From assembly GCA_002104935.1 (NCBI GenBank), contig MCGT01000001.1, positions 1,629,001-1,693,000 on the forward strand: a stretch of 64,000 nt of DNA. Reading direction: 5' to 3'. The stretch's first letter is position 1; each line of letters opens with the position of its first letter. Below the pieces are notes generated by a model, which did no database searches, had not been told where the DNA came from, and saw only the letters and a program-made list of their open reading frames with translations. Shown here one piece after another: positions 1 to 64,000 of this stretch. This stretch comes from Hesseltinella vesiculosa (Eukaryota; Mucoromycota; Mucoromycetes; Mucorales; Cunninghamellaceae). The translations under genes and the position numbers were made by a program.

Positions 1-2234
1 GCGGCGCAAGGCGTCCATTTGTTGGTGGTTGGGCGTGAACTTTGTGCGCTGGCGTTCAAGGGCAGAGGTTTGCTGTTGGTGCAGATAGGCCTGGACGACT
101 GGGTCTTTTTCTGTCATGCCGGGCTTCATCGCCAAGGTGCGCATGACCACGGCGCCGCCAAGGGTGCGGAAGGCAATCTTGAGTAGCTGAGCAGTGCCGG
201 AAGTGATCAAGTGGTCGATGACGCGGTCGGCAGTGTCCCGCGACAGCTTCTTTTGGCGCAGTTGCGGATCCAAGGAGGCGGTCTGCTGTATCTCGTCAAA
301 GAGGGACTGGTTGAAATCACGTACTTGGTCGCGGTCGATGATAAACTGCAAGGCTTGCATGCGTAGCTCAGTGATCTGGCTCCGGCCGTTGACTGTACGT
401 TTTTGCCGGGGCTTCTTCTTGGCAGGAGAGGTGGCGCCGGTAGGTAGGCCAGGGTCAAAGGCTTGAGCAGCTACGCGCTTGTTGGTATCTTGACTGTCAT
501 TGGTATCGCTGTTTGTGGAGGTGGAGGCTGGGGTAGGGACAGAGGTTGCCCAACCAGGGTTTGTATGGGCTTGATACGAGGCATAGGCGGCCTTGTCGAA
601 ATAGCGATAGACAGTCGACCGGCCCTGGACGTCTCTAATGGTGACCCAGACGCTGGGGTCAGCATCACGGATTTTTTTTGTGATTTCTTGAACGTGATAA
701 GGCGGGTGGCCAATAAATGCTTGTTGGATATCCTTTTTTTAAAAAAGGGTTGGTAAGGCCGCTGGCAAGGATCAGCCCTCACTTTTTTTTTTCCCCTTTA
801 CCTTGTTGGTAGCTCCGCGTTCGGCTTGATTGAGAACAAACGTGATAAGATCATTATCTTCTAGTGGGCGGCTAGGGGGATTTGACTTCTCGGGCATGGT
901 TTGGTTACTGCCACTGGTTTGGTCTGATGTGTCTAGTGTATTGCATTTTTTGGCGTCTAAATAGATGGCAAGGATTCAAGAAGAAGAAAATAAGTCCCAT
1001 TTTTTGATGCTGCGGATGAATTTCAGGTTTTTTTTTGGTATTACGGATTTGGTCAAAGGCGTTGGGAGGAATGTCCTTTAGACGACGGATGCACATAAGA
1101 TTGGTGTCATTGGCAGTGCTGATGACCTTTTCTACAAAGCCTTCCTCGTACAATGTATTAAGAAATCGTCGTGCCCAGCGGATATGTTGCTCGGTGGAAA
1201 GACCCTGAAGTGGAAAAAAAAAAAAAAAAAAAAAAAAAGGTGAGCGGCAAAGGGAGGGTCTTGTGGTTACTTACGGAGGCGCGGATCAGGTCTGTCATGG
1301 CCATGGTTTGGTCTTTGGCTTGAGCAAGTTGGTGGTTGATCTTAGCTACCGTCACGTCATAGCGGATATTGCCTTGATCGTCAACGGTAGCCATGTCCAG
1401 TGGAGCAAGGCGGCTGACAGACGACGACACGTACCGCCTATGTATACAGGTATTGGTGAACTGACCGCGATAGATCGATGGGGTCTTGACACTGGATAGA
1501 AGAATAGAAAGCCGGTGAGTCAACCTGGTTATGAGGCATCCAGAACTTGCATCAAATCCTTGGTCTGAAGACGTTTCAGGTAGTGAAATATAAGCTGTGG
1601 TTTCAATTGCAATGCTTTGGACAGCAAACATTGCTGAATGCCTTGAGGTCCGGCAGCACCAATGTATTCAAGTACGGCTTGTTGTGGTGGTGTGAGCTTT
1701 ATCTAGAAAATGAATCGGTCCATGAGTCTTGTGTCTTTTTTTTTTTTTTTGTATTTATATACGAGCTCTAGGATATTCATTGATCAACTATTTTACCTTT
1801 TGGTCCATATACAAGTAGTGGCATTGGGCTGTGGCGGAGGCTGTCCAGATTATGGTATCGTGATACGTTTGTTGGGCAATGTCCCAAGTGGCTGTGTCAG
1901 GAACATGCTAGCAATCAAGGAAAAAGACAATGCTGATAAAAATGCTGTTGATCCCCACTTTTTTTTTCAGTTACCTTGTTAACAAGGAGCTCTGGTAGTC
2001 GTGTTAGCTGAAGCCAAATGTCTTGCATGGTAGCAGTTATATCCTTGGCCTTGATCTGAGACGCCAACTGGTCCATGGTGCGCCCTACGATAGAGGAAAG
2101 GGTGGTTGTAAGAAAGAACATAAGAAAAAGAGCAGGTGGCCTGTGTGGGTAACTAATGATTTACCCCGTTCTCCACTCATGGCAATCCATTCAACAAGCC
2201 ATCGATCATTGCTGTCCTCCTCTTGACAAGCCAT
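1..2234 (-). CDS. TFIIIC largest (B-block-binding) subunit, Tfc3/Sfc3/GTF3C1-like, 5' part
   Basis: RNA polymerase III factor that binds the internal B box of tRNA genes. The gene enters from the right and runs off the left edge, so the C-terminus is missing. I read at least seven exons on the minus strand, starting at ATG 2234 (MACQEEDSNDRW). An exon near 1551-1697 encodes a winged-helix segment (LEYIGAAGPQGIQQ, then LIFHYLKRLQTKDLI) followed by RGQFTNTCIHRRYV, the layout of the B-block_TFIIIC domain. A later exon (around 480-730) gives a second winged-helix-like stretch (GHPPYHVQEITKKIRD) and a basic Ser/Pro linker. The intron at 1492-1550 needs a GC donor (GCAAGT) to keep frame; another intron, near 970-1050, is needed to avoid an in-frame stop. 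The assignment rests on domain similarity, so the family is likely but not certain. Confidence 0.75.
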
Positions 2235-2429
2235 GTCTTATGCAAAGCGAATAAAAAAAAAAGAAGGGGAAGAAAAAGGGCGGCGGTGCTGTAATTTTTT
2301 TTTATAAAAAAAAACTGCTAAACAATACGAGCATTTGAAATCATAGATGACAAAAAGTCACCCCCCTTTGATTCAAACTATATCGTGCTATCAGAGAGTA
2401 TTAATCATAAAAAAAAGAGAGAGAGAGGG

Positions 2430-3788
2430 CTAAAAGGTGTTGGTGTAAACAACATTGGACTTTTTGAAGCCATTGAATTGCGAGGCAGCACAGATGGTGT
2501 AGGCGCCCATGTTTTCCCAGTAGAGCCAGTCGCCTTCTTCCAGCAGAGGAAGAGGTGCTTCCTTGACCAGACAATCGATGGAGTCGCAGGTGGGGCCAAA
2601 GACGGTGGAGGCAAAGACAGGTTGGTCTTGGAAGGAACGGCCAAAGCAGAAGTCGTTGCCTTTGACCAGGACGCGGGGCTGGACTTGCTGGTGATCAAAC
2701 ATGATGCAGTTAAACGAGCCATACATGCCGTCGTTTACATAGTACATGTAGGAGGCGCTCTGTTGGTCATCCGAGGTGAGGATGGTGCGACGGCCAATGA
2801 CATTTGTGCAAACGGTAAAGGCAGAAGCGACGTAGAAGCGGCCAGGCTCGGCTATGACCCGGATGTGGGCAGGGAAATGACGGTCGACAGCAGGGCCCAG
2901 CACGGCGGCAATCTTGTCAAAGGTGGTACCATGAGTCACATCCGCTCCGGGGAAGCCGCCACCGACGTCCAGCAGGGAAAAGTGGAAGCCGAAGGCATCG
3001 GCCTGATCAAACACATGACGAGCGCGCATCACCGCGTCTTCAAAAGCGTATTCGTCCAGACAGCCGCTGCCGACGTGGAAACTGACACCAACAATGTTCA
3101 GGTCCAGATCCTTGGCGGTTTTCAACAAATGAGGCACGGTGTCCAGAGGCGCACCAAACTTGAGGCCAAGCTGGCACACAGACTTGGAGTCGTCCGCCAA
3201 GATGCGTAGGACCAGTTCGGCTTCGGGGTACAGTTGCTTGATCTTGTACAATTCCTCGGCATTGTCAAAGGTCATCTTGGCGACATTTTGTTGTGATGCA
3301 TAGCGAATAAATGACGACTGCTTGCATGGATTGGCATAGATGATTCGTTGGGGCTCAACACCAAGATCGAGAATCTGTTGAATCTCCGCCTTGCTTGCAC
3401 AATCAAAGCCTAAATTCAACGACGCTAACAGCTTCAACACCATGGGGTCAGGATTGGCCTTGACGGCTATCAAAAGAAAATCACACGTTCAGGTGTTTGA
3501 CTCTTTCATTTTTTTTTTCTCTTCTGCCTTACCAAAATGAGGTTCAATGCGGGGCAACAGCTGAGACCAACGACGATGTTGACGAAGCACTTCACCGAGA
3601 TCACCAACAAAAAAGGCATTTTCTTGATCCATTTCCCACTTTTGATGCGAGTGCGAGCTGAGTTCTTGTTGGATCACATCTTTGATAGCCAAGTGATAGA
3701 CAGGGGCATCATGGGGTTGAGTTTCTTTGGTCAGACCTGCAGTAGGCCAGGTAGGGTTCAAAATAGCAGTTTCAAGTTCAGGAATCAT
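2430..3788 (-). CDS. Ornithine decarboxylase
   Basis: PLP-dependent enzyme converting ornithine to putrescine, the first step of polyamine synthesis, in the cytosol. There are two exons, 3788-3533 and 3466-2430, split by a 66-nt intron with GTAAGG donor and ATAG acceptor, giving about 430 aa, normal for eukaryotic ODC. The splice rebuilds the PLP-lysine motif FAVKANPDP. Also visible are the glycine-rich phosphate loop (LDVGGGFPG), the EPGRFYVASAF segment, the active-site cysteine in FGPTCDSID, and the family-typical end MGAYTICAASQFNGF. It is the first of three tandem minus-strand genes separated by spacers of about 1.1 kb and 0.13 kb. The nearest downstream neighbour is the TFIIIC gene, 195 bp away. 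Confidence 0.97.
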
Positions 3789-4888
3789 TGTAAAGGATTT
3801 TCAAAAAGCAAAAAATATAAAAGAGCAAGGCTATCTTCTAAAAAAAAAAACAAAGGGGGGAAAGCAAAAAAAAACTAGGAACAAAGTTTTTTTTTTCTGG
3901 GCTAGAGCAAAAGAAATATAAGAAGCGTTTGGGGAAGTAGCTATAAAAGACCAAGATATCAAAAAACTAAAGACGGCGAAGCCAAGGGGGGAAACCTCGT
4001 CGATAGAATAGAGTGTTCAAGAGTCTTTTTTCTGAGGACGTGATGGGCTTGTTCGGACTGGCAGGGATTCAGTCCGAGAAAAAGAGAAATAGAGGGGGGG
4101 TAAAAAGGAAGAGTAAAAAAAAGAAGGAAGTTTTGTTTTTATAATAAAAGAGAAAAAGATAAAGAGGTCAAGATGAGATTGCTTATAAGGATTAATAAAC
4201 AGCAGAGTGCTAAAGAAAAGAAAAGAACGAAAAAAAAAGACGGATGCGCCCTCTTTTTAAAAAAAAAACTTTTTCGTCTCAGCTCCACCAATCAGAGGTC
4301 GCCGATTTCTCCAGGCCATTTTTTTTTTCATGACACCTCTCCGAAGCACATTCTTGTTTGCTTATTTTTTCGCGCAATGGAACGACCTGAAATCGGCTAG
4401 AAGATGAGGCACTTTTTTTTAAAAAAGAACGCTGTTCTCAACAAACATTTTTTGAGTGATTTTTTGACAGGTCACACGCGTAAAAAAAAAAACACAAAGT
4501 AAAAATCATGGGTCCCTTTGCCCTTCAATTCTTCCTCATAAGCCTCCTTTTCCCTTTCAACCTTCACATAATCCCTCAGCCTCTGTAATTACCTCTCTCT
4601 GTCCTTTCTCTATTTTATCGTTTCTCACGTTATCATCATTCACGGCATCCTCTTTTTAAAGGCGCCCAAGACACCGATAATAAAAAAGAAAGAAACCAAG
4701 ATCTGAGGATCGCCCTCGGCATCGCCGATAATCTTTTTTCCAACAACGATGCAACGTTCCATTTGCACTCTCTTTTCGGCGCTTTTTTTCTTTTTTTTTT
4801 TTTGGAAAGAAAATGGCTCTATTTTAATGCCTCTCTACTGTAAAACTATCCTACACACACACACACACATATATATATATAAAGGCCT
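3789..4888. other. Intergenic region, ODC promoter side
   Basis: No coding region is credible here. The stretch lies upstream of ornithine decarboxylase and downstream of the Dlp1-like gene, both on the minus strand, so it should hold the ODC promoter and 5' leader. It is purine- and A/T-rich with many runs of 7-12 A or T. A CCAAT pentamer occurs at 4288-4292, about 500 bp from the ODC start; its function is not shown. An (AC)n(AT)n microsatellite closes the region. Confidence 0.6.
4852..4881. repeat. (AC)n(AT)n microsatellite
   Basis: About nine AC units run directly into about six AT units, ending a few bases before the stop codon of the Dlp1-like gene on the opposite strand. It therefore lies in that gene's 3' UTR. 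Confidence 0.9.
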
Positions 4889-6201
4889 TTAGGTCGAGAT
4901 GTGTTGGGCCAACTGCACAAGCGACTGTTGGGCTTGGGAAGGTTTGAATTGTTCAGCCACGGCCACGGCAGCTTGTTGATGGGTATGGATCAAGTCAAAC
5001 GTACGCTTCAAGCCTTGACTTTGATAGACCAGCAGACGTGTCTAAGCGGAAAAAGAGTGAGCGCCTCTCCTTCCAAGCTTATTTTTACCTTCTCCAAGTC
5101 GTCGGCTTGTTCAAACTGACGATCAATGATTTCATTCAGCTCCGGGATTTCTTCAGCTGCAAAGAGCAAAGGTGGTGAGAGCACTGGTGCGCGATCCATG
5201 GAGGTACTGGCTTTGGCAAATTGCTGGATATCGCTGGTCAACTGCAGACAAAAAAAAAAAAAAATGAATATCCCAAGCCTCGTCATTTTTAAATTTACCT
5301 GTAGAGCCATTCCTAGATTTCGTCCATACTCATAAGCCTGCTGGGCCATGCTATCATCGTTGCCGCCAAGAACCACCGAGGATTTACAACTTTGGGCGAT
5401 CAGCGACGCAGTCTTGAGGTAGCATTGCTGCAGGTAATCATCCATCGAGACCTTGCCATTGTTCTTCTTGAGATGTAGCACCTCACCCTCGACCAAATTA
5501 GCAATGCATGTAGCCATCAGCTCAATGCACTCGGCATTGCGCAGCTGTGCCAGAGCCAAAGACGCCCGCGCTAACAAAAAATCACCCCCCAGTACTGCCA
5601 TCTTGTTGCCAAACACATTTGCCGGCTCCCCATTGTCGTCCAGGATATCGTAATGCAGCAGTGACGAGATATAGATCATTTCCGAGATTTCACCGAGGCG
5701 GCGTTGCTGGTCCAGGATCACCTGGTCGGGACTACTGGCCAGGGCCATCAGCTGCACGACCAATGGTCGGATCCGCTCCGTGTCACTCGCCAGGTAGTGC
5801 TTGACCAGGGTTTTCATAAACGGGTGGCCACTGCCCAACAACCGCTTGATATGGTCCTTGAGCTCCCACACATCGTCACCCAGTAGCTTGGCTGGATCCA
5901 TCATGCGATCATGGTCATTGCCGGTGTGCACCAGACCTTGAGCTTCGCGTACAGCATCGTGCCAATTGGCTGCCTTGCCAGTAAATGGCAGTGTTTCCAT
6001 CGTCGGTTTCGTCACATGGCGGAGAGGCGTATTGTTGACGATCGTCGTTTTGACAGCCTGAAAGCCTTGGACAAGTGTGTCTAATGGGTTGTTGTTGTTG
6101 TTGTTGGTGTGGCTGCATGTCAATCCACGCTGGGCCATCCACAAAGACCCTGAACGAATACTGACGGCCCTCCTTTGGAGAAACGATCGTGCAAGGCTCA
6201 T
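4889..6201 (-). CDS. Dlp1/PDSS2-like subunit of trans-polyprenyl diphosphate synthase
   Basis: Predicted mitochondrial, non-catalytic partner of the long-chain prenyl diphosphate synthase that makes the ubiquinone side chain. Three exons (6201-5299, 5241-5089, 5041-4889) give about 402 aa. The N-terminus (MSLARSFLQRRAVSIRSG) looks like a mitochondrial presequence and is followed by a run of six Asn. The prenyl-synthase fold is recognisable (FGNKMAVLGGDFLLARA), but the two Asp-rich catalytic motifs are degenerate. The first reads HYDILDDN, lacking the leading Asp. The second is replaced by QLTSDIQQF. The match with SDVQPF in PDSS2 and the following SAPVLSPPLLF segment point to Dlp1/PDSS2 rather than Coq1. 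A start at 6201 is preferred because the upstream in-frame stretch is a poly-Phe homopolymer translation. Confidence 0.85.
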
Positions 6202-6327
6202 TGTGCTAAAGACAAGTGAAAAAAAAAAAAAAAAAAAAAAAAAAAAGAAAGTGTGGTGCCTTCCTTTTTTTCTGTCGGATCTCCAAAAAGCCACCACCCT
6301 TCCCAGCGATACCATTGCATGATTTTT

Positions 6328-7104
6328 TTATTGCTGATATAGATGCTGCTGTTGGATGAATTGGATGATATCAGGAAATAAAATGGGCTCCAGGCGCTGG
6401 TGATCCAAGATAGCTTGGCGGGCCAGTGTGCTGGACAAGGTAGCCACCGACGTAGCAAGGCTGAACCGATGGATCCTGTGAAGGGATGCCTGGACGGCCG
6501 GCTGGTGCCAAAACGCAGGGTCGTCGTGGCCAGGACGATCCGCCACAATCAAAGATGCGCGAGAGAAAAGTGGCTCCAGCGACTGCTGCAATGTTAGCTC
6601 GCCTGGGTAGTATTTCGGGTCGAACAGCCGCGTCATGGTGTCCATGCCCACGATAAATGCCATGTCACGCACCCAAGGCGCATGCTGGTGGATCGCCTCT
6701 ATCTTGTCTATAAAGCGCGCCTTGGTCGTCAAGCCAACAAGTATAGGAAAGGTCGGGTGGTTGGCTTGGCGTTGGTCAAGGCGCCATTGATTGGCCAGCA
6801 GCTCCATCATACACAATCGTTGGCTCACCGACGCGCCATTCAGCTGCTTGTCGGCATTGTTGATGCTGAAAAGCAGGAGACCAGCATCGTAATTGTGTCC
6901 ATGCTGTCGCCATGCCTCCAGCAGCAGACCATAATGCGCCTTGGTAGGTGGATTGAATGATGCATCCAACACCAGCAGTCGTTGATGCGTCTCTGGTCCT
7001 GAGCCATCCTCACTCCCCGATGTGCCGTCATGCCATGTAAAAAAGAATGCATCGTCTTTATACCGTTCTATCAATGTCTCCATCGCATTGGTATCCTGGT
7101 GCAT
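6328..7104 (-). CDS. Pof1-like nicotinamide-nucleotide adenylyltransferase family protein
   Basis: One exon of about 258 aa. Residues near 40 hold the nucleotidyltransferase signature LDASFNPPTKAHYG, a variant of the (S/T)xFxPxHxGH ATP-binding motif. FIVGMDTMTRLFDPKYY further on and SRASLIVADRPG match the pattern of the fungal Pof1/CTP_transf_2 group linked to NAD salvage. The end (LFPDIIQFIQQQHLY) resembles the C-terminal (I)P..V..YI helix of the family. The start at 7104 is the first ATG beyond a poly-F artefact. A splice acceptor-like TTTGCAG lies just upstream, so a short 5' exon cannot be excluded. The next gene downstream, Dlp1-like, starts 126 bp away in the same direction. Substrate specificity cannot be told from sequence alone. 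Confidence 0.75.
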   Translation of the reverse strand: MHQDTNAMETLIERYKDDAFFFTWHDGTSGSEDGSGPETHQRLLVLDASFNPPTKAHYGLLLEAWRQHGHNYDAGLLLFSINNADKQLNGASVSQRLCMMELLANQWRLDQRQANHPTFPILVGLTTKARFIDKIEAIHQHAPWVRDMAFIVGMDTMTRLFDPKYYPGELTLQQSLEPLFSRASLIVADRPGHDDPAFWHQPAVQASLHRIHRFSLATSVATLSSTLARQAILDHQRLEPILFPDIIQFIQQQHLYQQ

Positions 7105-7408
7105 TTCTGCAAAGAATAAAACTAATGAGCGACTTGCCAAAAAAAAAAAAAAAAAAAAAAAGCAGGAAAGAAAGAGCCCGGGGTCTGAGGTTACGCTATT
7201 TGGTTTTCTTTTTTTTTTTTGCTTTGCATCATGGTCAGTGCTTGAAGGCTTCATCACGCCCTCCCTTTATTTTTAATCTAATCTCGACCCCACTGGCTCT
7301 TTACTACGTTGTCTGAGAGATATGTGCATTCATTTTTCATCACTTTATACTCGTATTAAACATTGGAGTGCATCGATAATTTGAAACTTGATCAAGGTAA
7401 GCTCGCAA

Positions 7409-7620
7409 AAATGGCTGTTTCTGTGGATGGCTGGAAATGAGGGCGTCAGAACTAAGCTGCTGGTCTGCCTTTATCAATCAACCTGCTTTTTTCATGACCA
7501 TCATTATCCACAGCTTTGGATATCTGTGCAAAATATCACGTCGATCCATTCACTCAAAAGTGCTGTATACTAGTTTATCTTTAATAAAAAAAATACTTCC
7601 ATCCAAGTTTGATTGGTGTC
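7409..7620 (+). repeat. Dispersed ~200-bp repeat, copy C (degenerate)
   Basis: Shares with the better copies the ordered landmarks AAAATGGC, GGCTGG, CAATC(A/G)ACCTG, ATCATTAT, a CATCGATC-like box (CGTCGATCCATTCAC) and CTCAAAAGTGCTG. Divergence is high and the middle part is poorly aligned. Confidence 0.6.
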
Positions 7621-8497
7621 GATTCTTTGCGTCCAACTAGCTCAACTCTACCACGACTGTGAGACCTATGCTTTTACCACGGCCATACCTCATCATGGTT
7701 GAATGGGTGATGCTTTTTTTTTCACAGCACTTCATCGATTTTTCAACCGGATAACAGAAGCTTATCAAATTATAATCTACAAGGTTAGCCGGTGACCTTT
7801 GTCAACTTACCTGATTATTTCAGTATTGCCATCATTCGAAGGAGTGCATATCCAAGTCCAAAAGTGCTGTAGACCACACACTGTATCCTTTTACAGTATT
7901 TGAGATTGCCAATTTTGGCAAGACGCACCATCAAATTTGAATTTCCGCCAGCTGACCTTTGGATAGGACGTGGCGATGAACTAGATATACCGTATCATCG
8001 CCTCATATCAGAACCGTACTGTAAAAAAAAAAGAAAATACGGATGTTCTATCAAATCATACTTTCTCATGTCCGATATTTAGAGCTAGGAATGAAAACTG
8101 AGAAAAGTACAAGGTCCAGGGAAACAAAAACAAAAAAAAGGGAAAGAAAGCGCCCCTGTATTTTTCTATGCAGGGCTAACCTAGAGCCCTTGCAACTTGT
8201 ACTTAACCCTATCGATCTTGCATTGATGGCTCCATCCTCAGGCTAAATGCGTTCCAGATCCCCGTCTTTTTACAAACGCTAGCTAAAAAAAAAAAATAGG
8301 TGCAGGGACATAATGCAGCACGAGATGCTTCAAGTGTGGTGCCTGTAGCAAAGACACATAGCTGGATTATGTCAATGCCATTACCATTCCGTAACTCGAC
8401 GTCTGTTTCCCACATAGAAAAGTGTAGTATAATTAAGTGTTCTTGGGATGCAGGTTGTTGAAAGAAAAAAAAAAAACAACCATTGACTAAAAAAAAA

Positions 8498-8715
8498 GCT
8501 ACGGTGCGGAAGCTGAATATGGCAATCCAACTTTTTTCGTCACTTTGAAAAAAATTAAACCAAAGCTATGCAGCACGTTTGAGTGATCGGATCGATATGA
8601 AATTTTGCTCAAAAGCGCAAATGAACGAATGATGATGATTCTGAAAAATTCAGGTCGATTGGTGAAGGTTGCCCAGCCAACGTTTGATCAGTCTCATTTT
8701 GACCTCAGCCATAAG
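8498..8715 (-). repeat. Dispersed ~200-bp repeat, copy D
   Basis: One of the best copies. Read on the minus strand it has GTTGGCTGGGCAACCTTC, CAATCGACCTGAATTTTTCAG, AATCATCATCATTCGTTC, TTTCATATCGATCCGATC, ACTCAAACGTGCTGC, and the tail TTGGATTGCCATATTCAGC followed by TTCCGCACCG. Copy E shares the tail, which fixes one end of the element. Confidence 0.8.
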
Positions 8716-9004
8716 TGCTGCAGCAACATCCTTTTGTTTGGTGAGACAGTCGCTCCAGTAAAAGCCAATGACTGTAACTCCGCAACCTTCCGTTTTTAGC
8801 TAGAATTCAAATTCACCTTTTTTTTTTTTTTTCGTATCCTCTGCTCCATAACGTTTTTTTTTTTCATTCTCTTGGCGTCAGTCAAGGTACTTGTATAATC
8901 TTGCTTCTACTCATCATGCTCTTCAGTAGCATCTTCTCATTGTATATGATACAAGTCGGGTGTGAAAATTGAGTCTTCGATTCAACGCGTGTCTTTAATC
9001 GTTG

Positions 9005-9036
<32 letters not shown>

Positions 9037-9561
9037 CCTCTTGACAGTTGATGGCTATCAATCAGCTTTTACCACAGCTCATACTGCATGTCATGTCTGC
9101 AGCAGCACACTGCCAACACGTGTAGCCTGTTCCTATAGTAAACTATGTGTTAGATGATGCAAAAGAAAAGAGGCTCCGTCTCATTTTCTCCTGTTTTTTT
9201 TTTCTGTTTCATCGTCTTGCCAGAATCAATCACACGTCACCAATGTTGATTCTCTCACCAATCTCTTCCATCGTACTTTGACCATGGCTGCAGAATGGTT
9301 TGTGTCATGTGCTGGTAAAATCATATGTTCCTGTAAAAAAAAAAAAAAGAAGCTACTCAGTTTTTCTCATTTCTTCACCCCATCAGCAGTGCAGCTGTTG
9401 GTGCTCTTCAGTGCCGCTACATCCGTGAGTAGCTGAGTACATGATACCCTTTTCTATTATATAAGCTGTTGATCTGTGGATGATCAAAATAATACGCAAT
9501 GGATTCAGAGTTGTTTAAAATAAAAAGCGACAGTGATAGTATGATCTTTTAATACGGGGTA

Positions 9562-9692
9562 AACATTTCCGGCCTGGTCCGGGCGGTGTTCCATTTTTGA
9601 GTGACATCGGGGAAGCACCGCGAAAGAGAAATGGATACCGGGCTCACACCGGGTTGTCCCGAGGTCCGGACCGGACATGCCCGGCGATGTTA
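9562..9692. mobile_element. GC-rich foldback element with imperfect terminal inverted repeats
   Basis: A ~130-bp GC-rich island in AT-rich surroundings. The left end (AACATTTCCGGCCTGGTCCG) and the reverse complement of the right end (AACATCGCCGGGCATGTCCG) match imperfectly over about 22 bp. The interior has repeated CCGG blocks and the palindrome GGTCCGGACC. It ends about 55 bp upstream of a tRNA-Asp gene. It has the shape of a small non-autonomous inverted-repeat element; no target-site duplication is evident, so mobility is inference. Confidence 0.4.
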
Positions 9693-9747
9693 GTCACGTG
9701 ATCATGCGCGCGGGAAATGAAATATTTTAATTAGTTCAAAATATCTC

Positions 9748-9819
9748 TCTCAGATAGTATAGTGGTGAGTATCCCCGCCTGTCACGCGGGAGACCGGGGT
9801 TCAATTCCCCGTCTGAGAG
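9748..9819 (+). tRNA. tRNA-Asp (GTC), copy 1
   Basis: A complete 72-nt cloverleaf. Acceptor strands TCTCAGA and TCTGAGA pair, with discriminator G. The anticodon stem-loop is CCCGC-CTGTCAC-GCGGG with anticodon GTC. The T arm is CCGGGGTTCAATTCCCCG and the A box is present (TAGTATAGTGGTGAGTA). There is no intron. A T-rich pol III terminator follows at 9821-9828. The identical tRNA occurs at 10487-10558. Confidence 0.97.
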
Positions 9820-10486
9820 TTCTTTTTTCGCTGTGAATCTTCGCAGCTCGTTTTTTTTTTTTTTTTGTCATAGCTAGGCTCAAACCCATTTTTTTGAGAT
9901 GGACGACCACACCTTTTGCTGTCAGGCGGTATCTTTACTTGTCGTGAACCATGATACCAACGTCTTGCATGCATTACGCGCTGGAGATTACGTACAAAAT
10001 GAGCCAGTCACAGTTCGACTGTTGCCTGTCATCTGATGATCCAGCTTGGTGTTTAGAAATATTGTGCTTTATTTCTTCCTTTCTTTTACCAAGCTCTCAG
10101 ACAGCATTTCATGAGCACATTTCATTTTCAGGCAGCAGGGGCCAGCTGAGAGAAGTGCGTCTGACAAAAAAAAAAAAATCGGTAAATTTTACTGCCACCT
10201 GCGCAGTCAAACGTGATACCTTGGACATGGTAAAAGAAAGGAAAAAAAAACCACGATATCTTTTGGCACCGTGCTGCATCGCTTCAGCAGACGAGCAATG
10301 CGTTTGAGACGTCGGTATCATGGTTCACGACAAGTAAATGCACGGTTTTCCCTGACAGCAAAAGGTGTGGTCCATCTCAAAAGGAAGAGAGGAGCAAGAC
10401 TTTACCCAATCAGGAGCCTACGGTAATTCGGCCGCCGAATTACCGAAACCACAACAGGATTACTTTTGTGTTTCACAAAATATCTG
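9820..10486. repeat. Rearranged flank of tRNA-Asp copy 1, with inverted repeat left arm
   Basis: No gene. The first ~140 bp after tRNA copy 1 (to about 9960) match the 3' flank of copy 2 in direct orientation, including GAGATGGACGA, CTGTCAGG and CTTGTCGTGA. Bases 10221-10379 are a near-exact reverse complement of 10632-10791 on the far side of tRNA copy 2. A 25-bp palindrome (12-bp arms, 1-nt centre) lies at 10421-10445. Confidence 0.8.
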
Positions 10487-10558
10487 TCTCAGATAGTATA
10501 GTGGTGAGTATCCCCGCCTGTCACGCGGGAGACCGGGGTTCAATTCCCCGTCTGAGAG
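10487..10558 (+). tRNA. tRNA-Asp (GTC), copy 2
   Basis: Identical over all 72 nt to the copy at 9748, with intact A and B boxes and anticodon GTC. A T-run terminator begins at 10560. It sits in the spacer of a ~160-bp inverted repeat (arms 10221-10379 and 10632-10791). Confidence 0.97.
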
Positions 10559-11182
10559 TTCTTTTTTTCGCTGTGATCGTCGTAGCTCTTTTTTTTTTTT
10601 GTCCTTTAGCTAGCCTATGCCAAGCCCATCTTTTTGAGATGGACGATACCTTTTACTGTCAGGGAATACATTTACTTGTCGTGAGCCATGATACCGAGGT
10701 CTCAAACGCATTGCTCGTCTGCTGAAGCGATGCAGCACGGTGCCAAATGATATCGTGGTTTTTTTTTATTTCTTTACCATGTCCAAAGTTGCGCTGTGAA
10801 AAGACATATTTTTTAATAAACTAGCAGGAACCCATCAAGAACCCTTGAAGCAACAGACTGGTTAATATAAGGCAGGCTTAGGGCTTGAATTGTGAGCGCA
10901 GAGTCAATGTTCTGTTTTCTATGGTAAAGAGAGTAGGAAGTTAGACCGCTGACTTGTCAACGACGACGCAATTATGCATAAAGTCGACACCAGCCTTCAG
11001 CCCTGGTTTGACGGAATTCTTGCGACTTTGTGAATAGTAATGTGACATGACTCGTAGGTGAGGCTTTTCATGCACCTTTTCACAGGTCGTTGCAAGTCAC
11101 TGGTGGTCGGATGGCAAAGACAATAATCAGTAGATTAGGTGCCCAAGAGGGAAAAGACAAGACCAGAATAAAAATAAAAAAA

Positions 11183-11224
11183 CAACTGCGCGGAAGCTGA
11201 ATACTGCGCTCTCTTCGCTTCGTA

Positions 11225-11255
<31 letters not shown>

Positions 11256-11408
11256 CGCTGCACTGCACTTTCAGGTGGTCAGAACAATGTGCAAATATGC
11301 AACAGTGCCCAAACCAATGAATGATGATGATCCTGAAAAATTCACGTCAATTGATGAAGATTGCCCAGCCAAGTATTGATCACTTTCGTTTTGACATCTC
11401 CGATCCAC
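11183..11408 (-). repeat. Dispersed ~200-bp repeat, copy E
   Basis: Aligns along nearly its whole length with copy D: CGGAAGCTGAATA tail, AATGAATGATGATGATCCTG, AAAAATTCACGTCAATTGATG, AAGATTGCCCAGCCAAG and CATCTCCGATCC. A poly-A tract has expanded between the tail and the core. Confidence 0.8.
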
Positions 11409-11479
11409 ATGTTTGCCATCTAAAAAGGCTAGGGTATCCTAAGGGATTTTGAAAAATTGAAAAATTGCTGTAGAACAGG

Positions 11480-11625
11480 TTTGAACTATTGGATTCAATT
11501 CAAATTTTGTATAGGTACAGACAATGACAGCAACTAATGTTGATGAAAAAATCATATTGATTGAGCAAGGTTGTCCAGCCAAACTTTGAAGTATCATGAT
11601 TTACGGTCTTCGATCCCCCAGCTAA
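11480..11625 (-). repeat. Dispersed ~200-bp repeat, copy F (degenerate, partial)
   Basis: On the minus strand reads AGCTGGGGGATCGAAGACC, then AGTTTGGCTGGACAACCTTG, CTCAATCAATATGATTTTTT. The tail is lost. Confidence 0.6.
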
Positions 11626-11940
11626 AAAAGCGTCAAAAACGAGAAGATTTGGTGAAAGAGCATTTTTGCAGCGAAAAATTCAACCGCCGATTTTTTTTTT
11701 TCATGATATTGAGCGGGAGCCTCTTCTGGCTGCGAATGAACATCAGCGACTGGATAACAAAGGGGACCCATGACATGCATACCCGAGTGCACTATCCTTC
11801 CCAACCAGCCAACTTCTGCCCCATCAGCATGGCCAATGTGTTCCACAAAGTGAGTCTAAGCCCCGACAAGCTTCACTGTGTACTTTTTTTTCTTTGGGGA
11901 CAGCAGCCGCATCGACGTTTGGTATCCTACTTTTTTATTG

Positions 11941-13130
11941 TTATTTATCTTCAAGATGGCATTTCTTTAGTTGCAAGTAGCCTACAGGCGCGAACACGTC
12001 TTCCGAATGGATGACTACTTCCGTTTCATCTCTAAGAATAAATAAAAAGAGAGGGAGAGGGTTGAGTCAACTGTCGCTGTAGGCTCTTTTTCCGACGTCA
12101 CTTACAGGACAATGCGCTTTTTGAACAAGGGGCAGTCCAGAGTGAATGTTTCAAATTCACCACCTTCACCACAGATGTGCACGTCGTATTTTTCATTCTG
12201 AGACCGACCGAGAGATACAAAAAAAAAAAAAAAAAGAGAGAGAAGGGTCAGCCTTGGTTTGAGATCTACACAGCGTTTTTTTCTTTACCAAATCGCAAAG
12301 AACGGGGTACATTTCGGCGATGGTCTTGCCAAGATGTTGGTACGGTTTCAGTCCCATGGCAGCCACCTTGATAAGAATTGCGTTTACTCCAGCGTCAGCC
12401 ATTTCTGCCAGCAGTTCCTTTTGATTGCGTTCCCAGAGATACGCCAATGATTCCAGGCCCAAGCGTTCACACCTGTAAGTGTAAAAAAAAAAAATAAGAT
12501 CTCTCGCGCCAAAGTCTTTTTTTTTTTTTTTTGTTTACACATGCTCGACACGGACACGCTGATAATTGGACAAAATCGCACCTACCGACACGCCTTTTGC
12601 ATCGGGATGCTTTTCCTAAACCACGAAGAGAACCAAAGTGAGCCTCAGTGAGCCACAGGGCAAGTCTGGTGTGTTTAGGAAAGAGCATGTTTACCTTGAT
12701 TTCTTTAAGGAGCTGGTAAAGATCCTCCGTCTCATCGTTCTCGGTGGTATCATAAACAGCTTCCATCTGGAGGGGAGCGCCAATGATGTCACGGCGGTAC
12801 AAAGGCAAGTCCATGCATTCCGCGTAGCAGTGAATAGCATCGTGCCCAACGGTTTGATACATGTAGCTGTCAAGCTCGTCTATAAGATAAAAATAGTAAG
12901 AGTCCAGGACTGGCAGGTTTGGCGTTTCCCATGGGCTACCTTTTCCTGAGCTTGCAGGGGGTTTCATGTTGGCCAGAGCTACGATTTCGTGACCGTGATT
13001 CACACATTGCATCATATTATAGGCACTGTCTTTGCCGCCACTACGTTAGATTGAAGAGAAGATAATGTTATACATGCCTATGGGCGGAATAGATGCAAGA
13101 GACTTGCCTGATCAAGGCGATCACCTTCAT
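11941..13130 (-). CDS. DPH6: Diphthine--ammonia ligase
   Basis: ATP-dependent amidation of diphthine, the last step of diphthamide modification of elongation factor 2. Several exons yield about 270 aa. The first exon is 23 nt (13130-13108) and the GC-AG intron 13107-13041 splits the Ser codon of the P-loop, giving [17 protein letters not shown]. Later motifs are [50 protein letters not shown] and [17 protein letters not shown], all hallmarks of the ATP-PPase N-type domain. The protein ends after one more short exon ([15 protein letters not shown]...). This is the short, human-like form without the RidA-like C-terminal domains of budding-yeast Dph6. Confidence 0.93.
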
Positions 13131-14468
13131 TTTCGATTGAAAAAGGAAAAAAAAAAAAAAGGTGAGAAAGAAGGTTGAAAGAAACCACCAGAGCCAGCCT
13201 GAAGGAACTGAAGTTGGAGTTTCCCAAAATGAAAGATAAGATAAGACATTTATTCTCACACGAGTGAGCATTGTTTCTTCACTGCCATGGCGTTGGGACT
13301 GGGCTTCCCAGGGGGGAGCATTGCCCAAGCATGAATCAACCAAGAGCTAGACCAAATTGTTTTCCCGCTCGCTGCGCTCAGAACAAGAACGTTGTATCTG
13401 GGTGGCGATTTTGACTGCGCGTTTTTTTTGTTGTTGTGGCTGCAATGATGGAGTGGCTGTCCCATTTCATACCTGAAAGGAAAGATATTTACAAAAAAGG
13501 AAATCCCGAGGGAGTGCCTCAAGCCTCAGCATTCGATCCCCACTGAAGCCCCTCCATTTCGTTACTTGATCTTCGTGCTGTACTAGACTTTCCATCTGCA
13601 GGGTGATTGGGCTGATTCAGCTGATGTGGCAATGCCAAGTGATGGGCCGAGGTGAATGGCAACAGTACCAGCATAGAAGCTAGACAGTGAGGCATTTTTG
13701 CTTGTTAAGCCCGGAGATTGAATGCGGCCGATTGCCAAAAAAGCCACAGGGAAGAAGAGCTGTCAAAAAATTTCTTTTCGGCCGAGGGCTTTATAAAGGC
13801 TCTGCTTTCGCTTCCTTCTTTTTGTTTCTTTTTCTTGTTTTTAGTCCCTTTTGCACTTTTTGAATAAATGCGATAGTATTATCATTGGTAAGTTATTTTG
13901 CACCGTGGAAACGAGCTTTGCTGATGAGTTTTATTATTTTTTGGAAGCAGATCTTTTGAACGGTTGGTTTTAGTGTGGGAAGAGGGGGGTTGGTTATTTT
14001 GTTTTGCTCCGTTGGCTCAAAGGGTGGCCTAAAGAGGATAGTTTTTTTTTTTGCTTTTTTTCACAGGATGATAACCCATCATAAGATGGTTGGCTGAAAA
14101 TGTTGATGAAACAACCTATATGCACCACCACTCTGACCGAAAAAATAGCAATAAAAAAACTTTTCCTTACTTTTTTTGACAATACAATAAAATCAAACAT
14201 CTCATCTCATTATTCTGAATGACGGAAAACCTTAAAAAAAAGGTTGGGGGGCTTTGGAGATAAATTTTTTTGACGAGGATTCATGATCTAGGGACTGGCA
14301 ACCATCCTGGTCAAGTCCCGAGGAAGACCTGGTCAAACAAGCTTTTCTGCGCGGAGTTTGGAGTTTAAAATAAGCCCTTGACGATCACGGTTTTTTTTTC
14401 TTTTTTTCTTTTTTCTCTTTTTTTTTTTTTTGCGTTACAGCCCATTTACTCTTCTCTTTTTATCTGAC
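13131..14468. other. Intergenic region between DPH6 and PURH
   Basis: Shared upstream region of two divergent genes (DPH6 minus, PURH plus). No conserved ORF is seen. A TATA-like TTTATAAAGG lies at about 13789-13798, followed by a pyrimidine-rich stretch and a possible donor (ATTGGTAAGT, 13884-13893) with an acceptor-like GGAAGCAG at about 13950. This could be a spliced non-coding leader, but the distance to the PURH ATG is large. Long T tracts immediately precede PURH. Confidence 0.45.
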
Positions 14469-16594
14469 ATGGCTCAAAAGATTGGTAAGTGACTATATCA
14501 TAATATGGCACCAGTGTCCACTGACAATGGTCATGGTTAGCTATCCTCTCCGTGTATGACAAGACTGGTCTTGTTGACTTTGCTCGTGAACTTCATGGTT
14601 TGAATGTTCGTCTCCTTGGTTCTGGTGGTACTGCCAAGCTGGTCCGTGAAGCTGGTATTCCTATCGGGTAAGCTGCAGCGTACCCTTTTTACGAAAGCTA
14701 CAGAACATGAAGAAGAAAAAAATGACTCATTTTTTTTATTCTCCTCTGATGGGCGCGTGTGAAAATAGTGATGTGTCTGATATTACCAAGGCTCCTGAAA
14801 TGCTTGGTGGCCGTGTCAAGACTTTGCACCCTGCTGTGCACGGTGGTATTTTGGCCCGTGACATCGAAAGTGATGAAAAGGATTTGGCTGAACAAAACAT
14901 TGACAAGATCGATATTGTCGTGTGCAACTTGTACCCCTTCAAGGAAACCATTGCCAAACCTGACGTCACCATCCCCCAAGCGGTTGAAGAAGTCGATATT
15001 GGTAAGAAAAGAGGATTCTGTAGATTGTCCAAGCTAAGTTTGACGCCTCTTTAAAAGGTGGTGTGACTTTGTTGCGTGCTGCTGCCAAGAACCATGCTCG
15101 CGTGTCGATTGTGTCTGATCCTTTGGATTATGCTACCGTCATTGCCGAACTGAAGCAAGGCCAAGTCAGCCAACCTACCCGTAACAAGTTGGCTCTCAAG
15201 GCTTTTACCCACACTGCCGACTATGACCAAGCCATCAGCAACTACTTCCGTCAGCAATATACCAAGGACGAAGCCATGATGACTCTCCGATATGGTGCCA
15301 ACCCCCACCAAAAGCCTGCGCAAATCTACACCAAGGGTAACAAACTCCCTGTGACTGTGCTGTCTGGTTCGCCTGGCTACATCAACTACTTGGATGCCTT
15401 GAATGCCTGGGCCTTGGTCAAGGAACTGAAGGAAGCCACGGGTATTGCTGCGGCTGCCTCCTTCAAGCATGTGTCGCCTGCCGGTGCCGCCGTCGGCTTG
15501 CCGCTGTCCGACATTGATCGCAAGGTCTACCAAGTTGACGATCTCAAAGAACCCTTGACTCCCCTGGCCAACGCCTATGCCCGTGCCCGTGGTGCTGACC
15601 GCATGTCATCGTTTGGCGATTTTATTGCCCTTTCCGACAAGGTTGATGTTGCTACTGCCCGCATCATCTCTCGCGAAGTGTCTGACGGTGTCATTGCCCC
15701 CGACTTTGAGCCCGCTGCCCTTGACATCCTCAAGAAAAAGAAGGCCGGGAAATATGTCGTCTTGCAAATGGACCCCACCTATGAACCTGAAGAACAAGAA
15801 ACCCGCCAAGTCTACGGTCTCTACATGGAACAAAAGCGCAACAACATCAAGATCGACGCCTCCTTGTTCAACAACGTTGTCACCAAGAACACTGATGTAA
15901 GAGTCAAGCGGATCCGTTCTTGGGAAAAAAAAGGGATGGAGGCTGACGCTTTTTTTTTTTTTTTTTTTTTGATTCTAGCTGCCTGCTCATGCTGTGACTG
16001 ATTTGATCGTCGCCACTATTGCTCTCAAGTATGCCCAATCGAACTCGGTGTGCTATGGTAAGAACGGTATGGTCATTGGTCTTGGTGCTGGTCAACAATC
16101 ACGTATCCACTGTACCCGACTGGCTGGTGAAAAGGCTGATAACTGGTGGATGCGTCATCACCCCAAGGTCTTGGCCTTCCAATTCAAGTCCACCTGCAAG
16201 CGCGCTGACAAATCCAATGCCATTGATCTGTTTGTCACCAACCAAACCGGCGAAGGCGAAGAGCGTGCCCTGTGGGAAGCCAACTTTGAAGTTGTGCCTG
16301 AACTCTTGACTGCTGAAGAACGCAAGGAATGGATGGCCCAAATGAAGGACACCGTCGTCACCTCCGATGCCTTCTTCCCCTTCTCTGGTAATGGAGGAGA
16401 AAAAAAAAAACCAGGAGGTCTGTGTATTGACGTCATCCTTTGTATTTTTAGATAACGTTTACCGTGCTAAACGTAGCGGCGTCAAGTACATTGCTGCTCC
16501 TTCTGGCTCTGTCCAAGACTCGGTCGTCATTGCTGCTGCCGATGCCAACGACATGGTGCTCTGTCATACCAACCTCCGTCTCTTCCATCACTAA
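14469..16594 (+). CDS. Bifunctional AICAR transformylase / IMP cyclohydrolase (ADE16/17, PURH)
   Basis: Catalyses the last two steps of de novo purine synthesis, from AICAR to IMP. Six exons (14469-14484, 14541-14667, 14769-15001, 15058-15896, 15979-16387, 16452-16594) join in frame to about 588 aa, the normal length. The N-terminal MGS-like cyclohydrolase domain shows [50 protein letters not shown] and VVCNLYPF. The transformylase part shows [44 protein letters not shown] and the C-terminal [14 protein letters not shown]. Exon 1 is only 16 nt. A polyadenylation-like AATAAA is seen shortly after the stop, around 16636. Confidence 0.97.
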
Positions 16595-16811
16595 AAATAT
16601 GCATCCTCGTTTCCCTCTCTTTTGAATCATGTCATAAATAAAAAGCGTTTAAAAAGGTAGTGCTTGGATCATGGCTGTGGCTGCGTAAACTTATCCGAAA
16701 AAAAGAGGCTGTGATGCTGGTTTGGCGTGATACAATTGTCTTCAAACGGCAGACGCTTTAAAAATTCTGCATTTTGTTCTTTCTACATTTTTCAATTTAA
16801 ACATTACGAAA

Positions 16812-17222
16812 ATGTCATTCACGTTTTTTGTGCTATGGGTTGCCTGTCGGAGTGTATGGCATCAGAGAGCTTGTGTTGTCCAGCAGCCAAAGTTACGTAC
16901 AATTTTTGTGGCCATGCTCCTCGATACATCTATTTTATTGACCCTCATCTTTATTGTGGAAGGCAATGTTTGCCGCAAATGTGCCTGTGAAGCTCTCAAT
17001 AGCTGGAACAGCAGTGCCAATCAACACAGTCAAGCAGACTTGATGAATGCCTACAATCACTGTATTTTGAAAGTTCAACCCTTCCATAGCTGCAGTCCTA
17101 GCGATGACATCCACTCACTCGAATGCAAGAAAACCGACAAGGATTTTCCACCAGATCCTCCCAGTTCATTAGGCCCACCGGATCCTCCGGCACTGGACCT
17201 CCCAGACATATCCGTTGCATAA
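16812..17222 (+). CDS. Orphan ORF, possible small membrane or secreted protein
   Basis: A 136-codon single-exon frame with no recognised domain. The first ~50 residues carry two hydrophobic stretches (FTFFVLWVACRSVW and TIFVAMLLDTSILLTLIFIV). The middle is Cys-containing (CRKCACEAL, SPSDDIHSLEC) and the C-terminus is Pro-rich (PPDPPSSLGPPDPPALDLP). It lies just after the PURH 3' end and is followed by a dispersed-repeat copy. It may be a lineage-specific gene or chance; codon use is not distinctive. Confidence 0.3.
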   Translation: MSFTFFVLWVACRSVWHQRACVVQQPKLRTIFVAMLLDTSILLTLIFIVEGNVCRKCACEALNSWNSSANQHSQADLMNAYNHCILKVQPFHSCSPSDDIHSLECKKTDKDFPPDPPSSLGPPDPPALDLPDISVA

Positions 17223-17309
17223 AAGAAGCTGTGGCCATTTTCTTCCATTCGTTGACTGCGCCGGTCGGTGCATACCAAGTGCTAAATCTTCTGGGACGGG
17301 CTTTTTTTT

Positions 17310-17500
17310 TTTTGATCCGATCAGCTGGAGAAAATGGCCGACCCTGAAAATAGCTGGATGCCCTCCCAGAGCGTTTGAGCTGATAAAGCAGCGTGACATT
17401 TTGCATGGGTGCAGTCACACATGAATGATGCTAATGCTGAAAACACACGTCGATTGAGATATGCTACCTGTTCGATAAACTCCGATCCCAGCCCAAAAAA
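17310..17500 (-). repeat. Dispersed ~200-bp repeat, copy I (degenerate)
   Basis: On the minus strand: GGGCTGGGATCGGAG, CTCAATCGACGTGTGTTTTC, AGCATTAGCATCATTCATG and GCAAAATGTCACG align with the consensus order. The GGCTGGGCAACCTTC core is eroded. Confidence 0.5.
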
Positions 17501-18042
17501 TGAAGAAAAAGAGACTGGCAGCCCAAAAATCAATCAAGCCAGCAACCGCCTAGCTCGGTCAACACCAAACTTTACAGGGTCTCTGCTGGTGGACAATGAG
17601 CTCTCCTGCATCTGCCCTACCACCAGCCTAGCCCCAACCCAGTGTAATGGACAGACCTTGCACCGCTGCTTTGCAGGTGCTTGTTGATCAGTGGCTATGG
17701 CTAAAGACACTGATCCAGCTGGTTTAAACTTGAGAGGATCGAGGATGGCCTATACCTGAACAAGTCGAAAAGGAGGCCACACCTCTTGCTCCCAGAGTAT
17801 CATTCATTGTCTTCGCGGCAGCACAGGCTAAGAGAGCCCCAGGCCATGTCATGCATTGAAGCGGGGCTTTTTTTATTGTTAAACAAGTATGAAGTCTCAC
17901 CAGCCTAGGGTTTGTTTCTTCACCAAGCATGCCTCTATTTTTCGCAGTGAACACGTTGGCCACTGGTGTAGGTGAGCTTGTGGTTTGGGTCGCACTCATT
18001 TTCAAAGTTGCTTCCATTGCAGGATTCTTATATTAAAAACAC

Positions 18043-18096
18043 GGGGTGGAGCAAGAAACCCCGCTCTTGAAAAGAGTCGCTGCGACTCTCCACCCC
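18043..18096. other. Nested hairpin / foldback
   Basis: GGGGTGGAG (18043-18051) is the exact reverse complement of CTCCACCCC (18088-18096). Inside it, GAGTCG and CGACTC form a second stem with loop CTG. It resembles a compact RNA stem, but no promoter boxes are recognisable. Confidence 0.4.
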
Positions 18097-18410
18097 CTGG
18101 TTGTGGAAGAGAGGTAACAGTACCAGCCGTGCATTGATGGTGACAGAGCAACAGTTGACAATACCATTACTGTATCGCCCCCAGGTTACAAAAGCTTGGG
18201 GGGGGGGGGCAAATCAAATGCCTGGGTTTATCAATTATTTTTTTTTTTTTGGGTTCTGCTCCATTGTTTCTGCCAATCAGAGAGCTGGATCGGTTGCTGA
18301 AATGGATCAGTTTTGGCGTGTGGGATCTTTCCTTGTTTCGCTTCCTCTCCTAAACTTTTTTTTTTTTTATTTTTTATTTTGTATCTCATCCTTTTACGTA
18401 TTGAATTGCT

Positions 18411-19151
18411 ATGGGACAATCAGGGTCACATTTGGAAGACATGGTCAACTCGTCCAACTGTAAGTGGGCTACAAACAAAATGGGCCATGATGAAAAAAGA
18501 AGGAGTGAATTGCGCATGACCTATTTCATCTCGGACGAGCAAAGAATTGAAACGTTGGGTGCGTTTTTACTAACAAAAGGATGCTTTCTTTGTCTGTTAT
18601 AGTCTCTGCCGAGGAAATCCAACGTTTGTACAAGCGCTTTATGAAACTCGACAAGGACAAATCTGGATCGATTGACAAGGATGAATTCTTGTCGATTCCA
18701 CAAATTGCCAACAATCCCTTGGCTTCGCGTATGATTGCTATTTTTGATGAAGATGGCGGCGGTGATGTGGACTTTCATGAATTCATCAAGGGCTTGAGTG
18801 CCTTTAGTGCTCGTGGTAACAAGCGTGAAAAGCTGGAATGTAAGCTGCACAAGTGAAAAAAAATGAAGAGGAGCAAAAAAGGGCTTTTTTTTAGACTGAC
18901 TTCACGCTTTCCCAGTTGCTTTCAAGGTATATGACATGGACAGAGATGGGTTTATATCCAACGGTGAGTTGTTTTTGGTACTCAAGATGATGGTGGGCAA
19001 CAACTTGAAAGATAATCAACTGCAACAGATCGTCGACAAGACCATCATGGAAGCCGACAAGGACATGGATGGAAAAATCAGCTTTGACGAGTTCCTAATA
19101 ATGGTGGAAAACACGGACGTTGCCAACAAGATGACCCTCGAAACCTTTTAA
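18411..19151 (+). CDS. Calcineurin regulatory subunit B
   Basis: Ca2+-binding regulatory subunit of the protein phosphatase calcineurin. Three exons (18411-18459, 18603-18839, 18916-19151) give about 173 aa. MGQSGS at the N-terminus is the myristoylation signal of the family. Four EF hands are visible: [39 protein letters not shown] and [30 protein letters not shown] follows the first splice. The conserved C-terminal [15 protein letters not shown] is intact. It is convergent with the acidic protein gene at 19374, 222 bp away. Confidence 0.97.
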
Positions 19152-19373
19152 TCCCTCTGTACTCTCTCTCTGTTTATTTTTTTGCATCCCTTTCATCTGT
19201 ATTTGTCTCTTAGGTGGTTACCCTCTCCCATTTTTTTTTCTATTCTGTAAATGACATTTGCTGTTCACCCGCTTGAGAAATACAAAACTTTTTTTCTTTA
19301 TTCATTCTTCAAGGCTTTTAAACAATGGATGGGGATATTTACATTTAGAAGAAAAAAAAGGGGAGGTGGAATG

Positions 19374-19910
19374 TTAGATCATCAGTTGGACTTGGTGAGG
19401 GTCCAGGTCATCGTCGACGATGATGATTTCTTCATCGTCCGAGGCATCGTCTTCGGTCAGGTGACTGACGTGCATCACCGCGCCCGAGCCATCCATTCGA
19501 TCTGAGGGTTCCAACACCAATACCAGCTCGTCGTCTTCCCCACTGAGGACCAAATCATCCAGGCCATCGTCCAAGTCGTCTTGGCTCTTGTCTTCGTCTT
19601 CCATCAAGAGAAGCTCATCGTCCTCTTCACACTGGGCCAGCAGGTCCTCCAGCCAGGATTCTAAGCATCGCTCGCTTTCGTCCTTCACCAGTCGGCCTTC
19701 TGCATTTGATTCATCCGATGACAATTCATCGATCTGCAGCATCACCAGCTTGAATGTTTCCAGCAGTTCAGGTGACAGTTCGCCATGAGACGGTATGGAT
19801 CGGATTTCTGACAGGATATTTGTGAGTGAAGTCAGTAGTTCTGTTTGTACACAAGGTCGTTTCCTTGATTCTTCCTGGTCAACTGATGATGATCGACGTT
19901 TCATGGCCAA
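19374..19910 (-). CDS. Acidic hypothetical protein
   Basis: An uninterrupted 178-codon frame, not recognised. The N-terminus is basic (MAMKRRSSSVDQEESRKRP, a possible nuclear signal). The middle has a short helical region, and the C-terminal half is dominated by Asp/Glu blocks (EEDDELLLMEDEDKSQDDL, DDASDDEEIIIVDDDLDP). The length, sustained composition and position tail-to-tail with calcineurin B support a real gene. An ATG two codons in (19904) is an equally good start. The acidic blocks suggest a nuclear or histone/RNA-associated protein, but this is speculation. Confidence 0.6.
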   Translation of the reverse strand: MAMKRRSSSVDQEESRKRPCVQTELLTSLTNILSEIRSIPSHGELSPELLETFKLVMLQIDELSSDESNAEGRLVKDESERCLESWLEDLLAQCEEDDELLLMEDEDKSQDDLDDGLDDLVLSGEDDELVLVLEPSDRMDGSGAVMHVSHLTEDDASDDEEIIIVDDDLDPHQVQLMI

Positions 19911-20188
19911 GGTTGATGGGGAAAAGATTTTGTTTGAAGCAATGGGTCAGGTCGTAAAAAAAAGAAAAAAAAATGGCGGTCGAGATTCTTTTTTTTCCTT
20001 CTTTTTTTTTTCTGAGCAATGAAAAGGGTGAGAAGAGAGGGGTGGTTGCTGTATAATTTCGTTGATTCTTGATGTTACAAAGAAGAAGGAAAGGGAGTGG
20101 TTTTTTTTTCTTCTTACTTTTTAGAAAAAGCCTCACCAATCAGGGGCCAAGAAGCTTGGTGATAAAGTTTTTATTTGATTTTCTTTTT

Positions 20189-20735
20189 TTAGTGAGTCTG
20201 GCAGGCGGGAGGGAGAGGGTGCATCATGACAGGTTCACAGCCAAATGAATATGGTTGTATTTGTTGTTGTTGTTGTTGCTGTTGTTTGTGTTTCAACGTT
20301 TGAATTAAATATTTTGTAAAGTTGTGACCCACCCAAACATAGCAGCCCTATTTTAATTGAAAAAAAAAAATGGGGGAATGAGGCGCCGACACCAATTTTA
20401 GGCCATTGTCCCCATGGCACATGAATGATGCCATTCCCTGACTTACGGCGACAGCCAAATCTCGAAGTAAAAATATAAAGCTTAATAAGCTATGGACATG
20501 CACCTGTAAATCGCACACCATCAATGAAATAGCCAAGGGTCCCCATGACCCAAGATCTCGTTGGCAAGCTTCAAACCAATACGTCATGTTCACCAAATAA
20601 TTGAAAAAGTACACTAGCTGATCTGCACTGACCAACAGGAAAAAACACACGCCTGGCCGCCAGAACCAATCAGCAACTGACAGCTTTTTCTTTGGATGTC
20701 AGCCCGAGAAAAAAAATCATCAGCTTGCATCCTTC

Positions 20736-20770
<35 letters not shown>

Positions 20771-21204
20771 AACTGTTGTCATGACAACCATGTCAAATAT
20801 CAAACATCCAAGCATCGACCCATACACAATCACCTGAAAAACATGCGTCACCATTTTCGAAGTATTCTGTAAGTTTTCTTTTAGATCGAAAATCATGTGA
20901 GTTGATGAAAACGCAACCTTTTCACCCGCCCACAAAAATGTACGAACCATGCACTGCAGCTTCACCTGCATCAAAAATCCAATTCAAGGTGCGAATCTAT
21001 TCTAGAGGAAAAATGAAATAAATAAATCCAACGTCGATTTTTTTTTTTCCATTGTCGTACCATGTACACGAGATTCATGCCGACGGCCAGGATGTGATAG
21101 CCTTGATTGGGCTGGACCGCCCAGCGTTCTCGTAACGCCCACAGGCGGGAACCTGAGGGTGCTACTTCTGGTTGATTCGACGGTAAACGTGGTGGCAATG
21201 GCAT
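20189..21204 (-). CDS. Hypothetical multi-pass membrane protein with polyQ C-terminus
   Basis: A spliced model that stays open to a stop at 20189. Exons: 21204-21061 (MPLPPRLPSNQPE... ending LAVGMNLVYM), about 20965 to 20774 (with an optional 84-nt in-frame intron), 20689-20447 and 20347-20189. Three or four hydrophobic segments are seen: VIVYGSMLGCLIFDMVVM, WRPGVCFFLLVSADQLVYF and LLSFIFLLRDLAV. The last exon has seven consecutive Gln encoded by a CAA/CAG tract. No family recognised; the layout is loosely like fungal multi-TM proteins of unknown function. The splice before AAAAAGCTG is supported only by frame continuity. Confidence 0.45.
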
Positions 21205-22481
21205 CCTAGACAAGTTAATGAGAAAAAAAAACAAAAGAAGACAAGGCTACAAAATTTCCGTTGTATTTAAATACGACCCATGGCGAAGCTTCACAGCGCG
21301 ATCGCTTGATCCAACGTGTTCCCAAAATTACCGACGTGGTGTTGAAACCTCGCTTTGCTTGGTAGGAGCTGAGTGGTGCTGGTGTCGTAGTATGCTCCCC
21401 CCGTAATATTGTACCTGTCATGCTGAGTCTTCAATCATCTTGCCAACGCTTGCTGGCGGTGGATGTTGCTAAGGTTGTCCTTCTACGCTATCACTTCAGA
21501 AACGTGTGAATAATTAAGCATAACATGGATGTATAGTGTCTTATGTACGAAACCCATATGCAAATCTCGTTCACACGAAAAAAAAAAAATTGGGCAGGTA
21601 AAGAGTAGGCGGAAATCCACCAAATTGCCCAGCTGGTTTAGGTGACCGGACATCGCAGGCACCGCTGTGCCGTTTTATCAACTTAAAAGACTGCTCATTA
21701 ACCTGACAGCCCAAAAACATCACGTTTTTTTTTTGTCATGACTGTGAGGTAATGTTGAATCATAATTCCTCATCATTCTGTGCACGTATGCAACATTTGG
21801 GGTGAACTGACTTCAACCAGTTTTGCGTTGTGGCTTTTGCTCAGATCGCCTGGCGGTCCCCTGGGCAAAAATGGCCGATTTTTTCAATTTTTTAGCTGGA
21901 CGATCGGAGATGACAGCACGACACTGGCCAAAAGTTGGCTGGGCGATCTTCTCCAATCGACCTGGTTTTTTTTCAGCATCATCATCATTCGTGCTTTTGT
22001 GCGTTTGAGCAAAGTTTCACATCGATCCAGTCACTCAAAAGTGCTGTAGAGCTATAGTGGTTTTTTTTTTTTTGATTTTGAAAAAAAAAATTGGATGGTC
22101 ATAATCAACTTTCGATTTTACACCTTCCTTCATGGAAAAGAGTGTAATCCAATGTCACAATTTGATGAAGTAGCGTCAACAACTTGATCAATACTGCCCT
22201 TGACAGAGTCCTGATTTGATGATCCAGCCGCCAAATGATGGCGCAAATCCAGTAGAGAGGAGTGTCAAGTTCAGCCCGAATGAGCCCTGCTTCGGAGTTT
22301 TAGGCGTTGCTCAGGTTGCACTAGGGAAAAAAAGAAAAATCAGCATCCAATCAAATTGCCCCTTCCCCGTACCCTAACCAAACAATTTTTTTACCTGCAA
22401 AAGCATTAAACCGTTCTTGTCAAGGGACAGACGATAACCTTTTCTAAAAGGTTGCTCTATCTAAAAAAAAATAAAAAATGC
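21205..22481. other. Intergenic region between membrane protein and Fanzor 3' end
   Basis: No protein gene supported. Holds a well-preserved dispersed repeat copy (21885-22135) and the 3' flank of the Fanzor gene with an inverted-repeat-bounded structured segment (22295-22490). A likely 3' UTR intron on the minus strand (22394-22321, GTAAAA...CCCTAG) is visible. Confidence 0.6.
21885..22135 (+). repeat. Dispersed ~200-bp repeat, copy B
   Basis: Near full-length: TTTAGCTGGACGATCGGAG, GGCCAAAAGTTGGCTGGGCG, CTTCTCCAATCGACCTGG, CAGCATCATCATCATTCGTG, TTTCACATCGATCCAGTCAC, TCAAAAGTGCTG, then an AT tract and ATTGGATGGTCATAATCAAC. Together with copies A, D and E it defines the consensus. Confidence 0.85.
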
Positions 22482-22490
22482 CTAAAACTC
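22295..22490 (-). ncRNA. Candidate omega-RNA region at Fanzor 3' end
   Basis: On the minus (transcribed) strand GAGTTTTAGGC (22490-22480), which includes the Fanzor stop codon, is exactly complementary to GCCTAAAACTC (22305-22295). Between them lie a hairpin with 8-bp arms (AACCTTTT/AAAAGGTT, 22436-22453) and a likely 74-nt intron (22394-22321). Just beyond, CCGAA...TTCGG can form another stem. TnpB and Fanzor guides are known to come from the 3' end of the gene and its flank; equating this structure with the scaffold is inference. Confidence 0.35.
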
Positions 22491-25400
22491 GGGGGATGGA
22501 GGGCGAGGGAGGGGACAAAAGGCAAGGAGCCGATGGCGGTGATCAAAATAGTGACGAGCAATGGCAAACATGTTGGACGCAGCGGAAGTGTCACGATCCA
22601 GCACCACTCGGCACAAATCGCAGCGCAAGAGGCCGTATATTTTGCTCCCATCAATGTAAAAAGGCTTGAGCTTGTCATGGCAAATGCAGCAACGCTGTAT
22701 GGATCGATAAAAAAAAATTGAGTCAGTGACCAAGTCTTCACTTCTCTCCACTGCACTTGTTCAGCACCTTGCTGGTGTTGAATTCCCATATGGATACCAC
22801 TAACAAGCGTCCTTGGCTTTGCCGTTCCTCGAGATTGTTGAAGACCAAATTGGATGGCCCAGGTAACTGCTTCTTCAAGGGGGTTGCCACTTTCTTGCCT
22901 TTAAGGCCGTCGCCAAACACAATCATCGGCACACGGTCGGGGGAGGCTACGTGTTTGGTGACTCCGTGGCTCAGTCGCGTAGCTGCCTTCACTGCTGGAG
23001 CAGATCTATAAAAAATAAGGCAATCAGAGGTTTGTTGCCGATCTGAAGGTTGATTCTTTTTTTTTTTTACCGTCGTTCTGTCATTTCAAGGTGAATGCTG
23101 TTGAGCTGACCTTGGACAAATATGCGTTCTTCCTTAAGGTCATTCAAGGTTACTTCAAGACGAGCAAGTTTTTGACCGAGCTGGTACACAGTTGTAGGTA
23201 ATGCTGGTCCAGATGCCGACTTCATGACCTTTTTATAGGACATGATTCGCGTATTCGTGCCTTGTATGGTGCGTTCCAAGGTCGTAAGATTCTGGCGTAA
23301 GGCTTGCGTCGTTTCGTGAAGCTTGAGGGCACGCTTGTGTCTGGCACGCTTGCGTCGTTTTCTCCGATTGCGCTTCGTTTTGGTACGCTTTTCTTTCACA
23401 TACTTGCGCGAGATGCCAGCAAGGACATTTGACACATAGGCTACACCGCGCTGCCTGCCACGATACGCGTTAAACTTGGCGACCGAGTGTTGGTGTCCAT
23501 AAAAGGTGAAGAAAATACCGAGGCGGTCCAGAATGTAGCGACAGCGCTTTTCGTATTCGTGGGGAGATGGATGACGAGGTGGGATGGCGGATTCAATTTG
23601 CTGGTAGCTGAGGGAACGGCCATTGTGTGGGTCCAAAAACATTGTTGTCTTCTTTCGTTGTTCCAACTCTTGCATTCGTTTCTGCGTTCCACATTGTGCG
23701 CGATACTCCCGAGCAGAGACCTTGTAAACAGGAAATGGTTCCCGAGGGGAGGCTTCTGGGAGTGGGTCGTTGCTAGCGGTTGAGACGAGAGACACAGTGG
23801 CTGGGATATCCAGTGACATGAGGCTGGCTTCGTCGTCATCATTATAGAACAAATTTTCTTTTTCCACAAACATAGCACTGTCCACGTCAGGAGTACCAGA
23901 TGCACCTGTTTCCAGTGTTAATGCACCAGTGTCACGCGTAAGTTCTTGCAGCATGCTAAGTGGCTGTCCAGCAGCACCATCACCGTCGTCGTCGCTTTCA
24001 TAGGCGCCTTCATCATAACTGTCGCTGCCATCACCAGCACCATCCTCAGCCTGGATTTGACGGGGGAATGGGGTTCCACAAGCCGCTGTGATAATGGCCC
24101 GTCGGCCAGGGTCCACGGCTGTCATTCGGAAGTGGTCCATGAAGTCGGGTGGCACGTCGTCCATGTGGGGTAACTTGATGGTTGGCCGATTGATCCGGGG
24201 ACGGCGGTGGAAATGGAACGAACATGACACGCCGTCCGACCAAACGAATGCACCAAAAAAGTGCGGGTTGAGCATGATCGACTCCAACATTTCATCTAAG
24301 CTAATTAGAAAAAAAAAAAAGAGAAGGGAAAATAGATGAGATTCGACTACACCTTGCCACCCCACCTCTGCCTTTTACCTTGAAAATCCAAACATGTCCA
24401 TTTTAAACACCTCGAAAAAAATGGGGAGCGATCCCAAGAAGCTAGCCTGATTGTTGTCAGAGGTAGCGGTCGTAGGGGTGGTGGTTGGCCGGGTGCGGGG
24501 CGTAGGACGGGAAGGGCCAGCGACTTGTCGGTCGGCTGCGAACTCTTGACTGGTGTGCGTGTACGACGTGTATTCCGTCAGGCGAGTGATCGTCTTCGCA
24601 GTGATTGGGATTGCTCGGCGATCCAGACCTGGCTCTGGGAGGATGGTGAAGTGAGGTACCTTGACAGGGTTTTCATTTTCTTGGTCCTTGTAATCTTGAT
24701 AAGCAGACGCAATTTGAATCAAGATTTTCAGAGTCATGGTTGGATCTTCTTGCAGCTTTCCTTCGTCAATCAAGCCCATGCCAGGCGGCTTCATAGCCAG
24801 GACTTGTCGTGTGATTAAGGCAATGGCTTCATCGGCAGGCGTGTTCGTGCTTTGCGATTCACCCGTAGAGATGTCATGTGGATGGCTCGGCGAGGGATGG
24901 GTGAGGGATGGTGATGGTGGATGTGGGACATCCAGCGAGGGTGAGTTGTTTTCAGCGGTGGTGGTGGTATGTCACCTATTTTAAAATGCGAAAAAAAAAG
25001 TGAGTTTTCCCCCCCCTTTCCGTTTTACGCTCAGTTCCCAGCTTACCTCTTGTCCTTGGACAGCAAAGAGGAATTTGATGTACTGCTTCACCTTGCGATC
25101 AAACTTTTCGGCCAAGCAATTGGTGTAGGCCGTTTCCAATGCACCAAGACAAGGAGTCAAGGTATCGGCGATAAATTTGTGCCCATGGAAGTGGGCTGGG
25201 TCATAGCGGATGCTAGGGTGGTCGCGAGCAAAGGCCATCCAATGGGAAAGAAGGGAAGGGGGCGAGGGTATACCAGCTGGGTAAGAGAATAAAGGCCGTT
25301 GGCGCAGATGAGGTAATTGTCGAATTCATCAGGGAATGACAGAGCAAAGTGATTCAAAAAGATCTGCACACGCACCAAAATGTTCTTCACGCACTTGCTG

Positions 25401-25944
25401 GTGGCTTCGATGTTTCTTTTGAGTGGCAGAGCGTATGGCAAGTTGACAGCCGCGTCGAAGCCAACCTTTCGAGCAAAAGTTGCATGGCCTGGCATCCATT
25501 TCCGAAGAAAGTCGGCCTTGTTGACTTTGTGCAAGGGACAAGCATGGCTGGCAGCAGTCATGTGACCCATGTTGCCACAGGCCTTGCATGGCCCAATGGC
25601 ATTGGGGTTGCGCTGGTCTTGTTTCTTTTTGCGGCGACCAGCCTGGCGCGCCTCTTGGCGACGGCGTTCTGCTTGGGCACGAGGATCAGCAGACCCAGTG
25701 CCTGAAGCATAAAGTGGTGAGGACAACAATCACTGGTTTCAACGGCTGACTTACGCTCGCGATATATTTTGGCTTGTGTCCAAATAGCAAGGACTTGCTC
25801 TTCGGTAAGTTCCCACTCACCACGTCCGTGCTGAAGAGGGGCCAGATGAACCAACTCTTCTCGTGCACGCGCGAACGATGCGTCGTCCATAAAGCATAAA
25901 GTCTCGTAAAAGGCTTGAAGGTGATCTTTGGGGAAATATTGCAT
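22482..25944 (-). CDS. Fanzor (eukaryotic TnpB-like RNA-guided nuclease), apparent frame disruptions
   Basis: Exons as read: 25944-25755, 25701-25047, about 24975-24379, 24300-23071, 23005-22768, 22694-22482; roughly 1,040 aa. The N-terminus has a zinc-knuckle-like CKACGNMGH...CP. A helical region follows (HWMAFARDHPSI, AYTNCLAEKF). RuvC-I is TAVDPGRRAIITAACG. An Asp-rich insert follows, then a basic coiled coil (about 23090-23400). VFGDGLKGKK precedes RuvC-II (VVSIWEFNTSK). Splicing out 22767-22695 places the zinc ribbon RCCICH...LRCDLC directly after TSK, then RuvC-III LDRDTSAASNM. This order is the TnpB/Fanzor signature. The N-terminal half is not one frame. A G5 tract at 25258-25262 lacks one base for continuity, and the junction 25047/24975 also fails. 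So it is either a decaying copy or contains assembly errors. No transposase is adjacent. Confidence 0.85.
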
Positions 25945-26391
25945 TTTGCTGAACAAGAAAAAAAAAATACAGAAAAGAGAAGGAAAAAAAAAAGAGCAAG
26001 ACGAGAAAATGAGCTTCTCTGCTCACGCTCACACACGCCCTGCTCATTCCTATTATATTAACGCTAATATATTTTTTTAAAAAATGTGTGAACAGATCAA
26101 CTTCTTGTCCAGCTGATGACCAAGCTTACAAATATCATTCCATCATTCAATCTGTGGGTCAAGGCACTCGTAAACATGAAAGCAAACTTCGCTTCAAACT
26201 TCTCAAATTGGCACTGTCCTTGCTCCTGATTTTGTGGATTACTCAGTGAATTGAGCGATGGTAGTGGGTTTAGTGACAAATTCACGTTCTTTTTTCTGAC
26301 TGGCTGCGCTATTTTTTTCGCGACATTTTTCCCGCAGGGTTGGTTGCTCCTTTTTTTTCTTTTTTTCTGTTTTCCCCGTTCTGCATCGTTC
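25945..26391. other. Divergent spacer between Fanzor and coiled-coil gene
   Basis: No coding region beyond TTG-started shadows. Fanzor (minus) and the next gene (plus) diverge here. An acceptor-like TTGTTCAG directly precedes the Fanzor ATG, so a 5' UTR intron is possible. A small palindrome with TATATTA/TAATATA arms lies at 26054-26071. No terminal inverted repeat matching the far side of the Fanzor was found. Confidence 0.5.
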
Positions 26392-27224
26392 ATGTCTGTA
26401 TCCACCGATTTCGATGATGAACCAAGTATCAATCATCCCAGTGCTTTATTAGATCAAGGTAAAACAAAGTCTGTGTTAGCGACTCCGTTTTTCGTTTGCA
26501 TCTCATTTCTTTTTTTTAAGAGCCTTCGTCGTTTTTATCGTCGTCGATGCCACATGGTCCGCCATCGCCAGCACCTTCTTCCGTGGTGTCGCACATGGAT
26601 GATGATCAGTATCGGTATGATGAGCTGGAGCAGGAGTTATTGGATGAAGGCTCAGATGCCAGCCATCATCCGCGAACAGCCTCAGCCATGGATCCTGACA
26701 ATGACCCCTTGTTTGACGATTACCCTTCCTCGACACGTGGCCGCATTGATCGATCCATCATGGATGAATTTATACCCAATGCATGGCGTGAAGATTTTCT
26801 CGACCATGTGGATCATCAGTGCCAGCAGCTTCAAGACGTCATGGATGAGCGCTTTTCGGTAAGAGTCAAAAGGAAAAAAAGAACGGCTTGGGCCAATGCC
26901 GATGCTTTCCTTTGATACTTGGGTAGGCTTTGGAAGAAAAGCTGGAGCAAACGGAAGCAGCACTGGATGAATCAAAGCGCGCTTATGACCAAGTGCTGGT
27001 GCAGCAGAAAGGTGAAGGACATGAAGAAAAAGAGGGAAAGCGCTGACGGGCTTGTTTTTTTAGACGAGCAGGATCGGCTACTGGAAAGGCTGGATGATCT
27101 GGTGCAGTGGCAAGGTCAAAATGGAAAGGTGTGTGCCCGTCATCAAGCCTTGTTGAAAAAGATGGATCCTAAAGACCAGCGGCTTGCGAGAATCCTGGCG
27201 CAGTGGATCACCAAACCAGAATGA
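26392..27224 (+). CDS. Coiled-coil hypothetical protein
   Basis: Four exons (26392-26458, 26521-26858, 26927-27011, 27064-27224) join in frame to 216 aa. The first half is acidic and Ser/Pro-rich (PPSPAPSSVVSHMDDD). The second half is a heptad-like coiled coil (ALEEKLEQTEAALDESKRAY, then DEQDRLLERLDDLVQW). The C-terminus is MDPKDQRLARILAQWITKPE. I do not recognise the family; kinetochore or cytoskeletal coiled-coil proteins have similar composition, but nothing here proves it. It is convergent with the WNK kinase gene. Confidence 0.6.
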
Positions 27225-27414
27225 TCACCAACAACACCGGCATTATACCCGCGCTCGCTTGGCATCAGTTTTTATTTATTTATATTTATTTTATTGTCTC
27301 ATTGTGTCATTATCATTATCAAAAATGGATTGCTTATCCTCCAGGAAAATCAAAAATAAAAACAATGTTTTCTATGCGCAAAAAGAAGAAAGAAAGAAAA
27401 AAAAACCAAAAGAA

Positions 27415-29688
27415 TCAAGGATGGGCCGAATCAGGAGGGGAAGATGAGGCGGTGGAAGGGTGGGTGTCGCCGGTGAGAGGCGTCGTGGAGGATTGCAGCT
27501 TCTTGCCTTTGAGCATGTTTTTTAGGGCTCGGAGCGCAAACACGGTCAAACCGATGCCATTCCAATCTTCATCGTGTAAATCGCGTAAATCACCGACGGT
27601 CATGATGTCTTGGTTCTTTAGCTTGTTGATCCATTGATAGGCCTTGTCTTCATTGCGATGGGTAGCGGTGGCACAATCCCGGACAAACACATCAATACTG
27701 GTATCATCCGAGTATTCTACGTAGGAGGGTGAGATTCATTTTGTCTATTGTGGTCCGGAGGGCTTACCATCCAAGATATGGGAGAAAAGGGCTTCTCGCA
27801 TGGCGGAGATGTTTTCTTCGGATTTGCGTTCATCGCTGGGAGGGGTGTCCCATCGTTTGGAGGTATCGATTGTCAAGTCAGCCATCGCTCTGGTGGCGGA
27901 GGGAAGGGAGTTGGTGGCGGAGGGTGGCAAGGGTGATTGGGTGGAGGTGGCGACAGAAGGAGGGATGGGTTGGGCAGCAACTTTGGCGTTGTTAGGGGTG
28001 GCTGTGATGACGGGGGAGGTCAGCGTGGAGGGCGGGGAGGTGGTGGAGGCGGTCGGTGCAGAGGTGGCCAGAGGTTGATTTTCTTCTAAATCGCGCAAAG
28101 AACGCATGGCTTCTCTGTAGCGAGCTTCGGCCAGCCGAGCCCGGGTTTCAAAATCTTCACATTTGGCTTCGACCTCGATGATTTGGTCAGTGGCGATGGC
28201 AAGTTCTTGTCTGGTCCGGTCTAATTCCGAGCGAATGTCGTTTTCCCGGCGCCATACCGACTGGCCATTCCCTGTGCTGTTTTCTGGGTCATTGGGCTTG
28301 TCCAGGTCGCGTAAGATACGGTTGATTTCCTTGGTGATGTGGTATTGATAGCGTTCAGGTAGCACCTGCTCTTCAATCTATTTTTTTTTTTTTTGTGAGG
28401 AACAGATTCTTTTTTTTTTTTTTTTTTTGGCGCAGGGAAACGCTTACCATTTCACGGACGACTTGTTCAGCAGTATCGGTATCGACATTGAAATCAAACT
28501 TGACTGAAAGCTTGTCCATGCCTTTGAAGATCACCTGTAGCGTTAGATGAACGTGGTCTGGATCGTCCGACAGCATCACCACTTCCGGCTCCACAGCCAG
28601 AAAGGAGTGTTCCAAGATGTTTTTAGCCGACATTCTTGAGACAAGAAGGCAGGTGAGCTTTTGATCGGCTAGGTTGCCTTTTTACCTATCATCTTCAGGG
28701 CCAATGCAATTTTCAATGACTTTGAGAACCTCTTCATTTTGAATTTGCTCCAAGCAGGCTGGTTTGACACCCTGGGAAAAAAAATAGGGTGAGTGGGAAC
28801 AGATGGGCAAAAAGGTGGTGCTTACTGAGGACACTTTGCGATAGATCTGAGCGGCATTTTGGCATTCTCCATAGGGATACTGGCCAGTGACCATTTCGAG
28901 CAGACACATACCAAAGGCATAGATATCGACCATTTCACTGTAGCCAAGCTCTTCGTACATTTCGGGAGCCATGAATTCCGGGGTGCCGATGATGGTGTAC
29001 TTTTTGCCCATTTTCATTTCAGCAGTGCCCATGTCACCGATTTTGACTTCGCCGTGGGCACCATTGATGAAAATGTTGTCGCATTTGATATCGCGATGGA
29101 TGATGGGGGGAGTGTATTCATGGAGGTAGGCCAGACCTTTGAGGATTTGTCGAGACCAGCGCTTGACAATTTTGATGTTGGGAAGGTTCAGCTTGCGAAT
29201 GTATTCACGGAGAGTGCCCGAGGTCATCATTTCGGTAATAAAGACAAATTCATTCTTGGTGCACCAGGCGTCATGAAAGGCAATCACATTTGGGTGGCGT
29301 ACTTGTTTGAGGATCTCGATTTCATGCTCCATTTCTTTTTTGTTGGGTTGGTGCAAGCCCTAGGAAAGAAAGGGTGAGATCCTATGCCCAACGCCAGGCT
29401 CTTCTTTTCTTTTTGTTTACCATCATGGTATTCCAAGCAACTTCATAGCCCTCTGTAAAATGAAAAAAAAAATACAGAAAAGAGTGGATGAGACTCGTTT
29501 CGAGGTATCCCCATGGCCATCATTATAAACAGCCTCGTTTCTTTACCTTCTCGATCAAGAGCTTTGTAGACTACTTTGTAAGCACCTTTGCCAAGAAGTG
29601 TATTGAGACGTACATATCGGTCATCAGGAGACACTTCTATGACTTTCTCCGTGTCCTCCGACTGATCGTTGATATCAAGAGTGGACAT
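27415..29688 (-). CDS. WNK-type protein kinase with OSR1-C-like domain and SAM-like C-terminus
   Basis: Serine/threonine kinase with the 'with no lysine' signature. The Gly loop is GKGAYKVVYKALD with Lys inside the loop, and the beta-3 strand reads YEVAWNTMMV without the usual VAIK Lys. Further kinase motifs are IIHRDIKCDNIFI, VKIGDMGTAEM (DMG for DFG), [13 protein letters not shown] and DIYAFGMCLLEMVTGQYPYG. After the kinase (IGPEDDRMSAKNILEH) comes HLTLQVIFKGMDKLSVKFDF...DTAEQVVREM, matching the OSR1-C/autoinhibitory domain of WNKs. A coiled coil and Ser/Thr/Pro linker follow, then a SAM-like helical domain (TVGDLRDLHDEDWNGIGLTV). At least eight exons. WNKs control ion transport and cell volume in animals; a role in osmotic response here is inference. 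Confidence 0.88.
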
Positions 29689-29931
29689 GGATTAACACCC
29701 GAGTACTATTGTCTAGCTGGAGATTTGGTATATTAAAATAAAGGAAGAATAAACTGCTTTTTAACGAGTAGGAATCAAGAATCAAGAAAATGAAAAAAAT
29801 GGAGATGCTACAGAAAAAGACTTTTTGCCCAAGGAAAAGAAGAAAAAAAATTACAGAGAGCGGGGATTCAAATACATTTGTCATCCGGCCAAAAAAGAAG
29901 GTGCGGTGGATTGCCCCCCTCCATGTTTTTT

Positions 29932-31121
29932 TTAATAGTCTATGATTTTGTAAGGTTTTCCAGTGACTTGTAATAATCTATCCCAATAGGTATCAATATC
30001 AAATTTGAAAGCGAAATCGCCTCCATATTCCGTTTCCAGTTGGTCTTTTGGAATGTGTTCTTGGATATGCACCCATTCGTTCGTGGTGGCTTTGGTGTCC
30101 TGTTTGCCAGAGTCGTCATATACAAATTTGATCTTGTTTTTGGTGACAGGATCCATAAATGGAGAAATCATTTTGAATGTCAAAAAGAAGAACCAGGGCG
30201 CTGGATCGAGTCAAAGGAAAAGTTAGTCTTGAAAGCAGTAAATGGATCAATCCTTTTTTTTTTTACATTTGACAACAAAAGCAATGCCGAGACGTTCAGG
30301 GTAATGGTTGCCAAGGATATCCAGGAATTTCTTACAAGTGCCGATACTGGGATTATGAGCCGAGGCAGCGTCTTTGAAATCAACAATGATGGCAATGTTC
30401 TCCACCTTGGCAGGCATCAAGCGAATGCCACGTTCCAAACAGTACACGATATTTTTAATTTGACGTTCCCCATCCTTTGAATTTTGTAGTCGAGGCCGCA
30501 TAATCCAAATAGGTCGACCGTGATTGTCAAAGCCATTAAAATACATTTTACCTGTCTCGGACTAAAATCCCCGACCAGAAATAAAAAAAGCGCTTAAATA
30601 AGCCATTTTTTCATTCTATTTCATTTTACCTCGGGACGAATGTAGTCAGGATCGATTTGCTCAGGACGGTAATCTCTTCTCCATTTCACAGTGTTTTCCA
30701 ACATAGTTTTAGCAGCCTAATGCATATCATAAAAAAGGGGGACATCAGGTTGCATAAGGATCGTTGGACGAAGATTTTTTTTCCTGTGTTACAAGCCTGT
30801 TGCGGCAAGATTTCACCAGATCCGAGTCTGGTTTTGTAGGCTTACCTCGTAGTCCCATTTCCTTGCTCGCATATAACGTTTCAAAGTAGCATCGGTTAAG
30901 AATCGCTTTTCGTTTTCATAATACTCATGGTCCAATGGAAGCATTATCGACGTTATATATTCACGCAGCTGGTCAAGCTTTTTTTCTTGTGCCGAATCCA
31001 ACGAAGGAGGCAAAGCAGGCTCATACTCCGGAGGTGTGAACAGAGGCTCATGCGTCATGGCTTCTTCTTTTTCTATGGTTGGCAAGTTGTTTAGGTTGGT
31101 TTTACTACGAAAAATATTCAT
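29932..31121 (-). CDS. CRAL-TRIO (Sec14-like) phosphatidylinositol transfer protein
   Basis: Lipid-exchange protein of the Sec14 superfamily. Four exons on the minus strand from ATG 31121 (MNIFRSKTNLNN) to 29932, about 300 aa. The CRAL-TRIO N domain is in FLTDATLKRYMRARKWDYEA. The lipid-binding lobe shows GFDNHGRPIWIMRPRLQ, ENIAIIVDFKDAASAHN, FLDILGNHYPERLGIAFVV, PWFFFLTFKMISPFMDP and LETEYGGDFAFKFD, the family's EYGG end. It belongs to the larger Pdr16/Sfh-type group by the long N-terminal extension; the exact paralogue is not determined. It is divergent from ATP1, with a 456-bp shared promoter. Confidence 0.9.
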
Positions 31122-31577
31122 CGAAAAAAAAAGGCAAAGAAAAAGGGAGAAAAAAGAAGGAAGAGAGAGAGAAAAAAAAAAAAAGGGAACCACATAAAAA
31201 AGGATGAAAATTAGCCCGAAATGCCGTGCTATGAGTCCAGGACGGGGAAACTATGACTTTTTTTAACCACTGCTTTACTCTGTTAAAAAAAGATGCAAAA
31301 AAAAAAAAAAGAGTGGAGAGGCAGTCAAGCCAAGTTAAAAAGTACAAGCGTGTTTATTTCAAAAAGGCTCCCTTCAGCCGAAATGCTCTTTTGCAGGATC
31401 AACAAAAAAATAGGAAAACCACTTGTGTGACCACCTCGACGACGTTGTGGGCCAAAAATGAAGACCAGCCAAAAAAAAAAAAAACAATCCCTGGCTCGAG
31501 TTTTTTTTTTTTTTTTTTCTTTTTCATCAGTACCCCTCTCTTTTTTTTTTAATCTTCAAGTGTTGATCTTTTAAACG
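31122..31577. promoter_or_regulatory. Shared divergent promoter of Sec14-like gene and ATP1
   Basis: 456 bp with no gene, bounded by two start codons pointing outwards. Strongly A/T-tracted, with poly-A/T runs at 31171-31186, 31298-31311, 31470-31483 and 31501-31519. No specific binding site is assigned. Confidence 0.5.
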
Positions 31578-33399
31578 ATGTTGAGAAACGCTACTCGTAT
31601 TGCTCGTCCTGCTATGGCTTCTTTTGCTCGCTCCACCGCTGTAAGTTTAGCTGTTCTTTTTTTCTGCGTGATCCACCCCTCTCGTTTTGTTTATTTTGGT
31701 GAATCTGTTTTGAATTTGGATAACTTACTTTCCTCCTTATTATCCATATCTACTAGTTCCGTCCCTCGGTCAGCGCTGCCGCCAATGCCATCCGCACCTA
31801 CGCCTCGGCCAAACCCACGACCTCGGAAGTGTCTTCCATCCTTGAAGAACGCATCCTCGGCTCTTCCAGCGAAGCCAACCTCCAAGAAACCGGCCGTGTC
31901 TTGTCCATTGGTGACGGTATTGCCCGTGTATATGGTTTGAAGAACGTCCAAGCCGAAGAAATGGTCGAATTCTCCAGCGGTCTCAAGGTCCATTTCTTTA
32001 CCCTACAAAAAAAAAAAAAAAAGCTGACGGTTCTTTTTCTTGACAGGGTATGGCCCTTAACTTGGAAGCTGACAATGTCGGTATTGTGGTGTTCGGTAAC
32101 GATCGTTTGATCAAGGAAGGTGACACCGTCAAGCGTACCGGTGCTATTGTCGATGTGCCTGTGGGTCCTGGCATTTTGGGCCGTGTGGTCGATGCTCTCG
32201 GTAACCCCATCGATGGCAAGGGTCCTTTGGAAACCGCTGGTCGTTCGCGTGTCCAAGTCAAGGCTCCTGGTATCTTGCCCCGTCACTCTGTCAACGAACC
32301 TATGCAAACTGGTATCAAGTCTGTTGACTCCATGGTGCCCATCGGTCGTGGTCAGCGTGAATTGATCATTGGTGATCGTCAAACCGGTAAGACTGCTGTC
32401 GCTCTCGACACCATCTTGAACCAAAAGAACTGGAACAACGGCTCTGATGAATCCAAGAAGCTGTACTGTATCTACGTTGCCGTCGGTCAAAAGCGTTCCA
32501 CTGTGGCCCAATTGGTCCGCACCTTGGAAGAAAACGACGCCATGAAGTACACCACCGTTGTGGCTGCCACTGCTTCGGAAGCTGCCCCTCTTCAATACTT
32601 GGCTCCTTTCTCTGGTGCCGCCTTTGGTGAATGGTTCCGTGACAACGGCCGTCACTCCTTGATCATCTATGACGATTTGTCCAAGCAAGCTGTTGCCTAC
32701 CGTCAAATGTCCTTGTTGTTGCGTCGTCCCCCCGGTCGTGAAGCCTACCCTGGTGATGTGTTCTACCTCCACTCCCGTCTGTTGGAACGTGCTGCCAAGA
32801 TGAACAAGGACTTTGGCTATGGTTCCATGACCGCCTTGCCCATCATTGAAACCCAAGGTGGTGATGTGTCTGCCTACATTCCCACCAACGTCATTTCCAT
32901 TACCGATGGTCAAATCTTCTTGGAAGCCGAACTCTTCTTCAAGGGTATCCGTCCCTCCATCAACGTCGGTCTGTCCGTGTCCCGTGTCGGTTCCGCTGCC
33001 CAAACCAAGGCCATGAAGCAAGTCGCCGGTTCCTTGAAGCTTTTCTTGGCTCAATACCGTGAAGTCGCTGCTTTTGCCCAATTCGGTTCTGATTTGGATG
33101 CCTCCACCCAATTCTTGTTGAACCGTGGTGCCCGTTTGACCGAACTGTTGAAGCAACCCCAATACACTCCCTTGGCCATTGAAGTCCAAGTCCCTATTGT
33201 GTTTGCTGGTGTCAACGGTTTCTTGGACAAGGTCCCTGTCAACAAGGTTGTCGACTGGGAAAAGGACTTCATTGCCCACATCAAGTCTGAACACAAGGAT
33301 ACTCTCGATGCCATCCGCACCGAAGGCGTCCTCTCCAAGGACTTGGAAGGCAAACTCCGCACCATCTGTGAAAACCACACCAAGACCTTTGCCGCTTAA
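31578..33399 (+). CDS. ATP1: ATP synthase subunit alpha, mitochondrial
   Basis: Alpha subunit of the F1 catalytic head in mitochondria. Three exons (31578-31640, 31757-31987, 32047-33399), 548 aa. The N-terminus ([20 protein letters not shown]) is a presequence. Core motifs: [19 protein letters not shown], the Walker [51 protein letters not shown], and the alpha-subunit signature [17 protein letters not shown]. Codon use is strongly biased to C/T-ending codons, consistent with high expression. The second donor is a weak GTCCAT, required by frame. A 526-codon antisense frame overlaps it and is a composition shadow. Confidence 0.98.
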
Positions 33400-33661
33400 A
33401 TCCCTTTGTCCCCCTCCTCCTTTCTTTCAGTAGGTCCCTAGATTTTATTTATTCATCTCTTTCTTCTCATGCCCTTGCCTATTGTTCTTGCTCAAAAAAA
33501 ATAAAAAGACAAAAAACCGTTCATGCAATCCCTCCGCATCACAAGCCACCATTGTCCGCAATCATCGGCGGCGGTTGAAAAACAAGACTGGCTGCTCTAA
33601 AAAAAAAAAAAATCCTGCTCTTTTGCATCTTCTTTCTTTTATATTCCCCCTTTCTTTTAAC

Positions 33662-34501
33662 ATGGTCACCCCTCGACAACGAAGAACACAGCGATCCGGA
33701 CGAAAAAATACTCGAAGGACAGGTGACAAGGCCAAGCGCATGAGCTTTCAGGTAAGAATGAGAAGAAAATAAAGTCAATCACTTGGCAGCATGGATCCAA
33801 CGTCTCTTTTCCTTTCCATTAGAACAATGCTTATTTAAAGGCACATTGGGACAAGAAACAAACATTGAAACAAAAGTATGTTCATGAGCCAACCCAAAGA
33901 ATCTCTCAAGCTTATTTCTTTTCATAGCTACAAACGACTAGGCTTGTCCACTCGACTGAATGGCAAAGCAACCGGTGGTGAAGAAAAATTGTATGCTGAT
34001 CGACCCGACGAAGCTCCTCAAGACACGACCGAGCCTGTCGAACTGGCTGAACTGACCGAAGAGGATATCGAAAAGGTTAAACAGACCCTACGACCTGGCG
34101 AAGGCTTGATCCAACGTGACGACGAAGGCAACATCATCCGTATCATCACCGGCGAAAAGATGGTAGCTTCCCAACCAAACGAGTGCAAACGCGTGCAAAC
34201 CTCTTTTTTTTTTTTTAAATAGGACCACAATGAGATTTTGGATGCCCCTGTTGTCCCTGTGGAAGCCAAAACCGATTTCGTGCGAGGATTGGAAGCCCAA
34301 GCCGCCAATGTCGGTCCCAAGGCCAAGGTGCACGTGTCCTCATCCGAATCAGCCTGGTTAGACAAATTGGTTGCCAAGCATGGCGATGATTATCAAGCCA
34401 TGTTCTGGGACAAAGAGCTTAATATCAACCAACTCACCGTCGCCAAATTGAAAAAACGCATCACGCAATATCAAAAATTCTTGGCCTCTCAACAAGAATA
34501 G
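33662..34501 (+). CDS. NOP16: Ribosome biogenesis protein Nop16
   Basis: Nucleolar protein of pre-60S particles. Four exons (33662-33751, 33823-33875, 33928-34162, 34223-34501), 218 aa. The N-terminus is basic (MVTPRQRRTQRSGRKNTRR). The family core is NNAYLKAHWDKKQTLKQN followed by YKRLGLSTRLNG, rebuilt by the exon 2-3 splice. The C-terminus contains DYQAMFWDKELNINQLTVAK and ends in a coiled helix, as in Nop16. It lies about 260 bp downstream of ATP1 in the same direction. AATAAATAAA follows the stop by about 70 nt. Confidence 0.92.
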
Positions 34502-34697
34502 ATCCCCCTCTTTCATTTCATTCCTTTCTTTCTTCATCTATCTTGTCGTTTCCTCCATGTCTCATGCCAATAAATAAAGTTCATAAAAACCGCAGCTTGC
34601 CCGCACGACAAAAAAAAAATAAAATAAAACAAAGGAGGCGGCGGCTTGCTTTTCTTTTTTTTTTTTTTTTTTTAATCGCGAGTCCAAGAAGCCTGCC

Positions 34698-35552
34698 ATG
34701 ATCAATACATTCAAGACCTATGCCGACCGTGCCCAGCAACATCCTAATGCTTGTGCACGTGATCTCTTGATGTTGATGGAACGTAAAAAGTCCAACTTGT
34801 CCATTGCTGTGGATGTCACCTCCAAGGCCGAGCTCTTGTCCATCGCCAACCAAGCTGGCCCCTATATCTGCTTGCTCAAGGTAAATGACCCACCCTCTAA
34901 AGAAAACCAGCCACTGACCCTTTATGACACCCATTAGACACATATTGACATTGTGGACGATTTTGATGCTGATCTTGTTGATCAACTGGAAACGCTGGCC
35001 AAGCAACATGATTTTATGATTTTTGAAGATCGCAAGTTTGCTGATATTGGCAACACCGTCAAGCGTCAATATGGCAATGGTGTGTACAAGATTGCGTCGT
35101 GGGCCCATATCACCAATGCCCATACCGTGCCTGGCGAAGGCATCATCGATGGTCTCAAGGAAGTGGGCCTGCCCTTGGGTCGTGGTCTGATCTTGCTGTC
35201 GGAAATGTCAACCAAAGGCGCCTTGACCAAGGGTGACTACACCGTCGAATCGGTAGCCATGGCTCGTCGTCATCAAGACTTCGTCTTTGGTTTCATCGCC
35301 CAACACCAGATGAACGAAACTCCCGACGAAGACTTCCTGGTGTTGACGCCTGGTGTGGGCCTGGACGTCAAGGGCGATGGCATGGGCCAACAGTACCATA
35401 CCCCTCATGATGCCATTGTCAGCCGAGGTTGCGACGTCATCATTGTCGGCCGAGGTATCTATGGTCATCCAGATCAAATCCAAACCCAAGCTCAACGGTA
35501 CCGCGACGCCGGCTGGGACGCCTATTTGGAACGATGCAAGCTTCATCAATAA
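34698..35552 (+). CDS. URA3: Orotidine 5'-phosphate decarboxylase
   Basis: Last step of de novo UMP synthesis. Two exons (34698-34880 and 34938-35552), about 265 aa. The catalytic segment [17 protein letters not shown] holds the DxKxxD array. Other landmarks are [23 protein letters not shown] across the splice, [34 protein letters not shown] and [10 protein letters not shown]. Organisation and length match fungal URA3/pyrG genes. The promoter is only about 200 bp after the NOP16 stop and includes a T18 tract. Confidence 0.98.
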
Positions 35553-36232
35553 AAAAAATTGGACTCGTTTTTTTTTTTTTTATTTTCCCTCTTGGATCTG
35601 AATGGTTCATTTTACTTGCTTTTTCCCACCAAAGAGTAAAGACGATGTGAAAGGATTTTTTTGTTTGGGTTGGGTGTCACAAGCATTTTTACAGCCTGCT
35701 GCTCTTTCTTGTCTTCCTTTGCCTGTCGAAGCTGCGCACCCCAGGAATTAAATCACCGCAGCCAATGAAAGATTTTTCTTTTCCGCTTGCACTACTCCTT
35801 TTTGTTGTTTTTTTTTTTCTTCCACTTTTCTGAACTAGCCACTCGCTTCTCCTTTTTTATTATTCCTTTTGCAAAAGGATAAACACGCACATTGAAGAAG
35901 AAGAAGAAAAAGAAGCCTCTTTTATCACTTGCACATTGCTGTTTAGTCATTCGCCCTTTCCCCTAGTATTCGTTTTTTTATATCTGCCCTTTTTTCCCTT
36001 GCACCTTTTCCCTTTTTATCATCAGGTTTATTTTTTTTTTTTTTCCCATTGACTTGGTGTCTTCATTCATTCTTCCCTTCCTGTCTTGTGTTTCTTTTTA
36101 TTGCTCTAATTGTTTGAGCCTTGCTTGTACATTATTACCCCTATCTTTTACTGTTGACTTTTTTTTTTTTTTTTGGACCTGACTCCCACTTCATATTGAA
36201 CGCCACCAATTAACCCTCAAAAAAAAAAAACC
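35553..36232. promoter_or_regulatory. Intergenic region upstream of C2H2 factor
   Basis: No gene. URA3 3' UTR, then a long pyrimidine-rich leader (many T8-T16 runs between 35800 and 36175) before the ATG at 36233. A CCAAT pentamer occurs at about 35761. Confidence 0.45.
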
Positions 36233-37447
36233 ATGCAACCAGCAGTAATTCGAGGTCCTGTCTTATCATCGTCTCTTGGAAAACAAGAAAAATGCTTCAA
36301 AACTTCTTCCAAAAAGCTGGACCATGCCCCTACAAGCAAAACCGAGCCATCCAGTCCAGTTCTGACCAAACGCCATTCCCGATGTGAAATGCTCAGTATT
36401 CAGGAGCTGACCAATGAACCCAATGGTCTCTGTCGTCGTCGACTGTCATCGTCTCCCCCACCCATGATACCTTTTGCATCTTGGTCACGCACGCGCAGCA
36501 CCTTGATGCATTCCACCTCGGACGATGAGTCTTCGCCACCACCCACCACTGCCACTTTCAAGTTGCCTCCAATATTGCACCGATCCCGCAGCCTGAATGC
36601 GCTGCCCATGGCTGGTCAGTTCCGCCGCCACTCGCTCCACCGCTCCAGCCTCCAGTCTTCGCAGCCGTTGGCCAAACCGTCAAGCCTGACCACCCAGCCA
36701 ACGTCACCCACTTCTTCACCTTCGTCCACTTCCTCCTCACCTCCACCTCCCTCCACCTCACCCCAGCCTCAGGCCACTGAACAGCCTCCTTATTTCCGTA
36801 CCACCTACTACTCATCCAACGCCCTGCCGGACGACCCCTTCCCGAGGGAGGGGTCACCGCAAGCCACCAGCCCTGCGCCATCCGAGATGCTACTTTCAGC
36901 CGCCGCCGCCGCACAACAACAAATGGCTGTGCCTCCTCCGTCAGCCATTGGCTACCATCACCCGCTGTACCAAGCCTATCCAGCCCTGCCGTCCGGCTAC
37001 CTGTCCCAGGATGACGATGACCTAGACGATTGGGAAATCGATCCTCCCACCCGCAAGAAGAAAAAACTCAACCTGGTCACCGACACCAGCACCAACATGG
37101 TCACCACCATCACCACCACTGCCACAAAGACCACCACCATCACCCTCGATGATGAGATGCGCAGCCGACCGTACCCCTGTCCCAAATGTCCTCGTCGTTT
37201 CAACCGTCGCTACAACCTCAATGCCCACATCCGCATTCATGACCCCAACCGCAAAAAGCTCTTTGACTGCCATATCTGCACCCAGTCCTTTGACCGAAAA
37301 CATGACCGTGATCGCCATGTCGATGCCATCCATTATCAAAACAAGCGCAGAGTCCATTGTGAATTATGTGAAGCCTCCTTTACCCGACGTGACGCCTTGA
37401 CAAGGCACATGCACAAAATTCACAATACCCGACTTGCCTCGACTTGA
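36233..37447 (+). CDS. C2H2 zinc-finger transcription factor
   Basis: Intronless, 404 aa. The N-terminal 300 residues are Ser/Pro/Thr-rich and low complexity, with acidic DDDDLDDWEIDPP before a basic patch (TRKKKKLN, possible nuclear signal). Three classical C2H2 fingers lie at the C-terminus: YPCPKCPRRFNRRYNLNAH, FDCHICTQSFDRKHDRDRH and VHCELCEASFTRRDALTRH, each completed by a second His after 3-5 residues. The DNA target and pathway are unknown; three terminal fingers are common in fungal stress and developmental regulators. The absence of introns contrasts with most neighbours. Confidence 0.88.
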   Translation: MQPAVIRGPVLSSSLGKQEKCFKTSSKKLDHAPTSKTEPSSPVLTKRHSRCEMLSIQELTNEPNGLCRRRLSSSPPPMIPFASWSRTRSTLMHSTSDDESSPPPTTATFKLPPILHRSRSLNALPMAGQFRRHSLHRSSLQSSQPLAKPSSLTTQPTSPTSSPSSTSSSPPPPSTSPQPQATEQPPYFRTTYYSSNALPDDPFPREGSPQATSPAPSEMLLSAAAAAQQQMAVPPPSAIGYHHPLYQAYPALPSGYLSQDDDDLDDWEIDPPTRKKKKLNLVTDTSTNMVTTITTTATKTTTITLDDEMRSRPYPCPKCPRRFNRRYNLNAHIRIHDPNRKKLFDCHICTQSFDRKHDRDRHVDAIHYQNKRRVHCELCEASFTRRDALTRHMHKIHNTRLAST

Positions 37448-38352
37448 TCCCCTTTTTGTCCTGTCTTTATTTTTTAGATCCCAAAACTCCCCCCTCCCCC
37501 CCAAAAAAAATAAGAGTATCGTTCTCTGTCCCTCTCTTTCTATTTTTTCTTCTTCTCGTCTTGATACCTGTTTTTTCCCCTCCACGCTTATAAAAAAAAT
37601 TCATTTCTCTGTGTATCATACGGTACGGTACCGGTACAGTAAATGATTTGTACAACAACCGTCGCTTCCTTATCAGGAGGCTGGAGGCAAGTACAGTATT
37701 TGCTTAAACATTTACACTTTTCTTGCCATGTCTAAATATGGGTTTTTTTTTTCGAACCCGGGATGACTGTTGTGGGGCGATCCTTTAAATATAATACTGA
37801 CACCTTTAATTGTTAAAAAAAAATAATTGTTAAGAAAGATAATGGAATAGAAGAGAAACAAAAGAAAACCTTCCGAAAACGTAGTCGGTGTAGGAGAAAA
37901 TAAGAAAAAAGAAACAAAAGAGTAAAGGAGTTTGAAAAAAAGGAGACTGAGCAAACAAGCCCACCCCAGAATAATGACTTGGTTTCCGTCCCCGCAATTG
38001 CTTTTTCAGACTTTGACGGTTTTCACGCGTGTCCTGGAGACCAATTTTTTTTTTCGAGATGAGCGCACTCTGTCCTCAAAACAACATTCCCAAGCATAAT
38101 CCAAGTGAACTAGAACAGATTTTGTTTGTGACCGGCTGATGAGAGAAAAAAAAAAAAAAAGAACCGCAGTCAGTTCCAGGCGGGTTTTTAATTATTTACT
38201 ATTTTATTATTATTTTTTTTTGAGGTTGTTGCTCCTCATCGAGACCAACCAAGTCTGGGTGAGGGGGAGGATTAGGGGTGGTGGTTTATTTTTAAGGATG
38301 AAGAAAATAAAAAAAAAGAGAGTGACGGCATGGTTAAATAAAAAAAAAGAGT
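37448..38352. other. Intergenic region between convergent C2H2 and PKC1 genes
   Basis: No coding sequence supported. 3' flanks of two convergent genes plus ~700 bp of A/T-rich sequence. A GGTACGGTACCGGTAC repeat-like string is at about 37621-37636. Confidence 0.5.
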
Positions 38353-41923
<3,571 letters not shown>

Positions 41924-42899
41924 TTAGTTTAGACGAAATGCTGTAAAAACAAGTGCAAAATGATGGAGGATGAAAAAAAAAGGGGGGGGGAGTGAAAAAA
42001 AAAGCTGGAAGAAAAAGGTGAGACTTCAATCAGTGCGCGTTTTTTTTTATTTGATCAAAAAAGCTTTTTTTTTTTTTACCGGAATGGGGGTGATTTGGCT
42101 TTTTTAAACTTGTAAGAAAGACAATGTTCAAAAAGAGAAGAAAAAGAGAGAGTGAGAGGGGGGGGGACCAAGGAAGGAGAGAAAAGTGTGAGAAGGGGGC
42201 ACACGCACAACGGGAAAACAACAAAACCAGTAGCCAATGACATGCCCTGTAATGCTTGCGCTAAACTTGCCTGCGTTTTCCAAATCGAGAAAAGAAAAAT
42301 GCTGTGAGCTCAACCTGAACGCACTGGTTGTAAGGCTGAGGTTTGCTTAAAAAAATAGATTAGAAGCTGATTTAAGCCAGTCTTGCCAAGTTATCCAACA
42401 AGAGATGGCTAGTCTGGCCAAGAAGTGTGCGCATCCACTTGAATTTTCTGATGTTGTATTGTGCATTTAGCGATAAAATCGCACATGCTTTTATCATTGG
42501 CTGCGCTGTTTTTTACTCATTTTGCAATGCAGTGCCACAAAAGAACGGCCGAGTTGACAAAAAAGGCAAAAAAAAAAGGTTGATGTGGCCTGATTTCAAT
42601 GTTCCATTTTGACATACGAAGCTTTTTTCTTTCATGTTCTTTTTAAATGACATCATTCATGTCAATATGCCAAGCCATGGGTGGGCAATACGTCGTTTGG
42701 GGTCTTTTTTTTTTTTTTTTTTTTTTTTTTAGTCAAGTGAGGATGAGTGCCAAGAAAATAAACCCAGTGGAATGGGTTGGCCAACTTGGCGATCACCCAT
42801 CTGCCTGCCAAAATAAAGTGGGTCTGTGCACACCAATGGTGTACTGGCATTGAAATGATAGAGGGCTTATTTATACAATACATTAAAATACAAAATAGA
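41924..42899. other. Intergenic region upstream of PKC1
   Basis: No gene seen. PKC1 5' flank on the left and the 3' flank of the coiled-coil gene on the right. Contains G and T homopolymers, including about 22 T at 42709-42730. Confidence 0.5.
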
Positions 42900-44133
42900 T
42901 TATTCAAGTAAAAGTAGGAGACCAGATGCTTGAGAAGAAGTAGACGAAGACGAAGGGTTTCTATCATGGGCGCGAAGGTCGGGAGGAGGGGAGGCGGGCA
43001 GCCTGGTGGGGAAGGACGCTCGTTTATGAACAATTTGTGGATGTGCCGCAGACGTAAGGACAGGCTTAACAACAGGTGTGGGAGGTGGCTTTGGAGGGCT
43101 GAAAGTAGCATCCTCGGCCACGACAGTGGACGTAGAGGAAAGGGTGCTATGGTGGGTAGCGGCACTGGTGCGACGTGAATCAAACATGGCCAAATCTTGA
43201 AGCGAAACAGTCAAGGTTTCGATAGGGGCCGAAGGATGTTTCATCGTGTACAGGGTATCTTGTGCATTGTCGAGCATCGTCATGTATTCTTGTATCCTGC
43301 TCACCATATCGTAGACGCTGCCGTCATGCTCCTTTTGGAGATGTTCTAAAGACGTAATGCGGTGTTGTAGTTTGTTATTGTCATGCGCAATCTACAAAAG
43401 ATGAACGTTAGAGCCATTTTTTTTTTTATTTTCAACTTGCGAGCGAGAGGTTGGTATGGAGGTGACGGAGTCGCTGTGTAGCTATTTGATCGGTTTCCTT
43501 TTGACGTTTGACAGCTCGTTCCAATAAGACTTGTAAATTGACATTATCTTCTTGGGTCGTCAATATATCCTTTTCAATGGCGCATACTCGGTCTTTGGAA
43601 GCGTACTATCGAAGCAATGAGTGCTGGTTCATTATAAAAAATAGGATTACCAAATTTTGGGACATGTCATTCATTTGCATTGCGAGTCCGTCCATCTCCG
43701 TTTTGAACCGCATCAATTGGTCCCGGGTATGATCCATATCTCGTAAGAATTGCTGCCGTTGATCGTCATCCATGGATCGATGGGCTGTACGTTTTTTCTT
43801 TGAAACCATGTGTGAGACAGTTAGTGACTGATAATAAAAAAAGTCTTACCAAAGATGGTAGGGTTTTGTTTTGTGCAATGGTCCTTTGGCTTGTGGATGG
43901 CGTGCAGAGAGGCGGGTCCCAGTCACCTAGTTTTTTTTTTTGTGCAGATATGAAAGAATGAGTTCATGCCCAGCAGAGAATTCATGATATTCTTACATGC
44001 ACTTGATGGCCTTGATGGATAAGAAGAGCGCAGCTGAGGCACAGAGTTTGATTTCTAGAAAATCAAATAAAACGATTAAAGCCTTTTTAAAAACGAGAAT
44101 GTAGCCTACCTGTATTGAATCCTCGAAGACCAT
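42900..44133 (-). CDS. Coiled-coil hypothetical protein
   Basis: Exons join in one frame from ATG 44133 (MVFEDSIQ) through Ser/Pro-rich N-terminal segments (VPQLRSSYPSRPSSA; CTPSTSQRTIAQNK), then a long coiled coil (DHTRDQLMRFKTEMDGLAMQ; EDNVNLQVLLERAVKRQKE; DNNKLQHRITSLEHLQKEH) and a Ser/Pro-rich tail ending in SSQASGLLLLLE. The intron 43440-43392 uses a GC donor (GCAAGT); the alternative GT gives a stop. I do not recognise the family. The architecture fits a cytoskeletal or spindle-associated scaffold, but that is a guess. Confidence 0.6.
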
Positions 44134-44636
44134 GTGGACAACACAGTGAATGCCAATGAATACAATAAAAAAAGAGATAAAAGATAAAAGAGAGAATACA
44201 AAATAAATAAAATGGATGAGAGAGCAAAGAAAAAAAAAAAAGGAAACAAGAACAAAATGGGCCACGGTTTTTTTTTTTTGTTCCCCTTTTTTGGCACTCC
44301 GCCCCTGGCTGCTGCTGCCTCGATGCAGCACCCAAAAGGGAGTCTTTTTTTGTCATTTCATGCAAAAAAAAAAAAACCTTCTTTCCCATCTTCTTATGAT
44401 GTGACACGCTCCTCTTCATCAGTCACATAAAAGTAAAAAAAAAAAACATAGCAAGTCCATTTTTTATTTGTTTTGTGGTTTGATCATCCCGCGCACCATT
44501 TTCTTGGGTGCTGGGTTGCCAGGGGATGGTTTTCAGCCAATGAGACGCTTTGTTTCACCCGTCTTGTTTTTCACACAGAAAAAAAATAATCAGTCAGTTG
44601 TTTACTTCTCGTCCTTCCCGTCAAAAATCTTTCACC
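44134..44636. promoter_or_regulatory. Divergent spacer between coiled-coil gene and KGD4
   Basis: 503 bp without a gene; both neighbours start outwards from it. It has A and T runs. A symmetrical AATAAA-rich part lies at 44164-44215. Confidence 0.45.
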
Positions 44637-45048
44637 ATGCAACCTACCACTACCATGCGTGCCGTCCATACACCTTTGATTCGCTTCGTTGGCTCAAGAC
44701 AAGCCTTGTGGAAATGTAAGGATGCGCCATTAAAAACCTTTACGTTTCTCATGCTTCAGTCTAGCCCAACCTCCTCACACCGGCCCTCATCCATTGACGC
44801 CTTCCAACTTGGAAAAACATGTGCCAAAGCCTGAACCTGTGCTGGCCGCCCCAGCCATTACCCCAGCCTCCTCCACCACCGCCGCCGGTGCCATTGAAAT
44901 GAGCCAATTGCCTGCTCGTTATCATCGTGTGCCCTTGACCCAGGCTGAAATGGAAGCCATCGAAGTACATGCCGATTATAACATGAACGCTTACCCGTTG
45001 CTCACCTTTTTTCTTACGTAGCTTGGCGGTGCTGATTTGACCTATTAG
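44637..45048 (+). CDS. KGD4: Alpha-ketoglutarate dehydrogenase subunit 4 (Kgd4/MRPS36 family)
   Basis: Small mitochondrial adaptor that tethers E3 to the E1-E2 core of the 2-oxoglutarate dehydrogenase complex. Three exons (44637-44715, 44765-44964, 45022-45048), 101 aa. The N-terminal HTPLIRFVGSRQALWK is the family's E2-side motif. The C-terminal LPARYHRVPLTQAEMEAIEL followed by GGADLTY is the E3-binding consensus, completed only when the last 27-nt exon is joined. The middle is an Ala/Pro/Thr linker, as usual. It is convergent with the RidA gene. Confidence 0.85.
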
Positions 45049-45220
45049 ATTTTTCTATTGTTAATTTTTTGTATTTTTGCGATATCTCAGTAATGAACAG
45101 CCGAAAGCTCTCAATGCCATTCCATATTGGAAGAATAAACACAGCCAAGGCTTTTTTTTTTTTTCAAAAAAAAAATAATTCATTGTATTGTGTAGAGATA
45201 TCTTTTATTAAGAGAGCTTC

Positions 45221-45956
45221 TTAGTTCTTGGTGACAGCAACACATTCGATTTCCACAGCCACATCCTTGGGCAAACGTGCCACTTGCACACAGCTACGAG
45301 CTGGTTGATGTTCAGCAAAGAACTAGCAAGAAAAAAAAAAAGTGAGAAGCTCAGGCCGAGGATGTCTTTCTTTCCATACTTTGGCATAGACTTCATTCAT
45401 TTGGGCAAATTCATTCATGTCTTGCAAAAACACCGTGGTCTTGACCACATCCTTCAAGCTGGACCCCGAAGCCTTCAACACCTCAGCCATGTTCGTCAAA
45501 CTTTGATTGGTTTGTGACTGAATGCCCCCAGACACAACATCACCTAAAGATCGCCACCGTGTCAGCCTCGTTGACCAAATAAAAAAAAGGCGTTTCAACT
45601 TTTTTTTTTTTTTTTTTTTTTACCAGATTGGGGATCAACAGGCAACGAGCCTGACGTGAACACCAGACCGTTCACCTTGATAGCTTGAGCTGAAGACATG
45701 TGCCAATGAAAGGTGTCAGTTCACAAGTCACTTTTTTATTTTTCTTTACCATAAGGGCCGATAGCAGCAGGAGCTTTGGCCGATTCTGAATGGCAAAAGA
45801 CGTGTGGTTAGCCCTCATTTCTTTTACATGGGAGGCGTCATGGTAGGGAAAGCGCTTTTCGTCATCATCCCCACATGATCTTGTTGTAGGCAACAAACAC
45901 AACTTACGGACACGGCTCAAAGTGGACATGGAACGAGCAAGCATGCGAGGCAGCAT
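45221..45956 (-). CDS. RidA/YjgF/Mmf1 family 2-iminobutanoate deaminase, mitochondrial
   Basis: Removes reactive enamine/imine intermediates formed by PLP enzymes such as threonine dehydratase. Five exons on the minus strand from ATG 45956, about 150 aa. The N-terminus ([17 protein letters not shown]) looks like a mitochondrial presequence, matching Mmf1. Motifs: [50 protein letters not shown] and [14 protein letters not shown]. The last exon gives [20 protein letters not shown], which carries the catalytic Arg of the family. Confidence 0.93.
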
Positions 45957-48062
45957 TTTAAATGATTCGGAAAAAGTTGGGAAGAAAAGTCTCTTGTGGC
46001 AGACACGGCAGCTTTTCTCTTTGACTTTATTTCAATGGCCGACAGTACCTGTCACCTGGCCAATGATCGGCGGAGTAAGCCCAAGGCTATCAAGGATAAA
46101 CGAAAGGATGAACAACATGAATTTTGAAGGGTGCTTTTCAAGTGGATCTGACACTATCAGGCGAAGCACATGCTTAGGAGTTGCCATTTTCCTTGTCGGG
46201 TCCCCCTTTTCGCCCTGCCTTGTTGATCAGGACCGGGGCAGGGTTTTACGATGGCCGACTGGTCCAGTACTTCTAGTCCAACAAGGTGAAAAATCAAAGT
46301 GATATCCTTTCCTACCAGCCTGGTCAAGCTTTGATACTCCAGCTTCATGGTTGCTGCTCCGCACGCTGGAACAAAACGACACATCAGCCGAAACGTCGAG
46401 ACAAAAAAAAACTTGAAGAGAGCGACAATCCAGCATGAGCAAGCTGGTTCTCGTCGTCGATATGATCTTTCACCTGTAGCAATAAAAAAAAAAGGGGGGG
46501 GGTAATCCTATAAAAATCTCACGTTCCGTCAAGGCATGGTCTGTTGAGAAGATCGTGGCAACTTGCCAGAGAGACCCAAACGCGTAGAGTCCGTTGGCGA
46601 GTGATAAAAAAATGCGGTGCTTGAAAAGGGCAGGCACATAGTAGGGCATTTTCAAATTCCGGAGACAGCATGTCTCAACTGCAGTATTCTGAAAAAAAAT
46701 CAAATCGATCAGTCATGGCCGCCCAGCCAACTTTGAATCGCTTAAACGCTTTGACAACTTCGAACGCCGAGGCAAAACCGGGCACGGAGACCCTTGGCAA
46801 CCTGGTCAAAATATTATGGGTCCAACATCCAATCTTATGGAGTTGTCCGAAATTTTCCATACGAGTTCAAAACGAAAGAAGAAGGCTATTATTAATCACA
46901 GGCTTCTAGTAGAGTGAGCGCCTTTGGTGGAAAAAGAGCCAAAAAATGATGCACACACTTCACTGTAAATCTCAGCCTCTTGAGTACCCACTCCCCATGT
47001 TTCAGGTTTGCAGAAAAGTTGCCTGGCTGTGCGACCCTGTTGACCTATTTGTTGATAGAGGCGACGCTCCCGATTGGTCGGATTTACTTTTTCACACGTG
47101 GAGGCAGTGAATCAAGTCAACAAAACATAGAAGTTTCCACTTAGGATGGCAACGGAGAGTGATGAGGTGATTGACGGAAAAGGAGGTGACTAAAAATGCC
47201 CAGTCAGTAGCCACGGCACGGTGAGTTGTTGCTGACCAATGCTGCGGTTCTGAATTGGCTTTGACGATTGGTTCTGGCCAAAAAAAAATCGTGAGGGACG
47301 CTACTAAAAAAAAGAGTAACAAGAGGGTGACCCAAGGTACACTTTGGATGCGATTTGGGAAACTCAAAAGTAAGAAAAAAAGACCGAGTTGGGGAAAAAA
47401 TGCTTGATTTAGCTGTTCATTGAGAGCAAAAAAAAAAAAAAAGTAGCGGGTGTACAAAGTGTATGTGCGCAACGGCTCTGGTAGGACGGAAAGACCACAT
47501 GGTCCTCCATGATATGATGTTCTCCAGGGATGCTGCCTTTCCAAGAAATCTTGGGAATGACACCTTTTTTGATCCGCGAAAAAGTAGTGGCATCACCAAA
47601 ACTGCCCTTGCCCAGTCCTCCATGCACCACCTTCGTCCTGTTTTCACTCGCTCATGTCCAATGGCCACAATGACACTCCTTGCGGAGAAAACTCGTAGAC
47701 AAGAGAAAAAGGAAAAAAGGATCGACTCGGCAGCGGATAAACTTTAGCTTGGTTTTCTGGACTGGCTCAGCTGTGCCACTCTGTTGTTTCAGACGCAAGA
47801 TGATTTCCAGGCTTTGGTAAACAAGATCTCTATTTTTTGGAAAGACAAGTTCGTATAAAAATACAGAATGCAACAAGCTCTTACCACCCACGCCTATGCT
47901 GCGTTCCATTCAAAACTCTTTTGACAATGCGTTCTGGCGCAAATTCAAAGCCAGTGAAAAAATGGAACTTGGGTTTTCCCATCACTCTTTTATTTTTTCT
48001 CAGCAACCGATTTTTTTTTTCCTAGCCTCTCTTTCTCTCCTTCTCATTTTTAATACAAGCCC
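45957..48062. other. Gene-poor region with repeat copy
   Basis: No gene I can support in 2.1 kb. The left part is the RidA promoter and the right part the ERG6 promoter. A degenerate dispersed repeat lies at 46683-46765. Minus-strand open stretches at 46470-46690 (one hydrophobic segment) and 47652-47909 have intron-like borders but no recognisable family; they may be gene remnants. Confidence 0.45.
46683..46765 (-). repeat. Dispersed ~200-bp repeat, copy G (partial)
   Basis: Core only: on the minus strand AAAGTTGGCTGGGCGGCC, TGATCGATTTGATTTTTT, TTCAGAATACTGC. Confidence 0.55.
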
Positions 48063-49361
48063 ATGACTCGCCTGCAAAATCCAGTGTTGCCTGAAGAAAC
48101 AAAAACCATGCACAAGCATCATGGGCAAGACCTGGTGCTAGACGAAGACAAGTTCTTCAAGAAGATTGGCATCAAAAGTCAGGACATGCACGGTCAAGCC
48201 TCTGAGGTTTACCACGACAACTGGAAGGACCAGCCCGGCAATGAAGAGGCCGTCCATGGCCGTCGTCAGCAAGCTCAAGCGATGACCAACGCCTTTTATG
48301 ATCTTGTCACTGATTTTTATGAATATGGTAACCGTCACTTCCAAAAACTCAGTGTGTGCTTATACATAACATGCTAGGATGGGGCCAATCGTTTCATTTT
48401 GCAAAGCTCTACAAGGGTGACACTTTTGAGGAAAACATCAAACGCCATGAAGCCTTTCTGGCCTCTCGCCTTGGCCTTCGACGGGACCATCGTGTATTGG
48501 ATGTACGTGGGAAATCAAAAAAAAAAAAAAAGCGTGACCTGGAAGCTCACGTATCTTTTCCCCTCCTATGGATTAGGTCGGGTGTGGCGTTGGTAAGGAA
48601 AATCAAACATAAAAGTGTCTTTTTATTTTGGGAGAGACTGACCAAAATTGAAAGGTGGGCCGTTGCGTGAAGTGGTCAAGGCATCGGGCGGGGCCCATGT
48701 CACTGGCATCAACAACAACGCGTACCAGGTAGAACGGTGCTTTGCCTATGCAGAAAAATATGGGCTCGCCAGCCGCTGCGACTTTGTCAAGGGCGATTTT
48801 ACAAAGATGCCGGTGCAAGACGGCTACTTTGACGCCGTGTTCTCGGTCGAGGCCACCGTGCACGCTCCTCAGTTGGAAATGGTCTATGGGGAAATTTACC
48901 GCGTGCTGAAACCCGGCGGCCTGTTTGCCTGTTACGAGTGGGTAACCACCGACGATTACGACACCGCCGATCTTGTGCAAGCCAAAGTCATCCACGAAAT
49001 TGAAAAGGGCAACTCCATCTCCAAATTGTACACCGCTAAACAGTGCGTAGCTGCCCTACAAGCCGTTGGTTTCCGTGTGCGCGAGCACTATGACATGGCC
49101 ACCACCGACCCTGAAGCCACCGAGCCATGGTACCATACCCTGTCGCGCCTCGATCCCAATTTGCGCGGCGTGCTGCGCTCCCCTTGGGGCCGACGCTACA
49201 CCGACACCCTCTTAACCGTGCTCGACCGCCTTCACCTTGTGCCCTCGGGTGTGCTGGAAACATCACGCCTGCTCAACGCCGCCGCCGACAACCTTGTCAA
49301 GGGCGGTGAGTTGGGTATCTTTACTCCTATGTATTATTTTACCGTTGAAAAACCCTTATAA
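48063..49361 (+). CDS. ERG6: Sterol 24-C-methyltransferase
   Basis: SAM-dependent methylation of the sterol side chain in ergosterol synthesis, at the ER or lipid droplets. Four exons (48063-48327, 48378-48502, 48577-48592, 48655-49361), about 370 aa. Exon 3 is only 16 nt and encodes VGCGV of the SAM-binding motif, joined as VLDVGCGVGGPLREV. Other motifs are [20 protein letters not shown] (sterol C-MT region I), HVTGINNNAYQVERC, FDAVFSVEATVHAPQLEMVY, GEIYRVLKPGG and YEWVTTDDYD. The C-terminus is typical (GIFTPMYYFTVEKPL). Confidence 0.97.
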
Positions 49362-50267
49362 ACGATTGGCCGACGGCCGGTTTTTTTTTTTTTTTTACTT
49401 TGGAAGTGGAGAGCTGTTCAGAGGGAGGGAAAGACAGTGGAATGGCAACGGAAGGATGTCCGCCTTTTTTTTTTTTTTTTTTTTTCGATCCTTCGCACAT
49501 CAAGAACAAGTTGGCTCTCGGCTACCAGGTCGAACAGCTGTCTCTGCCGTCACTAAGAATGGGGATGGGGGATGTAAAGCATCCATTGCCTGCGTCAACC
49601 AGAAGGCTTTCATTATTGAAAATGACGGCCTATGCCACCTGCCAAGTCTGGTTGAGATGATCAAGCTAGCATTCTGCATGGGTAACGTACGTCGTACCTC
49701 ATGACTCACATTGTTGGAAAAAAATCAAGAAAATCAGCTTGCTCAGCCAACTTGCCGTCGTTTCGTTCTTGGACCTCTGATTTCCCAGCATAAAAAAAAG
49801 GGCCTTTTCCCCAAGAACACCTTTTTAGATTTTAGAGTACAGTAAAGTCATCCAAAATCGATTTTGCTCGAGGTTTTGCACATGACTGGCTTGTAATTAG
49901 AGATAGCGATACTGCAAGTCTAGGCGTCGCTATCACCAAGGTGACAGGCACGAGCGTGCTCGTATTGAAACGGCTAGGCTGGTAAGTAAGGGCAGGCGCT
50001 ACTGCCTGCAGGCCAATGGTCAACCTCCTCATGAGTAACGACGGGAGTGGAACATCATCCGGCTGTCTGATCAATGAAGACTCTCCTCAGCAACCAATCT
50101 GATTTGGTCAACAGCGTAGAAAAAGAAAGAGCGGTGCCTAGCGGAGAATCATTTTTTGGCGCGGTGGCTTGACTTTTTTTTTTTCCTTCCATTTAAGCGG
50201 GTGTCGTTTTTTGAGAAGTTTTTTTTCTTTCCTTTTTTCTTTACTTTCAACACATTTCTTTTTGATC
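49362..50267. other. Intergenic region with repeat copy
   Basis: No gene. ERG6 3' flank with T tracts, a degenerate repeat copy at 49708-49795, and the promoter of the nucleolin-like gene (CCAAT at about 50093-50097). Confidence 0.5.
49708..49795 (-). repeat. Dispersed ~200-bp repeat, copy H (partial)
   Basis: On the minus strand: TATGCTGGGAAATCAGAGG, CAAGTTGGCTGAGCAAGCTG and GATTTTTTTCCAACAATGTG follow the consensus order; the 3' half is missing. Confidence 0.5.
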
Positions 50268-51356
50268 ATGGCCAAATCCAAGACTCAACAAGCCGCTGCC
50301 AAGACCGGCAACAAGAAGCAAACCAAGGTGGCTGAACCTACCAAGAAGACAAAGGCTGCCAAGAAGGTAGAAAGCGAAAGCGAAGCTAGTGACGACAGCG
50401 AAGATGAATCCAGCGAGGAATCCTCTGCCGAAGAAGAAGAATCCTCTGCCGAAGAAGAAGAAGAAGAAGAATCTGCCTCTGACTCCGATGCCGAAAGTGC
50501 TTCTGACATGGAAGAGGATACTGAAGTGGCTGGCAAGAAGCACGATCGTGAAGATGATGACGAAGAGGAAGAAGAAGAAGAAGAAGAAGAAGAAGCTCCT
50601 GTGGCCAAGAAGGCCAAGGTGGAAGTGTCCCGTGAAGAACCCAAGCAATTCGGTGGCGAAGGTCTGTCTCTGTTCGTCGGCCAACTGGACTTCACCTGCA
50701 ACGATCAAGACCTCAAGAAGTTCTTGGAAAAGAAGGGCATCAACGTGGCTGCCGTGCGCATGTCGCGCCACCGTCACATCGAAGGCCACAACCGTGGCTT
50801 TGCTCATGTCGACGTCGCTGACGAAGAAAGCAAGGAAAAGGCCATGGCCCTTAACGGCGAAGACTTCATGGACCGCAAGCTCCGCGTGGACGACGGCTCG
50901 GCTGCCTCGCAACGCAAGAAGGACGAAAACTACAGCAACAAGTCCAAGACTGTGTTCGTTGCCAACATCAGCCGCGATATTGACGAAAACGGCCTCCGTG
51001 ATGCCTTTGATACCTATGGTGCCATCGCCTCTGTGCGTTTGCCTACCGACCGTGAAACCGGCACGATCAAGGGCTTTGGCTACATTGAATTCGAAAACGA
51101 AGATGATGCTGAAAAGGCCGTCAAGGACATGAACGGCGTGCGTCTCAATGGCCGTCCCATCCGTACCGACTTTGGTGGCTCCATCGATGGCGATCGTGAA
51201 AAGTTCCGCAAGAAGACCTTTGATGGTGGCCGTGGTGGCTTCCGCGGTGGTCGCGGTGGTGGTCGTGGTGATTTCCGCGGCCGCGGCCGTGGTGGCCGTG
51301 GTGATTTCCGTGGTCGTGGCCGTGGCGGTTTCCGTGGCCGTGGTGGTGCCAACTAG
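50268..51356 (+). CDS. Nucleolin-like protein (Nsr1/Gar2 family)
   Basis: Nucleolar RNA-binding protein for pre-rRNA processing and 40S assembly. Single exon, about 362 aa. The N-terminal third is Lys-rich, then acidic-Ser blocks (SEASDDSEDESSEESSAEE and a Glu tract). Two RRMs follow: LSLFVGQLDFTCNDQDLKKF with RGFAHVDVADEE, and KTVFVANISRDIDENGLRDA with KGFGYIEFENEDDAEKAVKD. The C-terminus is an RGG/GAR domain of GRGGFRGGRGGGRGDFRGRG-type repeats. The architecture equals yeast Nsr1 and fission-yeast Gar2. GGY/CGY repeats produce long antisense shadow frames. Confidence 0.93.
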   Translation: MAKSKTQQAAAKTGNKKQTKVAEPTKKTKAAKKVESESEASDDSEDESSEESSAEEEESSAEEEEEEESASDSDAESASDMEEDTEVAGKKHDREDDDEEEEEEEEEEEAPVAKKAKVEVSREEPKQFGGEGLSLFVGQLDFTCNDQDLKKFLEKKGINVAAVRMSRHRHIEGHNRGFAHVDVADEESKEKAMALNGEDFMDRKLRVDDGSAASQRKKDENYSNKSKTVFVANISRDIDENGLRDAFDTYGAIASVRLPTDRETGTIKGFGYIEFENEDDAEKAVKDMNGVRLNGRPIRTDFGGSIDGDREKFRKKTFDGGRGGFRGGRGGGRGDFRGRGRGGRGDFRGRGRGGFRGRGGAN

Positions 51357-51970
51357 GAAAACAAAAATGGCCCCTTACTCTTTCTTTCTGTATCCCTGTT
51401 TTGGACAATTGTACAATAGTGCCTCCCTTTCCCATAGCTTCATCCATTCATCATTCGCTTTTTTTTTTTCCTTTTGTAATCATACTCTACATAGTTTTTG
51501 TTGATTTTTTTATTTTTTTCTCATTCATTCCCCACTTTATTTCGAATTATATTTTTTTTATCATCATCTGAGCATTTTTTTTGTTAAGAAAGTAAACAAT
51601 TCATTTTGGACCTTTTGAAAAGTGGGATGACCATCTTGCCTTTTTTGGACTTTTCATGCTCCTTAATTTTGCAGTGTTTGGCTTGTTTTGGTCTCCTCGT
51701 TTGTTACCATTGTTTTGTCTCAAAGAAAGGTAGAGCTGTTGGCTCGTTTTGTGGTGCACAAAGGTTTCCAGAGAAGAGGCTGATCGGCAGGATGGGGTTG
51801 TAGAGGAGTCGATGCTTGGATGACTTGTAAAAAAGGAGCACCCTTTTTCTGCTTGGAGCTTCCCAGTGTTTGTGTCACTTCCCCTTGATGCTTTTTTTTT
51901 TTTTTTTTATTCTTCTTCCCTTCCGCTTCCCTTTTTTCCGCTTCTCTCTCTTTCTATTTTTTTTTTTTTT
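51357..51970. other. Intergenic region upstream of 7TM gene
   Basis: No gene supported; 3' flank of the nucleolin-like gene and a T-rich leader (runs at 51892-51909 and 51958-51970) ending at the ATG of the next gene. Confidence 0.5.
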
Positions 51971-53523
51971 ATGGACACAAGCACGTTGTCCCGTCAATGT
52001 GTTGACGGAGTGTGTTACTGTGATTGGCGATTGACGATCTACGGATGTATCTACGAGCAGGGCTTATGGTGGATCCTATTTTTAAACGTGTTTTATTCTT
52101 TCACCATGGGAGTGCTGGGTACAAAAGCAAATTCCCCCTTTTTTTTTTCGTTCACTTGTAGCTCATACGCTTTTTTTTCTTTGATGAAGCTTTTAGTATC
52201 TTTTTTTATCGCTACAAAGTTCAAGGCCATCGTTTATTCAACTCACTGTCCAAATATGTATTTTTAACCATGCCCATTGATTGCTTCTTTTTTTTTCTCT
52301 CAGCCCATAATTTCTGTGCGTAATTAAAAATAGAGTGGGCAGTCGGGTTTACTCATTTTTCTCTCCTTCTTTCAGTACGAACCGTGACCAGCATCGTTTT
52401 ACTAGTCGACATTGGTCCTGACAATACCATTATACGCACTTGTAAGTCTCTCATGTGGATGATTAAAAAGATATCTGACTCAATGGGTTCCATAACAGTC
52501 TTGTTTGAATTTCCCTGGCAGTTCGTAAGCCTCCTTTTTATCCTTTCCCGGCCTGCCTAACGCTTCTTTTACGAATCCCCAGGGCTATTGTGCATGTGCT
52601 TGTTATATGTTGGGCATTGTACAGACCTTGGTGAATGTAAGAAAAAAGAAGAAAAAGAAAAGCTGGGCCGAACGCTTATTTCTTATGGCTAGAGCAACCG
52701 AGATACGGCTGGGGTGCTGAGCACCACGTCCAAAGAGGCACATGTATTTGGCACGGTGTTGATCATCTCTCCATTTATTGTGAATAACTCCTGTGCACTG
52801 GTAGCCGGCATTTTGGAAACAACGGATCTGTCCCTGGGAGAACTCTGGACCCAGATGCTTTACGTGTCCTGGATCAGCCATTGCACCGTGCTCTCGCTGG
52901 TGGCCTCGGTCATGGGCTTCAAGCTGTTGAGGCTGGTCAACAAGAATTTCAAGAACATCAAGGCCAAGACGTTTGATCTCACGTTTCTGGAACGTCTGAT
53001 CACGGGCTTGACGCGGATCCGCTTGTTGCTGCTGTTGATTGTCAGCTGTCTCATGGGCTATGTGCTGTTGCTGATCTTCTATATCACCTTCCGCTCTTTC
53101 ATCCTCCGCTCCACCCCTTTCAGCTTTCTTTATTGCATTGCCTGGAACAACTTTGCCACCACTCTTACCATGGTCGCTTGCATTCTTTTCTTACAAAGGT
53201 AGTTTTGCCTTCAAAAAAAAAAGGAGGTCTGCTCACTCTTTCTTGATTGCAGCGGCCGGACAAAGGAGGAGTCGACAAGCGCTGGCGTAAAGTCGGATGG
53301 CCAAGAATCGCATGTAGAAACAACCTTTGGAGAAATCATCACCGACGACGAAGAAGAGTCTTCGTGTGGCCAGTCTGTGCTCAGTCTGGTGGCCATGGAA
53401 GCCCTTGAGCATATCCAATCCATGCATTACCCCACCCTAGAAAAACAGCAAAGCTCCAGCACCCTCCACCCCAGCAATGGCAGCCAATCGTCGTCCATCA
53501 CGCTGGTCTCCTCTCAACATTAA
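51971..53523 (+). CDS. Predicted seven-transmembrane protein, unknown family
   Basis: Six exons join in frame to about 350 aa, starting MDTSTLSRQCVDGVCYCDW. About seven hydrophobic helices are visible: WWILFLNVFYSFTMGVLV, VTSIVLLVDIG, YCACACYMLGIVQTLV, VFGTVLIISPFIVNNSCALV, YVSWISHCTVLSLVASVMG, IRLLLLLIVSCLMGYVLLLI and YCIAWNNFATTLTMVACILF. A soluble C-terminal tail of ~100 residues is Ser/Glu-rich (GEIITDDEEESSCGQ; STLHPSNGSQSSSI). The plan is GPCR-like, but I see no diagnostic family motif. A G-alpha subunit gene lies 3 kb downstream. It is convergent with the Erd1-like gene (163 bp between stops). Confidence 0.65.
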
Positions 53524-53686
53524 AAGATTCTTGCGCATTCATGTCATTGTGTCTTTTTTTTTTTTTTTATTATATTATTGTTTGCTGTTATCATGCGGAT
53601 GATGGCGAATGAGATTTTTTTAGGGAAAAAAGTGAAAAATGAAACGAATCATGCAAGAAAAAAAAAAGAAGACGACGGAAGCGTCA

Positions 53687-55188
53687 CTACTTGTCCATCA
53701 GGAAGGGATCGCCTTCGTCGGGGTCCTCACCGATCGGGGTCAGCATCGTTTTGGATGGTCGGTCGTGCAAGGGGATATCGTTGGAAGTGTGGATCTGATG
53801 AGGGAGATGAGGCGCCGTGGATGAAGCTGAGGGACGCCGGGTCGAGGGAGAATGGCGGTCGGTGGTGTTGGTGGGCAGGCCCGAGCCACGTTTGACCCAT
53901 TCATTTTCCAAACGAAAGATGATCCAGAGCCACCGGCGGACGACTTCCAAAAGCTCGACAAGGAAGATGTTGCCGGCGATGCGTTGGAAATAAATGTGGC
54001 TACTGAGTTTGAGGCTCCAGGTGATGCGGAGCACAAAGTCGAGCAGGATGGCAAGAACGTAGACCCAGGACCACGAGAAATGCAGATGACGGCGGATCCG
54101 GATCATTGGCGTCGAGGATTGACGAGGGTGATGCACACCGTGCTTTGTTGGATGATCATAGGTCACTTGGATCAAGCTCCAATCCATCGCAATGTCCCAC
54201 CAAAACGAATACATCGAATTCATAAACACCGCCAGCATCCTACAAGAGAGGTGAACACAGGCAGTTGGTATTTTCGTTGCTGCGACTTACCACAGGCGGA
54301 AGAGATTGTCATCCTTGATCCAGCTAGCAGAGGGTATCGTTCCAGTTTCTGAAATGTAGAGGGCAGCTTTCTTCTGAATGGCAGACAACGCAATGACAGG
54401 AAAGGCCGAGGCATACTTCATCGCGTTGAAGAGGTGGCGCTTCGTTTCGTATTTGGATTCGATGAATTCCGATATACATTGGCGCAGGCGAATGACATAG
54501 GGTAGACTAAGGGGCAAGAAAGGTGTGAGGCGGTTCATTTATCTGCGCTTTTTGCTGTTACCTAATGATCAAGGGGACCAGCAGGTCACGGTAACAAGCA
54601 TTGTCCAGGTTGGCTTCGAGCTGCTGGTATTCAAAATGGGATTTCCCAGGAATGACAATGCACAGTGTTAAAAATAGATCACCAAACACATTTGAGAAGC
54701 TGGTCAACAGGTCAGCAAATATGATGTCGCCAAAGTAGACGGTGGAGAACAAGTTGAATGAAATCACCCGGCGGATCAGGCTACAAGCATGGAGATGAGT
54801 GCTGTTGTTCTTAAAAAGATAATCTACATTTCTTGTTTTACCGAATGAATCGGATGCGTTCCTTGCGATAGAGAGTTTGACCAGGCCAGAATAAAACGGA
54901 AAGGACAGAGAGATAGGCCAGCAGAGGTAGCCAGGATGGCTGATTGTCATCTAGGACAAGGCGACTGTAGAACCACATGTTGAATGCTACAATCAAGGAC
55001 ACGACCAGTGACATGTCAAAGATGGATTGGTAAGGCTTCTTGTCGTTGGGATGGATGTGAAGCAAGTAGTTTGGATCGATGTGCTGTCGACAGAGCAGGA
55101 GTAGATTAAACCCCCAACCCCACAGGCCAATGCACACAAGCAGAATCGGCCGATAATATCCTGATAACCAGTACACTTCTCCCCCCAT
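53687..55188 (-). CDS. Erd1-like EXS-domain membrane protein
   Basis: Golgi membrane protein of the EXS (ERD1/XPR1/SYG1) family. Erd1 acts in retention of ER residents and recycling of Golgi glycosyltransferases and phosphate. Four or five exons from ATG 55188, about 430 aa, without an SPX domain. Hydrophobic helices start at once (YYRPILLVCIGLWGWGFNLL). EXS features: VLFWPGQTLYRKERIRFIR, DLLTSFSNVFGDLFLTLCIV, LPYVIRLRQCISEFIESK, HLFNAMKYASAFPVIALS and NSMYSFWWDIAMDWSLIQ. The Ser/Thr-rich tail ends GEDPDEGDPFLMDK. The absence of SPX favours Erd1 over Syg1/Xpr1. Confidence 0.88.
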
Positions 55189-55734
55189 GTTTGGCGTTCA
55201 CCAAAATGTTGAAAAAAAAAAAAAAAAGAAAAGAAGAAGGAGAGGGTTTCAAATGAAGAAAAATAGAAAACAGCCTTTTTTTGGCCATTAGCCCCACGGT
55301 TTCTGCAATGCATTTTTGGCATCTCTCCTTGTCTGGCTGCTAGATTGAAAATGTTACACAAGCCGGCACCACCTCTCTTGATGACCTCCATTTTACTTTT
55401 TTGGCCTGGCCTTTGTCTCCTTCCAACGGTTGATTCCATCGGACGCCTGCGCAGCAGCTCCTCGTGAATGGGCAGCTTCAATGCTAAAGAGTAGTCAAAA
55501 AAAAAATTGGGCAAGAACTCGTCGTCAGAAATGGTCCAGCGACAGAATCATCGCATGTTGTTGACAAACCCAAAGGATGTCTTTATTCATGGAATCTATC
55601 GAAAGAGAAGAACAATCATACAAAAAGAGAGACACAAACAAGATGCTTCTTTTTCCAGATCATTGGTTGATATGGATACAAGGGGATGGTGATTGAGGGA
55701 TGTTTAAGATGGTAAAAAACAGAGCTCGTGAAGC
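55189..55734. other. Spacer between Erd1-like gene and QCR9
   Basis: No gene with support. A minus-strand open stretch at about 55330-55510 (MESTVGRRQRPGQKSKMEV) has no recognisable homology. Otherwise it is A/T tracts and the two flanks. Confidence 0.45.
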
Positions 55735-55988
55735 TTATTCGTACTTGTGCTTAATATCCTTCCATTGTTTCTAATCAATAATGCAACAAAGTTGAGCAAA
55801 AATCATCATAATAATAAAGAAGAACTTACGCCCTTGTTGAGGTTGTCCCAGATCTTGTCAGTGGTGGAATCGTAAACGACTTCAAAGGCAAGAGCGCCAG
55901 CGAACACAGTGGTGACAAACACAGAGTTGCGCTTGAAAATAGTGTTGTAGATGGTGCGGGTAAGACCAGTGGCGTGGGAAGCAGGCAT
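55735..55988 (-). CDS. QCR9: Cytochrome bc1 complex subunit 9
   Basis: Small single-span subunit of respiratory complex III. Two exons (55988-55830, 55770-55735), 64 aa, the family's usual size. MPASHATGLTRTIYNTIFKR, then NSVFVTTVFAGALAFEVVYD is the single transmembrane helix, and DKIWDNLNKG joined to KQWKDIKHKYE is the conserved C-terminus (compare HNKGKLWKDVK in yeast). The splice at GGC/GTAAGT is required for the ending. Confidence 0.93.
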
Positions 55989-56529
55989 GGTTTCTTTAAT
56001 GCAAGTGGAAGGGAAGAAAAAAAATAAAAAAACACACCCAGGCTTTTGGAGGCAAGACCACCGCACCCCTTCTCCGCCAATCGAAACAGCCGTCACACTC
56101 CGTTGCCACGGCCATCCAATTCTCGGTGGAAAATTCATGCAAATTTTCATGGCCTCTCCCATGTCGTCAGGGGTTATCCAGAGCTACGAATAAAAAGGAG
56201 GTCACTGTTCGAGTGATCTTGACGCGCACAAGAATACAAAAGGGGATAAAAAAGTGATCAACAGTGGTCTTCGCTCATTATAGTTAAGAAGGTCTAAACC
56301 ATATACGCTTTCTTTTTTTCTTTTTTTTACTCCCTCAACACTTCTTTGGCTGAGGAAGAAAGTAAAACCTTTTTTCCCCTTCTTTTTCTTTTCTTTTTTT
56401 TTTTTAGATGGGTTTATGTCTGTCACTTGGGCCCTTCAACATTATATCCCTGATATCCTAAGATTCACTACGTAATTGAATGAACATCTTGGACACCAAA
56501 CAAGGGTCTCAATTGGTTTTCTTTTTAGA
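55989..56529. promoter_or_regulatory. Divergent spacer between QCR9 and G-alpha gene
   Basis: 541 bp with no gene; both neighbours start outwards. Contains GC-richer sequence at 56040-56170 and A/T tracts near 56300-56410. Confidence 0.45.
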
Positions 56530-58284
56530 ATGGGAATCTGTCATTCTGGTGAGGAGCCCCAGCAACGAAAAGAGCGCCAGCAAAGTATCAAAATCGACCG
56601 AGAGCTAGAAAAAGAACGTAGCCAACGGGACAAGGAATATAAAATCTTGCTGCTAGGTACCATCCTACAAAAAGGGAAAGAAAGGCGCTTACCCTTTTTT
56701 TTTATGAACCTTTCACGGTCCAGGTAGCGGAGAGTCAGGCAAGACGACGATCTTGAAACAAATGAAAATCATCAATCAAAATGGCTATTCCAATGACGAG
56801 CTAATGACATGGCGGGTGATCGTGTATCGCAACATGATTGAAAGTGTTCAGACGCTGGTTAATGCTATCCAAAAATTCGACCTGTCCTTTGAAGACCAAG
56901 ACAACAATGTAAGAAAAGAATGAACGAAAGCCTGGAAACTCACCTTTTGGGTTTAGATTCATGCAGGACGCGTGTTAAGTTATCAAGTGCCAGCAGATCC
57001 AAGGTTTGAGTTGGACCCGGAACTGGTAGTATCGATTCAATACGTATGGCAGGATCCTGTGGTGGCTCAATGCATCGAAATGCACGGTAATCAATTCTAT
57101 TTAATGGACTCGGCCGCGTAGTAAGTGTGGGTTTCCCCAAATCAGAAAAAGGTCGGCATGAACCACTGACTTTTTTCTCTTGCTCCTCTGTTTTTTGTTC
57201 TCTTTTTGGTATGATCCCATCACTGCTTCCCATTATGTCATGGTCTCCTTTTGTTCGCTTTTTCTCCTCTTGCCCCCTTTTTATCTTGCTGGATGAACCT
57301 CTCAGTTTCTTTGACGATATCCAGCGCATCAGCCGACCCGATTATTTACCAACCGAGCAAGATGTGCTTCGAGCAAGGCAGAAAACCACCGGCATTACCG
57401 AAATCAAATTTGAATTGAGTGGTCTCTTTATCCAGTAAGCCATTTGTTTCCCCCTCGGATGACTGACAAAAAAGGGAGGGGACAGTGCTGTGGGGAGGAT
57501 GACAATCGATCTTTTTCTGGGAGAAAATATCTGAAAAAGGGGGCATGTCAGAGACACAGACAAACGACGATTGATGTGGACTCTTTTTTTTTTTTATAGC
57601 ATGTTTGACGTAGGTGGCCAACGGTCTGAACGAAAAAAATGGATCCATTGTTTTGACTCGGTGGCCTCGATCATTTTTTGTGTGGCGCTCAGTGAATATG
57701 ACCAAGTGCTGCTGGAAGAAACAAAGCAGGTAAAAGGAAGACGTTAAAAAAGGCAACGCTCATCCTCCTTTTTTCAAAAGAACCGAATGGTGGAGAGCCT
57801 GGCGCTGTTCGAAAGTATCATCAACAGCCGCTGGTTCTTGCACACATCCATCATGCTCTTTTTGAACAAGGTGGATATCTTCAAAGCCAAAGTCATGCGG
57901 ACGCCCATGCAGGATTTCTTCCCTGATTACGGTGGTAAGACTTTCTGCTTAAAAAAAAGACCCTGAGCCTCACCCATCTCTTGACAGGTGGCCAAGATCC
58001 AAACAAGGCAGCCAAGTACATTCTTTGGCGATTCCTTCAAACAAATCGAGCCAAACTAAACATTTATCCACAGTAAGCTAACGCCTTCCCCTGGCTTGTT
58101 CACTCATCTTTTCCTTTCGCCAGTCTCACCCAAGCAACTGATACCTATAATGTAACTCCGACTCGACCCTTTTTTTTTTTTTTCTCAACAAACTGACCTT
58201 CCTCTTTAGATCCGATTTGTGTTTATTGCCGTTCAAGAAACCCTGGTGCAAAATGCCCTACGGGACTCTGGCATGCTCTTTTAA
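56530..58284 (+). CDS. Heterotrimeric G protein alpha subunit
   Basis: GTP-binding signal transducer at the plasma membrane. At least nine exons, about 355 aa. MGICHS carries the N-myristoyl Gly2 and palmitoyl Cys4 positions. The P-loop is [12 protein letters not shown] after splicing out the intron that begins GTACCA (Ser replaces the usual Ala). Switch I has [15 protein letters not shown] (toxin-sensitive Arg) and switch [20 protein letters not shown] with the catalytic Gln. Other motifs are [15 protein letters not shown] and [20 protein letters not shown], the C-terminal receptor-contact helix. It belongs to the fungal Gpa family; the subgroup is not assigned. Confidence 0.96.
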
Positions 58285-58436
58285 CTCCCTCGCCTGTATT
58301 TAATAGTCACCCTCATCTCTCGCTCACCCTCTTACCTGTATCATATCTCTCTCTTTTCTTCTAATCTTAACCCGCTCTGCATATAAATTGAACCTGTTAC
58401 TTAATGATTCGTTCTATAGCACGGTGAAGACTTGTT

Positions 58437-59588
58437 TTATTTGAAATAAGCATTCAAGACATGCTGACTAACATTGTAGCCAAACAGGGACAGGATGAAC
58501 AAAAGCACGAACATGCCGACGGGGTAAAGGAACAGCTCGGTATGGACTAAAAACGGAAGCGCTGTTGAGTTCCGAAAAAAAAAATAGATGAGCACTGTGA
58601 TTGCTTCTTCAAACGTGGGTCCACTTACCATTGTAGCCGAGGAATGTGCCATACACATACCATATAGAGGATATAAGGTACATGGTATTGCCCACAAACA
58701 ATGATACAAAATTGGAACGCTGCAGCAATGGCATAAAAAAGAACTGCACCACATATAAGATCAAAAACACCGGGAAAAACGAGTTGCAATGCACATCAAA
58801 CGCATACGCCCATTCGACTGTCTGTGGATTAGCATGTGCCATACCGTTGTGCGCCAAGAAGCGATTGGATAGGAACCTTGCAAAAAAAAAAAATATGAGA
58901 CCCGCCTCTGCTTTTCAATCAAGCTTACCAGCAACCTGTTGCCACCACACTTCCAACCAGCAAAAAATCGACGCAAATCATGAACAGAATTGCTCGCAAG
59001 ATCCCAACAATACCAAGCCCATACACCAATCCCCAAGCAACCGCAGATACTAGCCAAAAAAAAAAAAAAGTCAGTGCCACGATTTTTGTAACAAGCGTCT
59101 GCTTACTGCACAGCAAAGTTGCAAATAATACCAAGAATGCTGGATCGTCTCTAGCCCATTGATTCTTGGTTTCTAATAAATAGAGCATTAGTTTCATGCC
59201 ACTATACCCCATCGTTCATTGATTTTTGACGCCTACGTTTGTGGTAATAAATGCTTTTGTACCTAGAAGAAAAGTGTCAGCATCGTGACCATCCTTTCCC
59301 AAGCAAGCACTTACACTCGAGAAGGAGCAATCAATAGGTATCCCATTTGCCACAAGGCAAACTATAAAGAGAAGAGGTGAGTCGGATTGGTCGGGTGACA
59401 GGCCATGTGGGGTTGAAGAGGGGTGCAGGTTTTTTTTTTTTTTTTTTTTTTACCTCAAAGTCCATCTGGGGGAATCGAAACAATCGTCTTAGGATGACGG
59501 GGATACTACGAGATGATCGTCGTTGCCTCCTACTAAAGTCATAGGGAGGCGATCTGGACAATGGATTGTTTGTTGGTAATAAAGACAT
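58437..59588 (-). CDS. UNC-50/Gmh1 family Golgi membrane protein
   Basis: Golgi multi-pass protein associated with Arf-GEF Gea2 in yeast and with nicotinic receptor trafficking in C. elegans. Several short exons from ATG 59588 (MSLLPTNNPLSRSPPYDFS) to 58437, about 260 aa. Signature stretches: LRRLFRFPQMDFEFALWQMG, NQWARDDPAFLVLFATLLC, VEWAYAFDVHCNSFFPVFLI, LFVGNTMYLISSIWYVYGTF and GYNALPFLVHTELFLYPVG. Five hydrophobic helices are visible. It is divergent from HID1 with 372 bp between start codons. Confidence 0.94.
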
Positions 59589-59960
59589 GGAGTAAGCTGG
59601 AATGGATGAAAAACAATAAAAAAAAAGGAGAAAAAGAAGAATGAAAAAAATGCTGCCCTCACTTTGGCGCGCCTTTTCTTCATTTCTGCCTCTGCCAAAG
59701 TTTCATTTTTTTTTTTTTTTAGCTTATTTTACATGATTAGCCTAGACTTGCACCTTTTTCTTATTTTGCAGCAAATGTCACTCCTCCACGTTCTGTGCAG
59801 AGGTTGCCACCAAGAAAGGCACAGCACTCCAGCTGAAAACCTCATGGACGATGCTTGTCTTGGACGGCCAATCACCAGACGAGTCGGCATTTCAAAAAAA
59901 ATGAAAAAATGGGCCTGGAAAAAAAAAGTGCCTTCCCCTCTCCTCTCTTTCGCTTTTCTC
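59589..59960. promoter_or_regulatory. Bidirectional promoter of UNC50-like and HID1 genes
   Basis: 372 bp between two outward-facing start codons, so both promoters must be within it. Contains A/T runs at 59618-59627 and 59706-59720. No specific motif claimed. Confidence 0.5.
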
Positions 59961-62900
59961 ATGGGTGCAACTGATAGCAAACTTGCCTTTCGCAAGGGCG
60001 TATTTCGCTTGTATGAAGAGCAGGTAAACATTGTATCCTATAAACCATCGCATTCTAAAGATATATATGTTTTTCATAGAACATTTCTGCCTCAGATGAC
60101 TACTGGACAGGCGTAAGTGGACACATTTTTTTTTTCTTCGTGACAGTTGTCAATAGGCTCATTTTCCTCTGCTAGTTTTGGACCTTGCCAGAATCCTTGG
60201 AAGATATCTACTCTCTCATTGGAGCCAATGACATTCGAAAAATTAGAGATGCATCCAAAGGCAATTTAGAGACCCTCTTTGACAAGGTAAAAAAAACCAT
60301 CCCACACCATCCCTTTTCTTTTCTAGCTCATCGCCCATACTTCATCTTTTTTTTTTTTTTTTTTTTTTTTTTTGCTCAGCTTCTTGATCGCATCGATAGC
60401 ATTATCCATTCACCTTCGTTTCCCTCGCCCGAGTTCCCTGTTCTTCACCTCTTGAACTGTATCCGTATCTTGACACGCCTCATGCCCTATATTTATGAAA
60501 ACCCAGAGAACGCCCATTGGGAAGGCTTCTTCTTTTGGACCCCTCGCTCAGTCAAGAAACCCTCATCCTCTGTCGATACCGAAAAAAACGATTTGTACGA
60601 TACCATTCCTCCTCGTGGCCAACAGCTTGTGACCTGTAAGTTACCCATTAAGAAACGAGCGAACTCAGCATTGTCTTTCTTTAGTGACCATCGACCTCTT
60701 GTACCTGGCTGGCTTTACGGTACCGTCGACCTTGCTCAAAACCCCTGATACGCCGCGTGTGGTGTATGCGATTTGGGAAGAGGGCGTGGGCTCGACGAAA
60801 TCGCTGGGCATGCAACGCGACCTGGATCAGAACCGCACCGAAGTATTGCGTTTGCTGACCGTGCTCTTTTCCAAGTCGATCTACACCACCCCGTCCCACA
60901 CGCTGACCAGGGAGGATCTCTGGCTAGGCTATGTCATGACCAAGCTCGACAAGAAAATCATCTTGGTCCTGCTCTGCAGTTTGATCAATACTTCTTGCAA
61001 GTACGACCCGCTCGGCTGGGGCGTGCCCTATAACCACCTCATGGTCGCCAACCCGCGCGAGCCGCTCGTTGCCATGTGTCTGCGCACTCTGCTGATCCTC
61101 CTCGACTACCGCTCGCCCCCCACGGTCGAGCTCCTGCACGAACTAGACCAGCACCGCCAGTTCGTCCCACCCGTCCAACGCACCGAAGGCAGCGCCACCC
61201 CAGATTCTGCCACTTCCCAGGACGCCCTCGACAGCCCTTCAACGTCTACTCCCAACGACCCTCGCCGCCTGTCCACTGCCAGCCACTCCACCGATATCCA
61301 ATCCCTCTTGCTCTCTGCCGACGACACTGCAGATGCCCACGACAACCCCTTTAAATACTATCTCTCCAAACTGCACCGTGAAAAAGATTTCGTTTTTTTG
61401 ATGGACGGCATCCACCGCATCTTGATCAACCCTCTGCAGGTAAAACATAAAAAAAAAAGACGCGTGCCATGGTTGGCTGGGCTCAATTTTTTTTTTTTGT
61501 GTATAGGCCAGTAACACTTACCTGCCTCGATCCACCAAACGGATCCAATGTAACGTTGAAATGCTGATGCTTTGCTGGCGTTTGATGGAATCCAACCAGG
61601 TAATTAAAAAATAAGTGGGTGTGAATGCAATAGGGTCGTTTGTTTCTAAAAAAGAGAAGGCATGCTCAAACCTTGTCATTTGGAATGCAGCGCTTCAAAG
61701 ATTTCCTCACTGGCTCTAACCGCGCCTTGGACCTGATGGTGATCCTGATTTATTATTCTGTGGAAAGCAAGTCGGATATTGGTAGGTCACTTGTTTCCTT
61801 TCTGCATTTATCCAGAACTCATGATCCTTTTTGATCCTCGAAGCTCAAGTGGGCGTGGTGCGAATGTGTGCCTTTATCTTGCAAACCTTGTCGTCCGAAC
61901 GTGAATTCGGTATCCAGTTGAACAATCCATTCACTGGCCACTCGGCCTTACCTGCCCTGTCACGCTTGCCGGCTTTCCATGGCACCTATGGCGACTATTT
62001 GATCAACGTAGGTCTAAACATCAAAAAAGGGTCAGGTCGCTCACCTCATTATTATTTGACTTTGACATCAAGTCGATTGTTGGCCTGATCACGTCAACCC
62101 ACGGTGCTCTAGCTTCTTTGTACCCAGCCCTCATTTTGACCATCACCAACGTGTCCCCCTACCTCAAGAACCTCTCTGTCACAACAGCTAGCCGCCTTGT
62201 CGCCTTGTTCAACTCTGTCTCTGCGCCTGTTTTCATGCTGGCCGACGAAAGCAACCACCGCCTCACCGGCTACCTGCTGGAAATCTTGAACAATATCAGC
62301 CAGTACCACTTTGCAGGTTAGTCTTCTCCCTGAAACCCATTCCAAAACAAAAAAGGCTCACCGTTTTCACTTGGTCAAAGACAATCCCAATGTTGTTTAT
62401 GCCATTGTGCGTAACCACGCTCGCTTCGACAAGCTTTTCAATTTTGATTTGAACGAAGCCTTGGCCGAGATGGATCGTCTTCGCCAGCTCAAGGAAGAAA
62501 GGCGCCAGTCGCTTGAAGGCCACGACCCCAAAGGCGCTGTCACTGTGCAATCGCTGACCGGCTCGCCTCTTTCTCAACATACTTATTCCAAATTCAAACC
62601 AACCGATCCATGGGTAAGTGCGCCTCTGCCTATAGGCATGTGAGAACCGAGCCTGATTGCCATTGCGTATATTTTATGTAGGTGCAACTGTGGTACCCTC
62701 AATTCCCCATGGAAACGATTCGCGCTATGTTAGGATACTTGGTGCCCCAGGTGGAAAAGAAATGCACTCAAGAAGGCCTGACAACCGATGCCCAGATCCT
62801 GGGCTACTTGCGCTCGGTCACCATGGTTGGCATTTTGCCGCAGCGCCACCCCATCTTCATTCGCAAGTTCCAATGGGGCGAAGCCCTGGTGATCTGGTTC

Positions 62901-63296
62901 CGAAGCATGCTCTGGGGCCAAGCTTACCTTGCCGCCATGCTGTCACACCACAGCCCTTGGAATGGCACCAATGTCCGCCTGTTCCAGATCAAGCACGAAA
63001 AACCAGCCTCGTCCTCTTCTTCTGCCGCCTCGTCGCCCGCCGCCTCTCCCCGGAAACCACGCTCGTCCTTCTCATCTTCGCCCTCTGCTTCAGCCCCCGT
63101 CGCCGCCTCCTCTTCCTTACCAGCTGTCCAGTCTCCTATCACTGCCGCTCGACGTCCCTCCAGCGTCCTCTCCAGCGCTTCTGTCTCCAATTCCACCCCT
63201 CGGCCTTCCATTAATACAGCCCATCCTGTCTCTACCACCCCGCCTGTCCCACCTCCCAAAGACAACGCCCAAACCGCTACCGACATTGAACACTAA
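59961..63296 (+). CDS. HID1 family protein (Hid-1/Ftp105)
   Basis: Peripheral Golgi/trans-Golgi protein with Dymeclin-like helical repeats, involved in secretory and dense-core vesicle traffic. It is myristoylated at Gly2; here MGATDSKLAFRKGVFRLYEE matches the N-terminal consensus. At least ten exons, about 850-900 aa. Further matches: FWTLPESLEDIYSLIGANDI, CIRILTRLMPYIYENPENAH, YAIWEEGVGSTKS, SLINTSCKYDPLGWGVPYNH, FKDFLTGSNRALDLMVILIY and the LSRLPAFHGTYGDYLI segment. The C-terminal ~90 residues are a Ser/Ala/Pro-rich low-complexity tail. The last exon contains a TM-free helical region VQLWYPQFPMETIRAMLGYL. Confidence 0.93.
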
Positions 63297-64000
63297 CAAA
63301 ATAAACCCACCTTTTTGCTCCATCACGGATTTTCATACAAGTTAGCTGACGTAAACGTGATCCAAATCAAACCTTTTTTTTTTTTCAGCGAGTCCTGGGC
63401 AACTGGTCGAAAGTTGCGATGCATGATGATCAGCTAGCTTGTGACGAGGAGCCCGCAGCCTACCAACCTGGCCTGAGCAAAGGATGCGAAAAAAAAAAGA
63501 GATAAAAGGAGTGCCATGATGCTCAGCCCTTTTGCGTTCAGGGCCATTGGTAATCAGACTGTTAGCTCTTGGCTTGACGATTTAAGGTGGATGTAGTTTT
63601 CACCATGGCCATTTCTCATCATTTTGCTCTCGTATGCAAAAGCTGGCACGAATTTATTTAGGCCAATAATGTTGCACTGTGTTTTTTTCAATATTTTAGC
63701 TGGGGGAGGCGTCGGAGAAACTGGCCAAAAGTTGGCTGGGCAGCCATTTCCAATCGACGAAATTTTTTTTAGTACCAACATCATTTGTGCGTTTACGTAT
63801 GCCTACAAAATGTCACATCGATAGGATCACTCAAACGTGCTGTGCAAGCATCTTTTATTTTTTGTGAAAAAGAAGTTGGATGGCCACATTCAATCTCCGC
63901 AGTGTCCCTTCCATTCTTGGCCCATCCTCTTCTCACGGCTGCTTGAAAAAAGACGCTGTTTTAATCACGGTCATTGCTCATCGTTTCTTACTCACTTGCA
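63297..64000. other. Intergenic right edge
   Basis: No gene seen. HID1 3' flank, then a near full-length copy of the dispersed repeat (63690-63925). Confidence 0.55.
63690..63925 (+). repeat. Dispersed ~200-bp repeat, copy A
   Basis: TATTTTAGCTGGGGGAGGCG, ACTGGCCAAAAGTTGGCTGG, TTCCAATCGACGAAATTTTT, CCAACATCATTTGTGCG, AATGTCACATCGATAGGATC, ACTCAAACGTGCTG, and AGTTGGATGGCCACATTC align in order with copies B, D and E. Confidence 0.85.

Follow-up and report, generated by a model that had tools for sequence, protein, structure and literature searches.

A dead transposon copy with a probable Fanzor1-type nuclease gene in Hesseltinella vesiculosa, and a candidate guide RNA at its right end

A Fanzor signature in a mucoralean genome

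The window analysed here, a 64,000-bp stretch of the genome of Hesseltinella vesiculosa (Mucorales), carries on its minus strand a series of motifs that a first-pass annotation attributed to Fanzor, a eukaryotic TnpB-like RNA-guided nuclease, in a Mucoromycota-like genome. What this gene is, whether it still encodes a protein and how it came to lie here are the questions that the locus raises. The favored answer, at a probability of about 0.88, is that the locus is a dead transposon copy with the gene for a very large Fanzor1-type RNA-guided nuclease, whose intact relatives would use a guide RNA from the right end of the element. The host and the family assignment agree with the annotation: the gene has the fingerprint motifs and a profile match above the cut-off. 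It runs from an ATG at 25944 to 22482 in six exons and five introns:

25755..25944, minus strand: exon 1, placed by its frame and a GTAAGT/CTTCAG intron
25047..25701, minus strand: exon 2, with the zinc-knuckle-like motif; 64 bp absent near 25262, giving a frameshift
24379..24975, minus strand: exon 3; 47 bp near its start absent, present in four of five siblings
23071..24300, minus strand: exon 4, with SDG, the RuvC-I DPG, an Asp-rich stretch and a basic coiled coil
22768..23005, minus strand: exon 5, with the RuvC-II Glu in WEF
22482..22694, minus strand: exon 6, with the CxxC...CxxC ribbon, the RuvC-III Asp and the stop TAG at 22484-22482
25754-25702, 25046-24976, 24378-24301, 23070-23006 and 22767-22695, minus strand: the five introns
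25588-25538, minus strand: zinc-knuckle-like motif (zf-CCHC_6, 19.4 bits, below the cut-off of 22)
24245-24228, minus strand: SDG motif
24119-24102, minus strand: RuvC-I DPG
22788-22768, minus strand: WEF, with the RuvC-II Glu
22694-22671, minus strand: first CxxC
22622-22590, minus strand: second CxxC and DRD

The catalytic series reads DPG, WEF, CxxC, CxxC, DRD, each motif lying where the annotation had placed it. Removal of the intron at 22767-22695 restores the register, as had been proposed, and puts the Glu exactly six residues before the first CxxC; a DPG together with a Glu six residues ahead of a CxxC is the Fanzor fingerprint described in sections of PMC10711439. The CxxC pairs are 19 residues apart and followed by x4-D, one residue over the pattern CxxC-x(12,18)-CxxC-x(4,8)-D in the same sections, and the DPG-to-Glu distance is 418 residues against 120-160 in that pattern, which was written to find TnpBs (PMC10711439). 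At the place of the TDG in the WED domain of Fanzor1, located by order only, the window copy and its siblings (family A) have SDG and a sister family (family B) has CDG. Both the N-terminal zinc-knuckle-like motif and the long Asp-rich and basic coiled-coil insert were recovered as annotated, the insert being common to the siblings and the sister family.

The profile PF07282 (Cas12f1-like_TNB) matches the joined last three exons (24300-22482) with an E-value of 2.3e-6 and 28.1 bits, over the Pfam cut-off of 26.3. The match needs the exons joined, because a six-frame genome search, which scores exons separately, finds PF07282 at 46 places and at 0 of 6 family A copies. For the protein of L030, the sibling that keeps an open frame, the best NCBIfam match is IS607 TnpB at E 0.0068, far under its cut-off, and a search with residues 500-1072 gave no match among 7,980 candidates scored. 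The only relative among 7,993 candidates scored is a hypothetical protein of H. vesiculosa itself, P0001, the one public gene model, which represents the C22-contig sibling. This model uses an intron matching 23070-23006, confirming it for that sibling; it skips the last intron and ends ahead of the zinc ribbon, and the C22 sibling has a 1-nt deletion in the same region. A structure prediction, bearing on the two kinked helices of Fanzor1 REC2 and on the RuvC fold, has a mean pLDDT of 45.6, too poor for use, with long helices at 282-389 of the model.

State of the window copy

The window copy is dead, a pseudogene. After a deletion of 64 bp in exon 2, relative to the five siblings, its frame closes at codon 245, and a further 47 bp, where exon 3 begins, are missing from it and from one sibling; with both gaps it encodes no full protein. 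Neither gap appeared in the first-pass annotation. No combination of GT/GC-AG introns tried gave a continuous frame from 25944 to 22482, and an intron suspected at 25273-25213 was dropped because the siblings explained the broken frame.

Among the six family A copies, only L030 is still open over the full 1,072 codons; each of its five introns has GT...AG, and the last acceptor is ATAAAG instead of ATACAG. The other four siblings stop at codons 32 to 451; L031, considered as an intact copy, was ruled out by a stop at codon 172. All five introns show GT...AG in 6/6 copies, the fourth donor of L032 being GT alone at an alignment gap. Over exon 4, the dN/dS of means is 0.47 in family A (five copies) and 0.29 in family B (12 copies, excluding L034, L036 and L042), so selection acted on the frames during the spread of the families. 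In family B, the locus L048:2636-5533 has a 966-codon open frame that spans, by eye, the places of the first introns of family A, so retained introns would still be translatable there.

That the locus is no nuclease gene, its motifs having come together by chance or belonging to a domesticated gene selected for something else, would fit the broken frame of the window copy, yet it is already contradicted by a profile match over the cut-off, six copies, sister families and purifying selection, and hardly any weight is left for it.

The element and its relatives

The Fanzor1-type gene fills a transposon with defined ends:

22319..26337, minus strand: Fanzor transposon, family A copy, 4,019 bp, limits set by homology among six copies
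22319 and 26337, minus strand: element termini, a 3' end ...TTTTTCCCTAG-TG at 22319 and a degraded 5' end CTGCGGGAAAAA at 26337
26338..26342, minus strand: left copy of a putative 5-bp target duplication, CAACC, a length within the range of chance pairs
22314..22318, minus strand: right copy of the putative duplication, CAACC

The element consists of the gene, a leader of about 390 bp and a trailer of about 160 bp. A genome-wide search for siblings, as the annotation had advised, finds five with common ends, and the six copies are 96.7-99.3% identical in pairs. The suggestion of a "stand-alone or residual copy" thus stands in its second half, the frame being broken, and falls in its first, given the transposon ends, five near-identical siblings and a larger sister family. 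Intact family A siblings start with CACTACGGGAAAAA and finish with TTTTTTCCCCTAGTG. Family B, 45-46% identical to family A over exon 4, has the termini CACTATGGAAAA ... TTTTTTTCCATAGTG; 14 of its elements were followed in full, and a left-end search finds 23 copies at 87% or more. Both families have termini of the CACTA...TAGTG type, the left CACTA being degraded in the window copy. Families of the L003 and L002 types end in ACAG-TA, another terminal repeat. Clustering PF07282 and exon-4 matches within 3.5 kb gives 93 Fanzor-like loci genome-wide, 17 of them found by both probes, a count that takes in fragments and weak matches.

The observation that no transposase is adjacent was borne out in eight flanking frames, three of which match Pfam (kinase, EF-hand, CRAL-TRIO) and five nothing. 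No transposase family matches the L030 protein either. With no transposase encoded inside, the element must depend for its movement on a trans-acting helper or on DNA repair.

The element ends 55 bp ahead of the start codon (26392) of a putative divergent gene and may therefore alter its promoter. Beyond the other end, window positions 21764-22106 are 72-73% similar to two opposite-facing stretches near L031, probably another repeat. A repeat at L007:1993-2700 starts close behind a Fanzor locus and has dozens of matches across contigs (74-100% identity); L007 was unusable as a source of an element end, its flank being this other repeat. Elsewhere in the window, two tRNA-Asp (GTC) genes lie at 9747-9820 and 10487-10558, some 670 bp apart.

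A candidate guide RNA at the right end

Between the stop codon and the host flank, the right end divides into segments of unlike conservation:

22395..22458, minus strand: putative fRNA (omega-RNA) scaffold, 64 nt, behind the stop, drawn as a three-way junction
22321..22394, minus strand: predicted intron-like segment, 74 nt, with a GTAAAA donor, a CTGAT resembling a branch point, a pyrimidine tract, and CTAG 2 nt short of the element terminus
22299..22318, minus strand: flanking host DNA, the would-be guide suggested by parts of PMC10432273 and PMC10711439; its 20 nt are marked arbitrarily

Comparing one sequence of each family, the scaffolds of A and B are identical in 50 of 66 aligned columns (76%), in contrast to exon 4, where comparison of A with B shows saturation at synonymous sites (pS 0.77). 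A genome search finds the scaffold word at 34 sites and a reversed control at 0, and an exon-4 or TNB match lies within 5 kb of 31 of the 34. Two of the three others have left-end DNA like that of family B nearby (G000:C34:242412-243159 and G000:C17:354729-356295) and are likely internally deleted elements. The scaffold can be drawn as two hairpins closed by AAAGC/GCUUU, a fold with weak support: a compensatory change is seen in one of 19 pairs, and z-scores are -1.6, -0.3 and -0.4 for three A and B scaffolds and -2.0 to -3.0 for pieces from three other families. The order of gene, structured RNA, right end and flank is that of published Fanzor guide RNAs, as laid out in sections of PMC10432273 and PMC10711439. 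Conservation and position make the 64-nt segment a likely guide-RNA scaffold.

For an intact relative, it can be inferred that the right end is expressed as RNA and bound by the nuclease (1,072 residues in L030). This RNA would comprise the structured scaffold directly 3' of the gene and then, as guide, the host sequence just outside the element. The nuclease would cleave the empty site that matches the guide, beside a short motif, and cleavage would favor the copying of the element into that site, to the benefit of the transposon. A GCCAR-like motif seen by eye in the left flanks of five of six family A copies might, as a guess, be the TAM of this family.

Is the right end spliced?

The 74 nt between the scaffold and the element end look like an intron. 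GTAA stands directly behind the scaffold in A and B and also in L003, L002, L001 and L007; in the latter four the scaffold was placed by eye with GTAA in view, so this count is biased. If the segment is spliced, the predicted junction would place TG and the host flank directly behind GCTTTTGCAG in family A and GCTTTTATCCG in family B. The RNA would then measure about 84 nt, with a scaffold of about 64 nt, the TG, a flank repeat of 3 nt and a guide of about 15 nt. Sections of PMC11423790 give 75-90 nt for the RNAs of PpFz1 and SpuFz1, near this spliced size, and 150 nt for GtFz1, near the roughly 160 nt of an unspliced RNA here. As a general rule a terminal acceptor was rejected: in L003 and L002 the only acceptor that passes is internal, about 50-60 nt upstream of the end, and L001 lacks one up to its apparent end. 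Splicing of the right end would not hold for every family here. An intron-like right end of this kind did not come up among the papers listed in searches of open-licence full texts.

There is an even chance that the right-end RNA is unspliced, as in published Fanzor1s, that the terminal inverted repeat and duplication belong to the scaffold, and that the final 74 nt resemble an intron by accident, through a CACTA-type repeat. The complement of a CACTA-type repeat naturally reads as pyrimidines and TAG, acceptor-like by itself; sections of PMC10711439 predict the terminal repeat and duplication as scaffold parts in Fanzor1s such as SfAV, and in those of PMC10432273 the S. punctatus RNA goes from the conserved region directly into 14-15 variable nt. 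The acceptor failures of L003, L002 and L001 point the same way, as does the whole 70-74-nt segment of A and B, which aligns better than shuffles (p 0.0005), although a shared pyrimidine tract probably explains this. Against an unspliced RNA, the interior from GTAA to CTGAT is not alignable between A and B (shuffle p 0.63), yet both retain the donor, CTGAT, the tract and an AG 2 nt from the end, and the full set of signals occurs at only 17 of 127,600 window positions on both strands, by criteria chosen after the right ends had been seen. A GTAA that serves as a U1-binding site, preventing an early end of transcription and allowing run-on into the guide with no splicing, would suit its presence in 6/6 families looked at, of which only some have acceptors. 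Given the bias in four of these families, and a branch point and acceptor in A and B that it leaves unexplained, such a role for U1 is quite improbable.

Insertion pattern and possible movers

Twenty elements were followed in full (6 A, 14 B), with termini judged by eye. The right terminus is reached in all 20, with changes beside it in L033, L037, L038 and L042; the left terminus is complete in 8/20 and truncated by 2 to about 27 nt in 12/20. Right flanks start with CAR in 6/6 family A copies and with GA in 13/14 of family B. Exact repeats of the right flank occur at the left junction in four elements, each truncated on the left: L032 (13 bp, though the final 5 may belong to the element), L042 (12 bp), L044 (12 bp in a tandem setting, with 8 bp directly at the junction) and L038 (10 bp). 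When the flanks are taken from different copies, the repeat is at most 7 bp (182 B pairs) and 6 bp (30 A pairs). The remaining 16 elements score 0 to 5, inside this chance range: L045 has 4 bp, L041 has a score of 0 and, by eye, a GAGCTT out of place, and L033, L040, L043 and L046 have no convincing duplication. At L041:2320-2360 the left junction is rearranged, with part of the element's own left end present a second time.

EnSpm/CACTA transposons make target duplications of 2-3 bp. The element is CACTA-like by its ends and is not placed in the EnSpm/CACTA superfamily. An ordinary EnSpm/CACTA transposase acting in trans, with truncated left ends and long duplications as repair accidents, would account for the CACTA...TAGTG ends, for the 3-bp repeats that abut the intact left ends of L030, L031 and L034 (CAA, CAG, CAG) and for the seven matches to its transposase profile, PF02992, in the genome. 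Those repeats are close to the chance mean of 2.7-3.0, however, duplications reach 12-13 bp, and truncation affects 12 of 20 left ends and none of the right ends. Within 10 kb, an exact pattern search finds the terminal repeat at 0/7 PF02992 matches, though several of these lie at contig ends. The pattern is not enriched overall (50 matches against 61 for the reversed control; 24 of the 50 within 300 nt of a scaffold site), and no helper CACTA transposase with a shared terminal repeat was seen by pattern search. This mover has somewhat less than an even chance. The same holds for one-ended insertion, in which the right end joins the target first and the copy extends to a variable left point. 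The complete right and truncated left ends favor it, as do the four repeats of 8 bp or more, above the chance maxima, and a like pattern in Chlamydomonas described in part of PMC3627910, but it gains nothing from the 16 elements no better than chance pairs, among them the four without a convincing duplication.

A joint reading of the right end and the insertions, unlikely on present evidence, would have the nuclear spliceosome make the guide RNA, with the scaffold as exon, the right terminal repeat as intron and the host transcript joined on, and would have the right-anchored, left-truncated insertions with variable duplications arise from Fanzor-made breaks, not from a transposase. If true, splicing would strip from the guide RNA the terminal repeat that transposition needs. 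With recent copies, readable ends and several Fanzor families, this genome makes two questions testable: guide splicing, and Fanzor-made insertions anchored at the right and truncated at the left.

Comparison with known Fanzor systems

PpFz1 of Parasitella parasitica (Mucorales) is also a mucoralean Fanzor1 with an insertion in its RuvC domain, according to sections of PMC11423790. Its 75-nt RNA is near the size expected here if the right end is spliced (PMC11423790); the word "intron" occurs 0 times in that paper. The two differ in that no sequence relation was found among solved Fanzor chains, with one protein or with an exon-4 profile, and the RuvC insert is compared with that of PpFz1 by description only.

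Passages of PMC3627910 describe ROr-4, PBl-3, MCi-4 and MCi-2, likewise Fanzor1 transposons of Mucorales, the first three without a transposase, as here. MCi-2 has fuzzy 5' ends, a likeness to the present elements. The same passages class ROr-4, PBl-3 and MCi-4 as MuDR-like with 9-bp duplications and leave MCi-2 unclassified (PMC3627910), in contrast to the CACTA...TAGTG ends found here. The terms CACTA and EnSpm occur 0 times in PMC3627910, and searches of open-licence full texts returned no paper with Fanzor together with CACTA.

Spu-1, the SpuFz1 element of Spizellomyces punctatus, resembles the present families in its many copies, inverted repeats and right-end RNA, and in that sections of PMC10432273 report no transposase of its own. 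It differs in its 134 gene-less ghost elements (PMC10432273); here three of 34 scaffold sites are without an exon-4 or TNB match within 5 kb.

The closest likeness in insertion pattern is to CRe-1, 2 and 3 of Chlamydomonas reinhardtii, which have intact 3' ends, truncated 5' ends and duplications of variable length, as here, a pattern that parts of PMC3627910 describe as one-ended transposition of Helitron-borne Fanzor1 elements. Their Helitron2 ends and TTTT target (PMC3627910) differ from the terminal inverted repeats and the right flanks of CAR (A) or GA (B) in H. vesiculosa. A like insertion pattern in two unlike carriers, Helitron-borne in the alga and CACTA-like here, would point at their shared component, Fanzor.
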